This document shows positions 1-64,000 of a stretch of DNA of 64,000 nucleotides, one piece after another; the first letter of the stretch is position 1, and each line of letters starts with the position of its first letter. Position numbers and translations under genes: made by a program. This DNA is from Holophagaceae bacterium (GTDB lineage Bacteria > Acidobacteriota > Holophagae > Holophagales > Holophagaceae). The notes beneath the pieces were generated by a model. The model did no database searches. It worked only from the letters and a program-made list of their open reading frames with translations, and was not told where the DNA came from. The DNA lies in assembly GCA_021286765.1 (NCBI GenBank), contig JAJTBS010000001.1, positions 310,001-374,000 on the forward strand, written 5' to 3'.

Positions 1-1115
1 CGGATGCCCATGACACGCTCCTGCAACTCCCGGGTCTGCCGGTCCAGCTGCAGCAGGGCGGCGCTCATCTGCTCCTCCCCCTGCATGGTGTTCGACTGTT
101 GCGAAGCCTGGGCCAGCATGGCCTGGGTGATGACCAGCTCGCCCACCAGGTTCACCAGGCGGTCGATCTTGTCCGTGGCCACCCGCACCGTGGAGGCCTC
201 GGCCTGGTTGCGCTTCTTCTGCTGCTGGTCGAGGGCCTTGTTGACCGCCTCGGGCTTGACCTTGCCCATGTCCACCAGCAGCTCACCCAGGCGCTTCTGC
301 TGGGACAGGGCCTCGCGGATGTCGGCGGGGCTGACGCCCGCCTCGGTCTGGAGGATCTCGCCCAGGGTGGGCACCGTGCCCTCGGGGCTCAGGGGCTGGA
401 TGCGCAGATTGTCGCCTTCCGCCACGAACTCGAAGATGTCGTCCACGTCGATTTGCGGGTGCGCGGTCTCCAGCCGGATGTCCCAGGCCAGGTGGCAGTC
501 TTCGGGGTCCATCTGCTCGAAGGCTGGGATCCGCGTGAGGTCTGGCCAGATCTGCAGCGTGCCGAGCTTGGCCAGGTCACGGAAGAGCCGCTCCAGGTTG
601 ATGCCCCGGCGGAAGGAATCCGTGGGTGCTTCGAAGCGGATGGAGAAGCCGCGGCCGCCCTTCATGGCCACGGAGCGGGCCGGGGTCTGCATGTCAGGGG
701 CGGGTGGTGGCAGCGGGGCGGCGGTGGCGTCCTCCTGCAGCTTGGCCACGAGCATTTCCTGAAGTTGCTGCTCCTTGGCGGGAAGCGGCTCCTCGCGCCG
801 GGCGTGGTGCAGGTGGCTGCGGATGAGATCCACGCCCTGCAGCATCAGCTCCCGCAGATCCGGCGTCATGGGGCGGGTGCCCTGGCGGACGGGTTCGAGC
901 GTGCTCTCCAGCTGATGGGTGAAGGAGGCGACCGCCGGGAAGCCGAAGGTGGCGGCATTGCCCTTGATGGAGTGGGCCGCCCGGAACAGGGTGTGGAGAT
1001 CCTCGACCTCGACCGAAGCCAGGTCCATGGAGAGCAGGGTGGCCTCCATGCCGTCGGCGAGCTCGGTGGCCTCTTCAAAAAAGGCGTCTCGGAATTGGGC
1101 CATCGCATCGGACAT
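1..1115 (-). CDS. cheA: Chemotaxis histidine kinase CheA, N-terminal part (cut by window edge)
   Basis: This kinase autophosphorylates and passes phosphate to CheY. The 371 codons visible start at an ATG at 1115, 7 nt after cheY, and run off the window before any stop. Residues 1-105 form the P1 Hpt domain with phospho-acceptor His48 (motif AAHSIKGNAATFG). Residues 155-240 look like a P2-type response-regulator-binding domain. Residues 250-298 carry two back-to-back LGE(I/L)L...AL-QQ units resembling the MshEN/T2SSE-N fold. From about residue 307 the dimerisation helices begin (DKIDRLVNLVGELVITQ). The catalytic HATPase and CheW-like domains lie outside the window. It is the last visible gene of the chemotaxis operon. 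Confidence 0.95.
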   Translation of the reverse strand, partial: MSDAMAQFRDAFFEEATELADGMEATLLSMDLASVEVEDLHTLFRAAHSIKGNAATFGFPAVASFTHQLESTLEPVRQGTRPMTPDLRELMLQGVDLIRSHLHHARREEPLPAKEQQLQEMLVAKLQEDATAAPLPPPAPDMQTPARSVAMKGGRGFSIRFEAPTDSFRRGINLERLFRDLAKLGTLQIWPDLTRIPAFEQMDPEDCHLAWDIRLETAHPQIDVDDIFEFVAEGDNLRIQPLSPEGTVPTLGEILQTEAGVSPADIREALSQQKRLGELLVDMGKVKPEAVNKALDQQQKKRNQAEASTVRVATDKIDRLVNLVGELVITQAMLAQASQQSNTMQGEEQMSAALLQLDRQTRELQERVMGI

Positions 1116-1122
1116 GGGAACC

Positions 1123-1485
1123 TCAGAGGACTTTGTTCACAACGTCCAGCAGCTTTTCGGGGCTGAAGGGCTTCACGATCCAGCCCGTGGCGCCGGCTTC
1201 CTTGCCCTTCTGCTTCATGGAGGCGTCGGATTCGGTGGTGAGCACCAGGATCGGGGTGAACTTGAACTCGGGAAGGGCGCGGAGGCGCTGCACCAGCGTG
1301 ATGCCGTCCATGCGGGGCATGTTGACATCGGTGATGATCAGGTCGAGCTTCTTCCCGGCGGCCACGCCCAGCGCCTCCACACCATCGCCCGCCTCCAGGA
1401 CGTCGAAGCCCGCCCCCTTGAGCGTGAAGGTGATCATCTGGCGCATCGTGCTCGAGTCATCGACGGTGAGGATGAGACGGCCCAT
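1123..1485 (-). CDS. cheY: Chemotaxis response regulator CheY
   Basis: Single-domain receiver of 120 aa, the usual CheY length. It receives phosphate from CheA and signals to the motor or another output. The acidic pair D9-D10, the phospho-acceptor D53 in TDVNMPRMDG, the switch Thr in VLTTES and the Lys of the VKPFSPEKLL loop are all present. It lies between the soluble MCP-like gene (14 nt upstream) and cheA (7 nt downstream), so it is almost certainly the cognate regulator of that CheA. Confidence 0.96.
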   Translation of the reverse strand: MGRLILTVDDSSTMRQMITFTLKGAGFDVLEAGDGVEALGVAAGKKLDLIITDVNMPRMDGITLVQRLRALPEFKFTPILVLTTESDASMKQKGKEAGATGWIVKPFSPEKLLDVVNKVL

Positions 1486-1499
1486 CGTTAGGCTCCTGG

Positions 1500-2573
1500 T
1501 CAGAAAAGGTCGACTTCGCCGGCGGCGAGCGAACCGCTCTTCACCGCACGGAATTGCACACGGGCCGCTTCGATCTGGCCCAGGGTGGCTTCCAGCGCCG
1601 CCAGGGCGGGGCCCTCCGGCTCGCCGGCCTTCAGCCGCACTTCGAGGGCCTTCCAGGCCTGGGACTGCTCCAGCAGGTTCCCCAGCTCCTTGAGGCAGGC
1701 CATGAGCGTCTGGTGCACCAGATCCTCGAACTGGAGGCTGCGCACCACGTGGCCCACCTGCTCGGTCACCCTGCGGGCGTTCTCCTCGAGCTGCGCGACC
1801 AGGTCTTTCACGACCCAGTTGGAGGTGCGGAGGGACATGACAAGCGCTTCCGACTCGCCCCGGGAGGCCAGGGCCACGTTCATGTCCTGGCTGGCGATGG
1901 CCTTCACGTGCGCGTCCGTGCGCTCGAGGGCCTGGCGGGTGCCGACCACCTGTTCCTGGATGGTGTTGCTCAGTGCCGTGCTTCGGTCGGCCAGTTTGGA
2001 AACCTCCCCGGCCACCACGGCGAAACCCGCCCCGAACTGCCGGGCGTGGGCGGCCTCGATGCTGGCGTTCAGGGAGAGCAGGTGGGTGCGGCCGGCAATC
2101 TCGGACAGCTCGCCCAGCATGGTCTCCATCCGGAAGGAGCGCTCCCGGATGTCATTGACCTGATCCGCCAGCTGTACGGTGGATTGGCTGATCTCGGTGA
2201 TGTGGTTCACGAAGCCGTCGAGGGTGCCCATGATGGTGGCGCTCATGGCATCAAAGGTGCTGCCCGAGGCGTCCGCATCGCCCTCCAGCGTGCTCTGCAT
2301 GGCGGCCTGGATCTCGCCCGCCAGGAGATGCTGGTGTTGCACGCTGCGGTCGAGGGTCTTCAGGGCGTCTTCCAGCGTCCCGGCCGCCTCCCGCACCAGG
2401 CTGTCCACCTGCAGCAACTCGGGGGTCAGGAAGTTCACTTGACCCTCGAGCATCCTGGCCTCGCAGGCAGCCAGGCGCAGCAGGGCCTCCCGGTGCTCTC
2501 CAGCCGGAGCCGAGGTCGCTTCGGCGGGTTCGGGACCCGCCGAAGCAGGGCCGCTGGAGAACCACCGGCTCAT
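1500..2573 (-). CDS. Soluble MCP-like signalling protein with a CheZ-like C-terminal motif
   Basis: Protein of 357 aa with no transmembrane segment. The ATG at 2573 overlaps the stop of the STAS gene by 4 nt (ATGA), so translation is probably coupled. The middle is a long helical MCP hairpin with the conserved tip LLSLNASIEAAHARQFGAG followed by FAVVAGEVSKLADRS, which in MCPs contacts CheA and CheW. Near the C terminus SLQFEDLVHQT holds D284 and Q288 at the D-x3-Q spacing of the CheZ phosphatase active site. MCP membership is clear from the hairpin; phosphatase activity is only inferred from that motif. It could be a cytoplasmic receptor, a CheY-P phosphatase, or both. Confidence 0.82.
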   Translation of the reverse strand: MSRWFSSGPASAGPEPAEATSAPAGEHREALLRLAACEARMLEGQVNFLTPELLQVDSLVREAAGTLEDALKTLDRSVQHQHLLAGEIQAAMQSTLEGDADASGSTFDAMSATIMGTLDGFVNHITEISQSTVQLADQVNDIRERSFRMETMLGELSEIAGRTHLLSLNASIEAAHARQFGAGFAVVAGEVSKLADRSTALSNTIQEQVVGTRQALERTDAHVKAIASQDMNVALASRGESEALVMSLRTSNWVVKDLVAQLEENARRVTEQVGHVVRSLQFEDLVHQTLMACLKELGNLLEQSQAWKALEVRLKAGEPEGPALAALEATLGQIEAARVQFRAVKSGSLAAGEVDLF

Positions 2574-2872
2574 GGATGGACCCCGTCGAAGAGGTGGGCC
2601 AAGCCCAGGGCGGCGAAGCGGGTCTTCCACTCCTCCTTGGCGCCCACCACCGAAAGCGGGAGCCCCTTGGCCCGGAGGTCCCGGTCCAGGGCACCGAGCA
2701 GTTGGAGCCCGGACAGGTCCAGGTCCCCGACGGAGGACAGGTCCACCTCCGTGCTGCCGATTCCGGTGGTGAGCAGGGGCAGGGCCTTCTCCCACTGCTG
2801 ATGGATGGAGAAGATGTCCAGGTCGCCCTCGACGGTGAGGACCTGCTTGGAGGGAGCCGCTTTCCGTGCCAT
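2570..2872 (-). CDS. STAS-domain protein of the chemotaxis operon
   Basis: A 100-aa single STAS domain (anti-sigma-factor-antagonist fold). The typical strand-helix junction is visible as VDLSSVGDLDLSGLQLL, with the Ser of DLSG where SpoIIAA-type proteins are phosphorylated. It follows cheW by 4 nt and overlaps the soluble MCP-like gene by 4 nt. STAS genes also occur at this place in some rhizobial che operons, so the partner is more likely in the chemotaxis array than a sigma-factor switch. The operon shows no anti-sigma kinase. The exact role is unknown. Confidence 0.8.
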   Translation of the reverse strand: MARKAAPSKQVLTVEGDLDIFSIHQQWEKALPLLTTGIGSTEVDLSSVGDLDLSGLQLLGALDRDLRAKGLPLSVVGAKEEWKTRFAALGLAHLFDGVHP

Positions 2873-2876
2873 GACG

Positions 2877-3377
2877 TCAGACCGTGGCGCTTTCGAGGGC
2901 CATTAGCTCGCCATCGGAGAGCAGGCGGTCCAAGTCGAGGAGGATCAGCATGGATTCGGCGCCCGTGGCTCCCGGCAGGCTGGCCAGGCCCGCGATGAAC
3001 TCACGGCCCAGGGCGCTCTGTGTGCCCAGCTCCGGCGCAGGCCGGATGGCGCTGGGATCCAGATCGAGCACGTCGGACACGGAGTCCACCCGGATGCCCA
3101 GGGTGCGGCCCTGGACTTCCACGATGACGATGACGGGCCGGGTGTCCTCGGGAGCGTCTCCGAGGGAGAAGCGGTGTCGCAGCTCCAGGATGGGGACGAT
3201 GGCCCCCCGGAGGTTGATCACCCCGGGCATGTAGGGCGGAGCTTTGGGGATCCGGGTGATGGTGGCCTGGGCCTGGATCTCCCGGACCTTCAGGATGGGC
3301 AGGGCGTACGCCTCCCCCGCGAGGGCGAAGCAGAGCACCTGTTGGAGACTTTGGGAACTGGCTTCAGTGCTTGCCAT
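2877..3377 (-). CDS. cheW: Chemotaxis coupling protein CheW
   Basis: A 166-aa CheW-domain protein that bridges MCPs and CheA. The start ATG at 3377 has a GGAG 6 nt upstream. Characteristic stretches are the N-terminal VLCFALAGEAYALPILKVREI and the central PYMPGVINLRGAIVPILELR, the receptor- and CheA-binding core. Length fits stand-alone CheW (about 150-170 aa). It sits between the transmembrane receptor and the STAS gene, all on the minus strand. Confidence 0.95.
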   Translation of the reverse strand: MASTEASSQSLQQVLCFALAGEAYALPILKVREIQAQATITRIPKAPPYMPGVINLRGAIVPILELRHRFSLGDAPEDTRPVIVIVEVQGRTLGIRVDSVSDVLDLDPSAIRPAPELGTQSALGREFIAGLASLPGATGAESMLILLDLDRLLSDGELMALESATV

Positions 3378-3475
3378 GTTGTTCTCCGCAACGGTCCACT
3401 GCGTGCGACCGGGCTACAGATGGTTTCGGGAAAATGGGAACACCTCGTGAATATCCGGCAAGCCTACTGACTCGA

Positions 3476-5200
3476 TCAGAAGGCTTCCCAGTTGCCGTCG
3501 TCGTCGTTCTTGGGGGTGGGCACAGGCTGTTTGGCTATGGCCAGCTCGGGACGGGCCGCGGGGCGCTTGAGGGCGGCATGGCCGTTCTTGGCCGCCTTGG
3601 GGGCGGGGTGCGCGGTGACGGTGGTGCGGGCCTTGGGCGCCGCGGCGGTGCGCCTCACCTCCACGCCGGTCTTGAAGCGGCCGACGATTTCGGTGAGCGC
3701 GTGGGCCTGGGCATCCAGGGATTCGGCGGCGGCGGCGGACTCTTCCACCAGGGCCGCGTTCTGCTGGGTGACCTCATCCATGGACACCACGGCCTTGTTG
3801 ATCTCGTTCAGGCCCGTGCTCTGCTCCTGGGTGGCGTTGGCGATCTCGCTGACCAGCGACGTCACCCGCTGCACGTTGCTCACCACTTCCGCGATGGTCT
3901 CGCCCGCATGGGCGGCCACCTTGTTGCCGTCCACAGACTTGGCCACGCTCTCGCGGATCAGGCCCTTGATCTCCTTGGCGGCGTCGGCGCTGCGCTTGGC
4001 GAGGTTGCGGACTTCCGCGGCCACCACGGCGAAGCCGCGGCCCTGCTCACCGGCCCGGGCCGCTTCCACGGCGGCGTTGAGCGCCAGCAGGTTGGTCTGG
4101 AAGGCGATCTCATCCACCACGCCGATGATCTCGTTGATCTTGGCGGAAGACTGGTTGATGGCCTCCATGGCGGCGATGACCTGGGTGACGGCGGCGCCGC
4201 CGTCCTGGGCCACCTGGCGCGCTTTGCTGGATTCGTGGTTGGCCGATTTCGCGTTGTCGGCGGTCTGGTTCACGTTGCTCGTGATCTGCTCCATGCTGCT
4301 GGCGGTCTCCTCCAGGCTGGCGGCCTGCTCCTCCGTGCGCCGGCTCAGGTCCGTGTTGCCCATGCTGATCTCGCCCGAGGCCGTGGAAATGGCCATGGCG
4401 CTCTCCTGCACCTGGAGCATCGATTCGCGCAGGTTGCTGATGGTGCTGTTGAGGATGGTGCTCATCTGGCCCAGTTCATCCTTGGTCTGGATGTCCGAGT
4501 GGATGCTGAGGTCGCCACCGGCCACCGCTTCCAGAACCTCGCCGAACCGGTTCAGGGGACGGGTGATGGCCCGGGTCATGACGATGCCCGTGACAACGCC
4601 GAAGGCCACGCCCACGCCGATGATGACCAGCATCATGGTGGTGGCCGCCCTGGCCAGGGCGGCGTTGGATTCGGCAGAGTCCTTGGCCAGCTTCAGCTTC
4701 ATGTTCTGCAGAGCGTCCAGGGCTTCGTTCACCTTGGCTTGGGCCGCGGCGCCATCCCCCCGCATGAGGGCCTCGGCCTCCTTCAGCTTGCCGGCTGCCG
4801 TCAAGGCCAGGACCTTGTCGGCGATCACATCGTACGCGCCGTTGGCATCCTTGTAGGTTTTGTAATTTTCCTTGCCCTTGTCAGTGAGAAGGGTCTTCTG
4901 GAAGGATTCCTCGGTCTTGGAGAGTTCCCCCTCGATTTCCTTGAGCCGCTTGCCGAAGCGGTCAGCATCCCCGGTCATGATGGCGTCGCGCAGGTTGACC
5001 CGCTGCCGCTGGAACAGCTGCATCATGTCCCCCATCTCGCCGAGGGGCACCGTCATCTTCTCGTAGAGGTTGGTGTCGGCCTGTTCGATGGTGTGGAGCT
5101 TCTGGATGCCGATGGTGCCGACGAGGGCGGCGATGGCGGCGACGACGAGGTACGAGCCGATGAGCTTGGGGCCCATCTTGATGTTGTCGAGGAAACTCAC
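3476..5200 (-). CDS. Transmembrane methyl-accepting chemotaxis protein with NWEAF tail
   Basis: Receptor of 574 aa. I chose the GTG at 5200 because a clear GGAGG lies 5 nt upstream (5206-5210); reading further upstream adds 27 residues without a ribosome site. Order: TM1 about 10-31, a periplasmic four-helix-bundle type sensor about 35-185, TM2 about 186-208, HAMP about 210-262, then the cytoplasmic signalling hairpin with tip [20 protein letters not shown] at about 365-400. The C terminus is a Pro/Ala-rich flexible tail ending in NWEAF (570-574), close to the NWETF pentapeptide that tethers CheR and CheB in enteric receptors. It is the first gene of the che operon. Confidence 0.93.
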
Positions 5201-5400
5201 GGGAACCTCCGGTGGTGGGTGTTGGATGGTGGCGAAGGGTGGAAAGGAAAGTGGTTGAATGGCCGATTGCTGTCGTGACAAGATCGGAAAATTACCTATG
5301 CATTGCAGTTCTCATAAGCCCAAACGTGGGTTTTGATTCAGGCTTGGATAGGGGCCTCATCGGTGGACCAGGGGGGCAGGTGAGTTATTGATGATGCGGG

Positions 5401-5416
5401 TGTGATTTTTGTCACA
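5401..5416. promoter_or_regulatory. CRP/FNR-family operator, perfect TGTGA-N6-TCACA
   Basis: The sequence is TGTGA, six bases, TCACA, which matches both half-sites of the classical CRP recognition core exactly and with the right spacing. It lies 133 nt upstream of the chosen start of the hybrid kinase and about 200 nt upstream of the MCP start, so either or both genes could be controlled. Which CRP/FNR-family member binds is unknown; no such regulator is encoded in the window. Confidence 0.6.
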
Positions 5417-5478
5417 GTCGCGCTTGGGAATTTCCGATTTGTGGCTGAAATGGACGGACCTACCAGGGGAAAAATGGG

Positions 5479-5502
5479 CATCCAGGACTCAATGTCTGGA
5501 TG
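5479..5502. repeat. Hairpin in the kinase leader
   Basis: Perfect 7-bp arms CATCCAG and CTGGATG are separated by 10 nt and end 31 nt before the kinase start codon. It may be an operator or a structured leader. It is too short to assign a role. Confidence 0.35.
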
Positions 5503-5533
5503 TCCAGGCCGAAATGAGGACAAGGTTCTATTG

Positions 5534-8500
5534 ATGGGCGTATCAGCTATGACCTCGACTGCAGTTCCCAAGGGCGGCGCCTGGCGCCTGCGGGTAGCTC
5601 TGTCCCTGGGGGCGGCCCTGATGGCGGTGGCCTCCCTGCTGGGTATCCTCCTCAGCCAGCCCCTGCTCGCCGCCTTGGGGCCGGGCCTGGTACCCATGTC
5701 CCCCCTGGCGTCGGTGCTGGTGCTCCTCCTGGCGGGCGCCTTCTGCGGGGTTGAGTGGCGGCGGGGGGCCCCATGGCTTGGAAGGGCCGGCATCGCCACC
5801 GCCATCTTCGTGGGTGGGGTGACCCTGGCCTTCGTCATTGGCCACGCTTCCGGCGGCACCTTGCGGGTCGAGACCTGGCTGCTGCGGTTCTGGCCGAAGC
5901 TCCAGCTCACCTCGGTGCTGACAGATCTGTCCCTGCTTGGCCTCGCCCTGTCCTTTCTCGTCCGACGGGTGGCAGGCAAAGCCTGGGGCGCCCGGCAGGC
6001 CGCCGCCCTGCTGGCGCTGGGCACCTTCCTGATGGGGCTCGCGGTGCTCGTGACCTATGCCGCAGGAGCACCGCTGCTCTACGGCACGGGCCACATTCCC
6101 ATGTCCATGCCCGCCGGGTTCTGCATCCTGCTGCTGGGAGCCTCCCAGTGCCTGGCCACCGGCCGGGACACGTGGCCCCTGGCTGTCTTCCGCTCGGACA
6201 GCAGCCGATCCAGGCTCGGCTTCTCGCCTCGGATGACGGCGGCCTATCTGGGGCTCGGCCTGGTGATCCTCGTGGGCGGGGCGCTCCTGCTGGGGCGTCT
6301 GATCCGCTCCACCAGGGCGGAGGTGCAGGCGGAACTCTCCACCATCGCGGACCTGAAAGCCCGGCAGATCGCCGAGTGGATGGCCGAGCGGCGGGGCGAC
6401 GCCCACGTGATCGCCGAAGGCGAGCTCATCCAGGCTCAGCTCCAGCGCTATCTGGCGGGTGGTGCCCAGGCCCCGGCCGAGCGCGACCTGCGCCATTGGA
6501 TGAGCGAACTCCAGCAGACATTCAGGTACCAGCAGGTCACCCTCTTCGATGCCCAGGGCCGGGTGCGCCTGGCCGCCCACCCGAATCCGCTGGGGCAAGC
6601 GCCGGCCGAGGACCCGGCCGAGTTCAAGGCGGTCCTGCGGGCCTCCGGGCTCTTGGTGTCGGACCTGCACCGGGCTCCGGGCCACCCGGACATCCATCTG
6701 GGGTTCTGGGTTCCCGTCCGTCCACCCCACGGGGAACTCGCCCAGGGGGCGCTCCTGCTCCAGGTGGACCCACGGACCTTCCTGTACCCGCTGGTGGAGT
6801 TCTGGCCCACGGCCAGCCCCAGCGCCGAAACCCAGCTGGTGCGGAGGGAGGGGGATCAGGTCCTGTTCCTCAACGACCTGCGCCACCGGACGGGAACCGC
6901 ATTGAACCTGCGCCAGGACTTGGCCGCCAACCCAGACATGCCGGCGACCCGCGCGGTCCTGGGCCAGGAAGGTCTGATGGAGGGCCTTGACGATCGCGGC
7001 GTGTCGGTGGTCGCCGTGCTCCGGAAGGTACCCGGCACCCCCTGGTGCATGGTGACCAAGGTGGATGCCGCCGAAATCTACGGTCCCCTGCGCCTGCGGG
7101 TCTGGGCGGGCGGTCTCGGCCTCATGGGGATCGTGCTCGTTCTCGGGGTGGGCCTCGGTGCGATCCTGCGGCACCGCGACGCTGAAGCGCTCCGGAGGCA
7201 GCTGAGCCTTTCCCGGCGCTACGAGACGCTCATGCGGGAGGCCAGCGACATCATCCTCCTGATGGACGGCGAGGGGCGCATCCTCGAAGCCAACGACCAG
7301 GCCTTCGATCACTATGGCTACGACCGTGCTGAGCTCCTCGGCATGGACATCCTCGAGCTCCGGGTGCCCGAGGCCCGTTCCGAAGGCCTTGAGCGTTACC
7401 AGCGCCTGATCGAATCCGGCTCTGTCCGGTTCGAGACCCTCCACCAGCGTAGGGACGGCAGCCGCTTCCCCGTGGAGGTCAGCGCGCGGGCCCTGGAACT
7501 CGACGGCGAGCCGCGGGTCATGAGCTTTGTGCGGGACATCAGCGAGCGGCGGAAAAACGAGTGTGAGATCCAGCGGATGACCCAGCTGTATGCCGCCCTG
7601 AGCCAGGTGAATCAGGCCATCGTGTGGTCGCTCGACCGGGAGGCGCTCTTCGCCAAGATCTGCGAGGTTATGGTGGAGTTCGGCAAGTTCGACATGGCCT
7701 GGATCGGCCTGAACGACCCCCGGGCCGGCCAGGTGCGGGTGGCCGCCTCCCATGGCGACAACCATGGATACCTTGACCGGATCCGCATCGAGAGCGGCCC
7801 GACTGTGTTCGGAGGCGGTCCGGCAGGCCGGGCCATCCGGGAGGCCAGCCCCTGCGTGTTGAACGATTTCCTCAGCGCTCCGGGCACCGAGCCTTGGCGG
7901 GATCTCGCCGTGGAATCGGGGTTCCGCGCGGTGGCGGCCTTCCCCATCCGGCAGGAGGGCCAGGTGTACGGGGCGCTCTGCGTTTATTCCAGGGAGACGG
8001 GGTTCTTCGGCGCCCCCGAGGAGGCCCTCCTGGTGGAGGCGGCCATGGACATCTCCTTCGCCCTGGACCACCTCACCCTGGACGACCAGCGCCGCAGCGC
8101 GGAGGTCGCGCTACTGGAGAGTGAACGCCGGCTGAAGGAGGCGCAGGAGGCGGGCGGCATCGGCACCTACACCTGGTTCATCCAGGAGAACTGCTGGATG
8201 GGCAGCCCGTACCTCGACGAGCTTTTTGGCGTCGGACCGGACCATCCACGGACACTGGCCGGGTGGGTTCAGATCGTGGCCCCGGACTTCCGGGACCAGA
8301 TGGCGGCCTATGTGGGGAGGATCATCGAACGCCATGAGCCCTTCGACATGGACTATCCGATTCTTCGCGCCTCGGACGGTCAGCGGCGCTGGGTCCACGG
8401 GCGCGGGGAGATCCACCGCGACGCCATGGACCAGCCCGTGGCCATGGTGGGCGTCATCCAGGACATTACCGAGCGCAAGCTGGCCGAGCATGCGCTGAGG

Positions 8501-9997
8501 AAGATCCTGGTGGCGGTGGAGCAGAGCCCGCTGTCCATCGTGATCACCGATCCCAAGGGCACCATCGAATATGTGAACCCGGCCTTCACCCAGGTCACCG
8601 GCTACACGGCCCAGGAAGCCGTCGGGCAGAACCCCCGCGTGCTGAAGTCCCCCGCCACGCCGCCGGGATACTACCGGACCCTCTGGGAAACGCTGGACCG
8701 CGGCGAGGTCTGGGTGGGCGAGTTCGAGAACCTGAAGAAGAGCGGCGAGCCCTTCCAGGAGCGGGCGATCATCGCCCCAGTGCGGGACGAGTCCGGCGTG
8801 CTGACGGGCTACATCGCCATCAAGGAAGACGTCACCCAGCTCAAGAAGGACGAGGCGGAACGGCGCTCCCTGGAGGCCCAGCTTCAGCAGTCGCAGAAGC
8901 TCGAGAGCCTGGGCAGCTTGGCCGGTGGCGTGGCCCATGACATGAACAACGTGCTGGGCGCCATCCTGGGGTTGGCCTCCACCCTGCGGGAGACGGTCGA
9001 GCCCAACGCCCCGGCGGCCAAGAGCCTCGACACCATCATGAACGCCTGCATGCGGGGCCGCGGGGTGGTCAAGAGCCTGCTCTACTTCGCGAGGAAGGAC
9101 CTCCAGGAAGAGCGGTCCATCGACCTCAACGAGCTGGTCCGGGAAATGAGCCAGCTGCTGAGCCATACCACCCTCAAGCGCATCCAGCTCCGGATGGACC
9201 TGGCGGAGGGCATCGGCCGGTTGCGGGGAGATCCAGGCGCGCTGAGCCACGCGCTCATGAACCTCTGCGTGAATGCCATGGACGCCATGCCGGGTGGTGG
9301 GATCCTCCGCATCCGCACCCAGGCCGGCGAGGCCGGGGGACTCACCCTGCGGGTCGAGGACACGGGGGAGGGCATGGCGCCGGACGTGTTGGCCAGGGCC
9401 ATGGATCCCTTCTTCACCACCAAGCCCCTGGGCAAGGGCACCGGGCTGGGACTGGGCATGGTCTATGGGACCATGCTGGCCCATGAAGGCAGCTTCGAGC
9501 TTCTCAGCGAGCTGGGGAGGGGGACCGAGGCCATCCTCCGCTTCCCGGCCAGCCGCGTGGCGGAGCCGGAGCCGGAGGCGGCGTCCGCGTCGACCCTGGC
9601 GCTGCAGAGCGGGCGTTCCCTGCGCATCCTGCTGGTGGACGACGACGAGCTGATCCTCGAATCCGCCGGCCCCCTCCTGGAGGCGATCGGCCACACCGTC
9701 ACGCCCGCCGCGGCCGGAGCCAGTGCCGTCCGGTTGCTGGAAGCAGGGCTGGAGGTGGACCTGGTGATCCTCGACATGAACATGCCTGGGCTGAGCGGCG
9801 CCGAGACCCTGCCTCGGCTCCTGAACCTGCGGCCAGGGCTTCCGGTGATCATGGCCACGGGCTACAGCGATGATGAGATCACCCCCCTGCTGGAGGGCCG
9901 ACCCTCGGTGAGCAGCATCCGGAAGCCCTACAGCCTCAAGGAAATCCAAATGAAGATCCTCAACCTCCAGCCGGGGCCGGGGACGCCCGCCGGCTGA
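5534..9997 (+). CDS. Hybrid sensor histidine kinase with integral membrane sensor, Cache, PAS, GAF and receiver domains
   Basis: Very large (1487 aa) hybrid kinase. The ATG at 5534 has a modest AAGG upstream; the ATG at 5549 is an alternative. Residues 1-230 hold about six hydrophobic helices (integral-membrane sensor). A further TM at about 233-256 leads into a periplasmic Cache-like domain (about 260-520), closed by a TM at about 522-548. Then follow PAS (560-672), GAF (682-845), PAS (862-982), PAS (990-1105), a HisKA region with phospho-His H1135 in GGVAHDMNN, a HATPase with N-box NLCVNAMDAMPGGG, and a C-terminal receiver with D1414 in LVILDMNMPG. The next genes are two hemerythrins and a CheY-like protein on the same strand, so the stimulus may be oxygen or redox related. 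The ligand is not evident. Confidence 0.92.
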   Translation: MGVSAMTSTAVPKGGAWRLRVALSLGAALMAVASLLGILLSQPLLAALGPGLVPMSPLASVLVLLLAGAFCGVEWRRGAPWLGRAGIATAIFVGGVTLAFVIGHASGGTLRVETWLLRFWPKLQLTSVLTDLSLLGLALSFLVRRVAGKAWGARQAAALLALGTFLMGLAVLVTYAAGAPLLYGTGHIPMSMPAGFCILLLGASQCLATGRDTWPLAVFRSDSSRSRLGFSPRMTAAYLGLGLVILVGGALLLGRLIRSTRAEVQAELSTIADLKARQIAEWMAERRGDAHVIAEGELIQAQLQRYLAGGAQAPAERDLRHWMSELQQTFRYQQVTLFDAQGRVRLAAHPNPLGQAPAEDPAEFKAVLRASGLLVSDLHRAPGHPDIHLGFWVPVRPPHGELAQGALLLQVDPRTFLYPLVEFWPTASPSAETQLVRREGDQVLFLNDLRHRTGTALNLRQDLAANPDMPATRAVLGQEGLMEGLDDRGVSVVAVLRKVPGTPWCMVTKVDAAEIYGPLRLRVWAGGLGLMGIVLVLGVGLGAILRHRDAEALRRQLSLSRRYETLMREASDIILLMDGEGRILEANDQAFDHYGYDRAELLGMDILELRVPEARSEGLERYQRLIESGSVRFETLHQRRDGSRFPVEVSARALELDGEPRVMSFVRDISERRKNECEIQRMTQLYAALSQVNQAIVWSLDREALFAKICEVMVEFGKFDMAWIGLNDPRAGQVRVAASHGDNHGYLDRIRIESGPTVFGGGPAGRAIREASPCVLNDFLSAPGTEPWRDLAVESGFRAVAAFPIRQEGQVYGALCVYSRETGFFGAPEEALLVEAAMDISFALDHLTLDDQRRSAEVALLESERRLKEAQEAGGIGTYTWFIQENCWMGSPYLDELFGVGPDHPRTLAGWVQIVAPDFRDQMAAYVGRIIERHEPFDMDYPILRASDGQRRWVHGRGEIHRDAMDQPVAMVGVIQDITERKLAEHALRKILVAVEQSPLSIVITDPKGTIEYVNPAFTQVTGYTAQEAVGQNPRVLKSPATPPGYYRTLWETLDRGEVWVGEFENLKKSGEPFQERAIIAPVRDESGVLTGYIAIKEDVTQLKKDEAERRSLEAQLQQSQKLESLGSLAGGVAHDMNNVLGAILGLASTLRETVEPNAPAAKSLDTIMNACMRGRGVVKSLLYFARKDLQEERSIDLNELVREMSQLLSHTTLKRIQLRMDLAEGIGRLRGDPGALSHALMNLCVNAMDAMPGGGILRIRTQAGEAGGLTLRVEDTGEGMAPDVLARAMDPFFTTKPLGKGTGLGLGMVYGTMLAHEGSFELLSELGRGTEAILRFPASRVAEPEPEAASASTLALQSGRSLRILLVDDDELILESAGPLLEAIGHTVTPAAAGASAVRLLEAGLEVDLVILDMNMPGLSGAETLPRLLNLRPGLPVIMATGYSDDEITPLLEGRPSVSSIRKPYSLKEIQMKILNLQPGPGTPAG

Positions 9998-10080
9998 GCC
10001 ACCGGGAAGCCATTCCGGAGCGCGACTCAGGAAAGCCCGCGTCCTTCCGATGAAGCCCTCAGACTTTGAATGGACCCGAC

Positions 10081-10503
10081 ATGACCATTGCCAGCTGGAA
10101 CAGCCGATTTGAGACGGGCGTTGAGATCATCGACGCCCAGCACAGGGCCCTGTTCGCGGCCCTGAACCAGCTGACCGAGGCCTTCAGGAGCGGGACCTCG
10201 GGGGAGCATGTGAAGGCGGGGCTGGCTGCCCTCCTGACCTACGCCGCCGAGCACTTCCAGACCGAAGAGGCCTTCATGCGGGAGCGGGGGTACCCCGACC
10301 TGGCGGTCCATGCAGCCGAGCATGTGCGACTCGTCGAACGGGCCCACGACCTGGAGACCCAGTTCCGGGAGGGGCGGCCGGTGGCCATGGAACTCACCAT
10401 CTTCCTGGCCGATCTCCTGGCCCAGCACATCGATGAATTCGACACCGCCATGGTCCGGTTTCTGAAGAATGAGCCGCCCATCGTGACGGTGAAGCGGCTC
10501 TGA
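10081..10503 (+). CDS. Bacteriohemerythrin (copy 1 of tandem pair)
   Basis: 140-aa single-domain hemerythrin, which binds O2 reversibly at a non-heme di-iron site. The ATG at 10081 is preferred because the protein then aligns from its first residues with the next gene (M-x-IA-x-WNSRFETG). Iron-ligand motifs are visible: DAQHRALF, HFQTEEAFMRERGYP followed by HAAEHVRLV, and the C-terminal HIDEFD. It sits 83 nt after the hybrid kinase. Possible jobs are oxygen delivery, scavenging, or sensing for the kinase or the following receiver. Confidence 0.93.
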   Translation: MTIASWNSRFETGVEIIDAQHRALFAALNQLTEAFRSGTSGEHVKAGLAALLTYAAEHFQTEEAFMRERGYPDLAVHAAEHVRLVERAHDLETQFREGRPVAMELTIFLADLLAQHIDEFDTAMVRFLKNEPPIVTVKRL

Positions 10504-10585
10504 TCCTCTGGTGCTGAACCCGCGGGAATTCAAGCGTGGGCTGGGTGGGGCCGATGGGAGGGCTGTCAACCACCCAGGAGCAGCC

Positions 10586-10990
10586 ATGGCCATCGCCGTT
10601 TGGAACAGCCGGTTCGAGACCGGCATTGCCATCATCGATTCCCAGCACAAGGCGCTCTTCGACGCCGTGAACAGGCTGGCGGATTCCTTCAAGGATGGCA
10701 CGGCCAAGACGGCGGTGAAGGACAGCATGGACTTCCTGGTGAAGTACACCGTCGAGCACTTCCAGACCGAGGAAAAGGTCATGAAGGACATGGGCTACCC
10801 GAAGCTCACCTCGCACATGGCCGAGCACGCCCAGTTGGTGACCAAGGCCCAGGAACTGCAGGGGAAGATCGCCGAGGGCAAGCCGGTCACCATGGAGGTC
10901 TCGAAGTTCCTCGCGGACTGGCTGAAGCACCACATCAACGAGGTCGACATGGGCTACGTGGAGTTCAAGCGGGGCCAGGATCGGAAGTAG
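10586..10990 (+). CDS. Bacteriohemerythrin (copy 2 of tandem pair)
   Basis: 134-aa hemerythrin and a close paralogue of the preceding gene, evidently a tandem duplication. The ATG at 10586 has GGAG 5 nt upstream. Ligand motifs are DSQHKALF, HFQTEEKVMKDMGYP, HMAEHAQLV and HHINEVD, so the di-iron site should be complete. The two copies differ most in the middle helices, so they may differ in oxygen affinity or partner. The CheY-like gene follows 33 nt later and may be cotranscribed. Confidence 0.94.
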   Translation: MAIAVWNSRFETGIAIIDSQHKALFDAVNRLADSFKDGTAKTAVKDSMDFLVKYTVEHFQTEEKVMKDMGYPKLTSHMAEHAQLVTKAQELQGKIAEGKPVTMEVSKFLADWLKHHINEVDMGYVEFKRGQDRK

Positions 10991-11023
10991 AGAATGCGGT
11001 TGCAGCCCTGAAGGGGACTCGCC

Positions 11024-11395
11024 ATGCCCAAGATCGTGGTGGTCGATGACAGCAAGCTCATGCGGAACCTGATCCAGCACATCCTGGAGCAGGCCGGACA
11101 CGAGGTGGAAGCCTGGGGTGACGTGACGGCCATGGAAGTGGCCGACCGCATCCTGGCCAGCGACCCCGACCTGGTCGTCACCGACTACCAGATGCCGGGG
11201 TGCAACGGCCTGACCCTGGCGCGCATGGCCCGGAAGGCCAAGCCGGGCCTGCCGATCGTGGTGGTGACTGCGCTGCATGACGCCCAGGTCATGGACGGGC
11301 TGAAGAGCCAGGCCGTCAACCAGATCCTCCACAAGCCCCTCAAGGAGGAGGAGCTTCTGGAAACCGTGGCCGCAGTCCTGGCCCAGGCTGTCTGA
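11024..11395 (+). CDS. Single-domain CheY-like response regulator
   Basis: 123-aa receiver with no output domain. Acidic pair D8-D9, phospho-acceptor D54 in VTDYQMPGCNG, switch Thr in VVTALHD and the Lys in HKPLKEEEL are present. A GGGG-type ribosome site precedes the ATG. It is distinct from the CheY of the che operon and closes the kinase/hemerythrin locus, so it could be a phosphorelay partner of the hybrid kinase. It ends 3 nt from the convergent YCII gene. Confidence 0.92.
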   Translation: MPKIVVVDDSKLMRNLIQHILEQAGHEVEAWGDVTAMEVADRILASDPDLVVTDYQMPGCNGLTLARMARKAKPGLPIVVVTALHDAQVMDGLKSQAVNQILHKPLKEEELLETVAAVLAQAV

Positions 11396-11398
11396 GCC

Positions 11399-11692
11399 TT
11401 AGATCCGGTCCAGCCCTTCCTTGCCCTGCATCACCTTCCAGGGCAGCAGCTCATAGTTGGCCAATCCGTGCTGGTGGAAGGGGTCTCCCGCCATGAGGAC
11501 ATCCAGGTCGGCCAGCGGGTTCTCATCCTGGACCCGCACCAGCCACATGCCACCGAAGCGCGGATCCAGCGGCCCCGAGGCCACCAGGATCCCCTTGGCC
11601 TGCAGGTCGCGAAGGTAGGCCCGGTGGGCCTCGGTGACGGCTTCGACCTCCGGAAGCGGGCGGCGGTAGCGGACGATGATCATGGCGTACAC
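11399..11692 (-). CDS. YCII-related domain protein
   Basis: 97-aa protein of the YciI-like dimeric alpha/beta-barrel fold. The GTG at 11692 is preferred because GGAGG lies 7 nt upstream; an in-frame ATG at 11683 is 16 nt from it. Typical YCII features are the N-terminal strand MIIVRYRRPLP, the AHRAYLRDLQAKGILVASGP region, and the acidic/His segment MAGDPFHQHGLANYEL that holds the putative catalytic His-Asp of the family. It may be coupled to carbamate kinase upstream (20 nt gap). Substrate unknown. Confidence 0.82.
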   Translation of the reverse strand: MYAMIIVRYRRPLPEVEAVTEAHRAYLRDLQAKGILVASGPLDPRFGGMWLVRVQDENPLADLDVLMAGDPFHQHGLANYELLPWKVMQGKEGLDRI

Positions 11693-11712
11693 GGGACTTC
11701 CTCCGATCCGGT

Positions 11713-12660
11713 TCAGTCTTTCACGATCCGTGTGCCCACGGTGGCGGGATTCTCGGTGGCCAGGGCTTCGGCGGTGGTGATGAGCACCTCGTCCCCGCCG
11801 CCATCCAGGAAGCCCAGGGCGCTCTCGATCTTGGGGCCCATGCTCCCGGGCGGGAACTGGCCCTCGGCCAGGTGGCGCCTGGCTTCGCTGGCGGTGAGTC
11901 GGTCCACCCAGGTCTGGGTGGGCTTGCCGAAATCCAGGGCCACCTTGGCCACGCCCGTGAGGATGATGAAGAGGTTGGCGCCCAGCTTGGTGGCGAGGAG
12001 GGCGCTGAGGCGGTCCTTGTCGATGACGGCTTCCACGCCCACCAGGAAACCGCTGGCGTCGCGGATCACGGGGATGCCGCCCCCGCCGCCGGCGATCACG
12101 GAGTTGCCCGCTTGCAGCAGGGTCTTGATGGCGTCGAGCTGGACGATCTCCAGGGGGTTGGGCGAAGGCACCACCTTGCGCCAGCCGCGGCCCGAGTCCT
12201 CCTTCATCTTCCAGCGCTTCGACCGCATGAGTTCCAGGGCCCGGAATTCGGGATAGAAGGGGCCCACGGGCTTCGTCGGGTCCTGGAAGCCCCGGTCCTC
12301 CTTGTCCACCACCACTTCGGTGAGGACCGACGTGACCGGCGCATCCACGCCGAGGAAGCGCAGGCGGTTGATGAGCATGCGCTCCAGCATGTAGCCCATG
12401 GAACCCTGGGTCATGGCGCCGCAGACATCCAGGCTGTAGGGTGGCACCTGGCCCGAGGCGGCCTCCTGCTGGATGAGCAGGTTGCCCACCTGGGGCCCGT
12501 TGCCGTGCACCACGCAGAGCGAGTAACCCTCGGCCACCACCTTGGCCAGCATCTCGGCGGTCTCCCGGGCATTTTCCAGCTGCTCCTCCTGGAGCCCGCG
12601 TTCTTTTTCCTTGAGCAACGCGTTGCCGCCGATGGCGAGGAGAGCGATCTTTCGGGTCAT
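11713..12660 (-). CDS. arcC: Carbamate kinase
   Basis: 315 aa, the normal length for this enzyme, which interconverts carbamoyl phosphate plus ADP with carbamate plus ATP. Amino-acid-kinase family motifs are visible: N-terminal ALLAIGGNALL, VVHGNGPQVGNLL, and the nucleotide-binding region with AGGGGGIPV. The ATG at 12660 places GGNAL at the expected distance from the N terminus. Arginine deiminase and ornithine carbamoyltransferase genes, the usual arc partners, are not adjacent, so the carbamoyl phosphate source is unclear. Confidence 0.93.
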   Translation of the reverse strand: MTRKIALLAIGGNALLKEKERGLQEEQLENARETAEMLAKVVAEGYSLCVVHGNGPQVGNLLIQQEAASGQVPPYSLDVCGAMTQGSMGYMLERMLINRLRFLGVDAPVTSVLTEVVVDKEDRGFQDPTKPVGPFYPEFRALELMRSKRWKMKEDSGRGWRKVVPSPNPLEIVQLDAIKTLLQAGNSVIAGGGGGIPVIRDASGFLVGVEAVIDKDRLSALLATKLGANLFIILTGVAKVALDFGKPTQTWVDRLTASEARRHLAEGQFPPGSMGPKIESALGFLDGGGDEVLITTAEALATENPATVGTRIVKD

Positions 12661-12802
12661 GCCGAACCCCGTGGAAACGAGGATCATACAGGGGTGGCTG
12701 GGTGGCGCAAAGGACGGCGGTCACAGTGCGCCCGCTCAGCCCACGGAACCCTTGTCATGGCCTCAGTCCTTTTGCACCCTGTCAAGGACGGAGCGGACGC
12801 CC

Positions 12803-13288
12803 ATGGACCCCTATCAGACCCAGGACACCTACGACGTGGAGGCCGCCACCCGCCTCAGCCGCCTCGGCGCCGCGGTGGTGGATGGGCTGGTGCTCGCCAT
12901 CCCGGGCATCGCGCTGGCGATCCTGGTTCCCATGGCCCTGATGGGAGGGCGCGTCGCAGTCATGCTGGTCATCCTCGGGCTGGCCCTGCTGTTCCTGCTG
13001 GCTCTGCTGATCACCCAGATCGTGCTGCTGGTGAAGCACGGCCAGACCATCGGCAAGCGGGCCCTGGGCATCCGCATGATTACCAGCGATGGCGGGATCC
13101 CCAGCATCTGGCGCGTCTTCTTCCTCCGCTGGCTGCCCTTCGCCGTCGTGGCCACCATCGTGCAGATGGTCCTCAAGGTGCAGGGCATCGGCAGCCTCAT
13201 CCACCTGATGGACGCGGCCTTCATCTTCCAGCCCACCCGCCGCTGCCTGCACGACCTGTTCGCCGATACGCACGTGATCAAGGCCTGA
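12803..13288 (+). CDS. RDD-family membrane protein
   Basis: 161 aa with an RDD domain. The first helix carries the Arg and Asp signature (TRLSRLGAAVVDGLVLAIPG), followed by two more strongly hydrophobic helices and a final segment containing the second Asp (LIHLMDAAFIF). The start at 12803 follows a purine-rich GGACGGAG. RDD proteins are inner-membrane proteins of mostly unknown function; some act in cation/proton transport. Neighbours give no functional hint. Confidence 0.85.
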   Translation: MDPYQTQDTYDVEAATRLSRLGAAVVDGLVLAIPGIALAILVPMALMGGRVAVMLVILGLALLFLLALLITQIVLLVKHGQTIGKRALGIRMITSDGGIPSIWRVFFLRWLPFAVVATIVQMVLKVQGIGSLIHLMDAAFIFQPTRRCLHDLFADTHVIKA

Positions 13289-13306
13289 GTCTCGGGGAAC
13301 CTGCGC

Positions 13307-13825
13307 CTACAGGGCATGCACCAGCAGGCGATCCCGGTCGACCTGGTTGCCAATGCGGTAGGTGGCATCCCCGGCATCGATGAAGCCGACCTTGGCATAG
13401 AAGCGGATGGCGCGGGGGTTCTGCTCCCAGACCTGCAACCACACGCCGTCGTGCCCCGCGGCAGCCGCCCGGTCGAGCACTTCCGCCATCAGTGCCTGAG
13501 CCGCGCCCTGGCCGTGAAGGGTGCGGTCCACGTAGAAGCGGGCCACCTCCAGAGGTCGCTCGAAGGGCACCGCGGCGGAGGCGGCTTTGGGACCATGGGC
13601 CCGCAGCAGGGCGTAGCCCAGCGGCGCGCCGTCGGCCTCGATCAGGAGCATCCAGTTGGCGGGATCCACCAGTTCCGCGGTCTGCTGCACCAGCCCAAAG
13701 GTCCCGGCGAGGTGCAGTTCCAGGTTCCCCTGCGGAATCAGCCCCGAGTAAGTCTCGCGCCAGAGGCGCTCTCCGAGGCTCGCCAAGGCCTCGGCATCGG
13801 CGGGAAGGGCGGGGCGGATGAGCAT
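13307..13825 (-). CDS. GNAT-family N-acetyltransferase
   Basis: 172 aa, a single GNAT domain transferring acetyl from acetyl-CoA to an amine. The acetyl-CoA loop is [13 protein letters not shown] (R-x-x-G-x-G/A type), preceded by the strand ARFYVD. The C-terminal [13 protein letters not shown] motif is the usual fourth region. It is divergent from glyQ with 58 nt between starts. The acceptor substrate cannot be read from the sequence. Confidence 0.9.
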
Positions 13826-13834
13826 CCCCCGAGC

Positions 13835-13863
13835 TTATCAAATCTCTGAAAACCCGCTAGAAT
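13835..13863 (+). promoter_or_regulatory. Sigma-70-type promoter for glyQS
   Basis: TTATCA (13835-13840), a 17-nt spacer and TAGAAT (13858-13863) match the consensus in 4/6 and 5/6 positions. Transcription would start near 13870, leaving a leader of about 14 nt before the glyQ ATG. Confidence 0.5.
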
Positions 13864-13883
13864 GCTCGTTTTGGCGAGCCCCC

Positions 13884-14795
13884 ATGCACATCCAGGAACT
13901 CATCCTCCGCCTGCAGCGGTTCTGGGCCGACCGGGGCTGCCTCATCGGCCAGCCCTACGACCTGGAAAAGGGCGCGGGCACCATGAACCCGCTGACCTTC
14001 TTCGGGGCCCTGGGCACCAAGCCCTGGAACGTGGCCTATGTGGAGCCCAGCCGCCGCCCGGCGGATGGCCGCTATGGCGAGAACCCCTTCCGCGTCTACA
14101 AGCACCTCCAGTTCCAGGTGATCCTCAAGCCCAGCCCCGCCAAGGTGCAGGAGATGTACATCGAGAGCCTGGAGGCCCTGGGCATCGACCTCTCCAAGCA
14201 CGACCTCCGCTTCGAGGAGGACAACTGGGAATCGCCGTCCCTGGGCGCCTGGGGTGTGGGCTGGCAGGTGGTGCTGGACGGCATGGAGATCAGCCAGTTC
14301 ACCTACTTCCAGCAGGTCGGCGGCCTGGACTGCCGACCCGTGAGCGCCGAGCTAACCTATGGCATCGAGCGCATCTGCATGTTCCTGGGCGGCTATGACA
14401 ACATCTTCGATCTGGTGCATGGCGAGGTGAAGACGGACGACGGCGTCTTCCCCGTGACCTATGGCCAGATGCGCCAGCGCGAGGAATTCGAACTGAGCGC
14501 CTACAGCTTCGAGCACGCGGACCTGGACCTGCACCGGACGCTGTTCGAGGCCTTCGAGAAGGAGGGCTGGCGCCTGCTGAAGGAGCACGGCCACTTCCTC
14601 AGCGCCTACGAGCAGGCCCTCAAGATGAGCCATACCTTCAACGTGCTGGATGCCCGCGGCGCCGTGAGCACCACCGAGCGCCCCGGCATCATCAAGCGCG
14701 TGCGCGATCTAGCCAGTGCCTGCGCCAAGGCGTACCTGGAACACGAGGAGGGTGCCCCCGCACCTGCCGACACCGCGAAGGGAGGTGCGAAGTGA
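13884..14795 (+). CDS. glyQ: Glycyl-tRNA synthetase alpha subunit
   Basis: 303 aa, the length of the bacterial alpha subunit, which carries the class II catalytic core of the alpha2beta2 glycyl-tRNA synthetase. The start at 13884 gives the conserved N terminus [18 protein letters not shown]. Diagnostic stretches include [42 protein letters not shown] and [14 protein letters not shown]. It overlaps glyS by 4 nt (GTGA), with the beta subunit translated from the same message. Confidence 0.98.
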
Positions 14796-16882
14796 GCGCC
14801 ACCCAGACCTTCCTGCTGGAACTGCACTGCGAGGAGATCCCGGCGCGGTTCCTGGCGCCGTTGACTCAGGATCTCGCCGCCAAGATCGAAGGGTCCTTGG
14901 CGACCTGGTTCGCCAGCAGCGATTCTGCAGTCTGGCGTGAAAGGGCCGAGGGCTTCTATTCACCCCGGAAGCTCGCCCTGCGCTTCCATGGGATTCCCGA
15001 GACCCAGCCCGACCAGACCGAAACCCAGGTTGGTCCACCGCAGCGCATGTGCGTGGACGAGGCGGGCAAGGCCACCATCCAGGGCGAGAAGTTCGCCGAG
15101 AAGTGGGGCGTGCCGTTCTCCGCTGTGCGTTTCGAACAGCCCGCGGGCAAGAAGGAGCCCTGCGCGGTCGTGACCATCATCAGGCCCGGCAGGCCCACGG
15201 TGGACCTGCTGGCGGAGGCGCTGCCGGGCCTCATCGCCAGCCTGCACGTGCCCAAGGCCATGCGCTGGGGCAGCTCGGATTTCGAGTTCGTGCGCCCCAT
15301 CCGCAACCTCCTGTGCCTCTTCGGGGAGCAGGTGGTGCCGATCACCGTCGATGGCGTGACCGCCACGAACACGACCTGGGGCCACCGCCTCTACCACCGC
15401 CAGCATGCGGCGCCGGTGACTATCGCCACGCCGCAGGCCTACGAAGCGGCCCTGGAGGCGGCAGGCGTGGTTGTCAGCGTGGATGCCCGCCGCACCCGCA
15501 TCGCCCAGCAGCTGGACCAGCTGGCCGCCGAAGCCGGTGGTCGCGTGGTGGCCGATGCTGAGCTGCTGGACACCCTGGCGGAGATCGTGGAGTTCCCCAA
15601 GATCGTGCGCGGCGACTTCCCCGCCAGCTTCCTGGAGCTGCCCAAGGAGGTGCTGGTCACCTCCCTGCGTGAGCACCAGAAGAGCTTCTGCATCGAGAAG
15701 GCGGATGGCGAACTGCTGCCCTGTTTCCTCACCGCCGCCAACCGCACGGATGACCCCGCGGGCTTCGTGAAGGCTGGCAATGAGTGGGTGCTGAAGGCGC
15801 GGCTCTACGACGCGCGCTTCTTCTTCGCCGAGGATCGCAAGCACCCCCTGTCCGACCGCCTGGAGAAGTTGCAGGCCCTCACCTTCCAGCGCGACCTGGG
15901 CAGCTACCACGCCAAGACGGGCCGCGTGGTGGCCCTGGTGAAGATGCTGGCCACCCGGCTGTCCCAGGACGAGGCCCACGTCAACCGCGCCCTCGAAGCC
16001 GCCCGCATGGCCAAGTGCGACCTGCGCACGCTCATGGTCGGCGAGTTCCCCGAGCTGCAGGGCATCATGGGCGGGGAATACCTCAAGCACGAAGGCGCCC
16101 ACGAGGACGTCTGGATGGCCGTGAAGGAACACTACCGGCCGGTGGGCACCGAGGACGACATCCCTTCCACCCCCATGGGCTGCCTGCTGTCGCTCTGCGA
16201 CAAGCTGGACACGGTCGCGGGCTGCTTCGCCGTGGGCCTCATCCCCAGCGGCTCCAAAGATCCCCTCGCCCTCCGACGGGCAGGGCAGGGCATCGTGCAC
16301 ATCTTGTGGGAGAGGGGTTGGGCGCTGACGCCCACAGACCTCATCCACACGGCGCTCATGGCCGTGGGGCAGAAGGCCACCAGGACCGCGGCCGAGACCA
16401 CGGAAGCCCTGCTGACCTTCTTCAAGGATCGCGTGGCCTACCAGTTGGAACTGTCTGGTTACGCCGGCTCCGTGCGCCGCTCGGCCCTGGCCACCGGCTG
16501 GGAGGACCTGGCGGATCTCAAGGCCCGCTGCGAGGCCCTCTCCGCCTTTGCCGAGGATGCCCGCTTTGCCTCCCTGGCCCAGAGCGCCAAACGCATCGGC
16601 AATATCCTGAAGGACGAAGCGCCCGCCGAAATATTCGATGGCAGCCTGCTGGCACAGGCCGAAGAGAAAGCCCTGGCAGGCCATCTGGCGAGCCTCGAGG
16701 GCACCGTCGATCAGAAGGGGCTGCTGGCCGCCCTGGCTGAGCTCGCCGAACCCCTGGAGGCCTTCTTCAACGCCGTCATGGTGAAGTGCGAGGATCCGGC
16801 CCTTCGCGCCGCCCGCCTCAGCCTCCTCCACCGTCTCCGCCAGGCCTTCCTGCGCGTGGCGGATTTCAGCCTCTGGCAGTAG
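14792..16882 (+). CDS. glyS: Glycyl-tRNA synthetase beta subunit
   Basis: 696 aa, typical of the beta subunit that provides tRNA recognition for the GlyQ catalytic subunit. The GTG start at 14792 overlaps the glyQ stop and has GGAGG 6 nt upstream. Conserved GlyS features are the N-terminal [14 protein letters not shown], the KAMRWG segment, and the HD-like region with [18 protein letters not shown]-type sequence (here [13 protein letters not shown]), followed by the C-terminal DALR anticodon-binding region. Nothing indicates truncation. Confidence 0.97.
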
Positions 16883-16919
16883 ATCCCAGATCCCAGGTAA
16901 TCCTGGCGCGGAGGTCTTC

Positions 16920-18716
16920 ATGTTCGCGATCCGACCCGTCCACCTGTGGCTGGTGCTCGCGGCCCTCCTCCACGGAACCCTCCTTCAGGCGGGGCGGAAG
17001 GAAACCTGGGTGGAGGTGAGGTCTCCTCATTTCGTGGCTTACAGCGACGCAGGCGAGGCCGAGGCGCGGCGCATCCTCGAAGGCTTTGAAGGCATCCGGA
17101 GCGTGTTTAGCAAAGTCCTGCCCGGGATCAAGGTGGACCTCCACAAGCCTGTGGTCGTCATCGTGGCCGAGAACGAGGCGTCCATGCGGCGATTCGTCCC
17201 GGATCAGTTCGCGGGGAAGGACCCCAAGCGGTCTTCGGGCCTGTACCAGCGCGGCCGGGAGCGCGATCTGGCCATCGTGCGGCTGGATGCAGGGCACCAG
17301 GAGGACCAGCCCTTCGCCGTGGTCTTCCATGAGTACACCCACGCCATCGTGCACAACAACTTCTCGGCGCTGCCCACCTGGCTGGATGAGGGCATCGCGG
17401 AGTTCTACGGCTCCACTGAGATCCGTTCGAAACGGGTCTATCTGGGCCGCATCCCCTTCCACCATCTGGACCTTCTCCGGCGCGGCCGCATGCCTCTGAA
17501 GGCCCTGCTGCAGGTCAATCATGACTCGCCGGAATACATGGAAGGAAGCAAGGCGAATCAGTTCTACGCCCAGAGCTGGGCCATGGTGCACTACCTCTTC
17601 ATGGATGAAGAGGCCCGGAAGAGCGACATGTTCGCGGCCTACCTCCGGGCGCTCTCCAGGCAGACGGATCCTCTGGCCGCGGCCCAGGAGGGCTTTGGGG
17701 ATCTGGCCAAACTCGAGGGGCGGATCGCCCAGTACGTGTCGCGTCCCTCCCTCACCTTCTTTGACATGGCGCTGCAGGTCACCCTGTCTGACAAGGATTT
17801 CCGGGCCAGGCCGGTGGGCGAGGCCGAAGCCCTGGTGATCCGGGCGGAGGTCCTGGCCCAGTCACGGAAGGAAGAAGAGGCGGGGCTCCTTCTGGAGCAG
17901 GCCAAGGCCATGGATCCCCGCTCCGCGCCTGTGCAGGCCGCCCTGGGCCTGACCGCGATGCGGAAGGGGAACCTGTCTGTCGCCGAGCAGACCCTCCGGG
18001 GTGCCCTGGCGGCGGGATCGACCGATTTCCGGGTGCCCCTGCATCTGGCTGAGATGGCCTTGCAGCGGACTTTGGAGCCTCCGGCTTCTCCAGAGGTGAT
18101 TCTTGGGTGGCTGGAAGAGGCACGGCGACTGGAACCCGACTTCCCAGGCACCCACATGGCGCTCTGCCGGTTCCATTCCAGGGACCCGCGGGAGGCGGAG
18201 CAGGCCATCCAGGCTGGGAGGGCGGCCATCAAGCTGGCGCCTTCGGACATCACCCTGCGGCTGAACTTCGGTGGCGTGCTCATGGCCCTGGGCCGTGAGG
18301 AGGAAGCCAAGGAGATCGGAGAGCAGGTGGTGCGGATGGCCGGCGAGGGATGGGAACGGCAGGCGGTGGCCTCCTACCGCGAGCACCTGGCGCGCTTTCT
18401 GGAATACCGGGCCGCCCAGGCGAAGGCCGCTGAGGTGCCGCCACCGGCGCCTCCCGAGCCCGGCCCATCCCGTCCGCTGTCCCCCTTGAGCCCTTCCACC
18501 CCGCCGACCCGGGCCGGCGTCAAACCGCTGAAGTTCTGGCTGCCGGATTCCCTGGCCGGACTGCACAAGGAGGTGCAGGCCGCGGTGATGCAGGGGCGGC
18601 TGGATGAGGCGATCCAGATGGTCCAGGCGGCCATTCCCAAGGCCAAGGGCCCCTACGAGAAGCCTTCCCTCAAGGCCCTGCTGGATCACCTCAAGGGCCG
18701 GAAGGCCGGGTATTGA
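16920..18716 (+). CDS. Secreted gluzincin-like peptidase with TPR repeats (DUF1570-like)
   Basis: 598 aa with a hydrophobic N-terminal signal (about residues 7-22) and a GGAGG before the ATG. The HEYTH zinc motif lies at 137-141 and the third ligand candidate at E157 in WLDEGIAEFYG, the pattern of DUF1570-type and related gluzincins. Residues about 300-470 consist of helical repeats of TPR type (for example LLLEQAKAMDPRSAPVQAALG and RAAIKLAPSDITLRLNFG). A Pro-rich linker at about 500-540 precedes a last helical pair. It is probably a periplasmic or surface metallopeptidase; the substrate is unknown. Confidence 0.83.
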   Translation: MFAIRPVHLWLVLAALLHGTLLQAGRKETWVEVRSPHFVAYSDAGEAEARRILEGFEGIRSVFSKVLPGIKVDLHKPVVVIVAENEASMRRFVPDQFAGKDPKRSSGLYQRGRERDLAIVRLDAGHQEDQPFAVVFHEYTHAIVHNNFSALPTWLDEGIAEFYGSTEIRSKRVYLGRIPFHHLDLLRRGRMPLKALLQVNHDSPEYMEGSKANQFYAQSWAMVHYLFMDEEARKSDMFAAYLRALSRQTDPLAAAQEGFGDLAKLEGRIAQYVSRPSLTFFDMALQVTLSDKDFRARPVGEAEALVIRAEVLAQSRKEEEAGLLLEQAKAMDPRSAPVQAALGLTAMRKGNLSVAEQTLRGALAAGSTDFRVPLHLAEMALQRTLEPPASPEVILGWLEEARRLEPDFPGTHMALCRFHSRDPREAEQAIQAGRAAIKLAPSDITLRLNFGGVLMALGREEEAKEIGEQVVRMAGEGWERQAVASYREHLARFLEYRAAQAKAAEVPPPAPPEPGPSRPLSPLSPSTPPTRAGVKPLKFWLPDSLAGLHKEVQAAVMQGRLDEAIQMVQAAIPKAKGPYEKPSLKALLDHLKGRKAGY

Positions 18717-18833
18717 GCGCTTCCAGCCTGGGGCCCTGCGGGCCGGGACCCTGGGGATGCGGCGGATCGGGCACACTGGAGGTGGCTCCGGGACCACCCT
18801 CGGGCCCCCCTGGACGATTCTGCAGAGGCCTCC

Positions 18834-20363
18834 ATGCACCACGAACGCATCGCGATCATCGACTACGGCAGCCAGTACACCCGGCTCATCACCCGGCGGC
18901 TGCGGGAGCTTGGCGCCTTCGGCCTGGTGTACAACAGCGGCACCACGGCCCAGGAGATTGCGGGGGCGGACCTCAAGGGCGTGATCCTGTCAGGCGGGCC
19001 CAACTCGGTGCTGGAACCCGGCGCCCCGGACCTGGACCCGGCGATTCTGGCATTGGGCGTACCCATCCTGGGCATTTGCTACGGCCAGCAGCTCCTGGCC
19101 CGCAACCTCGGCGGCCAGCTGCACCGCTCCGCCAGCCGGGAGTACGGCAAGGCCGACATCCAGGCCATACCTGAGCTATCCATGCTGTTCGAGGGCTTGC
19201 CCCACGCCCAGCAGGTGTGGATGAGTCACGGTGACCACGTGGAGGTGGCCCCGGCGGGATTCACCGTCACGGCGAAGACACCCAGCGTGCCGGTGGCGGC
19301 CATGGAGGATCCCAAGCGGGGGATCTACTGCCTCCAGTTCCATCCCGAGGTCACCCACAGCGCCCAGGGCACGCCCCTGCTGCTGAATTTCCTCAAGTGC
19401 TGCGGCATGGCGCTGGACTGGAACGCAGGCAACTTTATCGATGAGAAGGTCAAGGCCATCCGCGCCCAGGTGGCTGCCGGAACGGTCGTGCTGGGCCTCA
19501 GCGGCGGCGTGGATTCCAGCGTCGCGGCGCTGCTGCTGCACAAGGCCATCGGCCGGCAGCTGACCTGTGTGTTCGTGGACCACGGCCTCATGCGCAAGGA
19601 CGAGATGAAGCAGGTGCAGGCCTACTTCGCGCCCTTCGAGCTGAACGTCATCTGGGTGGATGCCTCGGATGAATTCCTGGGCGCGCTGGCGGGCGTCACC
19701 GATCCCGAGCAGAAACGCAAGATCATCGGCGGGAAATTCATCGAGGTCTTTGAGCGGGAAGCGGGCAAGGTGAAGGCCGATTTCCTTGGCCAGGGCACCA
19801 CCTACCCGGATGTGATCGAATCGAGCGGCATCGGCGGCGCCATTCTTGTGAAGTCGCACCACAATGTGGGCGGCCTGCCCGAGCGCATGAAGCTCAAACT
19901 CGTGGAGCCCCTCCGCGAGCTGTTCAAGGATGAGGTTCGCGCCACGGGCTTGGCCCTGGGGCTGCCCGAAGAGATGAACCAGCGGCACCCCTTCCCGGGC
20001 CCCGGGCTCGCCGTGCGCCTCCCCGGCGCCATCACCCGCGAGCGGGCCACCATCCTGCAGAACGCGGATGCCATCTTCCTCCAGGAGCTGCGGGAGAGCG
20101 GCTGGTACGCGAAGACCAGCCAGGCCTTTGCCGTGCTGCTGCCCGTGCAGACCGTGGGCATCATGGGCGACGAGCGCACCTTCGAGTGGATGTGCGCCCT
20201 GCGGGCCGTGACTTCGGAAGATTTCATGACCGCCGACTGGGCGCGCCTGCCCCACGAGCTGCTGGACCGCATCGCCCAGCGCATCGTGCGGGAGGTGCGA
20301 GGCATCAACAGAGTGGTCTTCGACATCACCAGCAAGCCACCGGCCACCATCGAGTACGAATAG
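18834..20363 (+). CDS. guaA: GMP synthase (glutamine-hydrolysing)
   Basis: 509 aa. It converts XMP to GMP with glutamine and ATP. The N-terminal class I amidotransferase domain has nucleophile C82 in GICYGQQLL and the His/Glu pair in FHPEVTH. The ATP-pyrophosphatase domain carries the P-loop GLSGGVDSSVAA at about 221. The C terminus GINRVVFDITSKPPATIEYE is the conserved dimerisation end. The following unknown gene starts on the last base of the guaA stop codon. Confidence 0.98.
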   Translation: MHHERIAIIDYGSQYTRLITRRLRELGAFGLVYNSGTTAQEIAGADLKGVILSGGPNSVLEPGAPDLDPAILALGVPILGICYGQQLLARNLGGQLHRSASREYGKADIQAIPELSMLFEGLPHAQQVWMSHGDHVEVAPAGFTVTAKTPSVPVAAMEDPKRGIYCLQFHPEVTHSAQGTPLLLNFLKCCGMALDWNAGNFIDEKVKAIRAQVAAGTVVLGLSGGVDSSVAALLLHKAIGRQLTCVFVDHGLMRKDEMKQVQAYFAPFELNVIWVDASDEFLGALAGVTDPEQKRKIIGGKFIEVFEREAGKVKADFLGQGTTYPDVIESSGIGGAILVKSHHNVGGLPERMKLKLVEPLRELFKDEVRATGLALGLPEEMNQRHPFPGPGLAVRLPGAITRERATILQNADAIFLQELRESGWYAKTSQAFAVLLPVQTVGIMGDERTFEWMCALRAVTSEDFMTADWARLPHELLDRIAQRIVREVRGINRVVFDITSKPPATIEYE

Positions 20364-20809
20364 TGGCCAAGCGCAACGAACCCGTCCGCAAATCGGTGAA
20401 GGATGTCCTGGAGGACCTGCTGGCGGGCCATCGCGAGGCCGCCTTCAGCGGGCCGGAATCGGCCCTGAAATACCTGCGCCGCACCTTCGAGAGCCAGGGC
20501 AGCCTGCCGAATGCCGTGAAGGCGGTGGCCTTTGATCTGAGCGCCGACGCCCAGGGACAGTGCGGGCAGTGGGAGGCCTGCGCGGAGTCCGCGGCGCAGG
20601 TGCTCAGCTACTTGCCGGAGTTGGAGGCGGCCTTTCCCCACGAGTACCGGCGGATGCTGGAAGGGCTGACCTGTTTTGAGCGGGGTATCCAGGCCCACAG
20701 CGAGCTGGGTGACTTCCATGCCGCCCTGGAGCTCTGTGATCAGGCGATCGCCCTGGGGCTGGGCGCGCACTATTCGGCCAAGCGGGATTCGCTGGAATGG
20801 GCCCGCTGA
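20363..20809 (+). CDS. Hypothetical helical protein coupled to guaA
   Basis: 148 aa read from a GTG at 20363 that shares one base with the guaA TAG (TAGTG), so translation is likely re-initiated from guaA. The N terminus is basic (AKRNEPVRKSVKDVLEDLL). The rest is predicted helical, with a TPR-like pair around FERGIQAHSELGDFHAALELCDQAIALG. I see no catalytic motif, signal peptide or membrane segment and do not recognise a family. The coupling suggests expression with guaA rather than a shared reaction. Confidence 0.7.
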   Translation: MAKRNEPVRKSVKDVLEDLLAGHREAAFSGPESALKYLRRTFESQGSLPNAVKAVAFDLSADAQGQCGQWEACAESAAQVLSYLPELEAAFPHEYRRMLEGLTCFERGIQAHSELGDFHAALELCDQAIALGLGAHYSAKRDSLEWAR

Positions 20810-20909
20810 GGCTCCTCCGACTCGACTACCCGGGTGTTCCGGCCTGTGCGATGATCTCGAAGTACAGCCAGCCCCCATGGATACCGTTGAGAACGCACAC
20901 GGGGAAGCC

Positions 20910-21992
20910 ATGACCCACGACATGCAGGTGGTCCCGCAGCAGGTGAGCGTCCTCATCGTGGACGACCTGGCCATCGTGCGGCTCTCCCTGCGGCACATCC
21001 TGACGAAGTCGGGCTACCGCTGCCGCGAGGCGGAGGACGTGGCCGCTGCGCTGGCCGTGCTGGACGAGGACACCATCGACCTGATCCTCTGCGACATCCA
21101 GATGCCCGGAGCCTCCGGCTTGGACCTGGTGAAGGCCATCAAGCACCGGATTCCCGATACCTCCGTGGTCATGGTCAGTTCCCTGGAGGATGCCGAGACG
21201 GCCATCGAGTGTCTCCAGCGGGGCGCCTTCGGCTACGTCCTGAAGCCCTACCAGCCCCGGGAGATCCTGGTGCAGGTCAACTCGGCCCTGCGGCGCCGCA
21301 TGCTGGAGATCGCCTTCCGGGACCGGGAGGCGCAGCTGGCCCAGAAGGTGCGGGAACAGACGCTCGAGATCCGGGACTCCCGGGAAGAGATCGCGCTCCG
21401 GCTCATCGCGGCGAGCGAGCACCGCGACAACGAGACCGGCATGCATGTGCGGCGGATCGGCCTCTATGCCGCGGAGATGGCCCGCCTGCTGGGCTGGGAC
21501 CTGCAGGGCGTGGATACGATCCGGGCGGCCGCCCCCATGCATGACATCGGCAAGATCGGCGTGCCGGACGCGATCCTGCAAAAACCCAGCGCCCTCACGG
21601 AGGACGAGTGGGTGACCATGAAGCGCCACACGACCATGGGCGCCACCATCCTCAAGGGGTCCACGGTGCCATTCATCCAGATGGGGGCCCGCATCGCCAT
21701 CGGCCACCATGAGAAGTGGGATGGCAGCGGCTACCCGAAGGGGCTGCGGGGCGAGGCCATCACCCTGGAGGCCCGGATCACCGCCTTGGTGGATGTCTAC
21801 GATGCCGTGAGCAACCGCCGGCACTACAAGGAACCCTGGCCCGAAGAGCAGGTGGTGGAGCTGATCCGCAAGGGCTGCGGCCACCACTTCGACCCGAGCC
21901 TGGTGGACCTCTTCCTGGCGAACCTGGAGCGCTTCCGGGCGATCCTGAACGCAAACCCGGACGAGGCCCACGACGAGGACCCCGGCATCTGA
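20910..21992 (+). CDS. Response regulator with HD-GYP phosphodiesterase domain
   Basis: 360 aa. The ATG at 20910 follows GGGGAAG; an in-frame ATG at 20877 without a ribosome site is the alternative. Receiver: D18-D19, phospho-acceptor D62 in LILCDIQMPG and Lys in LKPYQPRE. After a coiled linker (about 130-165) comes the HD-GYP domain with MHDIGKIGVPD and HHEKWDGSGYP plus the downstream DVYDAVSNRR. The HD and GYP residues are intact, so cyclic-di-GMP hydrolysis controlled by phosphorylation is likely. No cognate kinase is adjacent. Confidence 0.94.
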   Translation: MTHDMQVVPQQVSVLIVDDLAIVRLSLRHILTKSGYRCREAEDVAAALAVLDEDTIDLILCDIQMPGASGLDLVKAIKHRIPDTSVVMVSSLEDAETAIECLQRGAFGYVLKPYQPREILVQVNSALRRRMLEIAFRDREAQLAQKVREQTLEIRDSREEIALRLIAASEHRDNETGMHVRRIGLYAAEMARLLGWDLQGVDTIRAAAPMHDIGKIGVPDAILQKPSALTEDEWVTMKRHTTMGATILKGSTVPFIQMGARIAIGHHEKWDGSGYPKGLRGEAITLEARITALVDVYDAVSNRRHYKEPWPEEQVVELIRKGCGHHFDPSLVDLFLANLERFRAILNANPDEAHDEDPGI

Positions 21993-22033
21993 GCGTGGGT
22001 GTAGGCTGGTGGCCCGCCCGCTCGGAGGCCGCC

Positions 22034-23116
22034 ATGAAGCTCACCGACTACCGCACCCTGGGTCGCTCTGGCCTGCGCGTCAGCCCACTCTGCCTTGGAA
22101 CCATGACCTTCGGCAGCGACTGGGGCTGGGGCGCCGATGTGGCCGAAAGCCGGGCCATGCTGGAGGCCTATCTGCGCGGCGGCGGCAACTTCATCGACAC
22201 GGCCAACATCTACACCAAGGGCCACAGTGAGGCCATCCTGGGCGACTACTTCGCCGAGCGCGGCGGCCGCGATCAGGTGGTGCTGGCCACCAAATTCTGC
22301 GGCAGCCTCCACCGGGGCGATCCCAACGGGGGCGGGGCCGGGCGCAAGGCCATCCAGCAGCAGCTGGAGCAGAGCCTGCGCCGCCTGCGCACAGACTGTG
22401 TGGACCTCTACTGGATGCACTTCGACGATCCCCATACGCCCATTGACGAAACCATGCGGGCCTTGGACGACCTGGTGCGGGCGGGGAAGATCCGCTACCT
22501 CGGCGTGTCCGACACGCCGGCCTGGAAGGTGGTGCAGGGGCAGTGCGAGGCGCAGTCCAGGGGCTGGTCCCCGTTCATCGCCCTGCAGATCGAGTACTCG
22601 CTCATCGAGCGCACCGTGGAGCATGACCTGCTGCCCATGGCGCAGGCTTGCGGGCTTGGCGTCACGCCCTGGTCGCCGCTGAAGGGAGGGCTGCTGACCG
22701 GCAAGTACGGACGGAACAAACAGCCCCAGGGCGAAGGCCGCCATGTCCCCGGCGTGTCGAAGAGCCTGACGGACCGCAACTACGCCATCATCGAGGCCGC
22801 CGAGGCGGTCGCGGGCGAGCTGGGTACCGGCGTGGCCCAGGTGGCCCTGGCCTGGGTGCTGGCACGGCCCGGGGTGGCGAGCCCGATCCTCGGCGCACGG
22901 ACGCTGGCCCAGCTGGAAGGGAACCTGGCCTCCCTGGCGTTGGACCTTCCCGCAGAGCTCGTGGCCCGGTTGGATGCGGCCAGCGCACCCGCGCCCATCT
23001 TCCCCCACGGCTTCCTGGCGAACACGCGGCACGTGATGCAGAGCGGCGCCACCATCAATGGTGTGGCCTCAGATCCCTGGGCCCTGGCGCCGGCCACCGA
23101 TCAAGAACGCTGGTGA
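22034..23116 (+). CDS. Aldo/keto reductase
   Basis: 360-aa NADPH-dependent (beta/alpha)8 barrel oxidoreductase. GGAGG precedes the ATG. The tetrad is visible: Asp and Tyr in FIDTANIYTKGHSE, Lys in VVLATKFCG and His in LYWMHFDDP. The cofactor region includes the C-terminal SPILGARTLAQLEGNL. It resembles the AKR11/AKR12 (YajO/YhdN-like) branch. The substrate is not predictable. A long imperfect hairpin follows the stop, between this gene and the convergent NrfD gene. Confidence 0.93.
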   Translation: MKLTDYRTLGRSGLRVSPLCLGTMTFGSDWGWGADVAESRAMLEAYLRGGGNFIDTANIYTKGHSEAILGDYFAERGGRDQVVLATKFCGSLHRGDPNGGGAGRKAIQQQLEQSLRRLRTDCVDLYWMHFDDPHTPIDETMRALDDLVRAGKIRYLGVSDTPAWKVVQGQCEAQSRGWSPFIALQIEYSLIERTVEHDLLPMAQACGLGVTPWSPLKGGLLTGKYGRNKQPQGEGRHVPGVSKSLTDRNYAIIEAAEAVAGELGTGVAQVALAWVLARPGVASPILGARTLAQLEGNLASLALDLPAELVARLDAASAPAPIFPHGFLANTRHVMQSGATINGVASDPWALAPATDQERW

Positions 23117-23142
23117 AGACGGCGGCCGGGACCGGCGATTCG

Positions 23143-23209
23143 CCGCCAAAACGCCAGGGAACCTAGGCCTGAAAAGGCATCTTGAGTGGTATCCGTGGCG
23201 TCTTGGCGG
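23143..23209. terminator. Long stem between convergent genes, possible bidirectional terminator
   Basis: Arms 23143-23156 and 23196-23209 pair over 14 bp with a single mismatch, across a 39-nt loop. It fills the 110-nt gap between the stop codons of the aldo/keto reductase (+) and the NrfD-family gene (-). There is no clear T-tract on either strand, so termination is only suggested by position and pairing. Confidence 0.35.
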
Positions 23210-23226
23210 GGGACTTGACCTTTGGC

Positions 23227-24489
23227 TCAGTGGGCTTGGACCGGCTCGGTTCCGGGTTCGGCTTCGGCGGACCTGCGTCCCTTGGAGATGGTGAACTCGC
23301 CCAGCATCATGGGTACGGCCGCCTTCAGCATGATGGTGAAGACCAGGAAGCCGATGGCGAAGATGCCTGCCGCCACCGCGATCTCCGTGAAGGAGGGGGT
23401 GTAGACGTAGATCTCGCCGAGGGCGTCGGGGGTGAGGCCGGGGATGATGAGGCCCATGCCCTTCTCGATGTAGACGCTGGCGTAGATCAGCACACACCCG
23501 AGATTCAGCAGCTTCCAGTTCGTCCGGAACTTCGGCACCAGGAACAGGATGAAGGCGATGAACCCAAAGATGATGGAAGCCCAGGCATAGGGCACCAGGG
23601 TGTTGTGGCCCTTGAGGCCGAACAGCAGGTACTGGAAGTAGACCACGTGCTCCGTGCCCGAGTAGAGCTCCTTGAAGGACTCCGCGGCCGTGAGGAAGAG
23701 GTTGAAGCCCATGGTGTAGGCCATGAGTTCGGCGATCTTGAAGATGGCCTCATCCTTGATGCTGAGCTTCGTCGTCTTCCGCAGGACCTGCAGGAGGATG
23801 AGCAGGATGGCCGGGCCCGAGCAGAAGGCCGAGGCCAGGAAGCGCGGCGCCAGGATGGCCGAGTTCCAGAAGGGGCGGGCGCCCAGGCCGTTGTAGAGGT
23901 AGGCGGTGACGGTGTGGATGCTCACGGCCATGGGGATGGAGAGGAGCACCAGCGGCGTGACGATCTTCTTCACGTAGTGGCGCTCGGTGTAGGCGCAGTA
24001 GAGCAGGTAGGTCACCACGAAGTAGTTCAGCACCAGGTAGGCGTTCAGGACGAGCACGTCCCAGGCCAGCATGGACTGAGGCCAGTTCAGGCGCCCCACG
24101 AGGGGCATGATGTGCCAGAAGCGGTCGGGCCGTCCGATGTCCACCATGACGAAGCCCAGGCACATCACCAGGGCGCTGATGGCCAGCATCTCGCCCAGGA
24201 TGGTGATCTCCTTGATGGGCTCCCAGTCGTAGATGTAGGCGGGGATGACCAGCATGATGGCGGCGGCGGCCACGCCCACCAGGAAGGTGAAGTTGCCGAT
24301 GTAGAAGCCCCACGAGACCTGGTCCCGCATCTTGGTGACGATGAGCCCCTCGTTCAGCTGGCCGATGTAGGCCCCCGTCCCGATGGCGATGAGGAGCAGC
24401 AGGAAGCCCACCCAGGCGTAGTAGTACTTGCTGCCGTGGGTGACGATCTGGATCGTATCGGTGATGAATTGCCGGAAGTTCCGCAGCAT
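23227..24489 (-). CDS. NrfD/PsrC-family quinone-interacting membrane subunit
   Basis: 420 aa with about ten hydrophobic helices and short polar loops, of the NrfD/PsrC/HybB type that exchanges electrons between the (mena)quinone pool and a periplasmic iron-sulfur partner. Recognisable stretches are SWGFYIGNFTFLVGVAAAA, the VDIGRPDRFWH loop and WNSAILAPRFLASAF, which line the quinol site in relatives. It starts 4 nt after the Tat-exported ferredoxin gene. With that gene and the cytochrome upstream it forms a complex comparable in composition to parts of Dsr, Act or Geobacter Cbc complexes. The direction of electron flow is not known. Confidence 0.9.
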   Translation of the reverse strand: MLRNFRQFITDTIQIVTHGSKYYYAWVGFLLLLIAIGTGAYIGQLNEGLIVTKMRDQVSWGFYIGNFTFLVGVAAAAIMLVIPAYIYDWEPIKEITILGEMLAISALVMCLGFVMVDIGRPDRFWHIMPLVGRLNWPQSMLAWDVLVLNAYLVLNYFVVTYLLYCAYTERHYVKKIVTPLVLLSIPMAVSIHTVTAYLYNGLGARPFWNSAILAPRFLASAFCSGPAILLILLQVLRKTTKLSIKDEAIFKIAELMAYTMGFNLFLTAAESFKELYSGTEHVVYFQYLLFGLKGHNTLVPYAWASIIFGFIAFILFLVPKFRTNWKLLNLGCVLIYASVYIEKGMGLIIPGLTPDALGEIYVYTPSFTEIAVAAGIFAIGFLVFTIMLKAAVPMMLGEFTISKGRRSAEAEPGTEPVQAH

Positions 24490-24493
24490 GGCC

Positions 24494-25429
24494 TCACACC
24501 CCGTAGAAGTAGAAGAAGTTGGGTTGGGTGTTCAGTTCTTCCTTGAGCTTGAAGACGCGCTTGTTCTCAAGGACGTAGCGGATCTCGCTCTCCTTGTCGA
24601 GGAGGTTGCCGAACTTGCGGGAGCCAGTGGGGCAGATCTCCACGCAGGCCGGGTAGAGGCCCTTGCGGGTGCGCTGGACGCAGAAGGTGCACTTCTCCAC
24701 CACGCCCTTGGGCCGGGGCCGGTTGCCCAGGTAGTGGGTCTCCGTGTTGACCTGGTCCGGCGGCAGGTTCGGCTCGCCCCAGTTGAAGTGGCGGGCACCG
24801 TAGGGGCAGGCGGCCATGCAGTAGCGGCAGCCGATGCACCAGTTGTAGTCCACCACCACGATGCCGTCCTTTTCGCGCCAGGTGGCGCCCACCGGGCAGA
24901 CCTTCACGCAGGGGGGCTTCTTGCACTGCTGGCACTGGACGGGCATGTAGAAGTGGCCCTCGCGGGGGACTTCATCGGGGTTGTAATACTGCTCCGCGTG
25001 CTGGAGGTTGACGCCTTCCTCCTTGTCCAGCTCGAGCACGCGAATCCACTGCACCTCCGGGGTGCGGGACTGGTTGTTCTCCTTCACGCAGGCGTGGACG
25101 CAGCGGCGGCACCCGATGCAGCGGCTGAGATCCAGGGCGTAGCCGAAGATCACGCCGGGCATGGGGGGCGTGGTGCCGACCTTCACGTCCTTGCCGTATT
25201 TCGCCTTGTATTCCTTCTCCAGGCGGGCGATGACGGAGAGGACTTCCTCTTTTGAAAGCTCCCGGAAGTTGTGCTGGAGGAACTCCTCCTTGCTGAGGGT
25301 GCCGCAGCCGGTGAGGGCGGTGGCCACGGCGGCCACGCCGGCCCCAAGGAAGTCGCGGCGGTCCAGCCCGCAACCGCCGGGGGCCTCATCCGCATGGTCC
25401 GGCAGGGAAGTGAGTTTGCCGTCTGTCAT
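24494..25429 (-). CDS. Tat-exported 4x[4Fe-4S] ferredoxin-type subunit
   Basis: 311 aa. The N terminus carries a twin-arginine signal (DRRDFLGAGVAAVATALTG) followed by Cys, so it may be periplasmic and lipid-anchored. Four ferredoxin Cys sets follow: CIGCRRCVHAC, CQQCKKPPCVKVC, CIGCRYCMAAC and CTFC...CVEICP, giving 16 ligands for four [4Fe-4S] clusters, as in DsrO/NrfC/PsrB proteins. The ATG overlaps the cytochrome stop by 4 nt. It should wire the NrfD-type membrane subunit to the tetraheme cytochrome on the outer face of the inner membrane. Confidence 0.93.
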   Translation of the reverse strand: MTDGKLTSLPDHADEAPGGCGLDRRDFLGAGVAAVATALTGCGTLSKEEFLQHNFRELSKEEVLSVIARLEKEYKAKYGKDVKVGTTPPMPGVIFGYALDLSRCIGCRRCVHACVKENNQSRTPEVQWIRVLELDKEEGVNLQHAEQYYNPDEVPREGHFYMPVQCQQCKKPPCVKVCPVGATWREKDGIVVVDYNWCIGCRYCMAACPYGARHFNWGEPNLPPDQVNTETHYLGNRPRPKGVVEKCTFCVQRTRKGLYPACVEICPTGSRKFGNLLDKESEIRYVLENKRVFKLKEELNTQPNFFYFYGV

Positions 25430-25971
25430 CGGGCGCCCCCTTTCTTGGTCTGGATGTCTTCAGGCCGCGTGGGCGGTGGCATGGGTTTGAGGGCCGCGAA
25501 GCGGGGGGAGTGGGGGTTGTGGCAGTTGACGCAGAGCAGGTACTGCTTCTGGCCGTTCCAGCTGCCAGTGCGCTTGCCGTGGATGCCCACGCGCCAGTCG
25601 CGGAACTTGTCGCCGTGGCACTGGCCGCAGAGCTTGTAGGAGGCCGTGAACTCGACCTTCTCACCGCTGGCCAGATGCAGGTTGTCGCGGCTGTTGGCGT
25701 CATGGCAGTCCAGGCACCAGCGGGACTCGGGGCCGTGCTTGAGCTCGATCTCGCTGTGCATGGCCAGCTCACGGCGCTTGGTGTCCACCTTCAGCTGCTT
25801 TCCGTCGTGGCAGCCCGTGCAGGGGAAGATCCCCTCGGTGAAGGGGGGCTTCGGCACCTGGATGCCCTCCTGGGCGACGGGCTCCGCCTTCTTGGGCGGC
25901 TCCTTGGCGCCGGCAGCCAGCCCCGCCAAGAGCAGGGCCAGGCCTGCGGATCGGATCAGGCGTGCGGTCAT
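25426..25971 (-). CDS. Periplasmic tetraheme cytochrome c
   Basis: 181 aa with a cleavable signal (hydrophobic residues 9-20, then AGA-K). Four CxxCH heme sites begin at C51 (CTGCH), C86 (CLDCH), C115 (CGQCH) and C147 (CVNCH). Extra His residues around 72, 79 and 131 could be sixth ligands. The ATG overlaps the DUF2339 stop by 4 nt and the gene overlaps the ferredoxin start by 4 nt. It is the likely exit or entry point for electrons between the quinol complex and other periplasmic cytochromes. Confidence 0.92.
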   Translation of the reverse strand: MTARLIRSAGLALLLAGLAAGAKEPPKKAEPVAQEGIQVPKPPFTEGIFPCTGCHDGKQLKVDTKRRELAMHSEIELKHGPESRWCLDCHDANSRDNLHLASGEKVEFTASYKLCGQCHGDKFRDWRVGIHGKRTGSWNGQKQYLLCVNCHNPHSPRFAALKPMPPPTRPEDIQTKKGGAR

Positions 25972-27785
25972 GAATCCACCTCCGGAATCGAAGCGTTCGG
26001 ATCATCGCCACCGCCCTTGGGGGGCGGGGCCTTCAGCAGTCGGGGCGCAAGCATGAGCGTGGCGCCGAAGCACATGAACCCCAGGAAGAGGGTCAGGGGC
26101 CGGCCCACGGCCAGGTCTTCGAACAGGAACTTCAGGGCGGTGACGATGAGCACGGGATAAACCAGCCAGCGCAGTTCGAGGATGGGCATCCGGCGGCCGA
26201 ACCAGGCCATGGCGATGGCCAGCAGCGACAGGGTCCCGGTGCGCAGCGCCGCGAGCAGGTCGGCCTGCGGGGCTCCGGATGAGAGGGTGGCACCGAGAAC
26301 CCGGACGACCAGGGCGCCCCCACCGATGGCGGCGACTGCGCCCAGGCCCAGGATCAGCGGCCGCAGGCGCTGGGTGGCGGCATCCGCGGGACGGCGCAGC
26401 AGGAACCAGGCGACCGAGCCGGCCAAGAACCCCAGGCAGAGAAGACCCGGAAGGGGGAGTGCGGCGCCGGCGCCACCGGCCACAAAGAAGGCGCGGAGGG
26501 ACCAGCCGAGCAGCCCGGAGGTCGCCGCGCCAACCAGGAGGAAGATGCCGCTCTGGACGAACAGCACGGTCCGTTCCATGCGAAGGCCGGCCATCATCAT
26601 GCCCATGCCGAGAGCCGCAGTCAGAGGCCCGAAAACGGGCTGCGGCAGCACGATCGCGCCGCCCAGCAGCAGCAGGATGAGGGCCAGGAAGGTGAAGAAA
26701 TTGAAGTTCGCCCGGGTTTCCTCGTGGTCCTCCGCGAAGCGGAGGGCCGTCGCGTAGCAGCCCAGGCCCGCCGCGGAGGCGCCGGCTCCCAGGATCCCGG
26801 CTCCCGAACCCGTGGCGAGGGCCACGCGGAAGGCGCCGCCGAACCCCACGAGCAGGACGAGGAGGGTCTGGATCTTCTCGAAGGCGTTCACCACCCGCTG
26901 CTGCTGGAGCATCCGGACGGCGAAGCTGCCGATGTAGAGCACGGCGAGGGCCAGGGCGAAGGCCATGGCGCGTCCGGCGGAAATGCCCCGGTAGGCCTCG
27001 GGCACTCCGCCGGGCCAGGCGGCCAGGGAGGTGAGGATCAGCACGCCAAGGTTGGCGGCCAGGGCCGTGGGCCAGCGCAGGCCGTGCCAGCGGCGGCCGT
27101 AGGTGACCCAGAGCGTTCCGACGCCAAGCGCGAGGAAGACCAGCAGGAAGGGTTCGATGGTCCGCCGGCCGGACATCACCGCGAAGCCCGAGCCCAGGGA
27201 GGCGAGGGTGGCCAGCCAGATGATGGGCTGCAGGCTCCGGCGCCAGGCCACGGCGCCATGCAGGCCGGTGACGGCCAGGAGGAGGAAGGCCGCCAGACCC
27301 GGCTCAAGGATGCCGAAGCGGGCCGTGGATTCCACCAGCAGCGGATAGGCGATGAGGATGGAGGCCAGGGCGTGGAAGGCGGAATCCAGCGAGTGCCTGG
27401 CGCGATCTGCCAGAACCGCCCAGGTGATGGCGAAGGCGAGGCCCAGCGCCACGCCCCAGCCGCGGTGGATGGTGCCTGCATCCACCAGGGCCCGGATGAA
27501 GGTCGCCCCACCCAGGATGAGACAGGTCCTGCCGATGAGACCCATGAGGCGGATGGGGTTGGGGAGATCCGCGGTGGCTGGCGGCGCCGCGACCACGGGA
27601 CCGGGGCCCTCGGTGGCAACCACCGCTGCGGGAACCGTCCCCCCTGGTGCCCGGCCCTCCAGGACGGCCACCCGGGCCTCCAGGCGGCTCACGGTCTCCG
27701 CCAGGCCGGCGAGGCGCCGTTCCAGGGCGCTGGACAAGCCTTCGGCCTGATCGCGCTCCGGAGGGAAGACCTCGGCCGTGGACAT
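25968..27785 (-). CDS. DUF2339-type polytopic membrane protein
   Basis: 605 aa. A short N-terminal coiled coil (about 15-45, LAETVSRLEARVAVLEGR) is followed by an Ala/Pro-rich linker and then some 16-18 hydrophobic helices to the C terminus. This architecture is that of DUF2339 proteins, whose function is unknown. It is the first gene of the redox operon and overlaps the cytochrome gene by 4 nt. Whether it is part of the electron-transfer complex or only cotranscribed cannot be judged. Confidence 0.8.
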   Translation of the reverse strand: MSTAEVFPPERDQAEGLSSALERRLAGLAETVSRLEARVAVLEGRAPGGTVPAAVVATEGPGPVVAAPPATADLPNPIRLMGLIGRTCLILGGATFIRALVDAGTIHRGWGVALGLAFAITWAVLADRARHSLDSAFHALASILIAYPLLVESTARFGILEPGLAAFLLLAVTGLHGAVAWRRSLQPIIWLATLASLGSGFAVMSGRRTIEPFLLVFLALGVGTLWVTYGRRWHGLRWPTALAANLGVLILTSLAAWPGGVPEAYRGISAGRAMAFALALAVLYIGSFAVRMLQQQRVVNAFEKIQTLLVLLVGFGGAFRVALATGSGAGILGAGASAAGLGCYATALRFAEDHEETRANFNFFTFLALILLLLGGAIVLPQPVFGPLTAALGMGMMMAGLRMERTVLFVQSGIFLLVGAATSGLLGWSLRAFFVAGGAGAALPLPGLLCLGFLAGSVAWFLLRRPADAATQRLRPLILGLGAVAAIGGGALVVRVLGATLSSGAPQADLLAALRTGTLSLLAIAMAWFGRRMPILELRWLVYPVLIVTALKFLFEDLAVGRPLTLFLGFMCFGATLMLAPRLLKAPPPKGGGDDPNASIPEVDS

Positions 27786-27874
27786 GGACGGAACCTCTGG
27801 GAGGAGGTGGTGGGAACTGGATTTAGGAATGTGTTGTCCTCATGCCACGCCTCGGCAAGGGGGGCGTCAAGCGA

Positions 27875-27904
27875 AATATGGACATTCCAAATGGTTCATA
27901 ACAA
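27875..27904 (-). promoter_or_regulatory. Candidate promoter for the DUF2339/cytochrome operon
   Basis: On the minus strand TTGTTA (27904-27899), an 18-nt spacer and CATATT (27880-27875) each match the consensus in 4/6 positions. It lies in an unusually AT-rich stretch (about 27870-27935), with a predicted start near 27868 and a leader of about 80 nt. Confidence 0.35.
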
Positions 27905-27983
27905 AAACAATGAATGTTGTTAGGACATAAATGACTTCGGCATCCTAGAGTAGCGTTGGAGATTCTATGAGAAAACCGGTGGT

Positions 27984-28026
27984 GGCACATGCCAGGCGGG
28001 TTCGGAGGCCGCGCCTGGCATGTGCC
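27984..28026 (-). terminator. Strong 15-bp hairpin after the FAD oxidase gene
   Basis: Perfect 15-bp arms (27984-27998 and 28012-28026) enclose a 13-nt loop, 22 nt downstream of the FAD amine oxidase stop on the minus strand. Reading on, a TTTT occurs about 9 nt after the stem, so it may act as a weak intrinsic terminator. It separates the FAD oxidase cluster from the DUF2339 operon. Confidence 0.5.
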
Positions 28027-28048
28027 GGACATCACAGCGAGGTGCCGG

Positions 28049-29656
28049 CTAGCGCCAAGTCGCTCCAGGACGGCCGAGCGCCGCGAGCACTTCCTCCGCC
28101 GCCCGGAGCCCGTGGTCCTGGGCCTCCTCGAAGAGGGAGAAGCCACTGAGTTCGGTGTGGGCGAAGTGGATGGCGCCGAAGGGGCGGGCCAGCGCCAGGA
28201 AGTCGGAATCCCAGAGCTGGCCGGGGGCGGGGCGGACCATGGCATGGCCCCAGCGCATGACGTCAAGGCGGGCCACCAGTCCTTCAAGATCGGGATGGGC
28301 CGGCCGGAGGTCGGCCATCACCATGCGGGCGCAGGCCGGCCAGTCCAAGGCCAGCATCCGCGCCCGCTCGGCTTCGCAGTCGGCACCCGAGAACGGCCGG
28401 TACCAGGTCCATACCGTGGGGCCGTGGTCCCGCAGGCTCTGGTGGGTCGCCACCACGTAGCCCAGGGCCTCGCTGTCGCGCAGCACGTTGTCCCAGGCCA
28501 GGGGGAAGGTCGGCTCCTGGGGCCGGGCCCGCAGGGTGAGATTGGCCACCAGCCAGGGCGCGTTGTGGATGCGGGAGGTGGCGGGACGCGCGGCTCCGAG
28601 GCCCTCAATGGCGTGCCGGGCCACATGCTGGGGACCCGAGAAGATGACGCGCTTCGCCAGCCAGCCCACGGGGCGCTGCTGCGCGGCATCCCAGGCGGTG
28701 ACGCGGAGGCCCTCGCGGACCGCGCGGATCGAGGTGGCCATCACGCCACACCGGAGCCGGTCCCCGCTGGCCTTGCGCAGGTGGTTGACGAGGAAACCGT
28801 TGCCTTCGGGCCAGGTCAGCAGGGGGCGCGAGTCCTCGCCGGGCCCCTGCTTGCGGGCGGCGAAGTAGAAGAGTCCGGCCCAGGCGCTGGTGGTCTCCAG
28901 GCGGGAGCCATAGTCGTCCCGGCAGGCGTAGTCCAGCAGCCAGCGCAGGCGCGGCGAGCTGAACCCGTGGTCGTCCAGCCAGGCGGCGAAGGAGAGGCCG
29001 TCCAGGGCGCGGGCCTCCGGGGCGTCGGAACAGCGTGAGCGGGGAATGCTGAAGGCGGGGCGCCCCTTGGCATCCTTGAAGGCGGCCCAGCGGTCCACCT
29101 CCTGGAAGAAGGCGTGGTACTGGCGCTCGTCCTCGGCACTGGCCCCGGCCCGCAGGTAGAGGCCCTCCCACCACTGGCCGTAGGCGAAGACCCGCTCCTC
29201 CGGCGCCCGCACCGTGGCCTCCTCCGCGAAGACCGGATCGCCCTTCGCGTCGAAGCCCTCCAACACGCCGCACTCCTTCAGCAGGCGCAGCACCGCCCGG
29301 TTGCCCCGGTCGGGGACGGGCAGGTAGTGGGCGGCCCAGGGAAAGGCGCTGACGTGGTTGCGTCCAGAGCGCGAGGTCCCGCCCGGCTCCGGTTCCATCT
29401 CCAGCACGCGGAAGTCATCCAGGCCGCCGCCAGCCAGCCGCCAGGCGGCGCTGAGCCCAGCCACCCCGCCCCCCACGATGAGGGCCGACACGGGTTCGAA
29501 GCGTTCGGGATCGGGAACGGCCTGGCCGCGGAACCGGTGCCCCAGGGCGAGGTCCGGTCCCACCAGCTCGCCTTGGAAGGGAAACTCGGGCTTCTTCCGG
29601 CACGCGAGGGGCAGGGCGGAAGCCGCCGTGGCCGCGAGAAAGTCGCGGCGCCTCAT
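28049..29656 (-). CDS. Tat-exported FAD-dependent amine oxidase-like lipoprotein
   Basis: 535 aa. The N terminus MRRRDFLAATAASALPLAC is a Tat signal ending in a lipobox-like LPLAC (C19), so the protein is probably anchored outside the cytoplasm. The dinucleotide-binding motif is ALIVGGGVAGLSAAW (about 58-72), followed by an acidic ribose-binding residue in VLEMEPEPGG. The C-terminal GAIHFAHTELSGF resembles the FAD-proximal end of flavin amine oxidases. It begins 10 nt after the spermidine-synthase-like gene. A polyamine-like or aminopropylated substrate is suggested by that context only. Confidence 0.82.
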   Translation of the reverse strand: MRRRDFLAATAASALPLACRKKPEFPFQGELVGPDLALGHRFRGQAVPDPERFEPVSALIVGGGVAGLSAAWRLAGGGLDDFRVLEMEPEPGGTSRSGRNHVSAFPWAAHYLPVPDRGNRAVLRLLKECGVLEGFDAKGDPVFAEEATVRAPEERVFAYGQWWEGLYLRAGASAEDERQYHAFFQEVDRWAAFKDAKGRPAFSIPRSRCSDAPEARALDGLSFAAWLDDHGFSSPRLRWLLDYACRDDYGSRLETTSAWAGLFYFAARKQGPGEDSRPLLTWPEGNGFLVNHLRKASGDRLRCGVMATSIRAVREGLRVTAWDAAQQRPVGWLAKRVIFSGPQHVARHAIEGLGAARPATSRIHNAPWLVANLTLRARPQEPTFPLAWDNVLRDSEALGYVVATHQSLRDHGPTVWTWYRPFSGADCEAERARMLALDWPACARMVMADLRPAHPDLEGLVARLDVMRWGHAMVRPAPGQLWDSDFLALARPFGAIHFAHTELSGFSLFEEAQDHGLRAAEEVLAALGRPGATWR

Positions 29657-29666
29657 GACCGGGGGC

Positions 29667-31217
29667 TCAGGACCATCGCCGCCACTCCCGGGTGTAGAGG
29701 TGGACCAGCACCTGGTTGTCCAGGCGGTTCACCTCCACGGGGACGCGGTCCATGTCCTTGGGGAAGGCGAACATGGCGGCGGTGGCCTCGTCGGACAGGT
29801 GGCGCAGGCCCGGCAGCACGCGGGTGGGCGGGGCGAAGTCGCGCTTCGAAGCCAGGGCGAAGCCCCACACGCCGAAGGAGGGGACGGCCAGATGGAAGGG
29901 GCGCACCTTCAGGCCCGAAGCTTCCATGGTGGCGGCGATGCACCAGAAGGACTGCCGCGCCATCAGGGGCGAAGTGCTCTGCACGGTGATCATGGCGTCA
30001 TCGGTGAGGCGGCGCTGGAGCAGGCGGTAGAAGCGCGAGGTGTAGAGCTTGCCCAGGGCATAGGTGTTGGGGTCGGGAAAGTCCACGTAGGCCAGGTCGA
30101 AGGGGCCTCCGGTGCTCTCCTGCAGCCAAACCATGGCATCGGCGTTGACCACCTTCACCCGGGGATCGTCCAGGGCCGCGCCGTTGAGCTGGCGCACCAT
30201 GGGCTGGCGGCGTGCCATGTCTGTCATGGCCGGGTCCAGGTCCACCAGCACCACCTCCTGGACGGAGGGATGCTTCAGCACTTCCCGCACGGCGAGGCCG
30301 TCGCCGCCGCCGCAGATGAGCACGCGCCTGGCATCGGGCCGCACGCCGAAGGCGGGATGCACCAGGGCCTCGTGGTAGCGGTACTCGTCGGCGCTGGAGA
30401 ACTGCAGGTTGCCGTTGAGGAAGAGCTGGAAGCTGCCGCGGCCCCGGGTGAGCACGATGCGCTGGTAGGCGCTATCCCTGGCGTAGACGATCTCGTCCGC
30501 GAAGATCTCCTCCTCCACGGCCAGGGTGAACTTCCCGGCGAAGGCCAAGCCCACGGCCAGCAGGGCCATGACGGCCAGGCAGCGCAGGCGGATCATGCGC
30601 GTGGGGCCCAGCTGGGACTGCAGCAGGTGGGTGGACCAGAGGCCCACGCCGGCGTTCAGCAGGCCGAAGAGCAGGCTGGTGCGCACCAGGCCCAGCTTGG
30701 GCATGAGCAGCAGGGGGAAGAGCAGGGAGGCGAAGAGGGCGCCGATGTAGTCCAGGGTGAGCACGCCGGCCACCAGGTCCTTGAAGCGAACCTGGTCCTT
30801 GAGGATGCGCATGAGGATGGGGATCTCCAGGCCCACCAGGGTGCCCACGGCCACCACGGTGCCGTAGAGCACCACGCGGAAGGCATGGGTGTGGGCGAAG
30901 GCCTGGAAGAGGATGGGCGCCGAGAAGCCGCCCACCAGGGCCACCGCCAGCTCCAGGTCCACGAAGCGCCGGGCCAGGCCGCGGTGCAGGAACTTCGACA
31001 GCCAGGAGCCCAGCCCCATGGCGCTGAGATAGACGCCGATGACCGTGGAGAACTGCGTGACCGAATCGCCCAGCAGGTAGCTCGACAGCGTTCCCGCCAC
31101 CAGTTCGTAGATCAGCCCGCAGCTCGCGATGAGCAGCACGCTGAGGAAGAGGAGGGGGGCCTTCAGGGTGGGCTGATCGGCGGGAGCTCCAGCCTCCGGT
31201 TGCGTCGAATCATCCAT
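29667..31217 (-). CDS. Membrane-embedded spermidine synthase-like aminopropyltransferase
   Basis: 516 aa. Residues about 20-225 form some seven hydrophobic helices. Residues 240-500 are a spermidine synthase (SpeE) fold with the AdoMet/decarboxylated-AdoMet motif VLICGGGDG near 300, the acidic VLVDLDPAM ribose ligand and the YVDFPDPNT loop. Soluble SpeE lacks the membrane half. The start overlaps the DUF350 gene by 8 nt. In other bacteria this membrane-fused form travels with DUF350 and DUF4178 genes; the acceptor of the aminopropyl group is unknown. No AdoMet decarboxylase is encoded nearby. Confidence 0.88.
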   Translation of the reverse strand: MDDSTQPEAGAPADQPTLKAPLLFLSVLLIASCGLIYELVAGTLSSYLLGDSVTQFSTVIGVYLSAMGLGSWLSKFLHRGLARRFVDLELAVALVGGFSAPILFQAFAHTHAFRVVLYGTVVAVGTLVGLEIPILMRILKDQVRFKDLVAGVLTLDYIGALFASLLFPLLLMPKLGLVRTSLLFGLLNAGVGLWSTHLLQSQLGPTRMIRLRCLAVMALLAVGLAFAGKFTLAVEEEIFADEIVYARDSAYQRIVLTRGRGSFQLFLNGNLQFSSADEYRYHEALVHPAFGVRPDARRVLICGGGDGLAVREVLKHPSVQEVVLVDLDPAMTDMARRQPMVRQLNGAALDDPRVKVVNADAMVWLQESTGGPFDLAYVDFPDPNTYALGKLYTSRFYRLLQRRLTDDAMITVQSTSPLMARQSFWCIAATMEASGLKVRPFHLAVPSFGVWGFALASKRDFAPPTRVLPGLRHLSDEATAAMFAFPKDMDRVPVEVNRLDNQVLVHLYTREWRRWS

Positions 31218-31428
31218 GGATCGCGGCGGCGATGATGATGCTGATGCCCAGGATGAGGCAGCCCAGGACGATGCCGAGAGCGATGTTCTGGTCGTCCTCC
31301 ATCTCCTTGCGCAGGGAGAAGGGGAGGACCTTCACCAGGAAGAGCCAGACCAGGCCCAGGATGACCAGGCCCAGGGCGGAGAAGACGGCGGCGACGAGGA
31401 GCTGGTGGAGCATCTGGTTCGTGATCAT
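31210..31428 (-). CDS. DUF350 small membrane protein
   Basis: 72 aa. Two hydrophobic helices (about 8-32 and 47-70) flank the charged loop LRKEMEDDQNIALG; the acidic residues leading into the second helix are typical of DUF350 (YjfL-like). The ATG at 31428 lies 6 nt from GGAGG; a GTG at 31431, overlapping the previous stop, is possible but only 3 nt from it. It is flanked by the small TTG-start gene and the spermidine-synthase-like gene, with overlaps on the downstream side. Confidence 0.85.
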   Translation of the reverse strand: MITNQMLHQLLVAAVFSALGLVILGLVWLFLVKVLPFSLRKEMEDDQNIALGIVLGCLILGISIIIAAAIHG

Positions 31429-31610
31429 CACTTACCTCCGTGGAAGCCGTTGTTGTGCAGGAAGGTGCGGTAGGCGCCGGGCGTCTGGCGCACGCTGGGC
31501 GGGAGATCAGCCCGGCGGCGCTGGCCGAAGAACTCCCGGCCGAAGAAGCCGTTGGCGACCAGGAGGCTGAAGCCGCCGCCGAGGAAGAGCAGGTAGAGGA
31601 TCCGTATCAA
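31428..31610 (-). CDS. Small membrane protein of the DUF4178/DUF350 cluster
   Basis: 60 aa from a TTG at 31610 that overlaps the DUF4178 stop (TTGA) and has GGAGG 6 nt upstream. One N-terminal hydrophobic helix (ILYLLFLGGGFSLLVANGFF) is followed by a basic, aromatic tail (RRRADLPPSVRQTPGAYRTF). The stop overlaps the DUF350 region by up to 4 nt. I know no named family. Its preservation between overlapping partners argues for a real role in the same assembly. Confidence 0.72.
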   Translation of the reverse strand: MIRILYLLFLGGGFSLLVANGFFGREFFGQRRRADLPPSVRQTPGAYRTFLHNNGFHGGK

Positions 31611-33637
31611 TCGTCACCTCCGCTGGAAGACGCCGCCGTGCCATACATGCTCTCCTGCCAGCGCCGGCCCTCGAAGGCGGCCACTTGGAACACCAGGATC
31701 AGAGGCACCACGAGGATGGCCAGCAGGGCGAGCCCGGGATAGAGCCAGCGCATGACGCCCTGGCGCAGCTGCACATCGATGACCCCCACGGGCGGGAACT
31801 TCCCGTCCCATTGGGGGGCCAGGCGCAGCACATAGGTTCCAGCGGGCACGGCGCTGAGGAAGACCGTGTTCGTCTGGCCGCCCTCGGCCCAGGATTCGCC
31901 GCCGTCCACGCCATGGTAGAAGCTGCTCTCCAGGAGGAAGAACTCGGCCACGCCCGTGGTCTCGCTCACCAGAGCGCCCTCCAGGGCGATCCAGCTGTTG
32001 TTGACCGGGGCGCTGAGGGTGACGGCCAGGTTGCGGCGGCCGTCCTTGATCTCGATGGGGCCGGAGAAGTAGACGGGTTCCTGCGCCTCGGCCGCCGGCG
32101 CGTCCGGCGAACCGGGCGCGCCGGGGCGCCGCACGGGAATGCCCTTGCGCACAGCTTCCGCCGCCTCCTTCCGGAGCCCGGGCGCCAGCTCGTAGAGGTC
32201 CAGCCGCTTCTTGAACAGCTCCACGTTGCGGTGGGTGGCGGATTCGACCATGACGAGGGCCAGCAGCAGACCCAGGGCGCCCACGATCCAGAGGGCCGAC
32301 TTGGAGAGTGTCACCTTGTGGGGATTGGGCTGGAAGGACGAGATGCCGCGGGGCGCCGCTGGCGTGTCCTTGAGCTTGAAGGCGGCCCAGACTGCTGCTG
32401 GATCGAGGTAGGTGGAGAGGCTCCAGTTCACCTCTTCGCCACCACCCTTGTGCCCTTGTCGCTCGCGGGTGAGGCTGCGGGGCGGGGCGATGAACTCGGC
32501 CACCTGCACCCGCTCGCCCTGCTCCACGGTCCAATAGAACTCGCCCCAGACGCCTTCGACCACCGCCTCGACATCCTGGAACCGCCGCCAGTTCATGCCG
32601 AGCGCCTGGAGGTTCTTCTGCCCATCGCGCACCTGGGGGACCTCGCCAGGGGGCAGGGCCACCGCCAGGCTCCAGTGGCCATCGCTCTCCACCAGCCACT
32701 TGAAGCCGTGCTGGGAGTCGAGGAGCAGGTACTCCATCCAGGGGTAGGCGAGGCCATCCACGGTGCAGCTGCGGCGCAGCTGGCCGATGCAGGTGACCTT
32801 CTCGCCGCTCAGCACACCCTCGGAACCCAGGGGGATGACCACCGCCTGGTGGGGCTGCTTGAGGCTCTTCAGGAAGGCCAGCTTCCCGTTCTCCGCCGAG
32901 AGCAGGCTGCCGCAGCTGGGGCAGCCCACCCGCTGGGTCTGGTCCGGCGCATGCAGGGCCAGGGCCCCACCGCACGTGGGGCAGTTGAGGTTCTGAGTGC
33001 CGATCTTGGCGGGTTTCCGCAGGCCACCCTTGATCCCCAGGTCGGCCAGGGGCGTCTCGCGGCCCAGGAAGAAGAGGGGTGGCTCCTCGCTGTAGTCCAG
33101 GGTGGCGAAGGCGCCGTTGCGGCCGGAGAGGTCCGCGAAGCGATAGGTGGCGCCCGGTTCCACGGCCCAGGGGATCTCGCCCTCGGCGCTGTGGAAGGTG
33201 GCTTCGCTGACCTCGCCCACGGTCCAGAGGCCGTCGGGACCCAGGTCCGCCAGGCCGCCAGCCTGGAGGCTGCCGACCGCGGGAAGCGCGCCATGCGGGT
33301 TCTGGGTGAAGGTGAGGTAGAAGCGACCCTGGGCCTCGGCGAGCCAGCCCCAGCGGCCGTCATCCAGGGCCAGGTACCATTCGTTCCACACGCCTCCGAG
33401 GGGATGCTTGAGCTGGACGCGCCCGGCCAGGGTGAAGGACCGGCCCGCATGGGTTCCGGACGCGCCCAGGCCCAGCGGGGAGCCGGTATCCACCAGGTCG
33501 GCCACCTTGCCGATCAGCTCGGGATCGCGGTCCTTGCGGGCCGCGAGGGCCTTGCAGTAGGTGCAGACCGCCACCATGGTCCCGGGCCGGAAGCTCAGGG
33601 CGGCACCGCAGCTGGGGCAGGAGGCGAGGATGCTCAT
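31607..33637 (-). CDS. DUF4178 protein with two zinc ribbons and C-terminal membrane anchors
   Basis: 676 aa. A zinc ribbon opens the protein (C7-C10, C25-C28), followed by a DUF4178 unit (about 45-190) with W-x-E-W-Y and GWLAEAQG segments. A second ribbon (CPTCGG...CPSCGS, about 215-240) and second DUF4178-like unit (about 265-400, with WMEYLLLD and FKWLVESDG) follow. A TM helix at about 450-470, an exported Pro/Ala-rich and beta-type region, and a last TM (about 635-660) complete it. The duplication is internal. It is probably a membrane scaffold in the aminopropyltransferase cluster; no catalytic residues are recognisable. Confidence 0.83.
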   Translation of the reverse strand: MSILASCPSCGAALSFRPGTMVAVCTYCKALAARKDRDPELIGKVADLVDTGSPLGLGASGTHAGRSFTLAGRVQLKHPLGGVWNEWYLALDDGRWGWLAEAQGRFYLTFTQNPHGALPAVGSLQAGGLADLGPDGLWTVGEVSEATFHSAEGEIPWAVEPGATYRFADLSGRNGAFATLDYSEEPPLFFLGRETPLADLGIKGGLRKPAKIGTQNLNCPTCGGALALHAPDQTQRVGCPSCGSLLSAENGKLAFLKSLKQPHQAVVIPLGSEGVLSGEKVTCIGQLRRSCTVDGLAYPWMEYLLLDSQHGFKWLVESDGHWSLAVALPPGEVPQVRDGQKNLQALGMNWRRFQDVEAVVEGVWGEFYWTVEQGERVQVAEFIAPPRSLTRERQGHKGGGEEVNWSLSTYLDPAAVWAAFKLKDTPAAPRGISSFQPNPHKVTLSKSALWIVGALGLLLALVMVESATHRNVELFKKRLDLYELAPGLRKEAAEAVRKGIPVRRPGAPGSPDAPAAEAQEPVYFSGPIEIKDGRRNLAVTLSAPVNNSWIALEGALVSETTGVAEFFLLESSFYHGVDGGESWAEGGQTNTVFLSAVPAGTYVLRLAPQWDGKFPPVGVIDVQLRQGVMRWLYPGLALLAILVVPLILVFQVAAFEGRRWQESMYGTAASSSGGDD

Positions 33638-33662
33638 GGAGTGGGGTGATTATGCAGGGGCG

Positions 33663-34820
33663 TCACAGCCAGGGGAAGATGCGATGCAGCCCCTCGCGGA
33701 ATCCCGACTCCCCGGTCAGGAGGCTGAGGATCAGGTGGCCATCGCCGGGCAGATCGAAGAAGGAACCGGGATGGACCAGCACCGAGGCCTCCTCCAGCAC
33801 CCGCAGGGCGCAGGCCTCATCCGCATCCACGGCGGGCCTGCGCAGCAGGACCGACCAGCCGCCCTCTACGGGCAGCCGCGACAGGTGTGGCTGCCCGGCC
33901 AGCGCCGCATCAAGGGTGGCGAGGTTGGCCCGCAGGCGCTCCTGGACCTGGGGCCGGATGGCGTGGGCCAGTTGGAGCAGCCGCGGGGCAGCGGCCTGCA
34001 CCGGAGCGGAGACGGAGAGGTACTGGTCGGCCAGGAAGGCCAGGGCCTCCAGACCGGTGGCTGCTCCGGGGCCGCGCGTGGCGATCCAGCCGAGCTTGAG
34101 CTGAGGCAGGGCCGCCACCTTGCTGAGGCCCGAGAGGAGGAACACGGGGCAGGGTGGTTCCGGATCCAGGAGGGCCGTGGCCAGGCGGTTCTCGCCAGGC
34201 TCGAGGACGTAGTCTGCGAAGACTTCATCGACGAGCAGGGAGAGTTGGTGGCGGGCGCAGAAGGCGGTCAAGGCCGTCCACTCCGTCTTCGTCAGGAAGT
34301 GGCCGGTGGGGTTGTTGGGGTTCACCACCACCACGGCCCGCGTCCGCGTCGACATGGCGGCCTCCAGAGCCCCCAGGTCCAGATGCCACCGATCATGGAA
34401 GTAGGAGGGCACCGGCCTCGCCTTCAGGCCCTCCAGCCGCGCCAGCCACTCGAAGAGAGGGTAGCTGGGGCTGGGCACGAGCACCTCGTCCCCGGGGTCG
34501 CCCAGCAGTTTGAAGAGCAGGCCATAGCCCTCGCTGGTGGAGGCGGTGAGCAGCAGATCCTCGGCCCGCAGCCCGTGGCCGTGGTGGAAGGCGATGGCCT
34601 CCCGGGCCGCCCTGGCTCCCTGCGGATCGGGGTCGTAGGCCAGCACTGCGGGCTGGGAGAGGGCCTGGCGGATCTCCGCCTCGGGATGGTCGAACCCGCA
34701 GCGCGTGGGGTTGGAGACCGTGAGATCGAGGACCTCCCGGCCCTGGGCTCTGAGATGGGTCAGGGCGGCGGTGAGGGCGTTTGGCTCAAAGCCCTGCGGC
34801 AGGCGGGAGGAGAGGTGCAT
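33663..34820 (-). CDS. Class I/II pyridoxal-phosphate aminotransferase
   Basis: 385 aa, type I fold PLP enzyme. The PLP-binding Lys is in FLLSGLSKVAALPQLKLGW (near residue 232); NPNNPTGHFL supplies the conserved Asn-Pro region and the C-terminal part contains the substrate-Arg segment. It is 25 nt upstream of the DUF4178 gene on the same strand, so it may lead that operon. Its substrate is undetermined; both aspartate/alanine-type and specialised roles remain possible. Confidence 0.9.
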   Translation of the reverse strand: MHLSSRLPQGFEPNALTAALTHLRAQGREVLDLTVSNPTRCGFDHPEAEIRQALSQPAVLAYDPDPQGARAAREAIAFHHGHGLRAEDLLLTASTSEGYGLLFKLLGDPGDEVLVPSPSYPLFEWLARLEGLKARPVPSYFHDRWHLDLGALEAAMSTRTRAVVVVNPNNPTGHFLTKTEWTALTAFCARHQLSLLVDEVFADYVLEPGENRLATALLDPEPPCPVFLLSGLSKVAALPQLKLGWIATRGPGAATGLEALAFLADQYLSVSAPVQAAAPRLLQLAHAIRPQVQERLRANLATLDAALAGQPHLSRLPVEGGWSVLLRRPAVDADEACALRVLEEASVLVHPGSFFDLPGDGHLILSLLTGESGFREGLHRIFPWL

Positions 34821-34896
34821 GGATCCAGGGTAGACGAGATCTCCGGCCCTCTCTGTGGATTGGCGCGATAATCACCGGAAGGCTCGGGAGGCTCCC

Positions 34897-35574
34897 ATGG
34901 CGAGGACGCTCAAGGTTGCGGTGGTGCTGGCGGGGTGCGGCCACCTGGATGGCGCCGAAGCGCGGGAGGCGGTGCTCACGCTGCTGGCCCTGGACCAGCA
35001 TGGGGCCACCTTCCAGTGCATCGCGCCCAACGCCGACCAGCACCATGTCATCAACCACGTCACCGGCCAGCCCGTGCCCGGCGCCGTGCGCAACATCCTG
35101 GAGGAGGCCAGCCGCATCGCCCGCGTGGGCCAGTGTCTGGACCTGGCTCTGGCCCGCGTCGAGGACTACGACGCGCTGCTGATGCCCGGGGGCTACGGCG
35201 TGGCCAAGAACCTCTGCTCCTTCGCCTTCAAGGGCGCGGATGGCGAGGTCCGGGGCGACGTGGCGGCCTTCCTGCGCGGCTTCATTGCGGCGAAAAAGCC
35301 TGTGGGCGCCATCTGCATCTCCCCGGCCCTGGTGGCCCTGGCCCTGTCCGGCCAGAGCGCGGCGCGGCTCACCCTGGGGGGCGACCCCGGCTGCGCCGAC
35401 GCTGTGCGGCGCCTGGGGCACCTGCACCAGGACACGCCCAGCGCCCGCGAGATCGTGGTCGACGAGGCGAACAATCTGGTCACCACGCCTGCCTACATGT
35501 TCGACGATGCCCGGCTGAGCGACGTGTTCGTCGGAATCGAGCGATGCGTGGCGGAAGTCCTGAAGCGGGCCTAG
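34897..35574 (+). CDS. elbB: Glyoxalase-like isoprenoid biosynthesis protein ElbB
   Basis: 225 aa of the DJ-1/PfpI superfamily, ElbB branch. GGGAGG precedes the ATG. The family N terminus VAVVLAGCGHLDGAEAREAV, the LLMPGGYGVAKNL turn and the nucleophilic-elbow Cys in PVGAICISPALVA are present. Relatives show glyoxalase activity and were linked to isoprenoid or lycopene accumulation. The stop codon shares the palindrome CTAG with the stop of the convergent next gene. Confidence 0.93.
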   Translation: MARTLKVAVVLAGCGHLDGAEAREAVLTLLALDQHGATFQCIAPNADQHHVINHVTGQPVPGAVRNILEEASRIARVGQCLDLALARVEDYDALLMPGGYGVAKNLCSFAFKGADGEVRGDVAAFLRGFIAAKKPVGAICISPALVALALSGQSAARLTLGGDPGCADAVRRLGHLHQDTPSAREIVVDEANNLVTTPAYMFDDARLSDVFVGIERCVAEVLKRA

Positions 35575-36272
35575 CCTTCCTCATTCCGGCGCGGGTGCAC
35601 CATGCGTCGCAGCGCCGGGGACTGAATGCGGCTGGCGGCGAGGATGCGGGCCTCGTCGTCCAGGGCTCTGATCCAGGGCGCGGCGTGGCCCAGGACCAGG
35701 CCCGAGTCTGGCAGGGGGAGGCTGCGATCCAGCGCCTGCAGCACCTGCTCTGCCACGGGCCCGGCCTCGCGCCAGCGTGAGAGGGCCAGGGCTTCGGCCT
35801 GGGCCGGGCGAAGGGGCGGCTGGATGAGGGCGACCAGCGCGTCCAGTCCCAGTTTCGGATGGTGGAGGAAGGCCGCCAGGACTCCGGGCGCGGGGCTCTT
35901 CCACACCAAGGGCCAGAGCGGTCTTGGTGCGTGGATGGCGAGGCTGCGCCGCTCGCCTGTGGTCATGAGCGGCCACAGCTGCTGCAACTTCTCGGTGGCC
36001 TGCTGCACGGCCTGGGGGTGGGCTGCAGCGTCCGTCGACACCGCGGCCAGAGCCCGCCAGGGCAGGCGTCCAAGCAGCCGGGCGCGAAGGTGCGCGGGAG
36101 CCTTCGGGTGCTGGGCGACCCAGCGCAGCAGCAGGGGACGCTTCTTCAGCTCGGGCAGCTCCGCCGCGGATTCCAGCCAGCCCCGGGGGGGATCCGCATG
36201 CCGCAGGAGCCGCAGGAACCGGGGCCAGGGCACCTCGGGGGGCAGGCCCCATGGAACGGGGGATGGTTTCAC
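35571..36272 (-). CDS. Hypothetical helical protein
   Basis: 233 aa, rich in Leu, Ala, Pro and Arg, without signal or membrane segment. It looks like a chain of short helices of HEAT type (for example LLLRWVAQHPKAPAHLRARLL and GVLAAFLHHPKLGLDALVAL). The GTG at 36272 gives the longest frame, but the purine run GGGGGA abuts it directly, so the start is uncertain. The stop overlaps that of elbB by 4 nt in convergent orientation. I do not recognise a family. Confidence 0.6.
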   Translation of the reverse strand: MKPSPVPWGLPPEVPWPRFLRLLRHADPPRGWLESAAELPELKKRPLLLRWVAQHPKAPAHLRARLLGRLPWRALAAVSTDAAAHPQAVQQATEKLQQLWPLMTTGERRSLAIHAPRPLWPLVWKSPAPGVLAAFLHHPKLGLDALVALIQPPLRPAQAEALALSRWREAGPVAEQVLQALDRSLPLPDSGLVLGHAAPWIRALDDEARILAASRIQSPALRRMVHPRRNEEG

Positions 36273-36324
36273 TCCCCCAGCCTACCGCCAACAGGCTGCG
36301 GCCCAATTGCGCCACACTGTCCGG

Positions 36325-36960
36325 ATGGGCATCGAATTCACCATCCTGGGCCGGGGCCGTGCCGGGCGCGCGCTGGCGGAGGCCTGGGGCCCGCGGGTGG
36401 CGCTCCGGGAGCATTCGGCCCGCCCGGAAGGCCTCGTGGTGCTGGCGGTGCCGGACCGGGCTGTGCCCGAGCTGGCGGCGCAGTTTCCGGGTCGCTGCGC
36501 GCATCTGGCGGGGAGCCTCCATCTGGAGGGTGTCCCCTGCGCTCATCCCCTGACGAGCTTCGATGGCCGGGCCCGCGACTGGACAGGCACGCCCCTGGCG
36601 GTCACCGGATCCTTGCCGGATGAATTGGCCCGCGCCTTTGGCGACCTGGGATTCGCGGCCTTCGATCTGCGGGCGGAGCTGAAGCCGCTCTACCATGCTG
36701 CGGCCGTACTCACCTCGGGGCATGCGGCCACGCTGTGGCTGGGGGCCGAGGCCCTGCTCCGCGGCCAGGGCCTGGCGCTGCCGGGTCGCGGCCTGCTGCC
36801 CCTGGCCGAAGCCACCCTGCGCAACGTGGAAGCCGCTGGCGCCGCGGGCCGCACCGGGCCCTTCGTCCGCGGGGACGAGGCCACCATCGCCCGCGATGCC
36901 GAAGCCCTGCCGGCGCCCTGGCGCGAGATCTTCCTGAAGCTCGGCCGCGGCCTCGACTGA
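36325..36960 (+). CDS. Rossmann-fold protein with DUF2520 domain
   Basis: 211 aa. The N terminus FTILGRGRAGRALAEAWG is an NAD(P)-binding glycine-rich loop as in F420-dependent/6-phosphogluconate-type dehydrogenases. The C-terminal half (KPLYHAAAVLTSGHAATLW) matches the DUF2520 helical domain. Such proteins are annotated as putative oxidoreductases; no substrate is established. It is followed 21 nt later by a DMT exporter gene on the same strand. Confidence 0.8.
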   Translation: MGIEFTILGRGRAGRALAEAWGPRVALREHSARPEGLVVLAVPDRAVPELAAQFPGRCAHLAGSLHLEGVPCAHPLTSFDGRARDWTGTPLAVTGSLPDELARAFGDLGFAAFDLRAELKPLYHAAAVLTSGHAATLWLGAEALLRGQGLALPGRGLLPLAEATLRNVEAAGAAGRTGPFVRGDEATIARDAEALPAPWREIFLKLGRGLD

Positions 36961-36981
36961 TCGTTCATTCCCCGGAGCGCC

Positions 36982-37830
36982 ATGTCCCAGCTGTTCGCCG
37001 TCTCGGTCCTGTGGGCCCTGTCCTTCGGCCTCACGGCCCAGGTGAGCAGCCTGGGCGCTCCCTTCGTGACCGCGATCCGGACCCTGGTCGCGGCGCTGGT
37101 GTTCCTGCCCTTCCTGAACCTGAAGGGAATGGCCCCGAGGCGCGTGGCCGTCTTCGCCGCCATCGGCGCGCTGCAGTTCGGGCTCATGTACCTGCTCTAC
37201 ATTGCCTCCTTCCACTGGCTGCAGGCGTCGGAGGTGGCCCTCTTCACCATCTTCACGCCCCTCTTTGTGACGCTGGTGGGCGACCTGCTGGAAGGGCGGA
37301 GCACGGGCAAGGTCTGGCTCGCGGTGGCGGTGGCGGTGCTGGGAACGGGCATCTGCGTGGGCTCGGGGCTGGGGCGGCCGGGGCTGCTCTGGGGCTTTCT
37401 CCTCATGCAGGGGGCGAACCTCTGCTTTGCCCTGGGCCAGGTGCTCTATCGCCGCGAGGCCCCGGCGACGGGCAAGCGGGATGGCGAGCTCATGGGGCTC
37501 CTCTACCTGGGCGCCGCGGCGGTGGCCGCGGCCCTGGCCGCGCCCTGGATTCAGTGGCACCAGCTCGCCAAGCTGAGCCTGCGGCAGGGGGTGGTGCTGG
37601 TCTACCTGGGGGCGGTGGCCTCGGGGTTGGGGTTTTTCCTCTTCAACGCGGGCGCCCGACGGGTGGAGATCGGGATCCTCGCCATCTTCAACAACGTGAA
37701 GATCCCCCTGGCGATCCTGGCGGCGGGGCTCGTGTTCCGCGAGGCCATCGACTGGCCCAGGCTCCTCCTGGGCGGGGTGGTCCTCGCCTTCTCCCTCGCG
37801 CTCCATGGTTCCTCAGGAGGACGCCCATGA
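36982..37830 (+). CDS. EamA/DMT-family transporter
   Basis: 282 aa with ten hydrophobic helices in two halves, the drug/metabolite transporter layout. FTIFTPLFVTLVGDLLEGR and the repeat-end GLVFREAIDWPRLLLGGVVL are typical EamA sequences. It overlaps the miaE start by 4 nt (ATGA). Probably a small-molecule exporter; substrate unknown. Confidence 0.88.
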   Translation: MSQLFAVSVLWALSFGLTAQVSSLGAPFVTAIRTLVAALVFLPFLNLKGMAPRRVAVFAAIGALQFGLMYLLYIASFHWLQASEVALFTIFTPLFVTLVGDLLEGRSTGKVWLAVAVAVLGTGICVGSGLGRPGLLWGFLLMQGANLCFALGQVLYRREAPATGKRDGELMGLLYLGAAAVAAALAAPWIQWHQLAKLSLRQGVVLVYLGAVASGLGFFLFNAGARRVEIGILAIFNNVKIPLAILAAGLVFREAIDWPRLLLGGVVLAFSLALHGSSGGRP

Positions 37831-38420
37831 CGGAATTCCGGCCGCCCATGGCCCTTCGCGCCAGCACGCCCACCGCCTGGGCCGAGGCGGCCACCGCCGA
37901 TCCGGCGGCCCTGCTCTCGGATCATGCCCACTGTGAGAAGAAGGCCGCGCTGAATGCCCTCAGCCTGAGCCAGTCCTTCGCGGACGCACCGCGGGCTTCG
38001 GTCCTCCTGGCGCGGCTCGCCGAGGAAGAGCTCAACCACTACCGGCGCGTGCTGGAGGCCCTGCAGGGATTCGGCTGGGCGTTGCGACCGGACCTGGGCA
38101 ATCCCTACGCCCAGGCCCTGCACAAGCTGGCCTCCAAAGGGCTGCTGGACCGCCTGCTCATTGCCGCGCTCATCGAGGCCCGCAGCTGCGAGCGCCTGTG
38201 GCTGCTGGAGCAGGCCGGTTCAACCCAGGCCGAGCTGGGCTCTGCGGGCTGGCTGGCTTTCCTGCTGGAGCTGGAGCGCTGCGAGGCGGGTCATGCGGTG
38301 GCCTACCGGAGCCTGGCCGAGGAACGTTTCGGCGCCCAGGCCGAGGCCCGCCTGGAATGGTGGCTCGACCGGGAATCCGAAGTGATCCAGACCCTGCCGT
38401 GGCGGTCTGCGGTCCACTAG
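37827..38420 (+). CDS. miaE: MiaE-like tRNA-(ms2io6A37) hydroxylase
   Basis: 197 aa. MiaE is a ferritin-like di-iron monooxygenase that hydroxylates the isopentenyl group of ms2i6A37 in tRNA with O2. Ligand motifs are DHAHCEKKAA, LAEEELNHYRRV and LIEARSCERLW, with a further Glu-x2-His in LELERCEAGHA. The ATG at 37827 overlaps the exporter stop and has AGGAGG 6 nt upstream. The enzyme needs oxygen, which matches the oxygen-handling hemerythrins elsewhere in the window. Confidence 0.88.
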   Translation: MTEFRPPMALRASTPTAWAEAATADPAALLSDHAHCEKKAALNALSLSQSFADAPRASVLLARLAEEELNHYRRVLEALQGFGWALRPDLGNPYAQALHKLASKGLLDRLLIAALIEARSCERLWLLEQAGSTQAELGSAGWLAFLLELERCEAGHAVAYRSLAEERFGAQAEARLEWWLDRESEVIQTLPWRSAVH

Positions 38421-38479
38421 GTCCCTTAACCAGGAGTAGGTTGTTTCGTGGCATTCTGAGGCGTCTTCCGAGGCAGCCT

Positions 38480-39181
38480 ATGTCCACCGTTCCAGACCAT
38501 GGTCTCAAAGAGATGGTGCCGGTCTTCGGGCCCGAGGCCCTGGGCATCGGCACCCACGGCAGCTTCCATGCGGCCCTGGAGCGGCTCAGCGGCGAGGGCG
38601 ACCTCAAGGCCCGGCTCCTGCTCTCGGCCCTGTCTCACTTCGCGGCCAAGGGCTACGACGGCGTCCAGGTCAAGGAGGTCGCCGAGGAGGCAGGCGTCTC
38701 CAAGCCGACGCTCTACTATCACTTCGGCAGCAAGGAGGGGCTCTTCCGCCAGCTCTGCCTGGTGTCGCTGGCCAGCATGGCCGTGCGCATCCAGGCCATG
38801 GTGGAACCCTACCTGGCCGCTCCGATCCAGGGCGGACCAGCCCTCGAAACCGCCTGCCTCGACCTCTGCCGCGCCTACCTCGGCATGCTGCTGGAGAGCC
38901 AGGAGTTCACGGGCTTCATCCTGCGCTCCATTGCCGTGCCCTCGCCGGATTCCAGCTTCCGGGACCTGATGCCCCTGGTGGAGAAGGGCCTGAGCCCCCT
39001 GGGCCTGTTCATGCACCACGCCTTCGGCACCGGCCTGGAACAGGCCCGCAAGGAGGTGCTGCTCTTCACGTCGCTGGTGGGCTCGCTCATCGAGGAGAAG
39101 CTGCGCGACCCCCAGTACCAGATCACCGACGAGGAGATCCGGTGGGTGTCCCAGCGCTGGCTGCACGGCGTCCTGGGCTGA
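38480..39181 (+). CDS. TetR-family transcriptional regulator
   Basis: 233 aa. The DNA-binding domain begins later than usual (about residue 45) after a 40-residue N-terminal extension. The helix-turn-helix is VKEVAEEAGVSKPTLYYHFG with SKEGLF following. The C-terminal ligand/dimer domain (about 95-230) is helical. The M61 peptidase gene follows 8 nt later and may be regulated or merely cotranscribed. The effector is unknown. Confidence 0.92.
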   Translation: MSTVPDHGLKEMVPVFGPEALGIGTHGSFHAALERLSGEGDLKARLLLSALSHFAAKGYDGVQVKEVAEEAGVSKPTLYYHFGSKEGLFRQLCLVSLASMAVRIQAMVEPYLAAPIQGGPALETACLDLCRAYLGMLLESQEFTGFILRSIAVPSPDSSFRDLMPLVEKGLSPLGLFMHHAFGTGLEQARKEVLLFTSLVGSLIEEKLRDPQYQITDEEIRWVSQRWLHGVLG

Positions 39182-39189
39182 GGCGGCCC

Positions 39190-40989
39190 ATGTCCAAGCC
39201 TGCCCCCATCCGGGCCACCCTGCGTCCGCTGGACCTGGCCCAGCACCTGTTCGAAGTGGAGCTGGTCTTCCCGGCGGAGGCCCTGGCCACGGGCCGGGTT
39301 GCGGCCCTTCCGAGCTGGACGCCGGGCTCGTACCTCGTGCGGGACTACGCCCGGTTCGTGGACCGGGTCCGCTGCGTGGAGGGTCCACAGGAACGCCCTC
39401 TGGAGAAACTCGACAAGCAGCGCTGGGCACTTCCGGCCTCCGCGAGTGACCTCACGGTCCGCTACCGCGTCTATGGCAACGACCTGACCGTCCGCACCAA
39501 CCATGTGGACGCCACCCACGCCCAGATCATCCCCGCCGCGACCTTCCTCTACCTGGAAGGTCAGCTCGACCGGCCGGTCACCGTGTGCTTCGAGGGCTTC
39601 CCTCCCGCCTGGAAGGTGGCCTCGCCCCTACCCCTCAAGCAGGGCGCCTACCAGGCCCGGGACTACGACACGCTGGTGGACTCCCCCTTCGAACTGGGCG
39701 TGTTCCGGACGCGCAGCTTCAAGACGGGTGGAACCGCGTTCCAGCTGGCCTTCACGGGCGACCACAACGGGGATGAGGCCCGCATCACCGAGGCCACCCG
39801 CCAGATCGTCGAGGCGGCGGGCGCGATCTTCGGCGGCTTCCCCTTCCAGCGCTACCTGTTCCTCTTCACCTTCGCGCCGGGCCTGCGGGGCGGCCTCGAG
39901 CACCGGGACTGCACCAGCCTCATCTCCGACAGCCACGCCTTCGACCGCCAGGAGGGCTACCACGCCCTCCACCAGCTGGTGGCCCACGAGTTCTTCCACG
40001 CATGGAACGTCAAGCGCCTGCACGATCCCGTCCTGGGCCCCTTCGACTACGGCCGCGAGAACCCCACGAAGATGCTCTGGTTCCACGAAGGGCTCACCTC
40101 CTACATGGAGCATGTGATCGTCCTGCGGGCCGGCGTGGTGCCCTGGAGCCACACCGCGAAGGAGCTGGCCCGCTGCTGGAGCGAGCAGGCCCAGCGCCCG
40201 GGGCGCCTGGAACAGAGCCTGGAGGAATCCAGCTGGGACACCTGGATCCGCCTCTACAAGCCCCACGAATTCAGCCCCAACAGCACCGTCAGCTACTACG
40301 ACAAGGGCGAGCTGGTGGGCTGGCTCATGGATGCCGCCTTGCGCGAGGGCAGCCGCGGCAAGGCGGGGCTGGCTGAACTCTTTTCCCTGCTTTGGACGCG
40401 GCACGGCGAGCGGGGACTCCGTGATGCAGACGTGCGTACCGCCTTCCGGGAACTGGCGGGACGCGAACCCGGACCCTTCTGGGAGGCCTACATCTCCGGG
40501 CGCGCCGAACTGGATGCCGGCCTCCTGCAACGGGCCTTCGGGCTGACGCTGGAAGCGCAGGCCCCCTGGCAGGCGCTCTCCCAGGAGGAGCAGCGGGACC
40601 CGGTCTCCCTGAAGCGGGCCAAGTCCTGGACCGGATTGGTGCTGGCCACCCATGGACCTGTGGTGCAGAACGTGATCCCCGGCAGCCCCGCCGCGGCGGC
40701 CGGCCTCAGCTTCGGCATGGAGATCCTGGCCGTGGACGGCTGGCGCACGAAGACGACGGCGGAGGTCCAGCGGGGACTGGCCAAGCCCGGACCCGGCGGG
40801 CAAGCTCGAATCCTTGCGGCCGATCGCAGCCGGGTGTTCGAGGTCGACGTGCCGGTCCTCGAGAACCCCGAGCGCAGCTACCGGCTGGTCCCGGATCCTG
40901 CCGCCAGCGCGGTCCAGCGATCGGCCTACGAGGCCTCGTACGGCCAGGCCTGGCCTGCACCCCACGGAACCCGCGGGAAGCGCCGTTGA
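39190..40989 (+). CDS. M61-family (glycyl aminopeptidase-like) metalloprotease with PDZ domain
   Basis: 599 aa. The catalytic zinc motif HEFFHAWN is at 266-273 and the third ligand Glu lies in WFHEGLTSYMEH. N-terminal beta-rich domain (1-190), peptidase core (195-470), and a C-terminal PDZ domain (about 500-580) with VIPGSPAAAAGLSFGMEI. No signal peptide is visible, so it is probably cytoplasmic, as for several M61 members. The stop overlaps the TTG start of the glycosyltransferase by 4 nt. Confidence 0.91.
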   Translation: MSKPAPIRATLRPLDLAQHLFEVELVFPAEALATGRVAALPSWTPGSYLVRDYARFVDRVRCVEGPQERPLEKLDKQRWALPASASDLTVRYRVYGNDLTVRTNHVDATHAQIIPAATFLYLEGQLDRPVTVCFEGFPPAWKVASPLPLKQGAYQARDYDTLVDSPFELGVFRTRSFKTGGTAFQLAFTGDHNGDEARITEATRQIVEAAGAIFGGFPFQRYLFLFTFAPGLRGGLEHRDCTSLISDSHAFDRQEGYHALHQLVAHEFFHAWNVKRLHDPVLGPFDYGRENPTKMLWFHEGLTSYMEHVIVLRAGVVPWSHTAKELARCWSEQAQRPGRLEQSLEESSWDTWIRLYKPHEFSPNSTVSYYDKGELVGWLMDAALREGSRGKAGLAELFSLLWTRHGERGLRDADVRTAFRELAGREPGPFWEAYISGRAELDAGLLQRAFGLTLEAQAPWQALSQEEQRDPVSLKRAKSWTGLVLATHGPVVQNVIPGSPAAAAGLSFGMEILAVDGWRTKTTAEVQRGLAKPGPGGQARILAADRSRVFEVDVPVLENPERSYRLVPDPAASAVQRSAYEASYGQAWPAPHGTRGKRR

Positions 40990-41657
40990 GGATCGCAGCC
41001 ATCATCGCGGCCCACGACGAGGCCGATCACATTGCACCTGTGCTGGAAGGGCTGAAGCCTTTCCACCTCCACCGCATTCTGGTCGTGGACGATGGCTCTT
41101 CGGATGGCACTGGGGCGGTGGCCGCCGCGGCCGGCGCCGAGGTGCTGCGCCTGGAGCCCGGCGTGGGCGGCGGCAAGGGCCAGGCCATGCGGGCCGGCAT
41201 CGCGCGCCTCCGGCCTGACACCTTCGACTTCTACCTGTTCCTGGATGCGGATGGTCAGCACGACCCGGCCGACCTCCGGCAATTCCTGGAGCACCTTGCC
41301 GCCCATCCCGATGCGGACTTCCTCATCGGCTCACGCTTCCTGGATCGGGCCAAGATTCCCGCCAAACGCTGGCGGACCAACGCCCTGGGCACCTGGACGC
41401 TGGGCCGCATTGCCGGCGTGACCTGGGAGGACAGCCAGAGCGGGTTCCGCCTGATCCGCAAGAAGGTGCTGGACCGCCTCCGGCTCCGCGCCTCTGGCTT
41501 CGCCATCGAGATGGAGATCGCCATGAAGGCCGCGGACTGGAAGCTGCGCTGGGTGCACATCCCCATCCAGGCCATCTACCGGCCCGGCCCGCACCGGAGC
41601 CACTTCCGCGGTGTGATGGACACCTGGCTCATCGCGTGGGAGTCGCTGAAATGTTGA
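40986..41657 (+). CDS. Family 2 glycosyltransferase
   Basis: 223 aa, GT-A fold. The TTG start at 40986 overlaps the upstream stop (TTGA) and has GGGAAG before it; no ATG lies near the expected N terminus. Nucleotide-sugar motifs are IIAAHDEADHIAPVLEGL, VVDDGSSDGT and FLFLDADGQHDP (DxD), with a later EDSQSGFRLIRK acceptor segment. It resembles DPM1/polyprenyl-phosphate transferases but lacks membrane helices. Sugar and acceptor are unknown. Confidence 0.88.
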   Translation: MRIAAIIAAHDEADHIAPVLEGLKPFHLHRILVVDDGSSDGTGAVAAAAGAEVLRLEPGVGGGKGQAMRAGIARLRPDTFDFYLFLDADGQHDPADLRQFLEHLAAHPDADFLIGSRFLDRAKIPAKRWRTNALGTWTLGRIAGVTWEDSQSGFRLIRKKVLDRLRLRASGFAIEMEIAMKAADWKLRWVHIPIQAIYRPGPHRSHFRGVMDTWLIAWESLKC

Positions 41658-41706
41658 GCTGGCTTCAATCCAGCCTGGCCTGGCTGATCGCGCGGGGGGG
41701 CTTGTC

Positions 41707-42546
41707 GTGCTGAGTGGGGCCAAGCTCAATCCCCTCGACTGGGACCTCGGCAACGTGCCGCCGGGCGTGGCCTGGGGCGGGGTGGATGAGGCCGGGCGGG
41801 GCGCCTGGGCAGGTCCCGTGGTGGCGGCTTGCGCGGTGCTGGACCCGGAGTCGGTGCACAAGTGGGGTCATGTGCTGCGCAGCGTCCGCGACAGCAAGAA
41901 GCTGAAGCCCGAGCGGCGGGAGGTGCTTGCGGCCGAGCTGAAGGCCCTGCTGCCGGCCTACGGGATCGCGGAGGTGGATCCCATGGCCATCGACCGGGAG
42001 AACATCCTCGAGGCCACCATGATGGCCATGCGGCAGGCGGTGGCGGAGCTCGCACTGCGGCCCCGGATGCTGTTCATCGACGGGGACAAGGGGCCCAGGA
42101 CCGGTCTGCCCGAGCGCCTGGTGGTGGACGGCGATGCCCTCAGCTGCGCCATCGGCGCCGCCAGCATCCTCGCCAAGGCCCATCGCGACGCCTTGATGGT
42201 CCGGATGGAGGCCACGCATCCGGGCTACGGCTTCGACCGGCACAAGGGCTATGGCACCGCGCTCCACCAGGAGCGGCTCCGGGACCTGGGGGCGAGCTCC
42301 ATCCATCGCATCAGCTACGCGCCCGTCGCCAGCCTGCAGCACGTGGACGAAGACCTGCGCGAATCCCTTCGCCAGAGCCTGGCCCGCTGCGCCTCCGTGG
42401 ACGAGCTGCGGCATTGGGTCGAGTCGGAACTCCGGCCTGCGTACGGGCGGTTGAAGCTGGTGTGGGTGGAGACCCTGCGGCGGCGCTATGCAGATCGTCT
42501 GGCGCTGCTGGCCGGCGGGGAGAATCCCACCGGAGTGGACGCTTGA
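41707..42546 (+). CDS. rnhB: Ribonuclease HII
   Basis: 279 aa. It removes ribonucleotides and RNA from RNA:DNA hybrids. The GTG start has a G-rich site upstream. Catalytic D27-E28 in GVDEAGRGAWAGP, the Asp in MLFIDGDKGP and the GYGFDRHKGYGT motif are all present. It carries a longer C-terminal tail than E. coli RNase HII (198 aa), about 70 extra residues including SVDELRHWVESELRP. The Nudix gene starts on its stop codon (TTGA overlap). Confidence 0.94.
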   Translation: MLSGAKLNPLDWDLGNVPPGVAWGGVDEAGRGAWAGPVVAACAVLDPESVHKWGHVLRSVRDSKKLKPERREVLAAELKALLPAYGIAEVDPMAIDRENILEATMMAMRQAVAELALRPRMLFIDGDKGPRTGLPERLVVDGDALSCAIGAASILAKAHRDALMVRMEATHPGYGFDRHKGYGTALHQERLRDLGASSIHRISYAPVASLQHVDEDLRESLRQSLARCASVDELRHWVESELRPAYGRLKLVWVETLRRRYADRLALLAGGENPTGVDA

Positions 42547-42914
42547 CCACCGTGGCCCTGGCGCTGCTGCGGCGGGGGGACCGCTGGTTCCTCCAGCGGC
42601 GTCATCCCGCCAATGCCGTGCTGCCGGGGCTTTGGGAGTTCCCGGGGGGCAAGGCCGAGGCTGGAGAGACGCCGGAGGCGGCTCTGGTCCGCGAGTTGCG
42701 GGAGGAGGTCGGATTGAGCCTCTGCGGGGCGCGGCCCTGGCCGGTTATGGAAGGCTCGATTCATCTCCATCCCTTCCTCGTGGAGGCCCAAGGCGAACCC
42801 CGCACCTCCCTGGCCTGGGGCTGGTTCACGCCCTCGGAGATGCTGCGCCTGCCCCTGCCACCCCGGAATGCGGACCTGGTGGCCCGGCTCGCGGCCGCCG
42901 ATCTGATAGGCTGA
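42543..42914 (+). CDS. Nudix hydrolase, MutT-like
   Basis: 123 aa read from a TTG at 42543 that overlaps the rnhB stop and has GGAG 7 nt upstream; a GTG at 42552 is an alternative. The Nudix box is complete: GGKAEAGETPEAALVRELRE followed by EVGL. Length and N terminus (ALALLRRGDRWFLQRR) fit 8-oxo-dGTP diphosphatases, though other nucleotides are possible. A role in nucleotide-pool sanitation would fit the neighbouring rnhB. Confidence 0.9.
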   Translation: MTTVALALLRRGDRWFLQRRHPANAVLPGLWEFPGGKAEAGETPEAALVRELREEVGLSLCGARPWPVMEGSIHLHPFLVEAQGEPRTSLAWGWFTPSEMLRLPLPPRNADLVARLAAADLIG

Positions 42915-42938
42915 AGTTTCCCCAGGCCCGGAGATGCC

Positions 42939-44219
42939 ATGACGCGATCCTTCATTCGGACCTTCCTCTGTGTCCTAGCGGCCACGGGCCTCTGGGCCCA
43001 GCAGACGGAAGTGGTGCTGACCGCCACCAGCAGCGCAAAGCTGGTCCTGGGGATGACCCAGCCCAAGGCCAGCGGCCTGGACGACGCCACCATCGCCGCA
43101 GAGTTCACCGCCGTCCTCAAGCGCGACCTCGACGAGACGGGGCTCATCGCCATGCTCCAGGAGCGGCTCCCGGGCGATGCCGCCGCCGTGAAGGCCTGGA
43201 AGGAGGCCGGCGCCCAGTGGCTGCTGAACGTCCGGATGACTCGGGCGGCCAATGGGGATCTCCAGATGGAGGCCTCCGCCCTCGACACCGCCGCCGAGAA
43301 GGGCGTGTTCACCCGCACCTACAACGCCAACAAGATCGTCCCGCTGCGCTACCTCGCGCACTACCTGGCCGACGATCTGGTGGGCCGGTTGACCGGCGAG
43401 AAGGGCGTGGCCTCCAGCCGCATCGTGTTCGTGCGGCAGACCTCCCCCGGCGTGAAGGAGATCTTCCAGGTGGACCGCGACGGCGCGGGCCTGGTGCAGC
43501 TCACCCGCCACGGCAGCCTGACGCTTTCCCCCACCGTCGCCGGGGATGGCCGCCTGGCCTACGTCACCTACAAGGGCGGAGCTCCTGAGATCTGGGGGCA
43601 GCGCCGGAAGGACGGCCCGCACGAGCGGTTCTACCCCACGGCGGGAGCCGGCGGGATGCTCTCCTCGCCGGTGTGGTCGCCGGACGGCAAGCGGCTGGCC
43701 TTCGTGCAGGGCGACCGCCGCGGCAACAGCGACATCATGACGCTGGACCTCGCCACGGGCCGGGTGCGCCGGCTGACCGACGGCAACGGCATCAACACGG
43801 AGCCCACCTGGAACCCGAACGGGAACCAGCTCGCCTTCACCTCGGATCGCGAGGGCGGACCCCAGGTCTACCTCATGCAGGACGACGGTTCCAACCTCCG
43901 CCGCCTCACGGGGGAGGGGCAGTACAACGCCAGCCCGGCCTGGAGTCCCAACGGCGCCATGGTGGCCTACGTGTCCCGCTTCGAGGGCAAGTTCGATCTT
44001 TTCGTCTACAAGCTGGGCGAGGGAAAGGCCTATCAGATCACCACCGGGGTGAGTACCTCCGAGTCGCCGGCCTGGTCCCCCGATGAGCGGCGGCTGGTGT
44101 TCACCAGCAACCGCTTCGGTTCCTCCCAGCTCTTCACCACGGACCTCTCGGGCCGGCAGATCGTGCGCCTGGCCGAGTTCGCAGGCTGCCAGAGCCCCCG
44201 CTGGATCCGCGGGCGCTGA
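42939..44219 (+). CDS. tolB: Tol-Pal system beta-propeller protein TolB
   Basis: 426 aa with a Sec signal (SFIRTFLCVLAATGLWA). An N-terminal alpha/beta domain (25-160) is followed by WD40-like PD40 blades such as SPDGKRLAFVQGDRRGNSDI, NPNGNQLAFTSDREGGPQVY and SPDERRLVFTSNRFGSSQLF. TolB binds Pal in the periplasm and takes part in outer-membrane constriction. pal and cpoB follow; tolQ, tolR and tolA are absent here. Confidence 0.95.
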   Translation: MTRSFIRTFLCVLAATGLWAQQTEVVLTATSSAKLVLGMTQPKASGLDDATIAAEFTAVLKRDLDETGLIAMLQERLPGDAAAVKAWKEAGAQWLLNVRMTRAANGDLQMEASALDTAAEKGVFTRTYNANKIVPLRYLAHYLADDLVGRLTGEKGVASSRIVFVRQTSPGVKEIFQVDRDGAGLVQLTRHGSLTLSPTVAGDGRLAYVTYKGGAPEIWGQRRKDGPHERFYPTAGAGGMLSSPVWSPDGKRLAFVQGDRRGNSDIMTLDLATGRVRRLTDGNGINTEPTWNPNGNQLAFTSDREGGPQVYLMQDDGSNLRRLTGEGQYNASPAWSPNGAMVAYVSRFEGKFDLFVYKLGEGKAYQITTGVSTSESPAWSPDERRLVFTSNRFGSSQLFTTDLSGRQIVRLAEFAGCQSPRWIRGR

Positions 44220-44283
44220 AAATTTATGACAAACCGCTGATCAACGACCTTCTATACTCATCTCATCCTGGAGGAACAATCCC

Positions 44284-45006
44284 ATGCGCTACGGAACCTA
44301 CCTCGTCCCTGCGGCCATCGTGCTCACCCTCGGCAGCCTGGCTTGCAAGCCGCCCAAGACTGCGGAGCAGATCAAGGCCGAGACCCAGGCCGCCTTCAAC
44401 GAAGGCGTGCAGGCGTTCAAGGACGGGAAGGCCCGCGGGACCAACCCCTACCTGACCGACAAGGAGAACCCGCACAAGATGCAGGGCTGGTACGACGGCT
44501 GGGACAAGGCCAAGGCCGACAAGGATGCCGCGGATGCGAAGGCCGCCGCGGATGCGAAGGCCGCCGCCGACAAGGCCGCTGCCGACAAGCTCGCCGCCGA
44601 CAAGGCTGCTGCCGAGGAAGCCGCCCGGAAGGCCGCCGAGGCCGAGAAGGCCGCCGCCTTCAAGAAGGCCGCCGAGGCTGCTCTCAAGACCATCCACTTC
44701 GACTACGACAAGTCCGACATCAAGGAAGCCGATCGTGCGCTGCTCCAGGGCATCGCCGACTTCATGAAGGCCTTCCCCGCCGCCAAGCTTGAGATCGAAG
44801 GGCACTGCGATGAGCGCGGCACCAATGAGTACAACCTTGCGCTCGGCAACAAGCGCGCCGCCGCCGCCCTGGCCTACCTGAAGACCCTGGGCGTGGACGA
44901 GGCCCGCTTCACCACCATCAGCTACGGCAAGGAGAAGCCTCTCTGCACCGAGGCCAAGGAAGCCTGCTGGAGCCAGAACCGCCGCGGTGAGTTCAAGCTC
45001 AAGTAG
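44284..45006 (+). CDS. pal: Peptidoglycan-associated lipoprotein Pal
   Basis: 240 aa. The signal ends in the lipobox LGSLAC (lipid on Cys). Residues about 80-130 form an Ala/Lys/Asp-rich helical spacer encoded partly by a perfect 18-nt tandem duplication. The C-terminal OmpA-like domain has FDYDKSDI and the peptidoglycan-binding EGHCDERGTNEYNLALG...R pattern. GGAGG precedes the ATG by 9 nt. The spacer is longer than in E. coli Pal. A strong terminator follows, before cpoB. Confidence 0.95.
   Translation: MRYGTYLVPAAIVLTLGSLACKPPKTAEQIKAETQAAFNEGVQAFKDGKARGTNPYLTDKENPHKMQGWYDGWDKAKADKDAADAKAAADAKAAADKAAADKLAADKAAAEEAARKAAEAEKAAAFKKAAEAALKTIHFDYDKSDIKEADRALLQGIADFMKAFPAAKLEIEGHCDERGTNEYNLALGNKRAAAALAYLKTLGVDEARFTTISYGKEKPLCTEAKEACWSQNRRGEFKLK
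44527..44562 (+). repeat. 18-nt perfect tandem duplication within pal
   Basis: Two identical 18-nt units (44527-44544 and 44545-44562) encode the AADAKA-type repeats of the Pal helical spacer. Degenerate copies continue to about 44610. It is a recent slippage product that lengthens the spacer by six residues per unit. Confidence 0.8.
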
Positions 45007-45025
45007 ATCGCGCCGCCGGTTGCGA

Positions 45026-45054
45026 AGCGGGGGCCTCGGCCCCCGCTTTTCGTT
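45026..45054 (+). terminator. Intrinsic terminator after pal
   Basis: A nine- to ten-pair G+C stem (AGCGGGGGCC with GGCCCCCGCT) and tight loop is followed directly by TTTTCGTTT. It sits between pal and cpoB, so it would end or attenuate transcription from tolB-pal. Confidence 0.85.
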
Positions 45055-45081
45055 TAGGATGGAAGCAGCTCCGGAGTTCCC

Positions 45082-45798
45082 ATGAGTGCCCGCATGATGT
45101 TGCTCCCCGCCTTGGCCTCGCTGCTGGCTGTTGGCTGCGGATCCGAAGACCAGCTCCGCCGCGTGGAGCAGGAAGTGGGCGACCTCAAGCTGGAGGTCTT
45201 CAAGCTCCGGCAGTCGGTGGAAGAGGGCAACAAGCGCGCCCAGGCCGATCAGCAGGCGGCGGCCGAGGCCCGGAACCAGGACCGCCGCTTCCAGGCGGAC
45301 CTGCAGGAGAGCCTTCGGCAGGTGCAGGACACCACCCGGGTGCTGAACAACCGCCTGAACAGCCAGCCCAAGGCCACGACCCGGCCCGCTGCCGACCCCC
45401 AGGCTCCGGCGGCCGCCTCGGCCGAGGATGAGCGGGCCTACAATGCCGCCGTATTGGACTACAACCGGGGCAACTATCCCCTGGCGGCCGAAGGCCTCGA
45501 GTTGTTCCTGAAGACCTACCCCCAGAGCGTGAAGCGTCCGGACGCGCTCTTCTTCCTCGGGCTCTGCCACTACAACCAGCGGGCCTTCGACAAGGCCCAA
45601 GTGGCCTTCGACCGGATCATCAAGGAGCACGCGGCTTCGCCCCAGTTCCTCCCCGCGCGGCTCAAGCGGGCCCAGTGCCTGCTCAAGCAGGGGTTGAAGC
45701 CCGCGGCCCTGAAGGCCTTCCGCGAACTGGTGGATGGTTTCCCGGGCAGCGCCGAGGCCCGCACGGCCCAGCAGGAACTTAGCGACCTCGGCCTCTGA
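45082..45798 (+). CDS. cpoB: Tol-Pal associated protein CpoB/YbgF
   Basis: 238 aa. Lipobox LLAVGC at the signal end makes it a probable lipoprotein, unlike the soluble E. coli protein. Residues 25-90 form a coiled coil (VEQEVGDLKLEVFKLRQSVE). The C-terminal half (about 115-238) has TPR repeats with AVLDYNRGNYPLAAEGLELF and FLGLCHYNQRAFDKAQVAF, the usual CpoB layout. CpoB coordinates PBP1B with the Tol machine in E. coli. It is separated from pal by a terminator; TAGGAT (45055-45060) 21 nt before its start may be its own -10 box. Confidence 0.92.
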   Translation: MSARMMLLPALASLLAVGCGSEDQLRRVEQEVGDLKLEVFKLRQSVEEGNKRAQADQQAAAEARNQDRRFQADLQESLRQVQDTTRVLNNRLNSQPKATTRPAADPQAPAAASAEDERAYNAAVLDYNRGNYPLAAEGLELFLKTYPQSVKRPDALFFLGLCHYNQRAFDKAQVAFDRIIKEHAASPQFLPARLKRAQCLLKQGLKPAALKAFRELVDGFPGSAEARTAQQELSDLGL

Positions 45799-45799
45799 C

Positions 45800-46780
45800 A
45801 TGACGCAGGAGATCTGGCGCGTCCCCGTCCGGGTGGACTTCGCGGGCGGCACGCTGGACCTGTGGCCCATCTACGCCATGATGGGCGGCTGCGTGACGGT
45901 GAATGCCGCCGTGGACCTGTGGATCGAGATCGGCCTCACCCGGACCGGACAGGGGCACCGGATCACCAGCCGCGACCTCGGCCTTGAGCTGGCGTTCGAC
46001 GCCTGGCCCGACGAGCCGCCAGCGGCCCTCTCCTGGTTGTGGCGGGTCCTGGACGCGACGGGAGCGCCCCCGGTGGCGCTCTCCCTCCACAGTCCCGTGC
46101 CCCAGGGCTCGGGCCTCGGGGCCTCCTCCTGCCTGGGGATGGGCGTGTTCGGCGCGGCCATGGGTCTGGAGGCCGGTGAAGGTCTTGCTTCCAAAGTGGC
46201 AATTCTGCGCGACTTGGAAAGTAGGGAACTCCAAACTCCGACCGGCTGGCAGGACTACTATCCGGCAGCCCTGGGAGGCGCCCTGGCCCTTCACTGGGAT
46301 GGTCCCGCCCCCCGCTGGGAGCGGCTGGAGCCGCATCCTGGGCTTCTGTCGAACCTGTTGGTGTTCTACACGGGCAAGCCCCACCACTCGGGTCTGACGA
46401 ACTGGGAGGCCTACAAGCGCTTCATCGAGGGAGACGGCCAGACCCGCCAGGCCCTGGCGGAGATCCGGGACCTCGCCCGGGAGATGGCCCCGGCTCTGTC
46501 CTCCGACCCGGCGGCCGTGGCGGAGCTGCTGGAGCGCGAAGGTCGTTCCCGGATTCGGCTTTCCCCGGCGGTGGAGACCGATGCCATGCGCGCCGTCCGC
46601 GACCGCGGCCGCCGTGAGGGCTGGTACGCCGGGATGAAACCCTGCGGCGCGGGCGGTGGTGGCTGCTGCCTGCTGGTGGTGCGGGAGGGCTGTCGGGAAG
46701 CGGCCGAGGCGGCGCTGCAGGAGATGGGGCTTCCGCCCATGAACCTGAAAATCACGGCGAAGGGGCTGCACAGGCTCTGA
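45800..46780 (+). CDS. GHMP-family sugar kinase (galactokinase/heptose kinase-like)
   Basis: 326 aa. It starts one base after the cpoB stop. The N terminus PVRVDFAGGTLDLWPIY and the phosphate-binding loop PVPQGSGLGASSCLGMGV define a GHMP kinase; CGAGGGGCCLLV is the C-terminal glycine motif. The pattern resembles HddA-type D-glycero-D-manno-heptose-7-phosphate kinases and related sugar kinases, which would fit an envelope role beside tol-pal. Substrate not proven. The stop overlaps the mutY end by 29 nt in convergent orientation. Confidence 0.85.
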   Translation: MTQEIWRVPVRVDFAGGTLDLWPIYAMMGGCVTVNAAVDLWIEIGLTRTGQGHRITSRDLGLELAFDAWPDEPPAALSWLWRVLDATGAPPVALSLHSPVPQGSGLGASSCLGMGVFGAAMGLEAGEGLASKVAILRDLESRELQTPTGWQDYYPAALGGALALHWDGPAPRWERLEPHPGLLSNLLVFYTGKPHHSGLTNWEAYKRFIEGDGQTRQALAEIRDLAREMAPALSSDPAAVAELLEREGRSRIRLSPAVETDAMRAVRDRGRREGWYAGMKPCGAGGGGCCLLVVREGCREAAEAALQEMGLPPMNLKITAKGLHRL

Positions 46781-47843
46781 CCAGGTCGGCCGGATCCGGG
46801 GCCTCCAGCGGAGACTGGCCCGGCGTCCCCAGCAGGTCGCGGAGGCGCTGGTCCCGCTTGCCCAGGGGCAGGCCCTGAAGCTCGGCGCGGGGCACCCAGC
46901 GGAGCCCCTCCACCGGGGTGAAGGGCGCTTCCACGGGGATGTGAAGGGGGCTCACGGCCTCCCGGCGATGGGTGTAGACCTGGGTCCACCCGGGCCAGGC
47001 GGTGATGGGCCCAGGGTCGGTGGCCGGGGTCTGATCTGCCGCATCGAAAGTGGGCCAGCGCCACAAACCGGCCAGCAGGCCCTTGGCGGCCGGGGTCAGG
47101 AGTAGGAACTGGCCCTGCGCTTCAAAGGCCACGAGCCAGAGTGCCGAGGCCTTCGGCTTGGCCCGCTTCGCCACCGGGGGGATGTCTCCGGTCCGCCCAT
47201 TCAGCCTGGCGGCACAGCGGTCGGCCAGCGGACAGGTCCCGCAGGCGGGGATGGGAGCGCAGACCGTGGCGCCCAGTTCCATGAGGGCCTGGGTCAGGCG
47301 CGAGGGGCCCAGGGCCTGAAGGGCCGGCACGAGCCAAGTCCGCAGATCGGCGGCGGGGGCCTTCGGATCGCCTTCGATCAGCAGCAGCCGGGCCAGGACC
47401 CGGAACGCATTGCCATCCAGGGCGGGGGTGGGCCACTGGAAGGCAATGGCGCCCACGGCGGCGGCCGTGTAGGGGCCGAGGCCGGGTAGCCTGGCCAGAC
47501 CTCCCAGATCGCCAGGCCATCCCTCGGCGGCCACTGAGGCCGCGGCGGCCTTCAGGAACCGGGCACGGCGGTAGTAGCCGAGCCCCTCCCAGGCCTTGAG
47601 AACCGCGTCATCATCCGCCTCCGCCAGCGTGGCGGCATCGGGGAAACGCGCCAGCCAGCGGTCGAAATAGGGGACGACGGTGGCCACCTGGGTCTGCTGG
47701 AGCATCAGCTCCGATACCAGCACGGCATAAGGATCGGGATGGGGCGCATCGAGATCCCGCGCCCGCCAGGCCAGGTCGCGCCGCACCCTTTCAAACCAGG
47801 GGGCGAGGGGGGCGAGGAGTTCCGGAGACAGAGGCCAGGACAT
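46752..47843 (-). CDS. mutY: A/G-specific adenine glycosylase MutY
   Basis: 363 aa. It removes adenine mispaired with 8-oxoguanine. Catalytic Glu in ELMLQQTQV, helix-hairpin-helix LPGLGPYTAAAV, catalytic Asp in LDGNAFRVLARL (Leu replaces the common Val before Asp), and the [4Fe-4S] set C-x6-C-x2-C-x5-C in CAPIPACGTCPLADRC are visible. The C-terminal Nudix-like domain (about 235-345) recognises 8-oxoG. With the Nudix hydrolase at 42543 it forms part of an oxidised-guanine defence. Confidence 0.95.
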   Translation of the reverse strand: MSWPLSPELLAPLAPWFERVRRDLAWRARDLDAPHPDPYAVLVSELMLQQTQVATVVPYFDRWLARFPDAATLAEADDDAVLKAWEGLGYYRRARFLKAAAASVAAEGWPGDLGGLARLPGLGPYTAAAVGAIAFQWPTPALDGNAFRVLARLLLIEGDPKAPAADLRTWLVPALQALGPSRLTQALMELGATVCAPIPACGTCPLADRCAARLNGRTGDIPPVAKRAKPKASALWLVAFEAQGQFLLLTPAAKGLLAGLWRWPTFDAADQTPATDPGPITAWPGWTQVYTHRREAVSPLHIPVEAPFTPVEGLRWVPRAELQGLPLGKRDQRLRDLLGTPGQSPLEAPDPADLVRACAAPSP

Positions 47844-47865
47844 GGATCGAAGCTACCAGCAGACA

Positions 47866-47889
47866 CAAAAAAGCGCCGTTTCCGGCGCT
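47866..47889 (-). terminator. Intrinsic terminator after tRNA-Leu
   Basis: On the minus strand a perfect 7-bp stem AGCGCCG/CGGCGCT with GAAA tetraloop is followed by six T residues, 8 nt after the tRNA CCA end. This is the clearest intrinsic terminator in the window, and it insulates the tRNA from mutY. Confidence 0.92.
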
Positions 47890-47897
47890 CTCTGTTC

Positions 47898-47983
47898 TGG
47901 TGCCCGCGAGCAGACTCGAACTGCTACGGCTTGTGGCCACCACCCCCTCAAGATGGCGTGTCTACCAATTTCACCACGCGGGC
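47898..47983 (-). tRNA. tRNA-Leu, anticodon GAG
   Basis: 86-nt class II tRNA. Acceptor arms GCCCGCG/CGCGGGC pair fully, the anticodon stem CCATC/GGTGG encloses the loop TTGAGGG with anticodon GAG and T33, and the long variable arm precedes the T-arm AGCAG-TTCGAGT-CTGCT. The terminal CCA is encoded. It reads CUC and CUU codons; CUC is frequent in these GC-rich genes. Confidence 0.97.
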
Positions 47984-47997
47984 AACGAGGAAATTCA

Positions 47998-48026
47998 AGT
48001 GTCTCTCAAAGCGCGGATGCGGTCAA
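47998..48026 (-). promoter_or_regulatory. Candidate tRNA-Leu promoter
   Basis: On the minus strand TTGACC (5/6 to the -35 consensus) is followed after 17 nt by GACACT (3/6). Transcription would start near 47991, about 8 nt before the mature tRNA 5' end, as is usual for tRNA genes. The -10 match is weak, and read-through from secG is possible. Confidence 0.4.
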
Positions 48027-48044
48027 TGACCGGTTTCGCGGCGG

Positions 48045-48389
48045 CTACTTCTTCGCAGGCGCGGGCGCAGGTACCGGCGCCGGGCTGGGCATTGCGGGGG
48101 CCGGTGCGGCTGGGATGACCACGGTCTTGTCGGTGGTCTTCTCCAGCACCGAGCGGTTCTGCCGGATGATCAGGACCTCGATGAACAGCGTGGTGCCGAG
48201 GAAGCCCGCAGCCAGCCAGTAGGTGGCCTTGGAAAGGAAGGGCGTGGCGCCCTGGGCGCCGAAGGCAGAGTTGGCGCCACCGCCCCCGAAGGAGGCCCCC
48301 AGCCCGCCCTTGGTGCCGGGCTGCAGGAGGACCGCCCCGATGAGGAGGACGCCGAAAAGGATGAGAAGCGTGAGCGCAAGGCCGTTCAT
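48045..48389 (-). CDS. secG: Preprotein translocase subunit SecG
   Basis: 114 aa. The ATG at 48389 has GGAG 5 nt upstream. Two TM helices (about 4-24 and 53-73) flank the glycine-rich loop LLQPGTKGGLGASFGGGGAN, the SecG signature. The C terminus is an Ala/Pro-rich tail (PAPAMPSPAPVPAPAPAKK) of unknown function and longer than in E. coli. It associates with SecYE in the inner membrane. tRNA-Leu lies downstream on the same strand. Confidence 0.93.
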   Translation of the reverse strand: MNGLALTLLILFGVLLIGAVLLQPGTKGGLGASFGGGGANSAFGAQGATPFLSKATYWLAAGFLGTTLFIEVLIIRQNRSVLEKTTDKTVVIPAAPAPAMPSPAPVPAPAPAKK

Positions 48390-48427
48390 GGAAACTCCGA
48401 ACCTCCTAGTCTCGCACAGGCGGCTGG

Positions 48428-49459
48428 TCACATCCATAGCCCAGTGAGGCTGGGGGCCTGGAGCACGCGATGGATGGCCTGGGCCTGCTCCACCAGCCGG
48501 ATGAAATCCGAGGGCAGCAGGGCCTGGGGGCCGTCGCTCAGGGCCTTCTCCGGGTGGCAGTGCGTTTCCACCAGCAGGCCGTCAGCGCCTGCAGCCGCGC
48601 CGGCCAGTCCGCAGGGGATCACCAGGTCACGGCGACCCGTGGCATGGCTCGGATCCACCATGATGGGCAGGTGAGTGAGGGCCTTCGCAGCGGGGACCAC
48701 GCTGACGTCCAGCGTGTTGCGGGCGTGATCGGACCAGGTGCGGATGCCGCGCTCGCAGAGCACCACGTTGCGATTGCCCTCGCCCAGCACGTATTCCGCG
48801 GCGTAGAGCCACTCCTCGAGCGTGGCCGAGGGCCCCCGCTTCAGCAGCACGGGCTTGCCGCTGCGGCCCGCGCGGCGCAGGAGGGCGAAGTTCTGCATGT
48901 TCCGGGCGCCGATCTGCACCATGTCCGCGCTGCGCTCCACGGCGTCAAATGTCTCCACTTCCGTGGCCTCGGTGACGATGCCCAGGTCAAACTCCGTCCT
49001 GGCTTCCTCCAGCAGGCGCAGGCCCTCGAGGCCCAGGCCCTGGAAGGCGTAGGGGCTGGTGCGGGGCTTGTAGGCGCCGGCCCGCAGGAGCTTCACGCCG
49101 GCCTCGGCCACGTAGCGGGCCACCGTGAAGAGCTGCTCGCGGCTCTCCACGCCACAGGGGCCACCCACCAGGGCGAGCTCCGGACCACCGATCCGGACAC
49201 CGCGGACCACCACGACCGTGCGTCCCGTGGCGGCATCCGCGCTGGCCAGCTTGTAGGGGCTGGTGATGGGGACCACCCTGCGGACGCCGGCCATGGGCTC
49301 GATGCGGTCGGGCTTCAGAGCCTGGGAGGCATGGGGAGCCACGATGCTGAGCGATTCCGGCGTCTCGTTCACCTGGCAGCGGACGCCGGAGGCCTCCAGC
49401 AGCGACAGGACCTCCTTCACCTGGTCTGCAGTGGCGCCGGATTCCATAAGAATGAGCAT
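48428..49459 (-). CDS. aroF: 3-deoxy-7-phosphoheptulonate (DAHP) synthase, type I-beta
   Basis: 343 aa. It condenses phosphoenolpyruvate and erythrose 4-phosphate in the first step of aromatic amino acid synthesis. A ferredoxin-like N-terminal domain (1-70, MLILMESGATADQVKEVL) precedes the barrel with LVGGPCGVESREQL, LRAGAYKPRTSPYAFQGLG, VLLKRGPSATLEEW and the metal-binding IMVDPSHATGRRDLV. This is the short I-beta form of many bacteria. The N-terminal domain may mediate feedback control. Confidence 0.96.
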   Translation of the reverse strand: MLILMESGATADQVKEVLSLLEASGVRCQVNETPESLSIVAPHASQALKPDRIEPMAGVRRVVPITSPYKLASADAATGRTVVVVRGVRIGGPELALVGGPCGVESREQLFTVARYVAEAGVKLLRAGAYKPRTSPYAFQGLGLEGLRLLEEARTEFDLGIVTEATEVETFDAVERSADMVQIGARNMQNFALLRRAGRSGKPVLLKRGPSATLEEWLYAAEYVLGEGNRNVVLCERGIRTWSDHARNTLDVSVVPAAKALTHLPIMVDPSHATGRRDLVIPCGLAGAAAGADGLLVETHCHPEKALSDGPQALLPSDFIRLVEQAQAIHRVLQAPSLTGLWM

Positions 49460-49559
49460 CAGGAAACCTTCCGAGAACCGCCATTCTACCGGGAGCGGGA
49501 CGGCTGCTCCTGGACACCTTCACCGGCCCGGACGCACACTAGGCCCTGGAGGTCCCCCC

Positions 49560-50348
49560 ATGCGGCGCGCTCCCTGGCTGTTCACCCCCATCATCCTGCT
49601 GGCCCTCGGCTGCACCCGGCCCGAGGTCGAGGCCTTCCGGCGGCAGCCTGCGCCGGTCAGCGTCAGCGTGAGCCTGCCTTCCGGGCTGGCGGATCATGAG
49701 GCGTTCCAGAAGGAGTATGCCTCGGCCCTCCGGGCCCGGCTGGCCACCCGGGTGGTGGTGGTGCCCGAGGGTGTGAAGCCCCCCGTGGGGGCAGCGCAGC
49801 TGCAGGTGGTCATCCGTGACCTTTCCCCGGCCCCGGGCCAACCCAGCCCAGCGGCGGTCGGGGTGGCGACCGGCGTCGCCGTGGGCGCCATCAGCGCCGC
49901 CGCCGGCAATCGGGGCTGGGGCGTCCTGGACGGGCTCTTCTGGGGCCTGTGGGCGGGCAGCCATGCCGCCATGCACCGCGAGCGCGTCCAGGATCGTCTT
50001 GGCTACCTGCCCACGGTGGTGCGGGCCCAGGTGAGCCTCGTGCAGGCGGGCAATCCCGAGCCGCTCTGGGTGGAATCCATCGAGCCTGTGGAAGTGGTCG
50101 AAGCCATGGATCCGCTGCCCCGTGGTCACCGCGACGACGATGGCCGCATCCGCGAGGAGGAGGCCAAGGGCTTCGCGCGGGTGGTGGTGCAGAAGCTGAC
50201 GGCCTACTTCCAGTGGACCCGCTTCACCGAGCAGCGCTTTTACGAGGATCCCGCCCGGAAGCGGATGGACGAGGCGCCGGCACCGAAGGTGGCCGAGCCG
50301 CCGCCGGCTGAGAAGCCAGAGGCTCCGGCCGCGCCGAAGCAGAACTGA
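49560..50348 (+). CDS. Hypothetical lipoprotein
   Basis: 262 aa. Signal with lipobox LLALGC gives a lipid-anchored protein. After a beta-type region (35-100) comes a Gly/Ala-rich amphipathic stretch (VGVATGVAVGAISAAAG, about 105-121) that resembles glycine-zipper segments, then an acidic region and a Pro/Glu/Ala-rich tail. GGAGG precedes the ATG. The zinc-ribbon gene overlaps its stop by one base (TGATG). No family recognised; a DUF4136-like envelope lipoprotein is conceivable. Confidence 0.72.
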   Translation: MRRAPWLFTPIILLALGCTRPEVEAFRRQPAPVSVSVSLPSGLADHEAFQKEYASALRARLATRVVVVPEGVKPPVGAAQLQVVIRDLSPAPGQPSPAAVGVATGVAVGAISAAAGNRGWGVLDGLFWGLWAGSHAAMHRERVQDRLGYLPTVVRAQVSLVQAGNPEPLWVESIEPVEVVEAMDPLPRGHRDDDGRIREEEAKGFARVVVQKLTAYFQWTRFTEQRFYEDPARKRMDEAPAPKVAEPPPAEKPEAPAAPKQN

Positions 50349-51088
50349 TGGAAGCCCGCGTCCTGCGCTGTTCGGGTTGCGGTGCCTCGGTGCCGCCGGA
50401 CGCGACCCAGTGTCACTATTGCAAGGCGCAACTGGCGACGGTGGCCTGCTCCGCGTGCTTCGCCCTGGTCCCCCTTTCCGCGAGCCACTGCCCCGGCTGC
50501 GGCGCAGCCATGGCGCCCCGGGCTGCCTCACCGGCCACGGGCGCGCCCTGTCCGGCCTGCGCGAAACCCCTGGCTTCCGCCCAGGTGGGTGACCTGGCGG
50601 TGGGCGAGTGCCTCGCCTGCGGTGGACTCTGGCTGGACCGCGCGGTGTTCGAGCAGCTGGGGGCCAGCCGCGAGCGCCAGGGGGCGGTGCTCGGTGCCCT
50701 GCCTGCGCCGGATGGGACGGCGGTGATCAAGCTGGAGCCAGTCCAGTACCGGCCCTGTCCAGCCTGCAGCCAGCGCATGAACCGGGTGAATTATGCCAAG
50801 CGCTCCGGCGTGGTCCTGGACGTGTGCAAGGCCCATGGCCTCTGGTTCGACAAGGATGAGCTGCGCCGCGTCCTGGCCTTCATCGCCGGCGGCGGGCTGG
50901 ACCGGGCCCGCGAGCTGGAGATCGAGGCCCTCAGGGACGCCCGGCGAGCGGCGGTGCCAACACCGCCGCATCCAGCCTCCTCCTATGAATTCACGCAGCA
51001 GATGAACGCCTCGGGCCACTGGCTGACCGCCGCCGGCCTGGTGGGGCTGGCCATCGATGTGGCCGAGCTGTTCCTGGACGGGAACTGA
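50348..51088 (+). CDS. Multi-zinc-ribbon protein (zf-TFIIB type)
   Basis: 246 aa. It contains five or six CxxC knuckles: CSGCG/CHYC, CSAC/CPGCG, CPAC/CLACGGLWLD and CPAC/CKAHGLWFD. The last two pairs match the zf-TFIIB pattern C-x2-C...C-x2-(C/H)-G-x-W-(L/F)-D. A weakly hydrophobic C-terminal helix (WLTAAGLVGLAIDVAELFL) may touch the membrane. It is coupled to the lipoprotein gene and abuts tpiA with no intergenic base. Function unknown; the fold suggests metal or protein binding. Confidence 0.82.
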   Translation: MEARVLRCSGCGASVPPDATQCHYCKAQLATVACSACFALVPLSASHCPGCGAAMAPRAASPATGAPCPACAKPLASAQVGDLAVGECLACGGLWLDRAVFEQLGASRERQGAVLGALPAPDGTAVIKLEPVQYRPCPACSQRMNRVNYAKRSGVVLDVCKAHGLWFDKDELRRVLAFIAGGGLDRARELEIEALRDARRAAVPTPPHPASSYEFTQQMNASGHWLTAAGLVGLAIDVAELFLDGN

Positions 51089-51823
51089 TCAACCCGCCTG
51101 CTTCACCAATTCAGCGAACTTGCGGGGATCCAGGCTGGCGCCGCCCACCAGGCCTCCGGCCACTTCGGGAATGCCCAGCAGCTCGGGGAAGCTCTCGGGT
51201 GTGACGCTGCCGCCGTAGAGGATGGGCACCCGGTACTCCGTGCCGGCAAGGTGGCGGTTCAGCTCGGTCCGGATGAAGGCGTGGGCCTCGCGCACCTGGG
51301 CGGCCTCGGCGCGGCGGCCGGTGCCGATGGCCCAGACCGGCTCGTAGGCCACCCAGAGAGGGCCGGGCCCGGTCTCGGCCAGGATGGCCAGTTGCTGGGC
51401 GAGCACGTCCAGGGTCTGGCCGGCGTCGCGCTGTTCCAGCGTCTCGCCGATGCAGAGCAGGGGCAGCAGGTCCCACTGCCAGGCGGCCTTGACCTTCTTC
51501 GCCAGGGCCACATCGGTCTCGCCGAAGAACTGACGGCGCTCGCTGTGCCCAAGCAGCACGCCGGAGCAGCCCGCATCGCGCAGCTGGGGCATGGAGATCT
51601 CGCCTGTGAAGGCGCCCTTGGCCTCGGCATGGCCGTTCTGCCCGAAGACCTGGAGGCCCCGGGGCCGGACCAGGTCGCTCACCTGGTGCAGGAGGGTGAA
51701 GGGCGGGGCAATGCCCACCTCCGCCTCGGACTCCGGTGCCATGCGTCCGAGCAGGTCTTCACAAAAGGCCTGGGCCTCATCCTTGGTCAGGTTCATCTTC
51801 CAGTTGGCGACAACGCAGCGCAT
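51089..51823 (-). CDS. tpiA: Triosephosphate isomerase
   Basis: 244 aa. It interconverts dihydroxyacetone phosphate and glyceraldehyde 3-phosphate. Catalytic Lys in VVANWKMN, His in GVLLGHSERRQ and Glu in VAYEPVWAIGTG, with the phosphate loop YGGSVTPES and VGGASLD. GGAG precedes the ATG. An 18-bp element shared with the divergent gene ends 30 nt before its start. pgk, the usual operon partner, lies nearby on the same strand but is separated by the plus-strand DUF3224-like gene. Confidence 0.97.
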   Translation of the reverse strand: MRCVVANWKMNLTKDEAQAFCEDLLGRMAPESEAEVGIAPPFTLLHQVSDLVRPRGLQVFGQNGHAEAKGAFTGEISMPQLRDAGCSGVLLGHSERRQFFGETDVALAKKVKAAWQWDLLPLLCIGETLEQRDAGQTLDVLAQQLAILAETGPGPLWVAYEPVWAIGTGRRAEAAQVREAHAFIRTELNRHLAGTEYRVPILYGGSVTPESFPELLGIPEVAGGLVGGASLDPRKFAELVKQAG

Positions 51824-51853
51824 GGGCTCTCCTCGATGACATCCATATCCTGA

Positions 51854-51925
51854 TTGAGGCTATCAGCCTTCCCGGGGACGCACATACCCGGTCGGTGTCC
51901 CGCCGGCGAAGGCTGATAGCCTCAA
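51854..51925. repeat. 18-bp perfect inverted repeat in the tpiA divergent promoter region
   Basis: Arms 51854-51871 and 51908-51925 are perfect inverted copies separated by 36 nt. Each arm, read toward its gene, has the same 18-nt sequence and lies 30 nt (tpiA) or 32 nt (DUF3224-like gene) before the start codon. This symmetry suggests a shared promoter or operator element used in both directions rather than a terminator. Confidence 0.75.
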
Positions 51926-51957
51926 CGTCAGATGACCTCGATCCCCCAGGAGGCTCC

Positions 51958-52485
51958 ATGCCCGGTTTCCGATCCCGACCGCTGTTCCTTTGGGCTTGGG
52001 CTCTCGGCCTGGCCTGGTCCCTGGGTGCTCAGAGCGCCGCTCCGGTTCCCCCCACCCCACCGAAGAAGGAGGCCCGCATGACAGCCCGCGCAGAAGGATC
52101 ATTCGAGGTGAAGCTGGCGCCTCTCACCGAGGGAACCCGGAAGGAGGCCTGGGCGCCGGGCCGTATGTCCATCGACAAGCAGTTCACGGGCGGTCTTGAG
52201 GGAACCAGCCAGGGCGAGATGGCGATGGCGGGCACGGAGGTGCAGGGCTCGGCCGGCTACACGGCCATCGAAAAGGTCACGGGGAAGCTCCATGGCCGCA
52301 CCGGCACCTTCCTCCTGCAGCATTTCGCCGTGATGGCCCGTGGGGTTCCAGGTGAGTGGATCATCCTGGTGATTCCCGACTCGGGCACCGGCGAGCTGAA
52401 AGGGCTCACCGGCCGGTTGACCATCACGATCACCGGCAAGGAGCACGCCTACGCCCTGGACTACAGCCTTCCGGAGAAACCCTGA
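51958..52485 (+). CDS. Secreted DUF3224-like protein
   Basis: 175 aa with a signal (LFLWAWALGLAWSLGAQS) and AGGAGG before the ATG. The mature part is a beta-rich domain of DUF3224 type (RAEGSFEVKLAPL, IDKQFTGGLEGTSQGEM, GYTAIEKVTGKLHGRTGTF, DSGTGELKGLTGRLTI), possibly a lipocalin or allene-oxide-cyclase-like barrel. Function unknown. It is divergent from tpiA and ends 3 nt from the pgk stop. Confidence 0.8.
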   Translation: MPGFRSRPLFLWAWALGLAWSLGAQSAAPVPPTPPKKEARMTARAEGSFEVKLAPLTEGTRKEAWAPGRMSIDKQFTGGLEGTSQGEMAMAGTEVQGSAGYTAIEKVTGKLHGRTGTFLLQHFAVMARGVPGEWIILVIPDSGTGELKGLTGRLTITITGKEHAYALDYSLPEKP

Positions 52486-52488
52486 AGC

Positions 52489-53685
52489 TCAGCGCTGCAG
52501 GGCGGCGACGCCGGGCAGATCCAGGCCGCTGAGGAACTCCAGGCTGGCGCCGCCGCCGGTGGAGACATGGCTCATGCGGGGCCCCACGCCGGCCTTGTTC
52601 ACGGCGGCCACGCTGTCACCGCCACCCACCAGCACGAAGGCGCCCTGGTCGGCCGCATCCGCCAGCTCCTCGGCCATGGTCAGGGTGCCGCTGGCGTAGG
52701 GGGCCATTTCAAAGACGCCCATGGGGCCGTTCCAGAGGAGGGTCTTCGCGGCGCGGATCTCAGCCGCGTAGGCGGCCACGGTTTCGGGCCCGATGTCCAG
52801 GGCCATGCGGTCCGCCGGGATGTTCTGGTCCAGGGTGATGGCGCAGTCGGCATCTTCTTTGAACTCGGCCGCCGCCACATGATCGAGGGGCAGGAGCAGG
52901 CGCGTTCCCTTGGCTTTGGCCTGTTTCAGCAGGTCCAGGGACAGCTCCAGCTTGTCTTCCTCGCAGAGGCTCTTGCCGATCCCGTAGCCTTGGGCCTTGA
53001 GGAAGGTGTAGCTCATGGCGCCGCCGATGAGGATGGCGTCGGCCTTCCCCAGGAAGTTCTGGATGAGTTCGATCTTGTCGCTCACCTTGGCGCCGCCGAA
53101 GATCACCACCAGGGGCTTGTCGGGGTTGTGGACGACCTTGCCGAGGGCCTTCAGTTCCTTCTCCATGAGGAAGCCCGCGGCCACTCGATCCTTCGGGAAG
53201 TGGGCCACCATGCCGCTGACCGAAGCGTGGGCCCGGTGGGCCGAGCCGAAAGCATCGTTCACGTAGGTGTCCGCCAGCTTCGCCAGGTCCGCGGCGAAGT
53301 CCTCCTTGTTCTTCGTCTCGCCCTTCTCGAAGCGCAGGTTTTCCAGCAGCAGGATCTGGCCGGGTTCCAGGGCTGCCGCCTCCGCTTCCACCGCGGCGCC
53401 GTTCACGTAGGAGGCAAGTCGGCAGTCGAAACCCTGCTCCTTCAGCCAGGCCGCCACGGGCGCGGCGCTGTAGGCGGCCTCGAAACCCTTGCCTTCGGGC
53501 CTTCCCAGGTGGGAGGCCATCACCACGGAGGCGCCCCCATCCAGCAGGCACTTCAGCGTAGGCAGCGTCTCCTTGATGCGGGTGGCATCCGTGATGCGCC
53601 CCTCCTTGAGGGGCACGTTCAGGTCCGCCCGGAGGAAGACCCGGTGGCCCTTCACCGCGAGATCGCGCACCGATAGGAAACCCAT
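52489..53685 (-). CDS. pgk: Phosphoglycerate kinase
   Basis: 398 aa, full length. It transfers phosphate between 1,3-bisphosphoglycerate and ADP. Substrate loops RADLNVPLKEGRITDATRI and ASHLGRPEG, the hinge, FGGAKVSDKI and the nucleotide motif LVGGGDSVAAV are present, with the C-terminal FVSTGGGASLEFLSG-type helix (here HVSTGGGASLEFLSG). GGAGCAGCC precedes the ATG. The gapdh gene often found next to pgk is not in the window. Confidence 0.97.
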   Translation of the reverse strand: MGFLSVRDLAVKGHRVFLRADLNVPLKEGRITDATRIKETLPTLKCLLDGGASVVMASHLGRPEGKGFEAAYSAAPVAAWLKEQGFDCRLASYVNGAAVEAEAAALEPGQILLLENLRFEKGETKNKEDFAADLAKLADTYVNDAFGSAHRAHASVSGMVAHFPKDRVAAGFLMEKELKALGKVVHNPDKPLVVIFGGAKVSDKIELIQNFLGKADAILIGGAMSYTFLKAQGYGIGKSLCEEDKLELSLDLLKQAKAKGTRLLLPLDHVAAAEFKEDADCAITLDQNIPADRMALDIGPETVAAYAAEIRAAKTLLWNGPMGVFEMAPYASGTLTMAEELADAADQGAFVLVGGGDSVAAVNKAGVGPRMSHVSTGGGASLEFLSGLDLPGVAALQR

Positions 53686-53784
53686 GGCTGCTCCTTGTTC
53701 ATGGCAAACATACCATTTTGGCCGAAGACGCGGCGGTAGGGTATGGCTCCGGTGGAGGGTCCTGCCATGCGGGCGATGCCCGCG

Positions 53785-54510
53785 TCACCAGGCCTTCTCG
53801 AAAACCCCGATCCAGCGCGGGCTGTCGTCGGTGAAGGCTTCGCCGGCATAGGTGCCCATGACGCGCCTGAGGCGCAGGCCGGCGCGGACGGCCATCTCCT
53901 GGAGGTCCGTGGGGTGGTAGAGCCGGACGCTCTCCAGCACGTCGCGCACCTCGCCGGTGTCGGTGCGGGTGAGCACCATGCGCTTCACGAGGCGGTCTCC
54001 CTCCAGCGAGCGACGGCTCTGGGCCCGGATGACCCCGCGCTCCACGGTCTCCTCGGGCACCAGGGTGCGGGCCACCAGGTCGGCGTTGAGGTAGTCCATC
54101 ACCAGCACGCCGTTGTTCTCCAGCAGAGCGCCCAGGCGCATCATCAACGCCCGGTTCTCCTCATCCGAGAAATACCCGAAGGGGGTGAACCAGAGGCAGA
54201 TGCCGTGCAAGGTTCCGTCCTTCACCGGGATCTGGCGCATGTCGCCCCGCAGCAGCCAGGGGCGAAGGCCGCCGGGGGCCATCTGCAGCAGGGGGCGGGA
54301 CAGGTCCATGCCGAAGGCGAGCGGGTTCGCCCGGCGCAGGATTTCCAGGTGCCGGCCCGCCCCGCAGGCCAGGTCCAGGACCGGTCCCTGGGTCAGCTCG
54401 GGAGCCACCCGCATGGCCCGGCCCAGGGCCACGCGCGCCTCCTCTGCGTCCCGGTGGGCGTAGAGACGGGCGTAATCCTCGTCAAACCAGGTTTCGAACC
54501 ACTCGGTCAA
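53785..54510 (-). CDS. Class I SAM-dependent methyltransferase
   Basis: 241 aa read from a TTG at 54510 with AAAGG upstream. The AdoMet-binding motif I is PVLDLACGAGRHLEIL, followed by the acidic LAFGMDLSRPLL and post-I segment GDMRQIPVKDGT. The C-terminal beta-strand region (VRLYHPTDLQEMAVRAGL) follows. Small-molecule methyltransferases have this form; the substrate cannot be assigned. It is divergent from rbfA. Confidence 0.88.
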   Translation of the reverse strand: MTEWFETWFDEDYARLYAHRDAEEARVALGRAMRVAPELTQGPVLDLACGAGRHLEILRRANPLAFGMDLSRPLLQMAPGGLRPWLLRGDMRQIPVKDGTLHGICLWFTPFGYFSDEENRALMMRLGALLENNGVLVMDYLNADLVARTLVPEETVERGVIRAQSRRSLEGDRLVKRMVLTRTDTGEVRDVLESVRLYHPTDLQEMAVRAGLRLRRVMGTYAGEAFTDDSPRWIGVFEKAW

Positions 54511-54614
54511 GACCGCTGCCTTTGAAAAACCCAGAGTATCCCGTGACGGGCCCAGTCTGCACGACCAAGGCGAAAAAGCCAGGTCGGGTAGAATGAAGGC
54601 TGCAAAGGATTCCC

Positions 54615-55019
54615 ATGCAACGCCCTGAACGCCTCGAAGACCAGATCCACTTCCTCATCTCCACGCTCGTGCAGCGGGAGCTTCGTGATCCGGAACTCGG
54701 ATTCCTGACCCTCACGGCCGTGCGCCTCTCGCCGGACCGTAGCGTGGCCCGGGTCTACTTCACGGTGCTGCCGGCCAACGGCGGCGACCAGGAGGCGCAG
54801 GACGCCCTCACCCGCACGGCCCTGGGCCGGGCGGCGGGCTTCCTCCGCAGCCAGCTGGCTTCGCGCCTCAAGATGAAGCGGGTGCCCGAACTGCGCTTCT
54901 TCCCGGACGGCACCCTCGAGGAGGGCAACCACCTGGAGTCGCTCCTGTCGGAGATCGAGAAGGAGCGAGCGGCCCGGCCGGCAGAGCCGGAGCCGGCCCC
55001 GGACACCACGGAAGCCTGA
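54615..55019 (+). CDS. rbfA: Ribosome-binding factor A
   Basis: 134 aa, KH-fold factor that helps 16S rRNA maturation in the 30S subunit. Typical parts are RPERLEDQIHFLISTLVQREL, DPELGFLTLTAVRLSPD, ARVYFTVL and RMKRVPELRF-like KMKRVPELRFFPDGT. TAGAAT 20 nt upstream of the ATG may be a -10 box. truB starts immediately after its stop, the classic rbfA-truB pairing. Confidence 0.95.
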   Translation: MQRPERLEDQIHFLISTLVQRELRDPELGFLTLTAVRLSPDRSVARVYFTVLPANGGDQEAQDALTRTALGRAAGFLRSQLASRLKMKRVPELRFFPDGTLEEGNHLESLLSEIEKERAARPAEPEPAPDTTEA

Positions 55020-55916
55020 ATGATCGAAGCGGGCATCCACCTCGTCCACAAGACCGTGGGCCAGAGCAGCTTCGACGTGATCCGCGGCTTCAAGCGCCGG
55101 GCCTTCGAGGCGGGCCAGAAGAAGCTGGCCCTGGGCCACGGCGGCACCCTGGATCCATTCGCCGACGGCCTGCTGCTGGTGCTGGCCGGCCAGGCCACGC
55201 GGCTCATGGAGCTGATGCATCCGCTCCCCAAGACCTACCTCGCGGAGGTGGCCTGGGGGGTGGAGACCGATACCTGCGACCTGCAGGGGCTTCCTCTGTC
55301 CAAGGGGGATGCCTCACCGCTGACCCCGGCCAGCCTGGATGCGGCCCTGGCGCCCTTCCTGGGCTGGACGGAGCAGGTTCCCCCTGCCACCAGCGCCAAG
55401 AAGATCGATGGCGAGGCGGCCTACAAGAAGGCGCACCGGGGTGAGGTGGTGCTGATGAAGCCGAGCCGGGTCTTCCTGCTCTCCGCCCGCTGGATTGGCC
55501 ACGATCTGCCGCGACGCAGCACCCTGGAAATCACCTGCCGGGGCGGCTTCTACGTGCGCAGCCTGGCCCGGGACCTGGGCCGCGCCCTGGGCTGCGGCGC
55601 CCACCTGGCAGCGCTGCGCCGCACCGCCATCGGCCCCTGGGACGACCCCGGCCTGGGTCAGGAGCGCCTGTTGACGGGCGCGGACCTGCTGCCCTGGTGC
55701 CCCTCACGGCTGCTCTCCGAGGAAGAGGCCGACCACCTCAGCCATGGCCGCGCCATCGCGGTGGGTCAGGCCCGCCCTGCCACCTGGGCCCTGCCGCAAG
55801 GTTTTCCGGATCCAGGCGCACCGCTCAGGGCCCTTCATGCAGACCGGCTGGTCGCCCTGCTCAAACCCGCCGAGGATGGGTTGAGAACCTTCGCCAACCT
55901 GCGGGGTGGATTGTAG
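55020..55916 (+). CDS. truB: tRNA pseudouridine(55) synthase TruB
   Basis: 298 aa. It makes pseudouridine at position 55 in the T-loop of tRNAs. Catalytic D45 in GHGGTLDPFADGLLLV, followed by the family Tyr/Lys region PKTYLAEVAWG and the C-terminal CRGGFYVRSLARDLG. Its ATG directly follows the rbfA TGA, so both are cotranslated. No PUA-domain loss is apparent, though the C-terminal part is diverged. Confidence 0.96.
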   Translation: MIEAGIHLVHKTVGQSSFDVIRGFKRRAFEAGQKKLALGHGGTLDPFADGLLLVLAGQATRLMELMHPLPKTYLAEVAWGVETDTCDLQGLPLSKGDASPLTPASLDAALAPFLGWTEQVPPATSAKKIDGEAAYKKAHRGEVVLMKPSRVFLLSARWIGHDLPRRSTLEITCRGGFYVRSLARDLGRALGCGAHLAALRRTAIGPWDDPGLGQERLLTGADLLPWCPSRLLSEEEADHLSHGRAIAVGQARPATWALPQGFPDPGAPLRALHADRLVALLKPAEDGLRTFANLRGGL

Positions 55917-55945
55917 GCATGGCGCCTGGCGGCGGATCCTGGTGG

Positions 55946-55975
55946 TTGAGGATTCCGCCCTCCAGCCGCTAGAAT
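55946..55975 (+). promoter_or_regulatory. Candidate promoter for the small secreted protein
   Basis: TTGAGG (55946-55951, 4/6), an 18-nt spacer and TAGAAT (55970-55975, 5/6) lie 23 nt before the GTG start at 55999. The predicted transcription start is near 55982. Confidence 0.45.
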
Positions 55976-55998
55976 CAACCCCATTCCAGGGAGGGCCC

Positions 55999-56382
55999 GT
56001 GTCAAAAACCTACCAATCGTTCGTTATGATGACCTGTCTCGTAGCCGCCCCCTCCGTCATGGCCGATGATGCGGCCACCGCCGCAGGGCTGGTGGGCACC
56101 TGGGAGGGCAAGTGGGAGTTCGCGGACCTGAGCGGCAAGCTGGTGGTGAAGGTTGCTTCGGCTTCGGGCGACACCCTGAAGGGGGAATCCACCTGGTACG
56201 GGACCGCCGTGGGTGATTTCCAGGACAAGTTCACCAAGGCCAAGGTCAAGGGCCGCGAGGTGAAGTTCCCTGAACCCACCATGGACTTCGAAGCCACGCT
56301 CTCGGAGGACGGCTTGACCCTGACGGGCACCTGGACCTCGCCTGTGGCTTCCGGCAAGGTCACCCTGACCCGGAAGAACTAG
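55999..56382 (+). CDS. Small secreted hypothetical protein
   Basis: 127 aa from a GTG with AGGGAGGG upstream. A signal peptide ends near SVMADDA. The mature protein of about 100 aa is Gly/Lys/Thr-rich and beta-type (VGTWEGKWEF, SGDTLKGESTWYG, VKFPEPTMDFEATLSEDG, LTLTGTWTSP), with a G-T-W repeat at both ends as in small lipocalin-like or DUF-type extracellular proteins. No catalytic motif. Function unknown. Confidence 0.72.
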   Translation: MSKTYQSFVMMTCLVAAPSVMADDAATAAGLVGTWEGKWEFADLSGKLVVKVASASGDTLKGESTWYGTAVGDFQDKFTKAKVKGREVKFPEPTMDFEATLSEDGLTLTGTWTSPVASGKVTLTRKN

Positions 56383-56453
56383 CCCGCCTCGCGGCCGCCA
56401 AGGGCAAGGCCCCCCAGGCGCGAGCGGCTGAGGGGCCCTGGTCGTTCGGCGAT

Positions 56454-56717
56454 TCAGTTCTGGACGGGCACCCGGGCGGCCAGGTCGTCGAGCACCTGCA
56501 GCATGTGCTGGCACTCCTCGCAGCTGGTATGGGGGGTGCCGCAGGGGAAGCCGTCGCTCTGCATGCCCAGGCAGCGGGGCTGCTGGATGAAGCGCACCAG
56601 CTCGGTCAGGAGGCCGGAGACCTTGGTCCTGAGCGGGCTGTCGGGGATGTCCCGGAGGGCCATGACGACCTTCCATTCCTCCGCGGTGAGGGTGGTCTGG
56701 ATGGCGGTTTCCGTCAT
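56454..56717 (-). CDS. Small Cys-containing hypothetical protein
   Basis: 87 aa with GGAGG before the ATG. The N-terminal half is helical and the C-terminal half has four Cys (CLGMQSDGFPC and SCEECQHM), enough for one metal site or two disulfides. It lies 24 nt after the 2-oxoacid oxidoreductase genes on the same strand and may be their last cistron. No family recognised; a metal-binding accessory is only a guess. Confidence 0.65.
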   Translation of the reverse strand: MTETAIQTTLTAEEWKVVMALRDIPDSPLRTKVSGLLTELVRFIQQPRCLGMQSDGFPCGTPHTSCEECQHMLQVLDDLAARVPVQN

Positions 56718-56741
56718 GGCTGCCTCCTGGCGTTCCGGGTC

Positions 56742-58172
56742 CTACTGGTCGAGCGCTTCCACCGACTTGATGCCCCAGGCGAAGGCCTCTTCGTTGAGGG
56801 GGATCAGGGCGCACTTGTCCTTCAGGGCCACGCGGATGGCGCCGAGGAAGGTCTCCTTGGGGAAGATGTTCGTGGCCGCCTGCAGGGCGCCCAGGGCCAC
56901 AATGTTCTTCACCACGGCCTTGCCCAGGTCGGTGGCGATGCCCGTGAAGGGCACGGGGAAGACCTTGATGCTGGGATCCAGGACCGGGGCTTCGGTGACC
57001 ACGGAGCTGTCGTAGATCACGTAGCCGCCCTTGCGCACGGTGGGGCCGAACTTGGCCAGGCTGGGGGCGTTGAAGGCCAGCAGGATCTGGGGGTCGGGCG
57101 AACCGGGGTTCAGCACTTCGGTTTCGGCCACGTGCACGTCGGCGTAGGACGTGCCGCCGCGGCTCTCGGGGCCGTAGCTGGGGATGTGGGTGGCGTCGAA
57201 TCCCTCGCTGATGGCGGCCCGGGCGATGAGCATGGCCGCCGTCTGGGCGCCGTCGCCGCCGGAACCGGCCAGCTTCAGGGAGACGTCACTCGGGTCGAGC
57301 GCCGTCGGGAACCCCTTGCAGAAGCGCTCGGGGTGCTCCGTGGTGGCGCCGGTGAGGGAGAGGATCTTCTCGCCCTTGAAGCAGGGGGCGTTCCGGTGGA
57401 ACCAGGGCTCGACGGTGAGGTCCTTCTTGACGCCGAGGGGGTAGACGGGCTCCATGCACTCCTTGACCCATTTCTCGGTCTCCTCGGGGCTCATCTTCAG
57501 GTGGGTGGGGCACTCGGCCAGCACCTCGATGAAGGAGTAGCCGCGGCCTTCCACCTGGAGCTTGAGGGCCTTCTGGATGGCCTTCTTCGCCTTGATGCGC
57601 TGCTTGGCATCGAAGAGGGCCACGCGCTCGACATACACGGGGCCATCGAGGCCCGCGATCATCTCGGCCATCTTCATGGGCTGGCCGTTGTACTCGTTGC
57701 GGCCCGAGGGGCTGGTGGAGCTGGACTGGCCCATCAGGGTGGTCGGGGCCATCTGGCCGCCGGTCATGCCGTAGATGGCGTTGTTGATGAAGATGACGGT
57801 GATGGGGGCGCCGAGCTGGGCCGTGGCGACGGTTTCCGCGAGGCCGATGGAGGCCAGGTCGCCATCGCCCTGGTAGCTGATGACGACGCTCTCGGGGTTG
57901 GCGAACTTGTGGCCAAGGGCCACCACGGGGGCGCGGCCGTGGGCGGCCTGGCTGTTGCCCACGTCGAAGTAGTAGTAGAGGAACACGGAGCAGCCCACGG
58001 GGCTGATGGCCACCGTGCGGTCCTGGATGCCCAGGGCGTCGATGGCTTCGGCCAGGAACTTGTGGGCGAGGCCGTGGCCGCAGCCGGGGCAGTAGTGGGT
58101 GGCGTGGCCCTTGAGGCCCTGGCCGTGGGAGTGGCGCTCGAACTTGTCATAGATGACGCTGGTCTTGCTCAT
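56742..58172 (-). CDS. 2-oxoacid:ferredoxin oxidoreductase, fused beta and gamma subunits
   Basis: 476 aa. Residues 1-290 are the TPP-binding beta subunit with CPGCGHG (28-34), GDGDLASIGLAETV and FINNAIYGMTGGQ (Mg-TPP). Residues about 290-470 are a gamma domain with GSGGDGAQTAAMLIARAA and PSYGPESRGGTSYADV. In many archaea and bacteria these are separate genes. GGAGG stands 7 nt before the ATG, which overlaps the alpha gene by 4 nt. It should decarboxylate a 2-oxoacid (2-oxoglutarate or branched-chain type) with ferredoxin as acceptor. Confidence 0.92.
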   Translation of the reverse strand: MSKTSVIYDKFERHSHGQGLKGHATHYCPGCGHGLAHKFLAEAIDALGIQDRTVAISPVGCSVFLYYYFDVGNSQAAHGRAPVVALGHKFANPESVVISYQGDGDLASIGLAETVATAQLGAPITVIFINNAIYGMTGGQMAPTTLMGQSSSTSPSGRNEYNGQPMKMAEMIAGLDGPVYVERVALFDAKQRIKAKKAIQKALKLQVEGRGYSFIEVLAECPTHLKMSPEETEKWVKECMEPVYPLGVKKDLTVEPWFHRNAPCFKGEKILSLTGATTEHPERFCKGFPTALDPSDVSLKLAGSGGDGAQTAAMLIARAAISEGFDATHIPSYGPESRGGTSYADVHVAETEVLNPGSPDPQILLAFNAPSLAKFGPTVRKGGYVIYDSSVVTEAPVLDPSIKVFPVPFTGIATDLGKAVVKNIVALGALQAATNIFPKETFLGAIRVALKDKCALIPLNEEAFAWGIKSVEALDQ

Positions 58173-59569
58173 GCGATCACCTCCTTCCGGCCCAGGACCC
58201 GGGTCATGATCTCGCTCTGCTGGGGCAGGACGCCGCCCATGCGGCGCACCGACTCGAGCTCAGGGAACTGGCGGACGCCGGCCTTGCTGAGGGCGAGGCG
58301 GACTTCATCCTCCAGCTGCCCGGCGCTGGCCTCCACCACCACGATGCGCTCGGCGCCCTGGATCGCGGCCTTGAGCTCCTCCACGGGGAAGGGCCAGAGG
58401 GTGATGGGGCGGAACAGACCGGCCTTGACGCCCTGGTTGCGCAGGTCCTGCACGGCGCCCTTGGCGGTGCGGGCCGGCGTGTTGCAGGCGATGAGGACCA
58501 CCTCGGCGTCGTCGCAGAGGAAGGACTCGGCGCGGGCCTCCACCTTCATGGCCTCGTACTTGGCGTTGAGGTGGTGGTTGTGGGCTTCGAGGTCGCTCTC
58601 GGTGAGGAAGATCGAGGAGATGAGGTTCTTGCGGTGCATGGCATCGCCGTAGACCGCCCACTTGGGGATGCCGGGCTTGATCATGGTTTCCGGCAGCTGC
58701 ACCTTGCCGGTCATCTGGCCCAGGTAGCCGTCGCCCAGCAGGATCACGGGGTTGCGGTACTTGAAGCTCAGTTCGAAGGCCAGGATGGTGAGGTCGAGCA
58801 TCTCCTGGGGCGTGGAGGGCGCCAGGGTGATGGCGTGCGTGTTGCCGTGGCCGAGGCCGTGGCAGGCCAGCTTGATGTCGGACTGCTCGGGCGCGATGTT
58901 GCCCAGGCCCGGTCCGCCGCGCATGACATCCACGAAGACGCCCGGCAGCTCCGCGCCGATCATGTACGAGACGCCTTCCAGCATCAGGCTGAAGCCGGGC
59001 GAGGAGGTGAAGGTCATGGTGGGCAGGCCCGCGCCGGCGGTGCCGTACATCATGTTGACGGCGGCGACTTCGCTGACGGCCTGGATGAAGGTGCCGTCGA
59101 GCTTGGGCAGGAACTTCGCCATGAGCTCGGCGCCTTCGGTGGAGGGCGTGATGGGGTAGCCGTAGACGTGGCGGCAACCGGCCAGGATGGCGCCCACGGC
59201 CGAGGCATAGGTGCCCTTGATGACCAGGGGCTCCGTGCGGGGCAGGGGCAGGAATTCGTTGGGGATGTCCGTGGGCTCGGGCGCGTCGCAGGGCTTGACG
59301 CCGAAGAGCTTGGCCGGATCCTCCAGCTCGAAGTCCTGGATCTCGCCCTCATGGGCGGGGCGCAGGCCGTAGGGCTCGGGGCAGGCGTCCATGCACATGC
59401 CGCAGGCATTGCAGTTCGTCAGGTCCAGTTCCACCGGCACCAGGCCAGTCATGGGATTGATCTGGTCGCTGAGCGTGATGCAGTCCTTGGCGCAGGCATC
59501 CAGGCAACGGCCGCAGCCCTTGCAATAGTCCGGCAGAAGGAAGGGTTTCGGTCGTTCTTTGAGGGCCAT
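58169..59569 (-). CDS. 2-oxoacid:ferredoxin oxidoreductase, ferredoxin-alpha fusion
   Basis: 466 aa. The N terminus (15-66) is a 2x[4Fe-4S] ferredoxin (delta) with C16-C19-C22-C26 and C53-C56-C59-C63. From about residue 105 follows the alpha subunit with VYGYPITPSTEGAELMAKF, EVAAVNMMYGTAGAGLPTMT and VDVMRGGPGLGN. The next gene carries beta and gamma, so two polypeptides hold all four functions. Sequence patterns are of the Kor/Vor type rather than pyruvate synthase. GGAGG precedes the ATG. Confidence 0.92.
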   Translation of the reverse strand: MALKERPKPFLLPDYCKGCGRCLDACAKDCITLSDQINPMTGLVPVELDLTNCNACGMCMDACPEPYGLRPAHEGEIQDFELEDPAKLFGVKPCDAPEPTDIPNEFLPLPRTEPLVIKGTYASAVGAILAGCRHVYGYPITPSTEGAELMAKFLPKLDGTFIQAVSEVAAVNMMYGTAGAGLPTMTFTSSPGFSLMLEGVSYMIGAELPGVFVDVMRGGPGLGNIAPEQSDIKLACHGLGHGNTHAITLAPSTPQEMLDLTILAFELSFKYRNPVILLGDGYLGQMTGKVQLPETMIKPGIPKWAVYGDAMHRKNLISSIFLTESDLEAHNHHLNAKYEAMKVEARAESFLCDDAEVVLIACNTPARTAKGAVQDLRNQGVKAGLFRPITLWPFPVEELKAAIQGAERIVVVEASAGQLEDEVRLALSKAGVRQFPELESVRRMGGVLPQQSEIMTRVLGRKEVIA

Positions 59570-59654
59570 GGGGCCTCCATGCAGGGACGCAGGTCCTACC
59601 TGGAGGAAGTTTCGACCTGGCTCCGTGTGCCTGTGGTCACAAGCATGGAATGAC

Positions 59655-59708
59655 GCAGACCACCGCCGACCATTGGGGCGGGATGGGACTTCCGCCCCTG
59701 CGGTCTGT
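59655..59708 (-). terminator. Nested hairpin downstream of nadK
   Basis: Outer arms GCAGACC/GGTCTGT (59655-59661, 59702-59708) and inner arms GGGGCGG/CCGCCCC (59675-59681, 59692-59698) form a nested structure in the 165-nt gap after the nadK stop. No T-run follows, so a terminator role is only suggested. Confidence 0.35.
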
Positions 59709-59734
59709 GCCGGTTTGCCGGTCGGACCCAGGAG

Positions 59735-60613
59735 CTAGCGATCCCCCCAGTGCAGCTTCTGCTGGAGCAGGGCGAAGAAGTGCAGGCCCGGCCGCTGCAG
59801 GAGGGTGATTCGGGTCTTCGCCTGGCGCAGCCTGACCTCATCGCCCGGCAGCACGCGGTGGCCGACTTGGCCATCCAGCGTGAGGTGGGCGTCCTCGGCG
59901 TCCTGTAGGGTGATGGTGATGGGCAGTGAGGCCGGCACCACCGAGGGCCGCAGCGTGAGGGTGTGCGGACAGATGGGGGCGATCACGAAGGCCTCCAGGC
60001 TCGGATGCAGGATGGGCCCGCCCGCCGACAGGGAATAGGCCGTGGAGCCCGTGGGCGTGGCGATGATGAGGCCGTCCGCCTTCAGGGGGCCTGCATCCTG
60101 GTTGCCGATGCGAAGGCGCATGTCCATGATGCGGGCCAGGGCTCCCTTGGCCAGGACCGCATCGTTCAGCACGCTTTGCCGGGCCAGGAGGACGCCCTGG
60201 CGCCAGAGCTCGGTCTCCAGCATGGGCCGCACGTCAGTGAGGAGAACTCCGGCCAGGAAGGCCTCCACGGCCTCCCGGGCGCCAGACACCGGATGGGCGG
60301 TGAGGAAGCCCAGGGAGCCCAGGTTGATGCCGAGGATGGGCGTGCCCCGCAGGCCCACCCGCCGGGCCGCGTAGAGCAGGGTGCCGTCGCCGCCCAGCAC
60401 CAGACAGAGGTCCGCCGGCGCGTCGCCAGCGCCCAGGTCCAGGTCCACCTGCAGCCGGGCCTGATCCAGTCCAGCCTGGGCCCAGGCCTCCTCCAACCCC
60501 GGCTCGCCGAGGACCTCCCAGCCGCGGTCCAGGAAGACCGGCAGGGCCTCCCGGAGGGTGGAAGCCAGGTGCGGGGATTTGACCTTGGCCACGAGGACGA
60601 GTCGCTGGGGCAT
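59735..60613 (-). CDS. nadK: NAD kinase
   Basis: 292 aa. It phosphorylates NAD to NADP. The ATP-binding LVLGGDGTLLYAARR, the ILGINLGSLGFLT segment, LNDAVLAKG, the NAD-binding ATPTGSTAYSLSAGGPILHP and the C-terminal beta-sandwich are all intact. The ATG at 60613 is 28 nt from the divergent PBP1A gene. Confidence 0.97.
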   Translation of the reverse strand: MPQRLVLVAKVKSPHLASTLREALPVFLDRGWEVLGEPGLEEAWAQAGLDQARLQVDLDLGAGDAPADLCLVLGGDGTLLYAARRVGLRGTPILGINLGSLGFLTAHPVSGAREAVEAFLAGVLLTDVRPMLETELWRQGVLLARQSVLNDAVLAKGALARIMDMRLRIGNQDAGPLKADGLIIATPTGSTAYSLSAGGPILHPSLEAFVIAPICPHTLTLRPSVVPASLPITITLQDAEDAHLTLDGQVGHRVLPGDEVRLRQAKTRITLLQRPGLHFFALLQQKLHWGDR

Positions 60614-60641
60614 GGCATCACTCTACCGCTATCCTTGAACC

Positions 60642-63122
60642 ATGGCTTCCAACCCGGCTTCCCCCTTATCGCCCGCCCGACGGTGGGTCCGGCGTTTCCT
60701 CCTGGCCTTGGCAGTCATCGTCGCGCTGGGAGGCGTGACCCTCGGGGTGTCCTGGTCCGTGCTCTCCCGGGATGCGGACAGCTTCCTCACGCTGTTCGCC
60801 CTGCGCGTGCCGAAGACCATCACCAAGGTGCTGGATCAGAGCGGCAACGTGATCGGCATCTTCGCCGAGGAGCACCGCGTGGTGATCCCCTACGGCGACA
60901 TCCCCAAGGCCTTCATCAACGCCCTGGTGGCCACGGAGGACACGGATTTCTGGAACCACGGAGGTGTCTCGACCCGCGGCCTCCTCCGGTCCGGCGCGAA
61001 CTTCGTCACCAGCTTCGGCCGCCGGCGTGAAGGCGCCTCCACGCTCACCATGCAGCTCATCCGCACCGTCACGGCCAAGCGCCAGAAGCGGCTGGACCGC
61101 AAGCTGAAGGAGATCATCCTCGCCCGCAAGCTGGAGAAGGCCTACTCCAAAAAGCAGATCATGGAGATGTACGCCAACGAGGTCTATTTCGGCGGCGGGC
61201 GCTACGGCATCGAGGCCGCCGCCGAGTTTTACTTCGGCAAGAGCGCCCCCCAGCTGCTGCCCGAGGAGTGCGCGCTGCTGGCGGGCCTGGTCCAGAACCC
61301 GAACTGGTACAACCCGTACAATCCGGATCCCAAGGCCCGTGCCGCGGCAAAATCCCGCCGCAACCACGTGTTCATCCGCATGGTCAAGGAGGGCTACCTG
61401 AAGGCAGCGGAGGCCAGCCTGCTCATCGAGAAGCCCATCCGGCTGGCCCGGGAGAACGCCCATGAGGAAGCGGTGGCGCCCTATGTGGTGGAGGAGGTGC
61501 GCAAGTACCTCTACGAGAAGTACGGCCGGGAGCAGGTGCTGAACGGTGGCCTGGAGGTCACCACCACCGTGGACAGCTATTGGCAGGAGGCCGCCAACGA
61601 AGCGGTGCGGAATGGCCTCAAGGCCGTGGACCGGCGCCGGGGCTTCAGGAAGGATGCCGTGCAGTTCGTGACCGATCCCGAGACGACACAGCTGAGCGGA
61701 TGGCGGCGCTACTTCGAGATCGGAGACAGCGTGCGGGGCGTGATCCTCGGCTGGAAGGGAGGCAAGGCCCTGGTGCGCATCGGCAAGGCGCAACTGGAGG
61801 TCCCCGAGGCCGCCTTCGCCTGGGCAGGCAAAGACATCCAGAAGCTGCTGCCCCGGGGCGCGGCGCCCCTTTTCACCGTGAAGGCCTCCGATGAGGGCAC
61901 CCCCAAATCCTTGGAACTCGACCAGGATCCTTCTGTGGAAGGCGCGCTGATGGCCGTGGATCCAAAGTCCGGCGAGATCCGGGCCATGGTCGGCGGCTAC
62001 GACTTCAACCGCTCCAAGTTCAACCGCGCCACCCAGGCCCTGCGGCAGGTGGGCTCGACCATGAAGGCCTACGTCTACGGAGCCGCCTTCGCCGCCGGAA
62101 AGACTCCCGCCTCCATGGTCAACGATGTGCCGACCCGCTTCCTGGATACCGTGGACTACGCCATGATCACGCACCCGGATGGCAGCTCCGACTTCAAGCC
62201 CCTCAGGCCCGGCGTGAAACCCTACGAACCCAAGAACTACGAGCGGGATTTCTGGGGACCCATCCCCATCTGGGAGGCCCTGCGCGATTCCCGCAACGTG
62301 CCGGCGGTGCGCACCCTTGAAGAGACGGGCGTCATGAACGTCATCGATTTCGCCCGCAAGTGCGGCGTCACGGGCAACATCCCGCCCTATCCCAGCATGG
62401 CCCTGGGCTCCGGCGACTTCACCCTCCGGGAGATGGTCCGGGGCTACGCCACCATCGCCAACGGCGGCCTCCAGGCACCGCCGCCCTTCTTCATCAAGAA
62501 GGTGACGGACCGCAATGGCAAGGTGCTGGAGAGCCACGGCGGCGCCGCCACGGAGCAGGTCCTGGACCCCATGAGCACCTACCAACTCATCCAGTGCCTG
62601 CAGGGCGTCGCCACCAGCGGAACGGGCGCCAAGAGCAACGAGCTGGAATGGCCCGTGGCCGGCAAGACCGGCACCACGGATGACCACACCGACGGTTGGT
62701 TCATCGGCTTCTCCACCAAGGTGGTCTGCGGCGTTTGGGTGGGGCTGGACGAGAAGAAGACCATCTTCCGCGGCGCCGACGGCGCCAAGGTGGCGCTGCC
62801 CATCTGGATCGACTTCATGAAGGCGGCCCTGCCCACCACCGAGCGGGAGGAGTTCAAGGCACCGGAGGGCATGGAGTGGGCGGACATCGACCGCTACACC
62901 GGCCTGCTGGCCACCTCCGCCACGGCGGACCGCGTGCTGCACCTGGCCTTCAAGCCCGGCACCGTGCCCAAGTCCGGCAGCGATGCTGAGACCATTCGGC
63001 AGGTGAAAGAGGCGCGCGACAAGGCGAATGCCCAGCCCATGGAGAATCGCGTCTGGGGCCGACCCAAACCCGTGGAGGAGGCCAAGCCCCTGGACCTGAG
63101 CGCCAGCGACCCGAACGCCTGA
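60642..63122 (+). CDS. Class A penicillin-binding protein (PBP1A)
   Basis: 826 aa bifunctional peptidoglycan synthase with an N-terminal TM (18-40). The GT51 glycosyltransferase domain (about 60-240) has E99 in ATEDTDFWNHGG and TLTMQLIRTV. After a linker/OB-like region the transpeptidase domain carries S472-x-x-K475 (STMK), S550-x-N (SRN) and K675-T-G-T. A Pro/Lys-rich tail follows. No Shine-Dalgarno is visible and TATCCT ends 6 nt before the ATG, so a leaderless message is possible. The stop abuts the convergent hemerythrin stop. Confidence 0.95.
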   Translation: MASNPASPLSPARRWVRRFLLALAVIVALGGVTLGVSWSVLSRDADSFLTLFALRVPKTITKVLDQSGNVIGIFAEEHRVVIPYGDIPKAFINALVATEDTDFWNHGGVSTRGLLRSGANFVTSFGRRREGASTLTMQLIRTVTAKRQKRLDRKLKEIILARKLEKAYSKKQIMEMYANEVYFGGGRYGIEAAAEFYFGKSAPQLLPEECALLAGLVQNPNWYNPYNPDPKARAAAKSRRNHVFIRMVKEGYLKAAEASLLIEKPIRLARENAHEEAVAPYVVEEVRKYLYEKYGREQVLNGGLEVTTTVDSYWQEAANEAVRNGLKAVDRRRGFRKDAVQFVTDPETTQLSGWRRYFEIGDSVRGVILGWKGGKALVRIGKAQLEVPEAAFAWAGKDIQKLLPRGAAPLFTVKASDEGTPKSLELDQDPSVEGALMAVDPKSGEIRAMVGGYDFNRSKFNRATQALRQVGSTMKAYVYGAAFAAGKTPASMVNDVPTRFLDTVDYAMITHPDGSSDFKPLRPGVKPYEPKNYERDFWGPIPIWEALRDSRNVPAVRTLEETGVMNVIDFARKCGVTGNIPPYPSMALGSGDFTLREMVRGYATIANGGLQAPPPFFIKKVTDRNGKVLESHGGAATEQVLDPMSTYQLIQCLQGVATSGTGAKSNELEWPVAGKTGTTDDHTDGWFIGFSTKVVCGVWVGLDEKKTIFRGADGAKVALPIWIDFMKAALPTTEREEFKAPEGMEWADIDRYTGLLATSATADRVLHLAFKPGTVPKSGSDAETIRQVKEARDKANAQPMENRVWGRPKPVEEAKPLDLSASDPNA

Positions 63123-63674
63123 TCAGCGGGGCCGCTCCCGCTTGGCGAAGGTGGCGTCTTCCTCCAGCGTGTGCCTGCGGAACCAGTTGAACAGGAAGGA
63201 TGAGAGGTCCAGGGATACCCCCTGATCGCCGTCGGCGAGGCGCTCACGCAGCAGGGACACGTCGCTCCTGAAGCGGTCATGTTCCCCCTTGTGATGCGCC
63301 AGGTCCGGGAACTTGATGTGCTCCAGGTAGGACTCCTCGTACCGGAAGTGGTCGTTCATCCTCTGGAGCAGCGCATCCAGGGTGGGGAGATGGGATTCGG
63401 GGGCCGAGCCCCGGCCAAGCTCCTTCTGGAGGCCCAGGATGGCCTCGCGGATCTCATGGTGCTGGTCATCGAGCTTGGTGACGCCCGTCGTGAAGCCCGG
63501 ACCCCCTTTGTGTGGCGCCTGCGGGTGGCCCCCTGCGGCCGCGTCTTTCGCTTTGGGGGTAGCGCCCGGCGTGTCTTTCCGCCTCAGGATGAGGCGCAGC
63601 CAGAAGGAACGGAAATCCATGTAGAGGATCCTGAAACGGCCATTCTTCCTACGGTCGAGCGCAGGGTCGTACAT
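63123..63674 (-). CDS. Hemerythrin-domain protein with N-terminal extension
   Basis: 183 aa; GAGG 5 nt before the ATG supports the long start. A basic N-terminal extension (1-60, with FRSFWLRLILRRK) precedes a hemerythrin domain with LDDQHHEIREA, HFRYEESYLEHIKFPD, HHKGEHDRF and the final H-x4-D in RRHTLEEDATF, so the di-iron ligands appear complete. It is more diverged than the tandem pair at 10081-10990. The extension could bind membrane or a partner. Confidence 0.88.
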   Translation of the reverse strand: MYDPALDRRKNGRFRILYMDFRSFWLRLILRRKDTPGATPKAKDAAAGGHPQAPHKGGPGFTTGVTKLDDQHHEIREAILGLQKELGRGSAPESHLPTLDALLQRMNDHFRYEESYLEHIKFPDLAHHKGEHDRFRSDVSLLRERLADGDQGVSLDLSSFLFNWFRRHTLEEDATFAKRERPR

Positions 63675-63732
63675 GGGGGCCTCGGGGTGGTGGTGCCAGT
63701 CTACCGCCTCAGCAAAGGGACCGGTCGACTGT

Positions 63733-63808
63733 CAGGCTCCTGGATGCGCGCCGGGACCCATTCCTCGGCTGGCGCCAGACTCCATCCCTATTCCCGTCCA
63801 GGAGCCTG
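63733..63808. repeat. 12-bp inverted repeat
   Basis: Perfect arms CAGGCTCCTGGA (63733-63744) and TCCAGGAGCCTG (63797-63808) are separated by 52 nt. Within the loop lies the 10-bp palindrome CTGGCGCCAG. The element fills the gap upstream of the hemerythrin gene; function unknown. Confidence 0.45.
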
Positions 63809-63812
63809 GTCG

Positions 63813-63831
63813 GCGCGTGGGAGCCACGCGC
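63813..63831 (-). terminator. 8-bp GC hairpin downstream of the edge gene
   Basis: GCGCGTGG and CCACGCGC pair perfectly across a 3-nt GAG loop, 47 nt past the stop of the partial gene on the minus strand. It has no T-tract, so it may be a weak or factor-aided terminator. Confidence 0.35.
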
Positions 63832-63878
63832 AACGTGGCGTCACCTGGGGGGCACAGCAGGGAACCCCCGGGAGAAAA

Positions 63879-64000
63879 TCACCCCTTCTTCTTCCAGGGC
63901 TTGGCGGGGCCTTCGCCAAACTTGGGAGCGGGCTTGCCTGCGGACTTGACGCCAGGCTTCCAGGGGCGCGGGGTGTCCTTCGCGTCGGGTTTGGCGGAGC
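63879..64000 (-). CDS. C-terminal tail of an unidentified basic protein (cut by window edge)
   Basis: Only the last 39 codons and the TGA are visible. The encoded tail is Lys/Pro/Gly-rich with repeated PWK motifs (PRPWKPGVK, APKFGEGPAKPWKKKG), the type of disordered RNA-binding extension seen at the ends of RluB-type pseudouridine synthases or DEAD-box helicases. The body of the gene is outside the window, so the product cannot be named. Confidence 0.6.
   Translation of the reverse strand, partial: SAKPDAKDTPRPWKPGVKSAGKPAPKFGEGPAKPWKKKG

Follow-up and report, generated by a model that had tools for sequence, protein, structure and literature searches.

Why should two perfect, inverted copies of one 18-mer stand at nearly the same distance from the start codons of two divergent genes? 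In the 64-kb stretch of Holophagaceae DNA analysed here, hereafter the window, exact copies of GAAGGCTGATAGCCTCAA occur at 51908-51925 on the plus strand and at 51854-51871 on the minus strand, 32 nt before the ATG of a DUF3224 gene (51958) and 30 nt before the minus-strand ATG of tpiA (51823), respectively. The initial annotation had reported this geometry and had taken the flanking genes to be tpiA and a DUF3224-like gene. The copies are exact and the coordinates match, and Pfam agrees with both identities: PF00121 (TIM, 2.3e-81) for tpiA, encoding triosephosphate isomerase (51089-51823, minus strand), and PF11528 (DUF3224, 1e-36) for the divergent gene (51958-52485, plus strand), whose product has a hydrophobic N-terminus by inspection. 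The next gene is pgk (52489-53685, minus strand; PF00162).

The element is confined to this locus. With up to three mismatches the 18-mer has two sites in total in the 64-kb window, compared with a shuffle mean of 0.01, and the sole genomic sites of its 14-bp core are the pair between tpiA and DUF3224 (at most one mismatch; 3,152,536 bases in 8 contigs). Because the core is restricted to one pair genome-wide, it is not a dispersed repeat, and no regulon is evident. A REP- or MITE-like palindromic repeat, the mobile element that the initial annotation had set against its own reading, is ruled out by this single pair in place of many copies, and no further sites of the 14-mer core (at most one mismatch) precede other genes anywhere in the genome, as a transcription-factor regulon would entail. 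Imperfect extension of the repeat yields 23-nt arms that are 91% complementary and separated by a 26-nt gap, and the folded DNA strand has a z of -7.5. Nine inverted pairs within 150 nt were reported across the whole window; the arms are separate and non-overlapping in two of them, the 18-mer pair and a perfect 15-nt inverted repeat at 27984-28026 (GGCACATGCCAGGCG), the arms of which are 13 nt apart. Searched as a 15-mer with at most one mismatch, the element has matches in 32 of the 77 family genomes, and 10 of those 32, the window genome included, have a match no more than about 80 nt before tpiA.

Gene order in relatives indicates what may once have separated the two copies. Among the 77 family genomes, tpiA is present in 74 and DUF3224 in 17. 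Directly behind pgk, at a spacing of 7-38 nt, tpiA is found in 26 of the 44 scorable genus members; in other members of the genus a module lies beside it, consisting of DUF3224 and then a divergent AraC-type gene with HTH_18 and DUF6597 domains that points to tpiA. Wherever the retrieved stretch extends to pgk, the module sits between pgk and tpiA. DUF3224 adjoins tpiA in 12 genomes, with the AraC-type gene between them in 10 and absent in the window genome and in G006. Relatives of the AraC-type gene of genome G030 occur in 15 of the 77 family genomes (E <= 1e-20), and at the same threshold the window genome has none anywhere. The relatives show the familiar arrangement of an AraC-family regulator with a divergent target, HTH_18 and DUF6597 beside DUF3224, and this is likely the ancestral state; unlike them, the window genome has neither the regulator nor the presumed operator.

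Some loci depart from this scheme. G018 (locus L114), whose tpiA is the closest match (94%), has a plain pgk-tpiA pair and no module, so the history of module gain, loss or recombination is not simple at first sight. In G020 (L128, 755-1429) the AraC-type gene is truncated within its HTH region, of which the C-terminal part is missing, and ends exactly at CTGATAGCCTC, which is kept for tpiA. Near a contig start in G037 (L123, 1-232), the sequence upstream of tpiA resembles neither pgk nor the module and may be repetitive or come from a misjoined contig end. For distant tpiA relatives, L033 was used from among the best 80 loci listed, the rest being at most 50% identical. Among the listed matches, the nearest named record by tpiA is an uncultured Holophagaceae MAG (84%).

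The end of the AraC-type gene accounts for the 18-mer itself. In the closest AraC-bearing relatives the end of the gene, which lies next to tpiA, reads GAA GGC TGA TAG CCTC, so the 18-mer corresponds to the last two codons, the stop codon and the bases that follow. It matches the gene ends at 18 of 18 positions in G033 and G019 and at 16-17 of 18 in seven others. Similarity continues beyond the 18-mer: the window is identical to the 3' end of the G030 AraC-type gene at 44 of 49 nt, and 0 of 300 shuffles did as well. The minus strand from 51913 to 51863 still encodes AFAGGTPTGYVRPREG followed by a stop, the G030 counterpart being AFLGRTPSGYGRPREG and a stop. Judged from the match to G030 and the preserved reading frame, this stretch of 17 codons (16 codons and the stop) is a remnant of an AraC-type gene lost here, and loss of that intervening gene, which was not visible to the initial annotation, would be the origin of the symmetry. 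Where LGRTP stands in all nine relatives, the remnant has AGGTP; these changes are near the breakpoint described below and may belong to the event itself. In the genomes in which the AraC-type gene is absent or truncated, local alignments to the window do not beat the best shuffles (shuffles as good, of 300: G020, 11; G004, 128; G005, 42; G006, 138; G008, 3). These alignments consist of an 11-12 nt match at the putative -10 element in four of the five (G004, G005, G008 and G020) and a chance match elsewhere in G006. Conservation on the tpiA side is owed in part to the coding constraint on the AraC end.

Homology to the relatives ends sharply. In an ungapped alignment of the window with G030, anchored on TGATAG, the arm is identical at 17 of 18 nt and the stretch from AGCCTTC to the arm at 34 of 43 nt, while upstream of AGCCTTC the window matches each of nine relatives at just 7-10 of 26 nt. 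Among columns that are invariant in the nine relatives, the window departs at 0 of 14 in the arm, at 1 of 14 between and at 10 of 17 upstream. The heptamer at which homology ends, AGCCTTC (51908-51914, strand unassigned), has its inverted partner, GAAGGCT, in the other arm (51865-51871). In G030, which has the closest AraC end, a 6-bp inverted pair, AGCCTT/AAGGCT, is already present at the same place; none of the eight other relatives examined has a pair at that position. The pair in G030 speaks for a switch at this point, its presence in just one of nine relatives against it. A template switch at a short inverted repeat would be expected to end homology in this abrupt way, and the reverse-complement copy, which such a switch would add, is absent from the corresponding place in relatives. 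Sequence beyond the 18-mer is not mirrored, so that the second breakpoint, near DUF3224, has no defined position. The spacer between tpiA and DUF3224 measures 134 nt here versus about 0.95 kb in G030, a net loss of about 0.8 kb. A return to the original template beside the point of departure is thus not the case relative to G030, and the event is better described as a template switch with deletion than as a classical member of the quasipalindrome class. An inverted duplication of the whole leader, reaching the ribosome-binding site, was rejected, as 313 of 2000 shuffles scored as well.

The deletion would also account for what is missing before DUF3224. The motif TGTCGCGTTTCTACAATAC occurs once per genome in 13 of the 77 family genomes (at most two mismatches), namely in G030 (L206), G009 (L201), G044 (L208) and ten others, and all 13 sites lie between DUF3224 and the DUF6597/AraC-type gene. 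At the same tolerance it is absent from the window genome. Its TACAAT would plausibly make a good -10 and the rest a candidate operator. In another family of the phylum, a near-match (L248) occurs without any AraC or DUF3224 gene recognisable beside it. Conversely, TGNTAGNCT is found on the DUF3224 strand in 0 of 17 other DUF3224 upstream regions (16 genomes), and in those 17 regions the 18-mer core, in either orientation, never comes closer than 4 mismatches of 14. It seems from these comparisons that the DUF3224 gene lost its old promoter together with the neighbouring regulator and gained an inverted copy of the tpiA -10.

That the copied piece contains a promoter element is suggested by TGATAGCCT, which is present in both copies and has the form of an extended -10 (TGn upstream of a TAnnnT hexamer). 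On the tpiA side, where the 18-mer (51854-51871, minus strand) comprises the last two AraC codons and TGA, the predicted extended -10 overlaps them, with TG at 51865-51864 and TAGCCT at 51862-51857; in the inverted copy before DUF3224 (51908-51925, plus strand), predicted from the motif alone, TG is at 51914-51915 and TAGCCT at 51917-51922. Among genus members with tpiA detached from pgk, meaning that the module is present or the spacing is 68-119 nt, TGnTAGnCT occurs within 150 nt upstream of tpiA in 15 of 18, compared with 0 of 26 in which tpiA lies within 38 nt of pgk; left out of these counts were G037 (odd upstream sequence, short contig), G026 (contig end) and G043 (no tpiA found). Genomes that lack the AraC-type gene (G004, G005, G006 and G008) keep the motif, and in G020 it sits right where the truncated gene breaks off. 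The module-bearing G053, from outside the genus, also carries the extended -10 before tpiA. Counting against a general rule, the three detached genus members without it (G007, G012 and G016) have a tpiA-pgk spacing of 68-70 nt, and outside the genus it is missing before seven of seven tpiA genes located 115-141 nt from pgk.

The distribution of the motif in the window genome points the same way. TGNTAGMCT has 20 sites, 18 of them (L214-L231) besides the 18-mer pair, and none of these 18 lies inside a called gene, compared with 16 of 20 control sites for the reversed pattern and 17 of 20 for a pattern keeping TAG (20 of 68 and 20 of 26 sites examined in the two sets). A same-strand gene start follows within 150 nt at 12 of 17 sites, versus 0 of 20 and 1 of 20 controls. 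Seventeen sites were scored together; the eighteenth (L216) fell beyond the position tolerance and was scored separately as outside genes. Genes were called with a simple codon-usage script written for this analysis and trained on the window. Against a promoter stand the lack of a convincing -35 element at either copy (best matches 2 and 3 of 6) and a simple sigma-70 scan, which found no promoter here. We regard TGNTAGMCT as a candidate extended -10, typical of the lineage and lacking a clear -35. The preference of the initial annotation for duplicated promoter units over an RNA hairpin is supported to this extent, in that TGATAGCCT stands at promoter distance in both 18-mers and the motif class is -10-like. 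The two predicted -10s are distinct, 51857-51862 on the minus strand and 51917-51922 on the plus strand, and a bidirectional promoter with one shared element was rejected.

Taken together, the symmetric element is probably the scar of a rearrangement, a template-switch deletion with an inverted duplication that copied the promoter of tpiA. The ancestor would have had the order pgk, DUF3224 facing a divergent DUF6597/AraC-type regulator, and tpiA, whose extended -10 (TGATAGCCT) would have overlapped the stop codon of the regulator. During replication, the growing strand would have switched template at the short inverted microhomology in the 3' end of the regulator gene, at a point located to within about 10 nt, copied the end of that gene and the tpiA -10 backwards, and rejoined near DUF3224. 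The net outcome would be the removal of about 0.8 kb, including the regulator and the native DUF3224 promoter and operator, and the placement of a mirror copy of the tpiA -10 before DUF3224. We infer both the template-switch route and its being one event. The copied -10 would now drive DUF3224, whose expression would probably be free of its old regulation. That a single replication error removed regulator and operator and set a mirror tpiA promoter before the presumed target, a one-step rewiring to tpiA-like expression, is possible, though considerably less assured than the scar itself. Since then, selection on both promoters or recurrent template switching may have preserved the identity of the arms.

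Template switching at short inverted repeats is a described mechanism in E. coli (PMC7202029). The present case resembles the quasipalindrome mutations outlined there in that one arm is copied and a short imperfect repeat becomes a longer perfect one; it differs in that the polymerase there returns to the correct template, whereas here about 0.8 kb is also lost, and in that the segment copied here includes a promoter-like element. Template switching that creates hairpins, as summarised in PMC8794818, likewise yields a reverse-complement copy and a perfect hairpin in one event, but there the products are stems of RNA genes, while here the copy appears relevant to a promoter. The bidirectional promoters of Warman et al. 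(PMC12825309) share with this locus a symmetric DNA region from which divergent transcription is expected, but their -10 is shared by the two strands, whereas here separate -10s are 54 nt apart. Among the papers searched, none dealt with DUF3224 or DUF6597, none with bacterial promoter capture by inverted duplication, and none that was related with Geothrix promoters; the mechanism papers returned showed no matching case in their titles and abstract openings.

The strongest alternative accepts the scar and takes the copy on the DUF3224 side to be inert, with the gene either not expressed or transcribed from another site, and with no regulatory role for the symmetry. The lack of a -35 would fit such a copy, as would the absence of the motif from every other DUF3224 upstream region examined and the sparse distribution of the gene, whose presence in just 17 of the 77 genomes means that its absence is tolerated. 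We nevertheless consider it unlikely, because the distance to the start codon is nearly equal at both genes, the arms are identical at 18 of 18 nt, and sites of this motif class in the genome lie outside called genes.

Far less probable is an artefact, in which an amplification or assembly chimera produced the inverted junction with its deletion. Foldback chimeras at microhomology look alike, and the scar is seen in one genome only; on the other side, the locus is inside a 1.2-Mb contig of an 8-contig assembly that is 95.6% complete, the AraC-type gene was not found elsewhere in the assembly, and AGGTP in place of the LGRTP of all nine relatives is as expected of decay after loss. We give equally little credence to a paired operator, in which a protein recognising the 18-mer or its AGGCTgatAGCCT dyad would co-regulate tpiA and DUF3224. 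Perfect inverted copies with an internal dyad would suit it, but the core has only two genomic copies (at most one mismatch), the left half of the dyad is AraC coding sequence that is not fully kept in all relatives, and relatives without the AraC-type gene retain only TGnTAGCCT and neighbouring bases. The operator part of the original proposal is therefore not borne out: no regulon is seen for the 14-bp core at up to one mismatch, and the DUF3224-side copy is absent from the 17 other upstream regions. The functional coupling of tpiA with the DUF3224 gene that was drawn from it is likewise unsupported, as the core is confined to one pair and the DUF3224-side copy is absent in relatives. Least credible of all is an RNA hairpin acting as attenuator, terminator or riboregulator, since, despite a strong predicted fold (z -5.9 as RNA), there is no Rfam match in 51000-53000 up to an E of 1 and no terminator-like site with a T-run after the stem, the inverted arm is not conserved, and neither transcript would span both arms if transcription began immediately after each -10.

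Read as the scar of a small template-switch rearrangement, the locus is a natural case in which comparison with relatives reveals the likely ancestral gene order, what remains of the lost gene, one of the breakpoints and the end result. That end result resembles a duplicated promoter and not merely a broken gene. It also advises caution, as perfect divergent symmetry does not imply a shared operator. For the little-studied Holophagaceae lineage, the comparison yields a candidate extended -10, TGnTAGmCT, that is directly testable.
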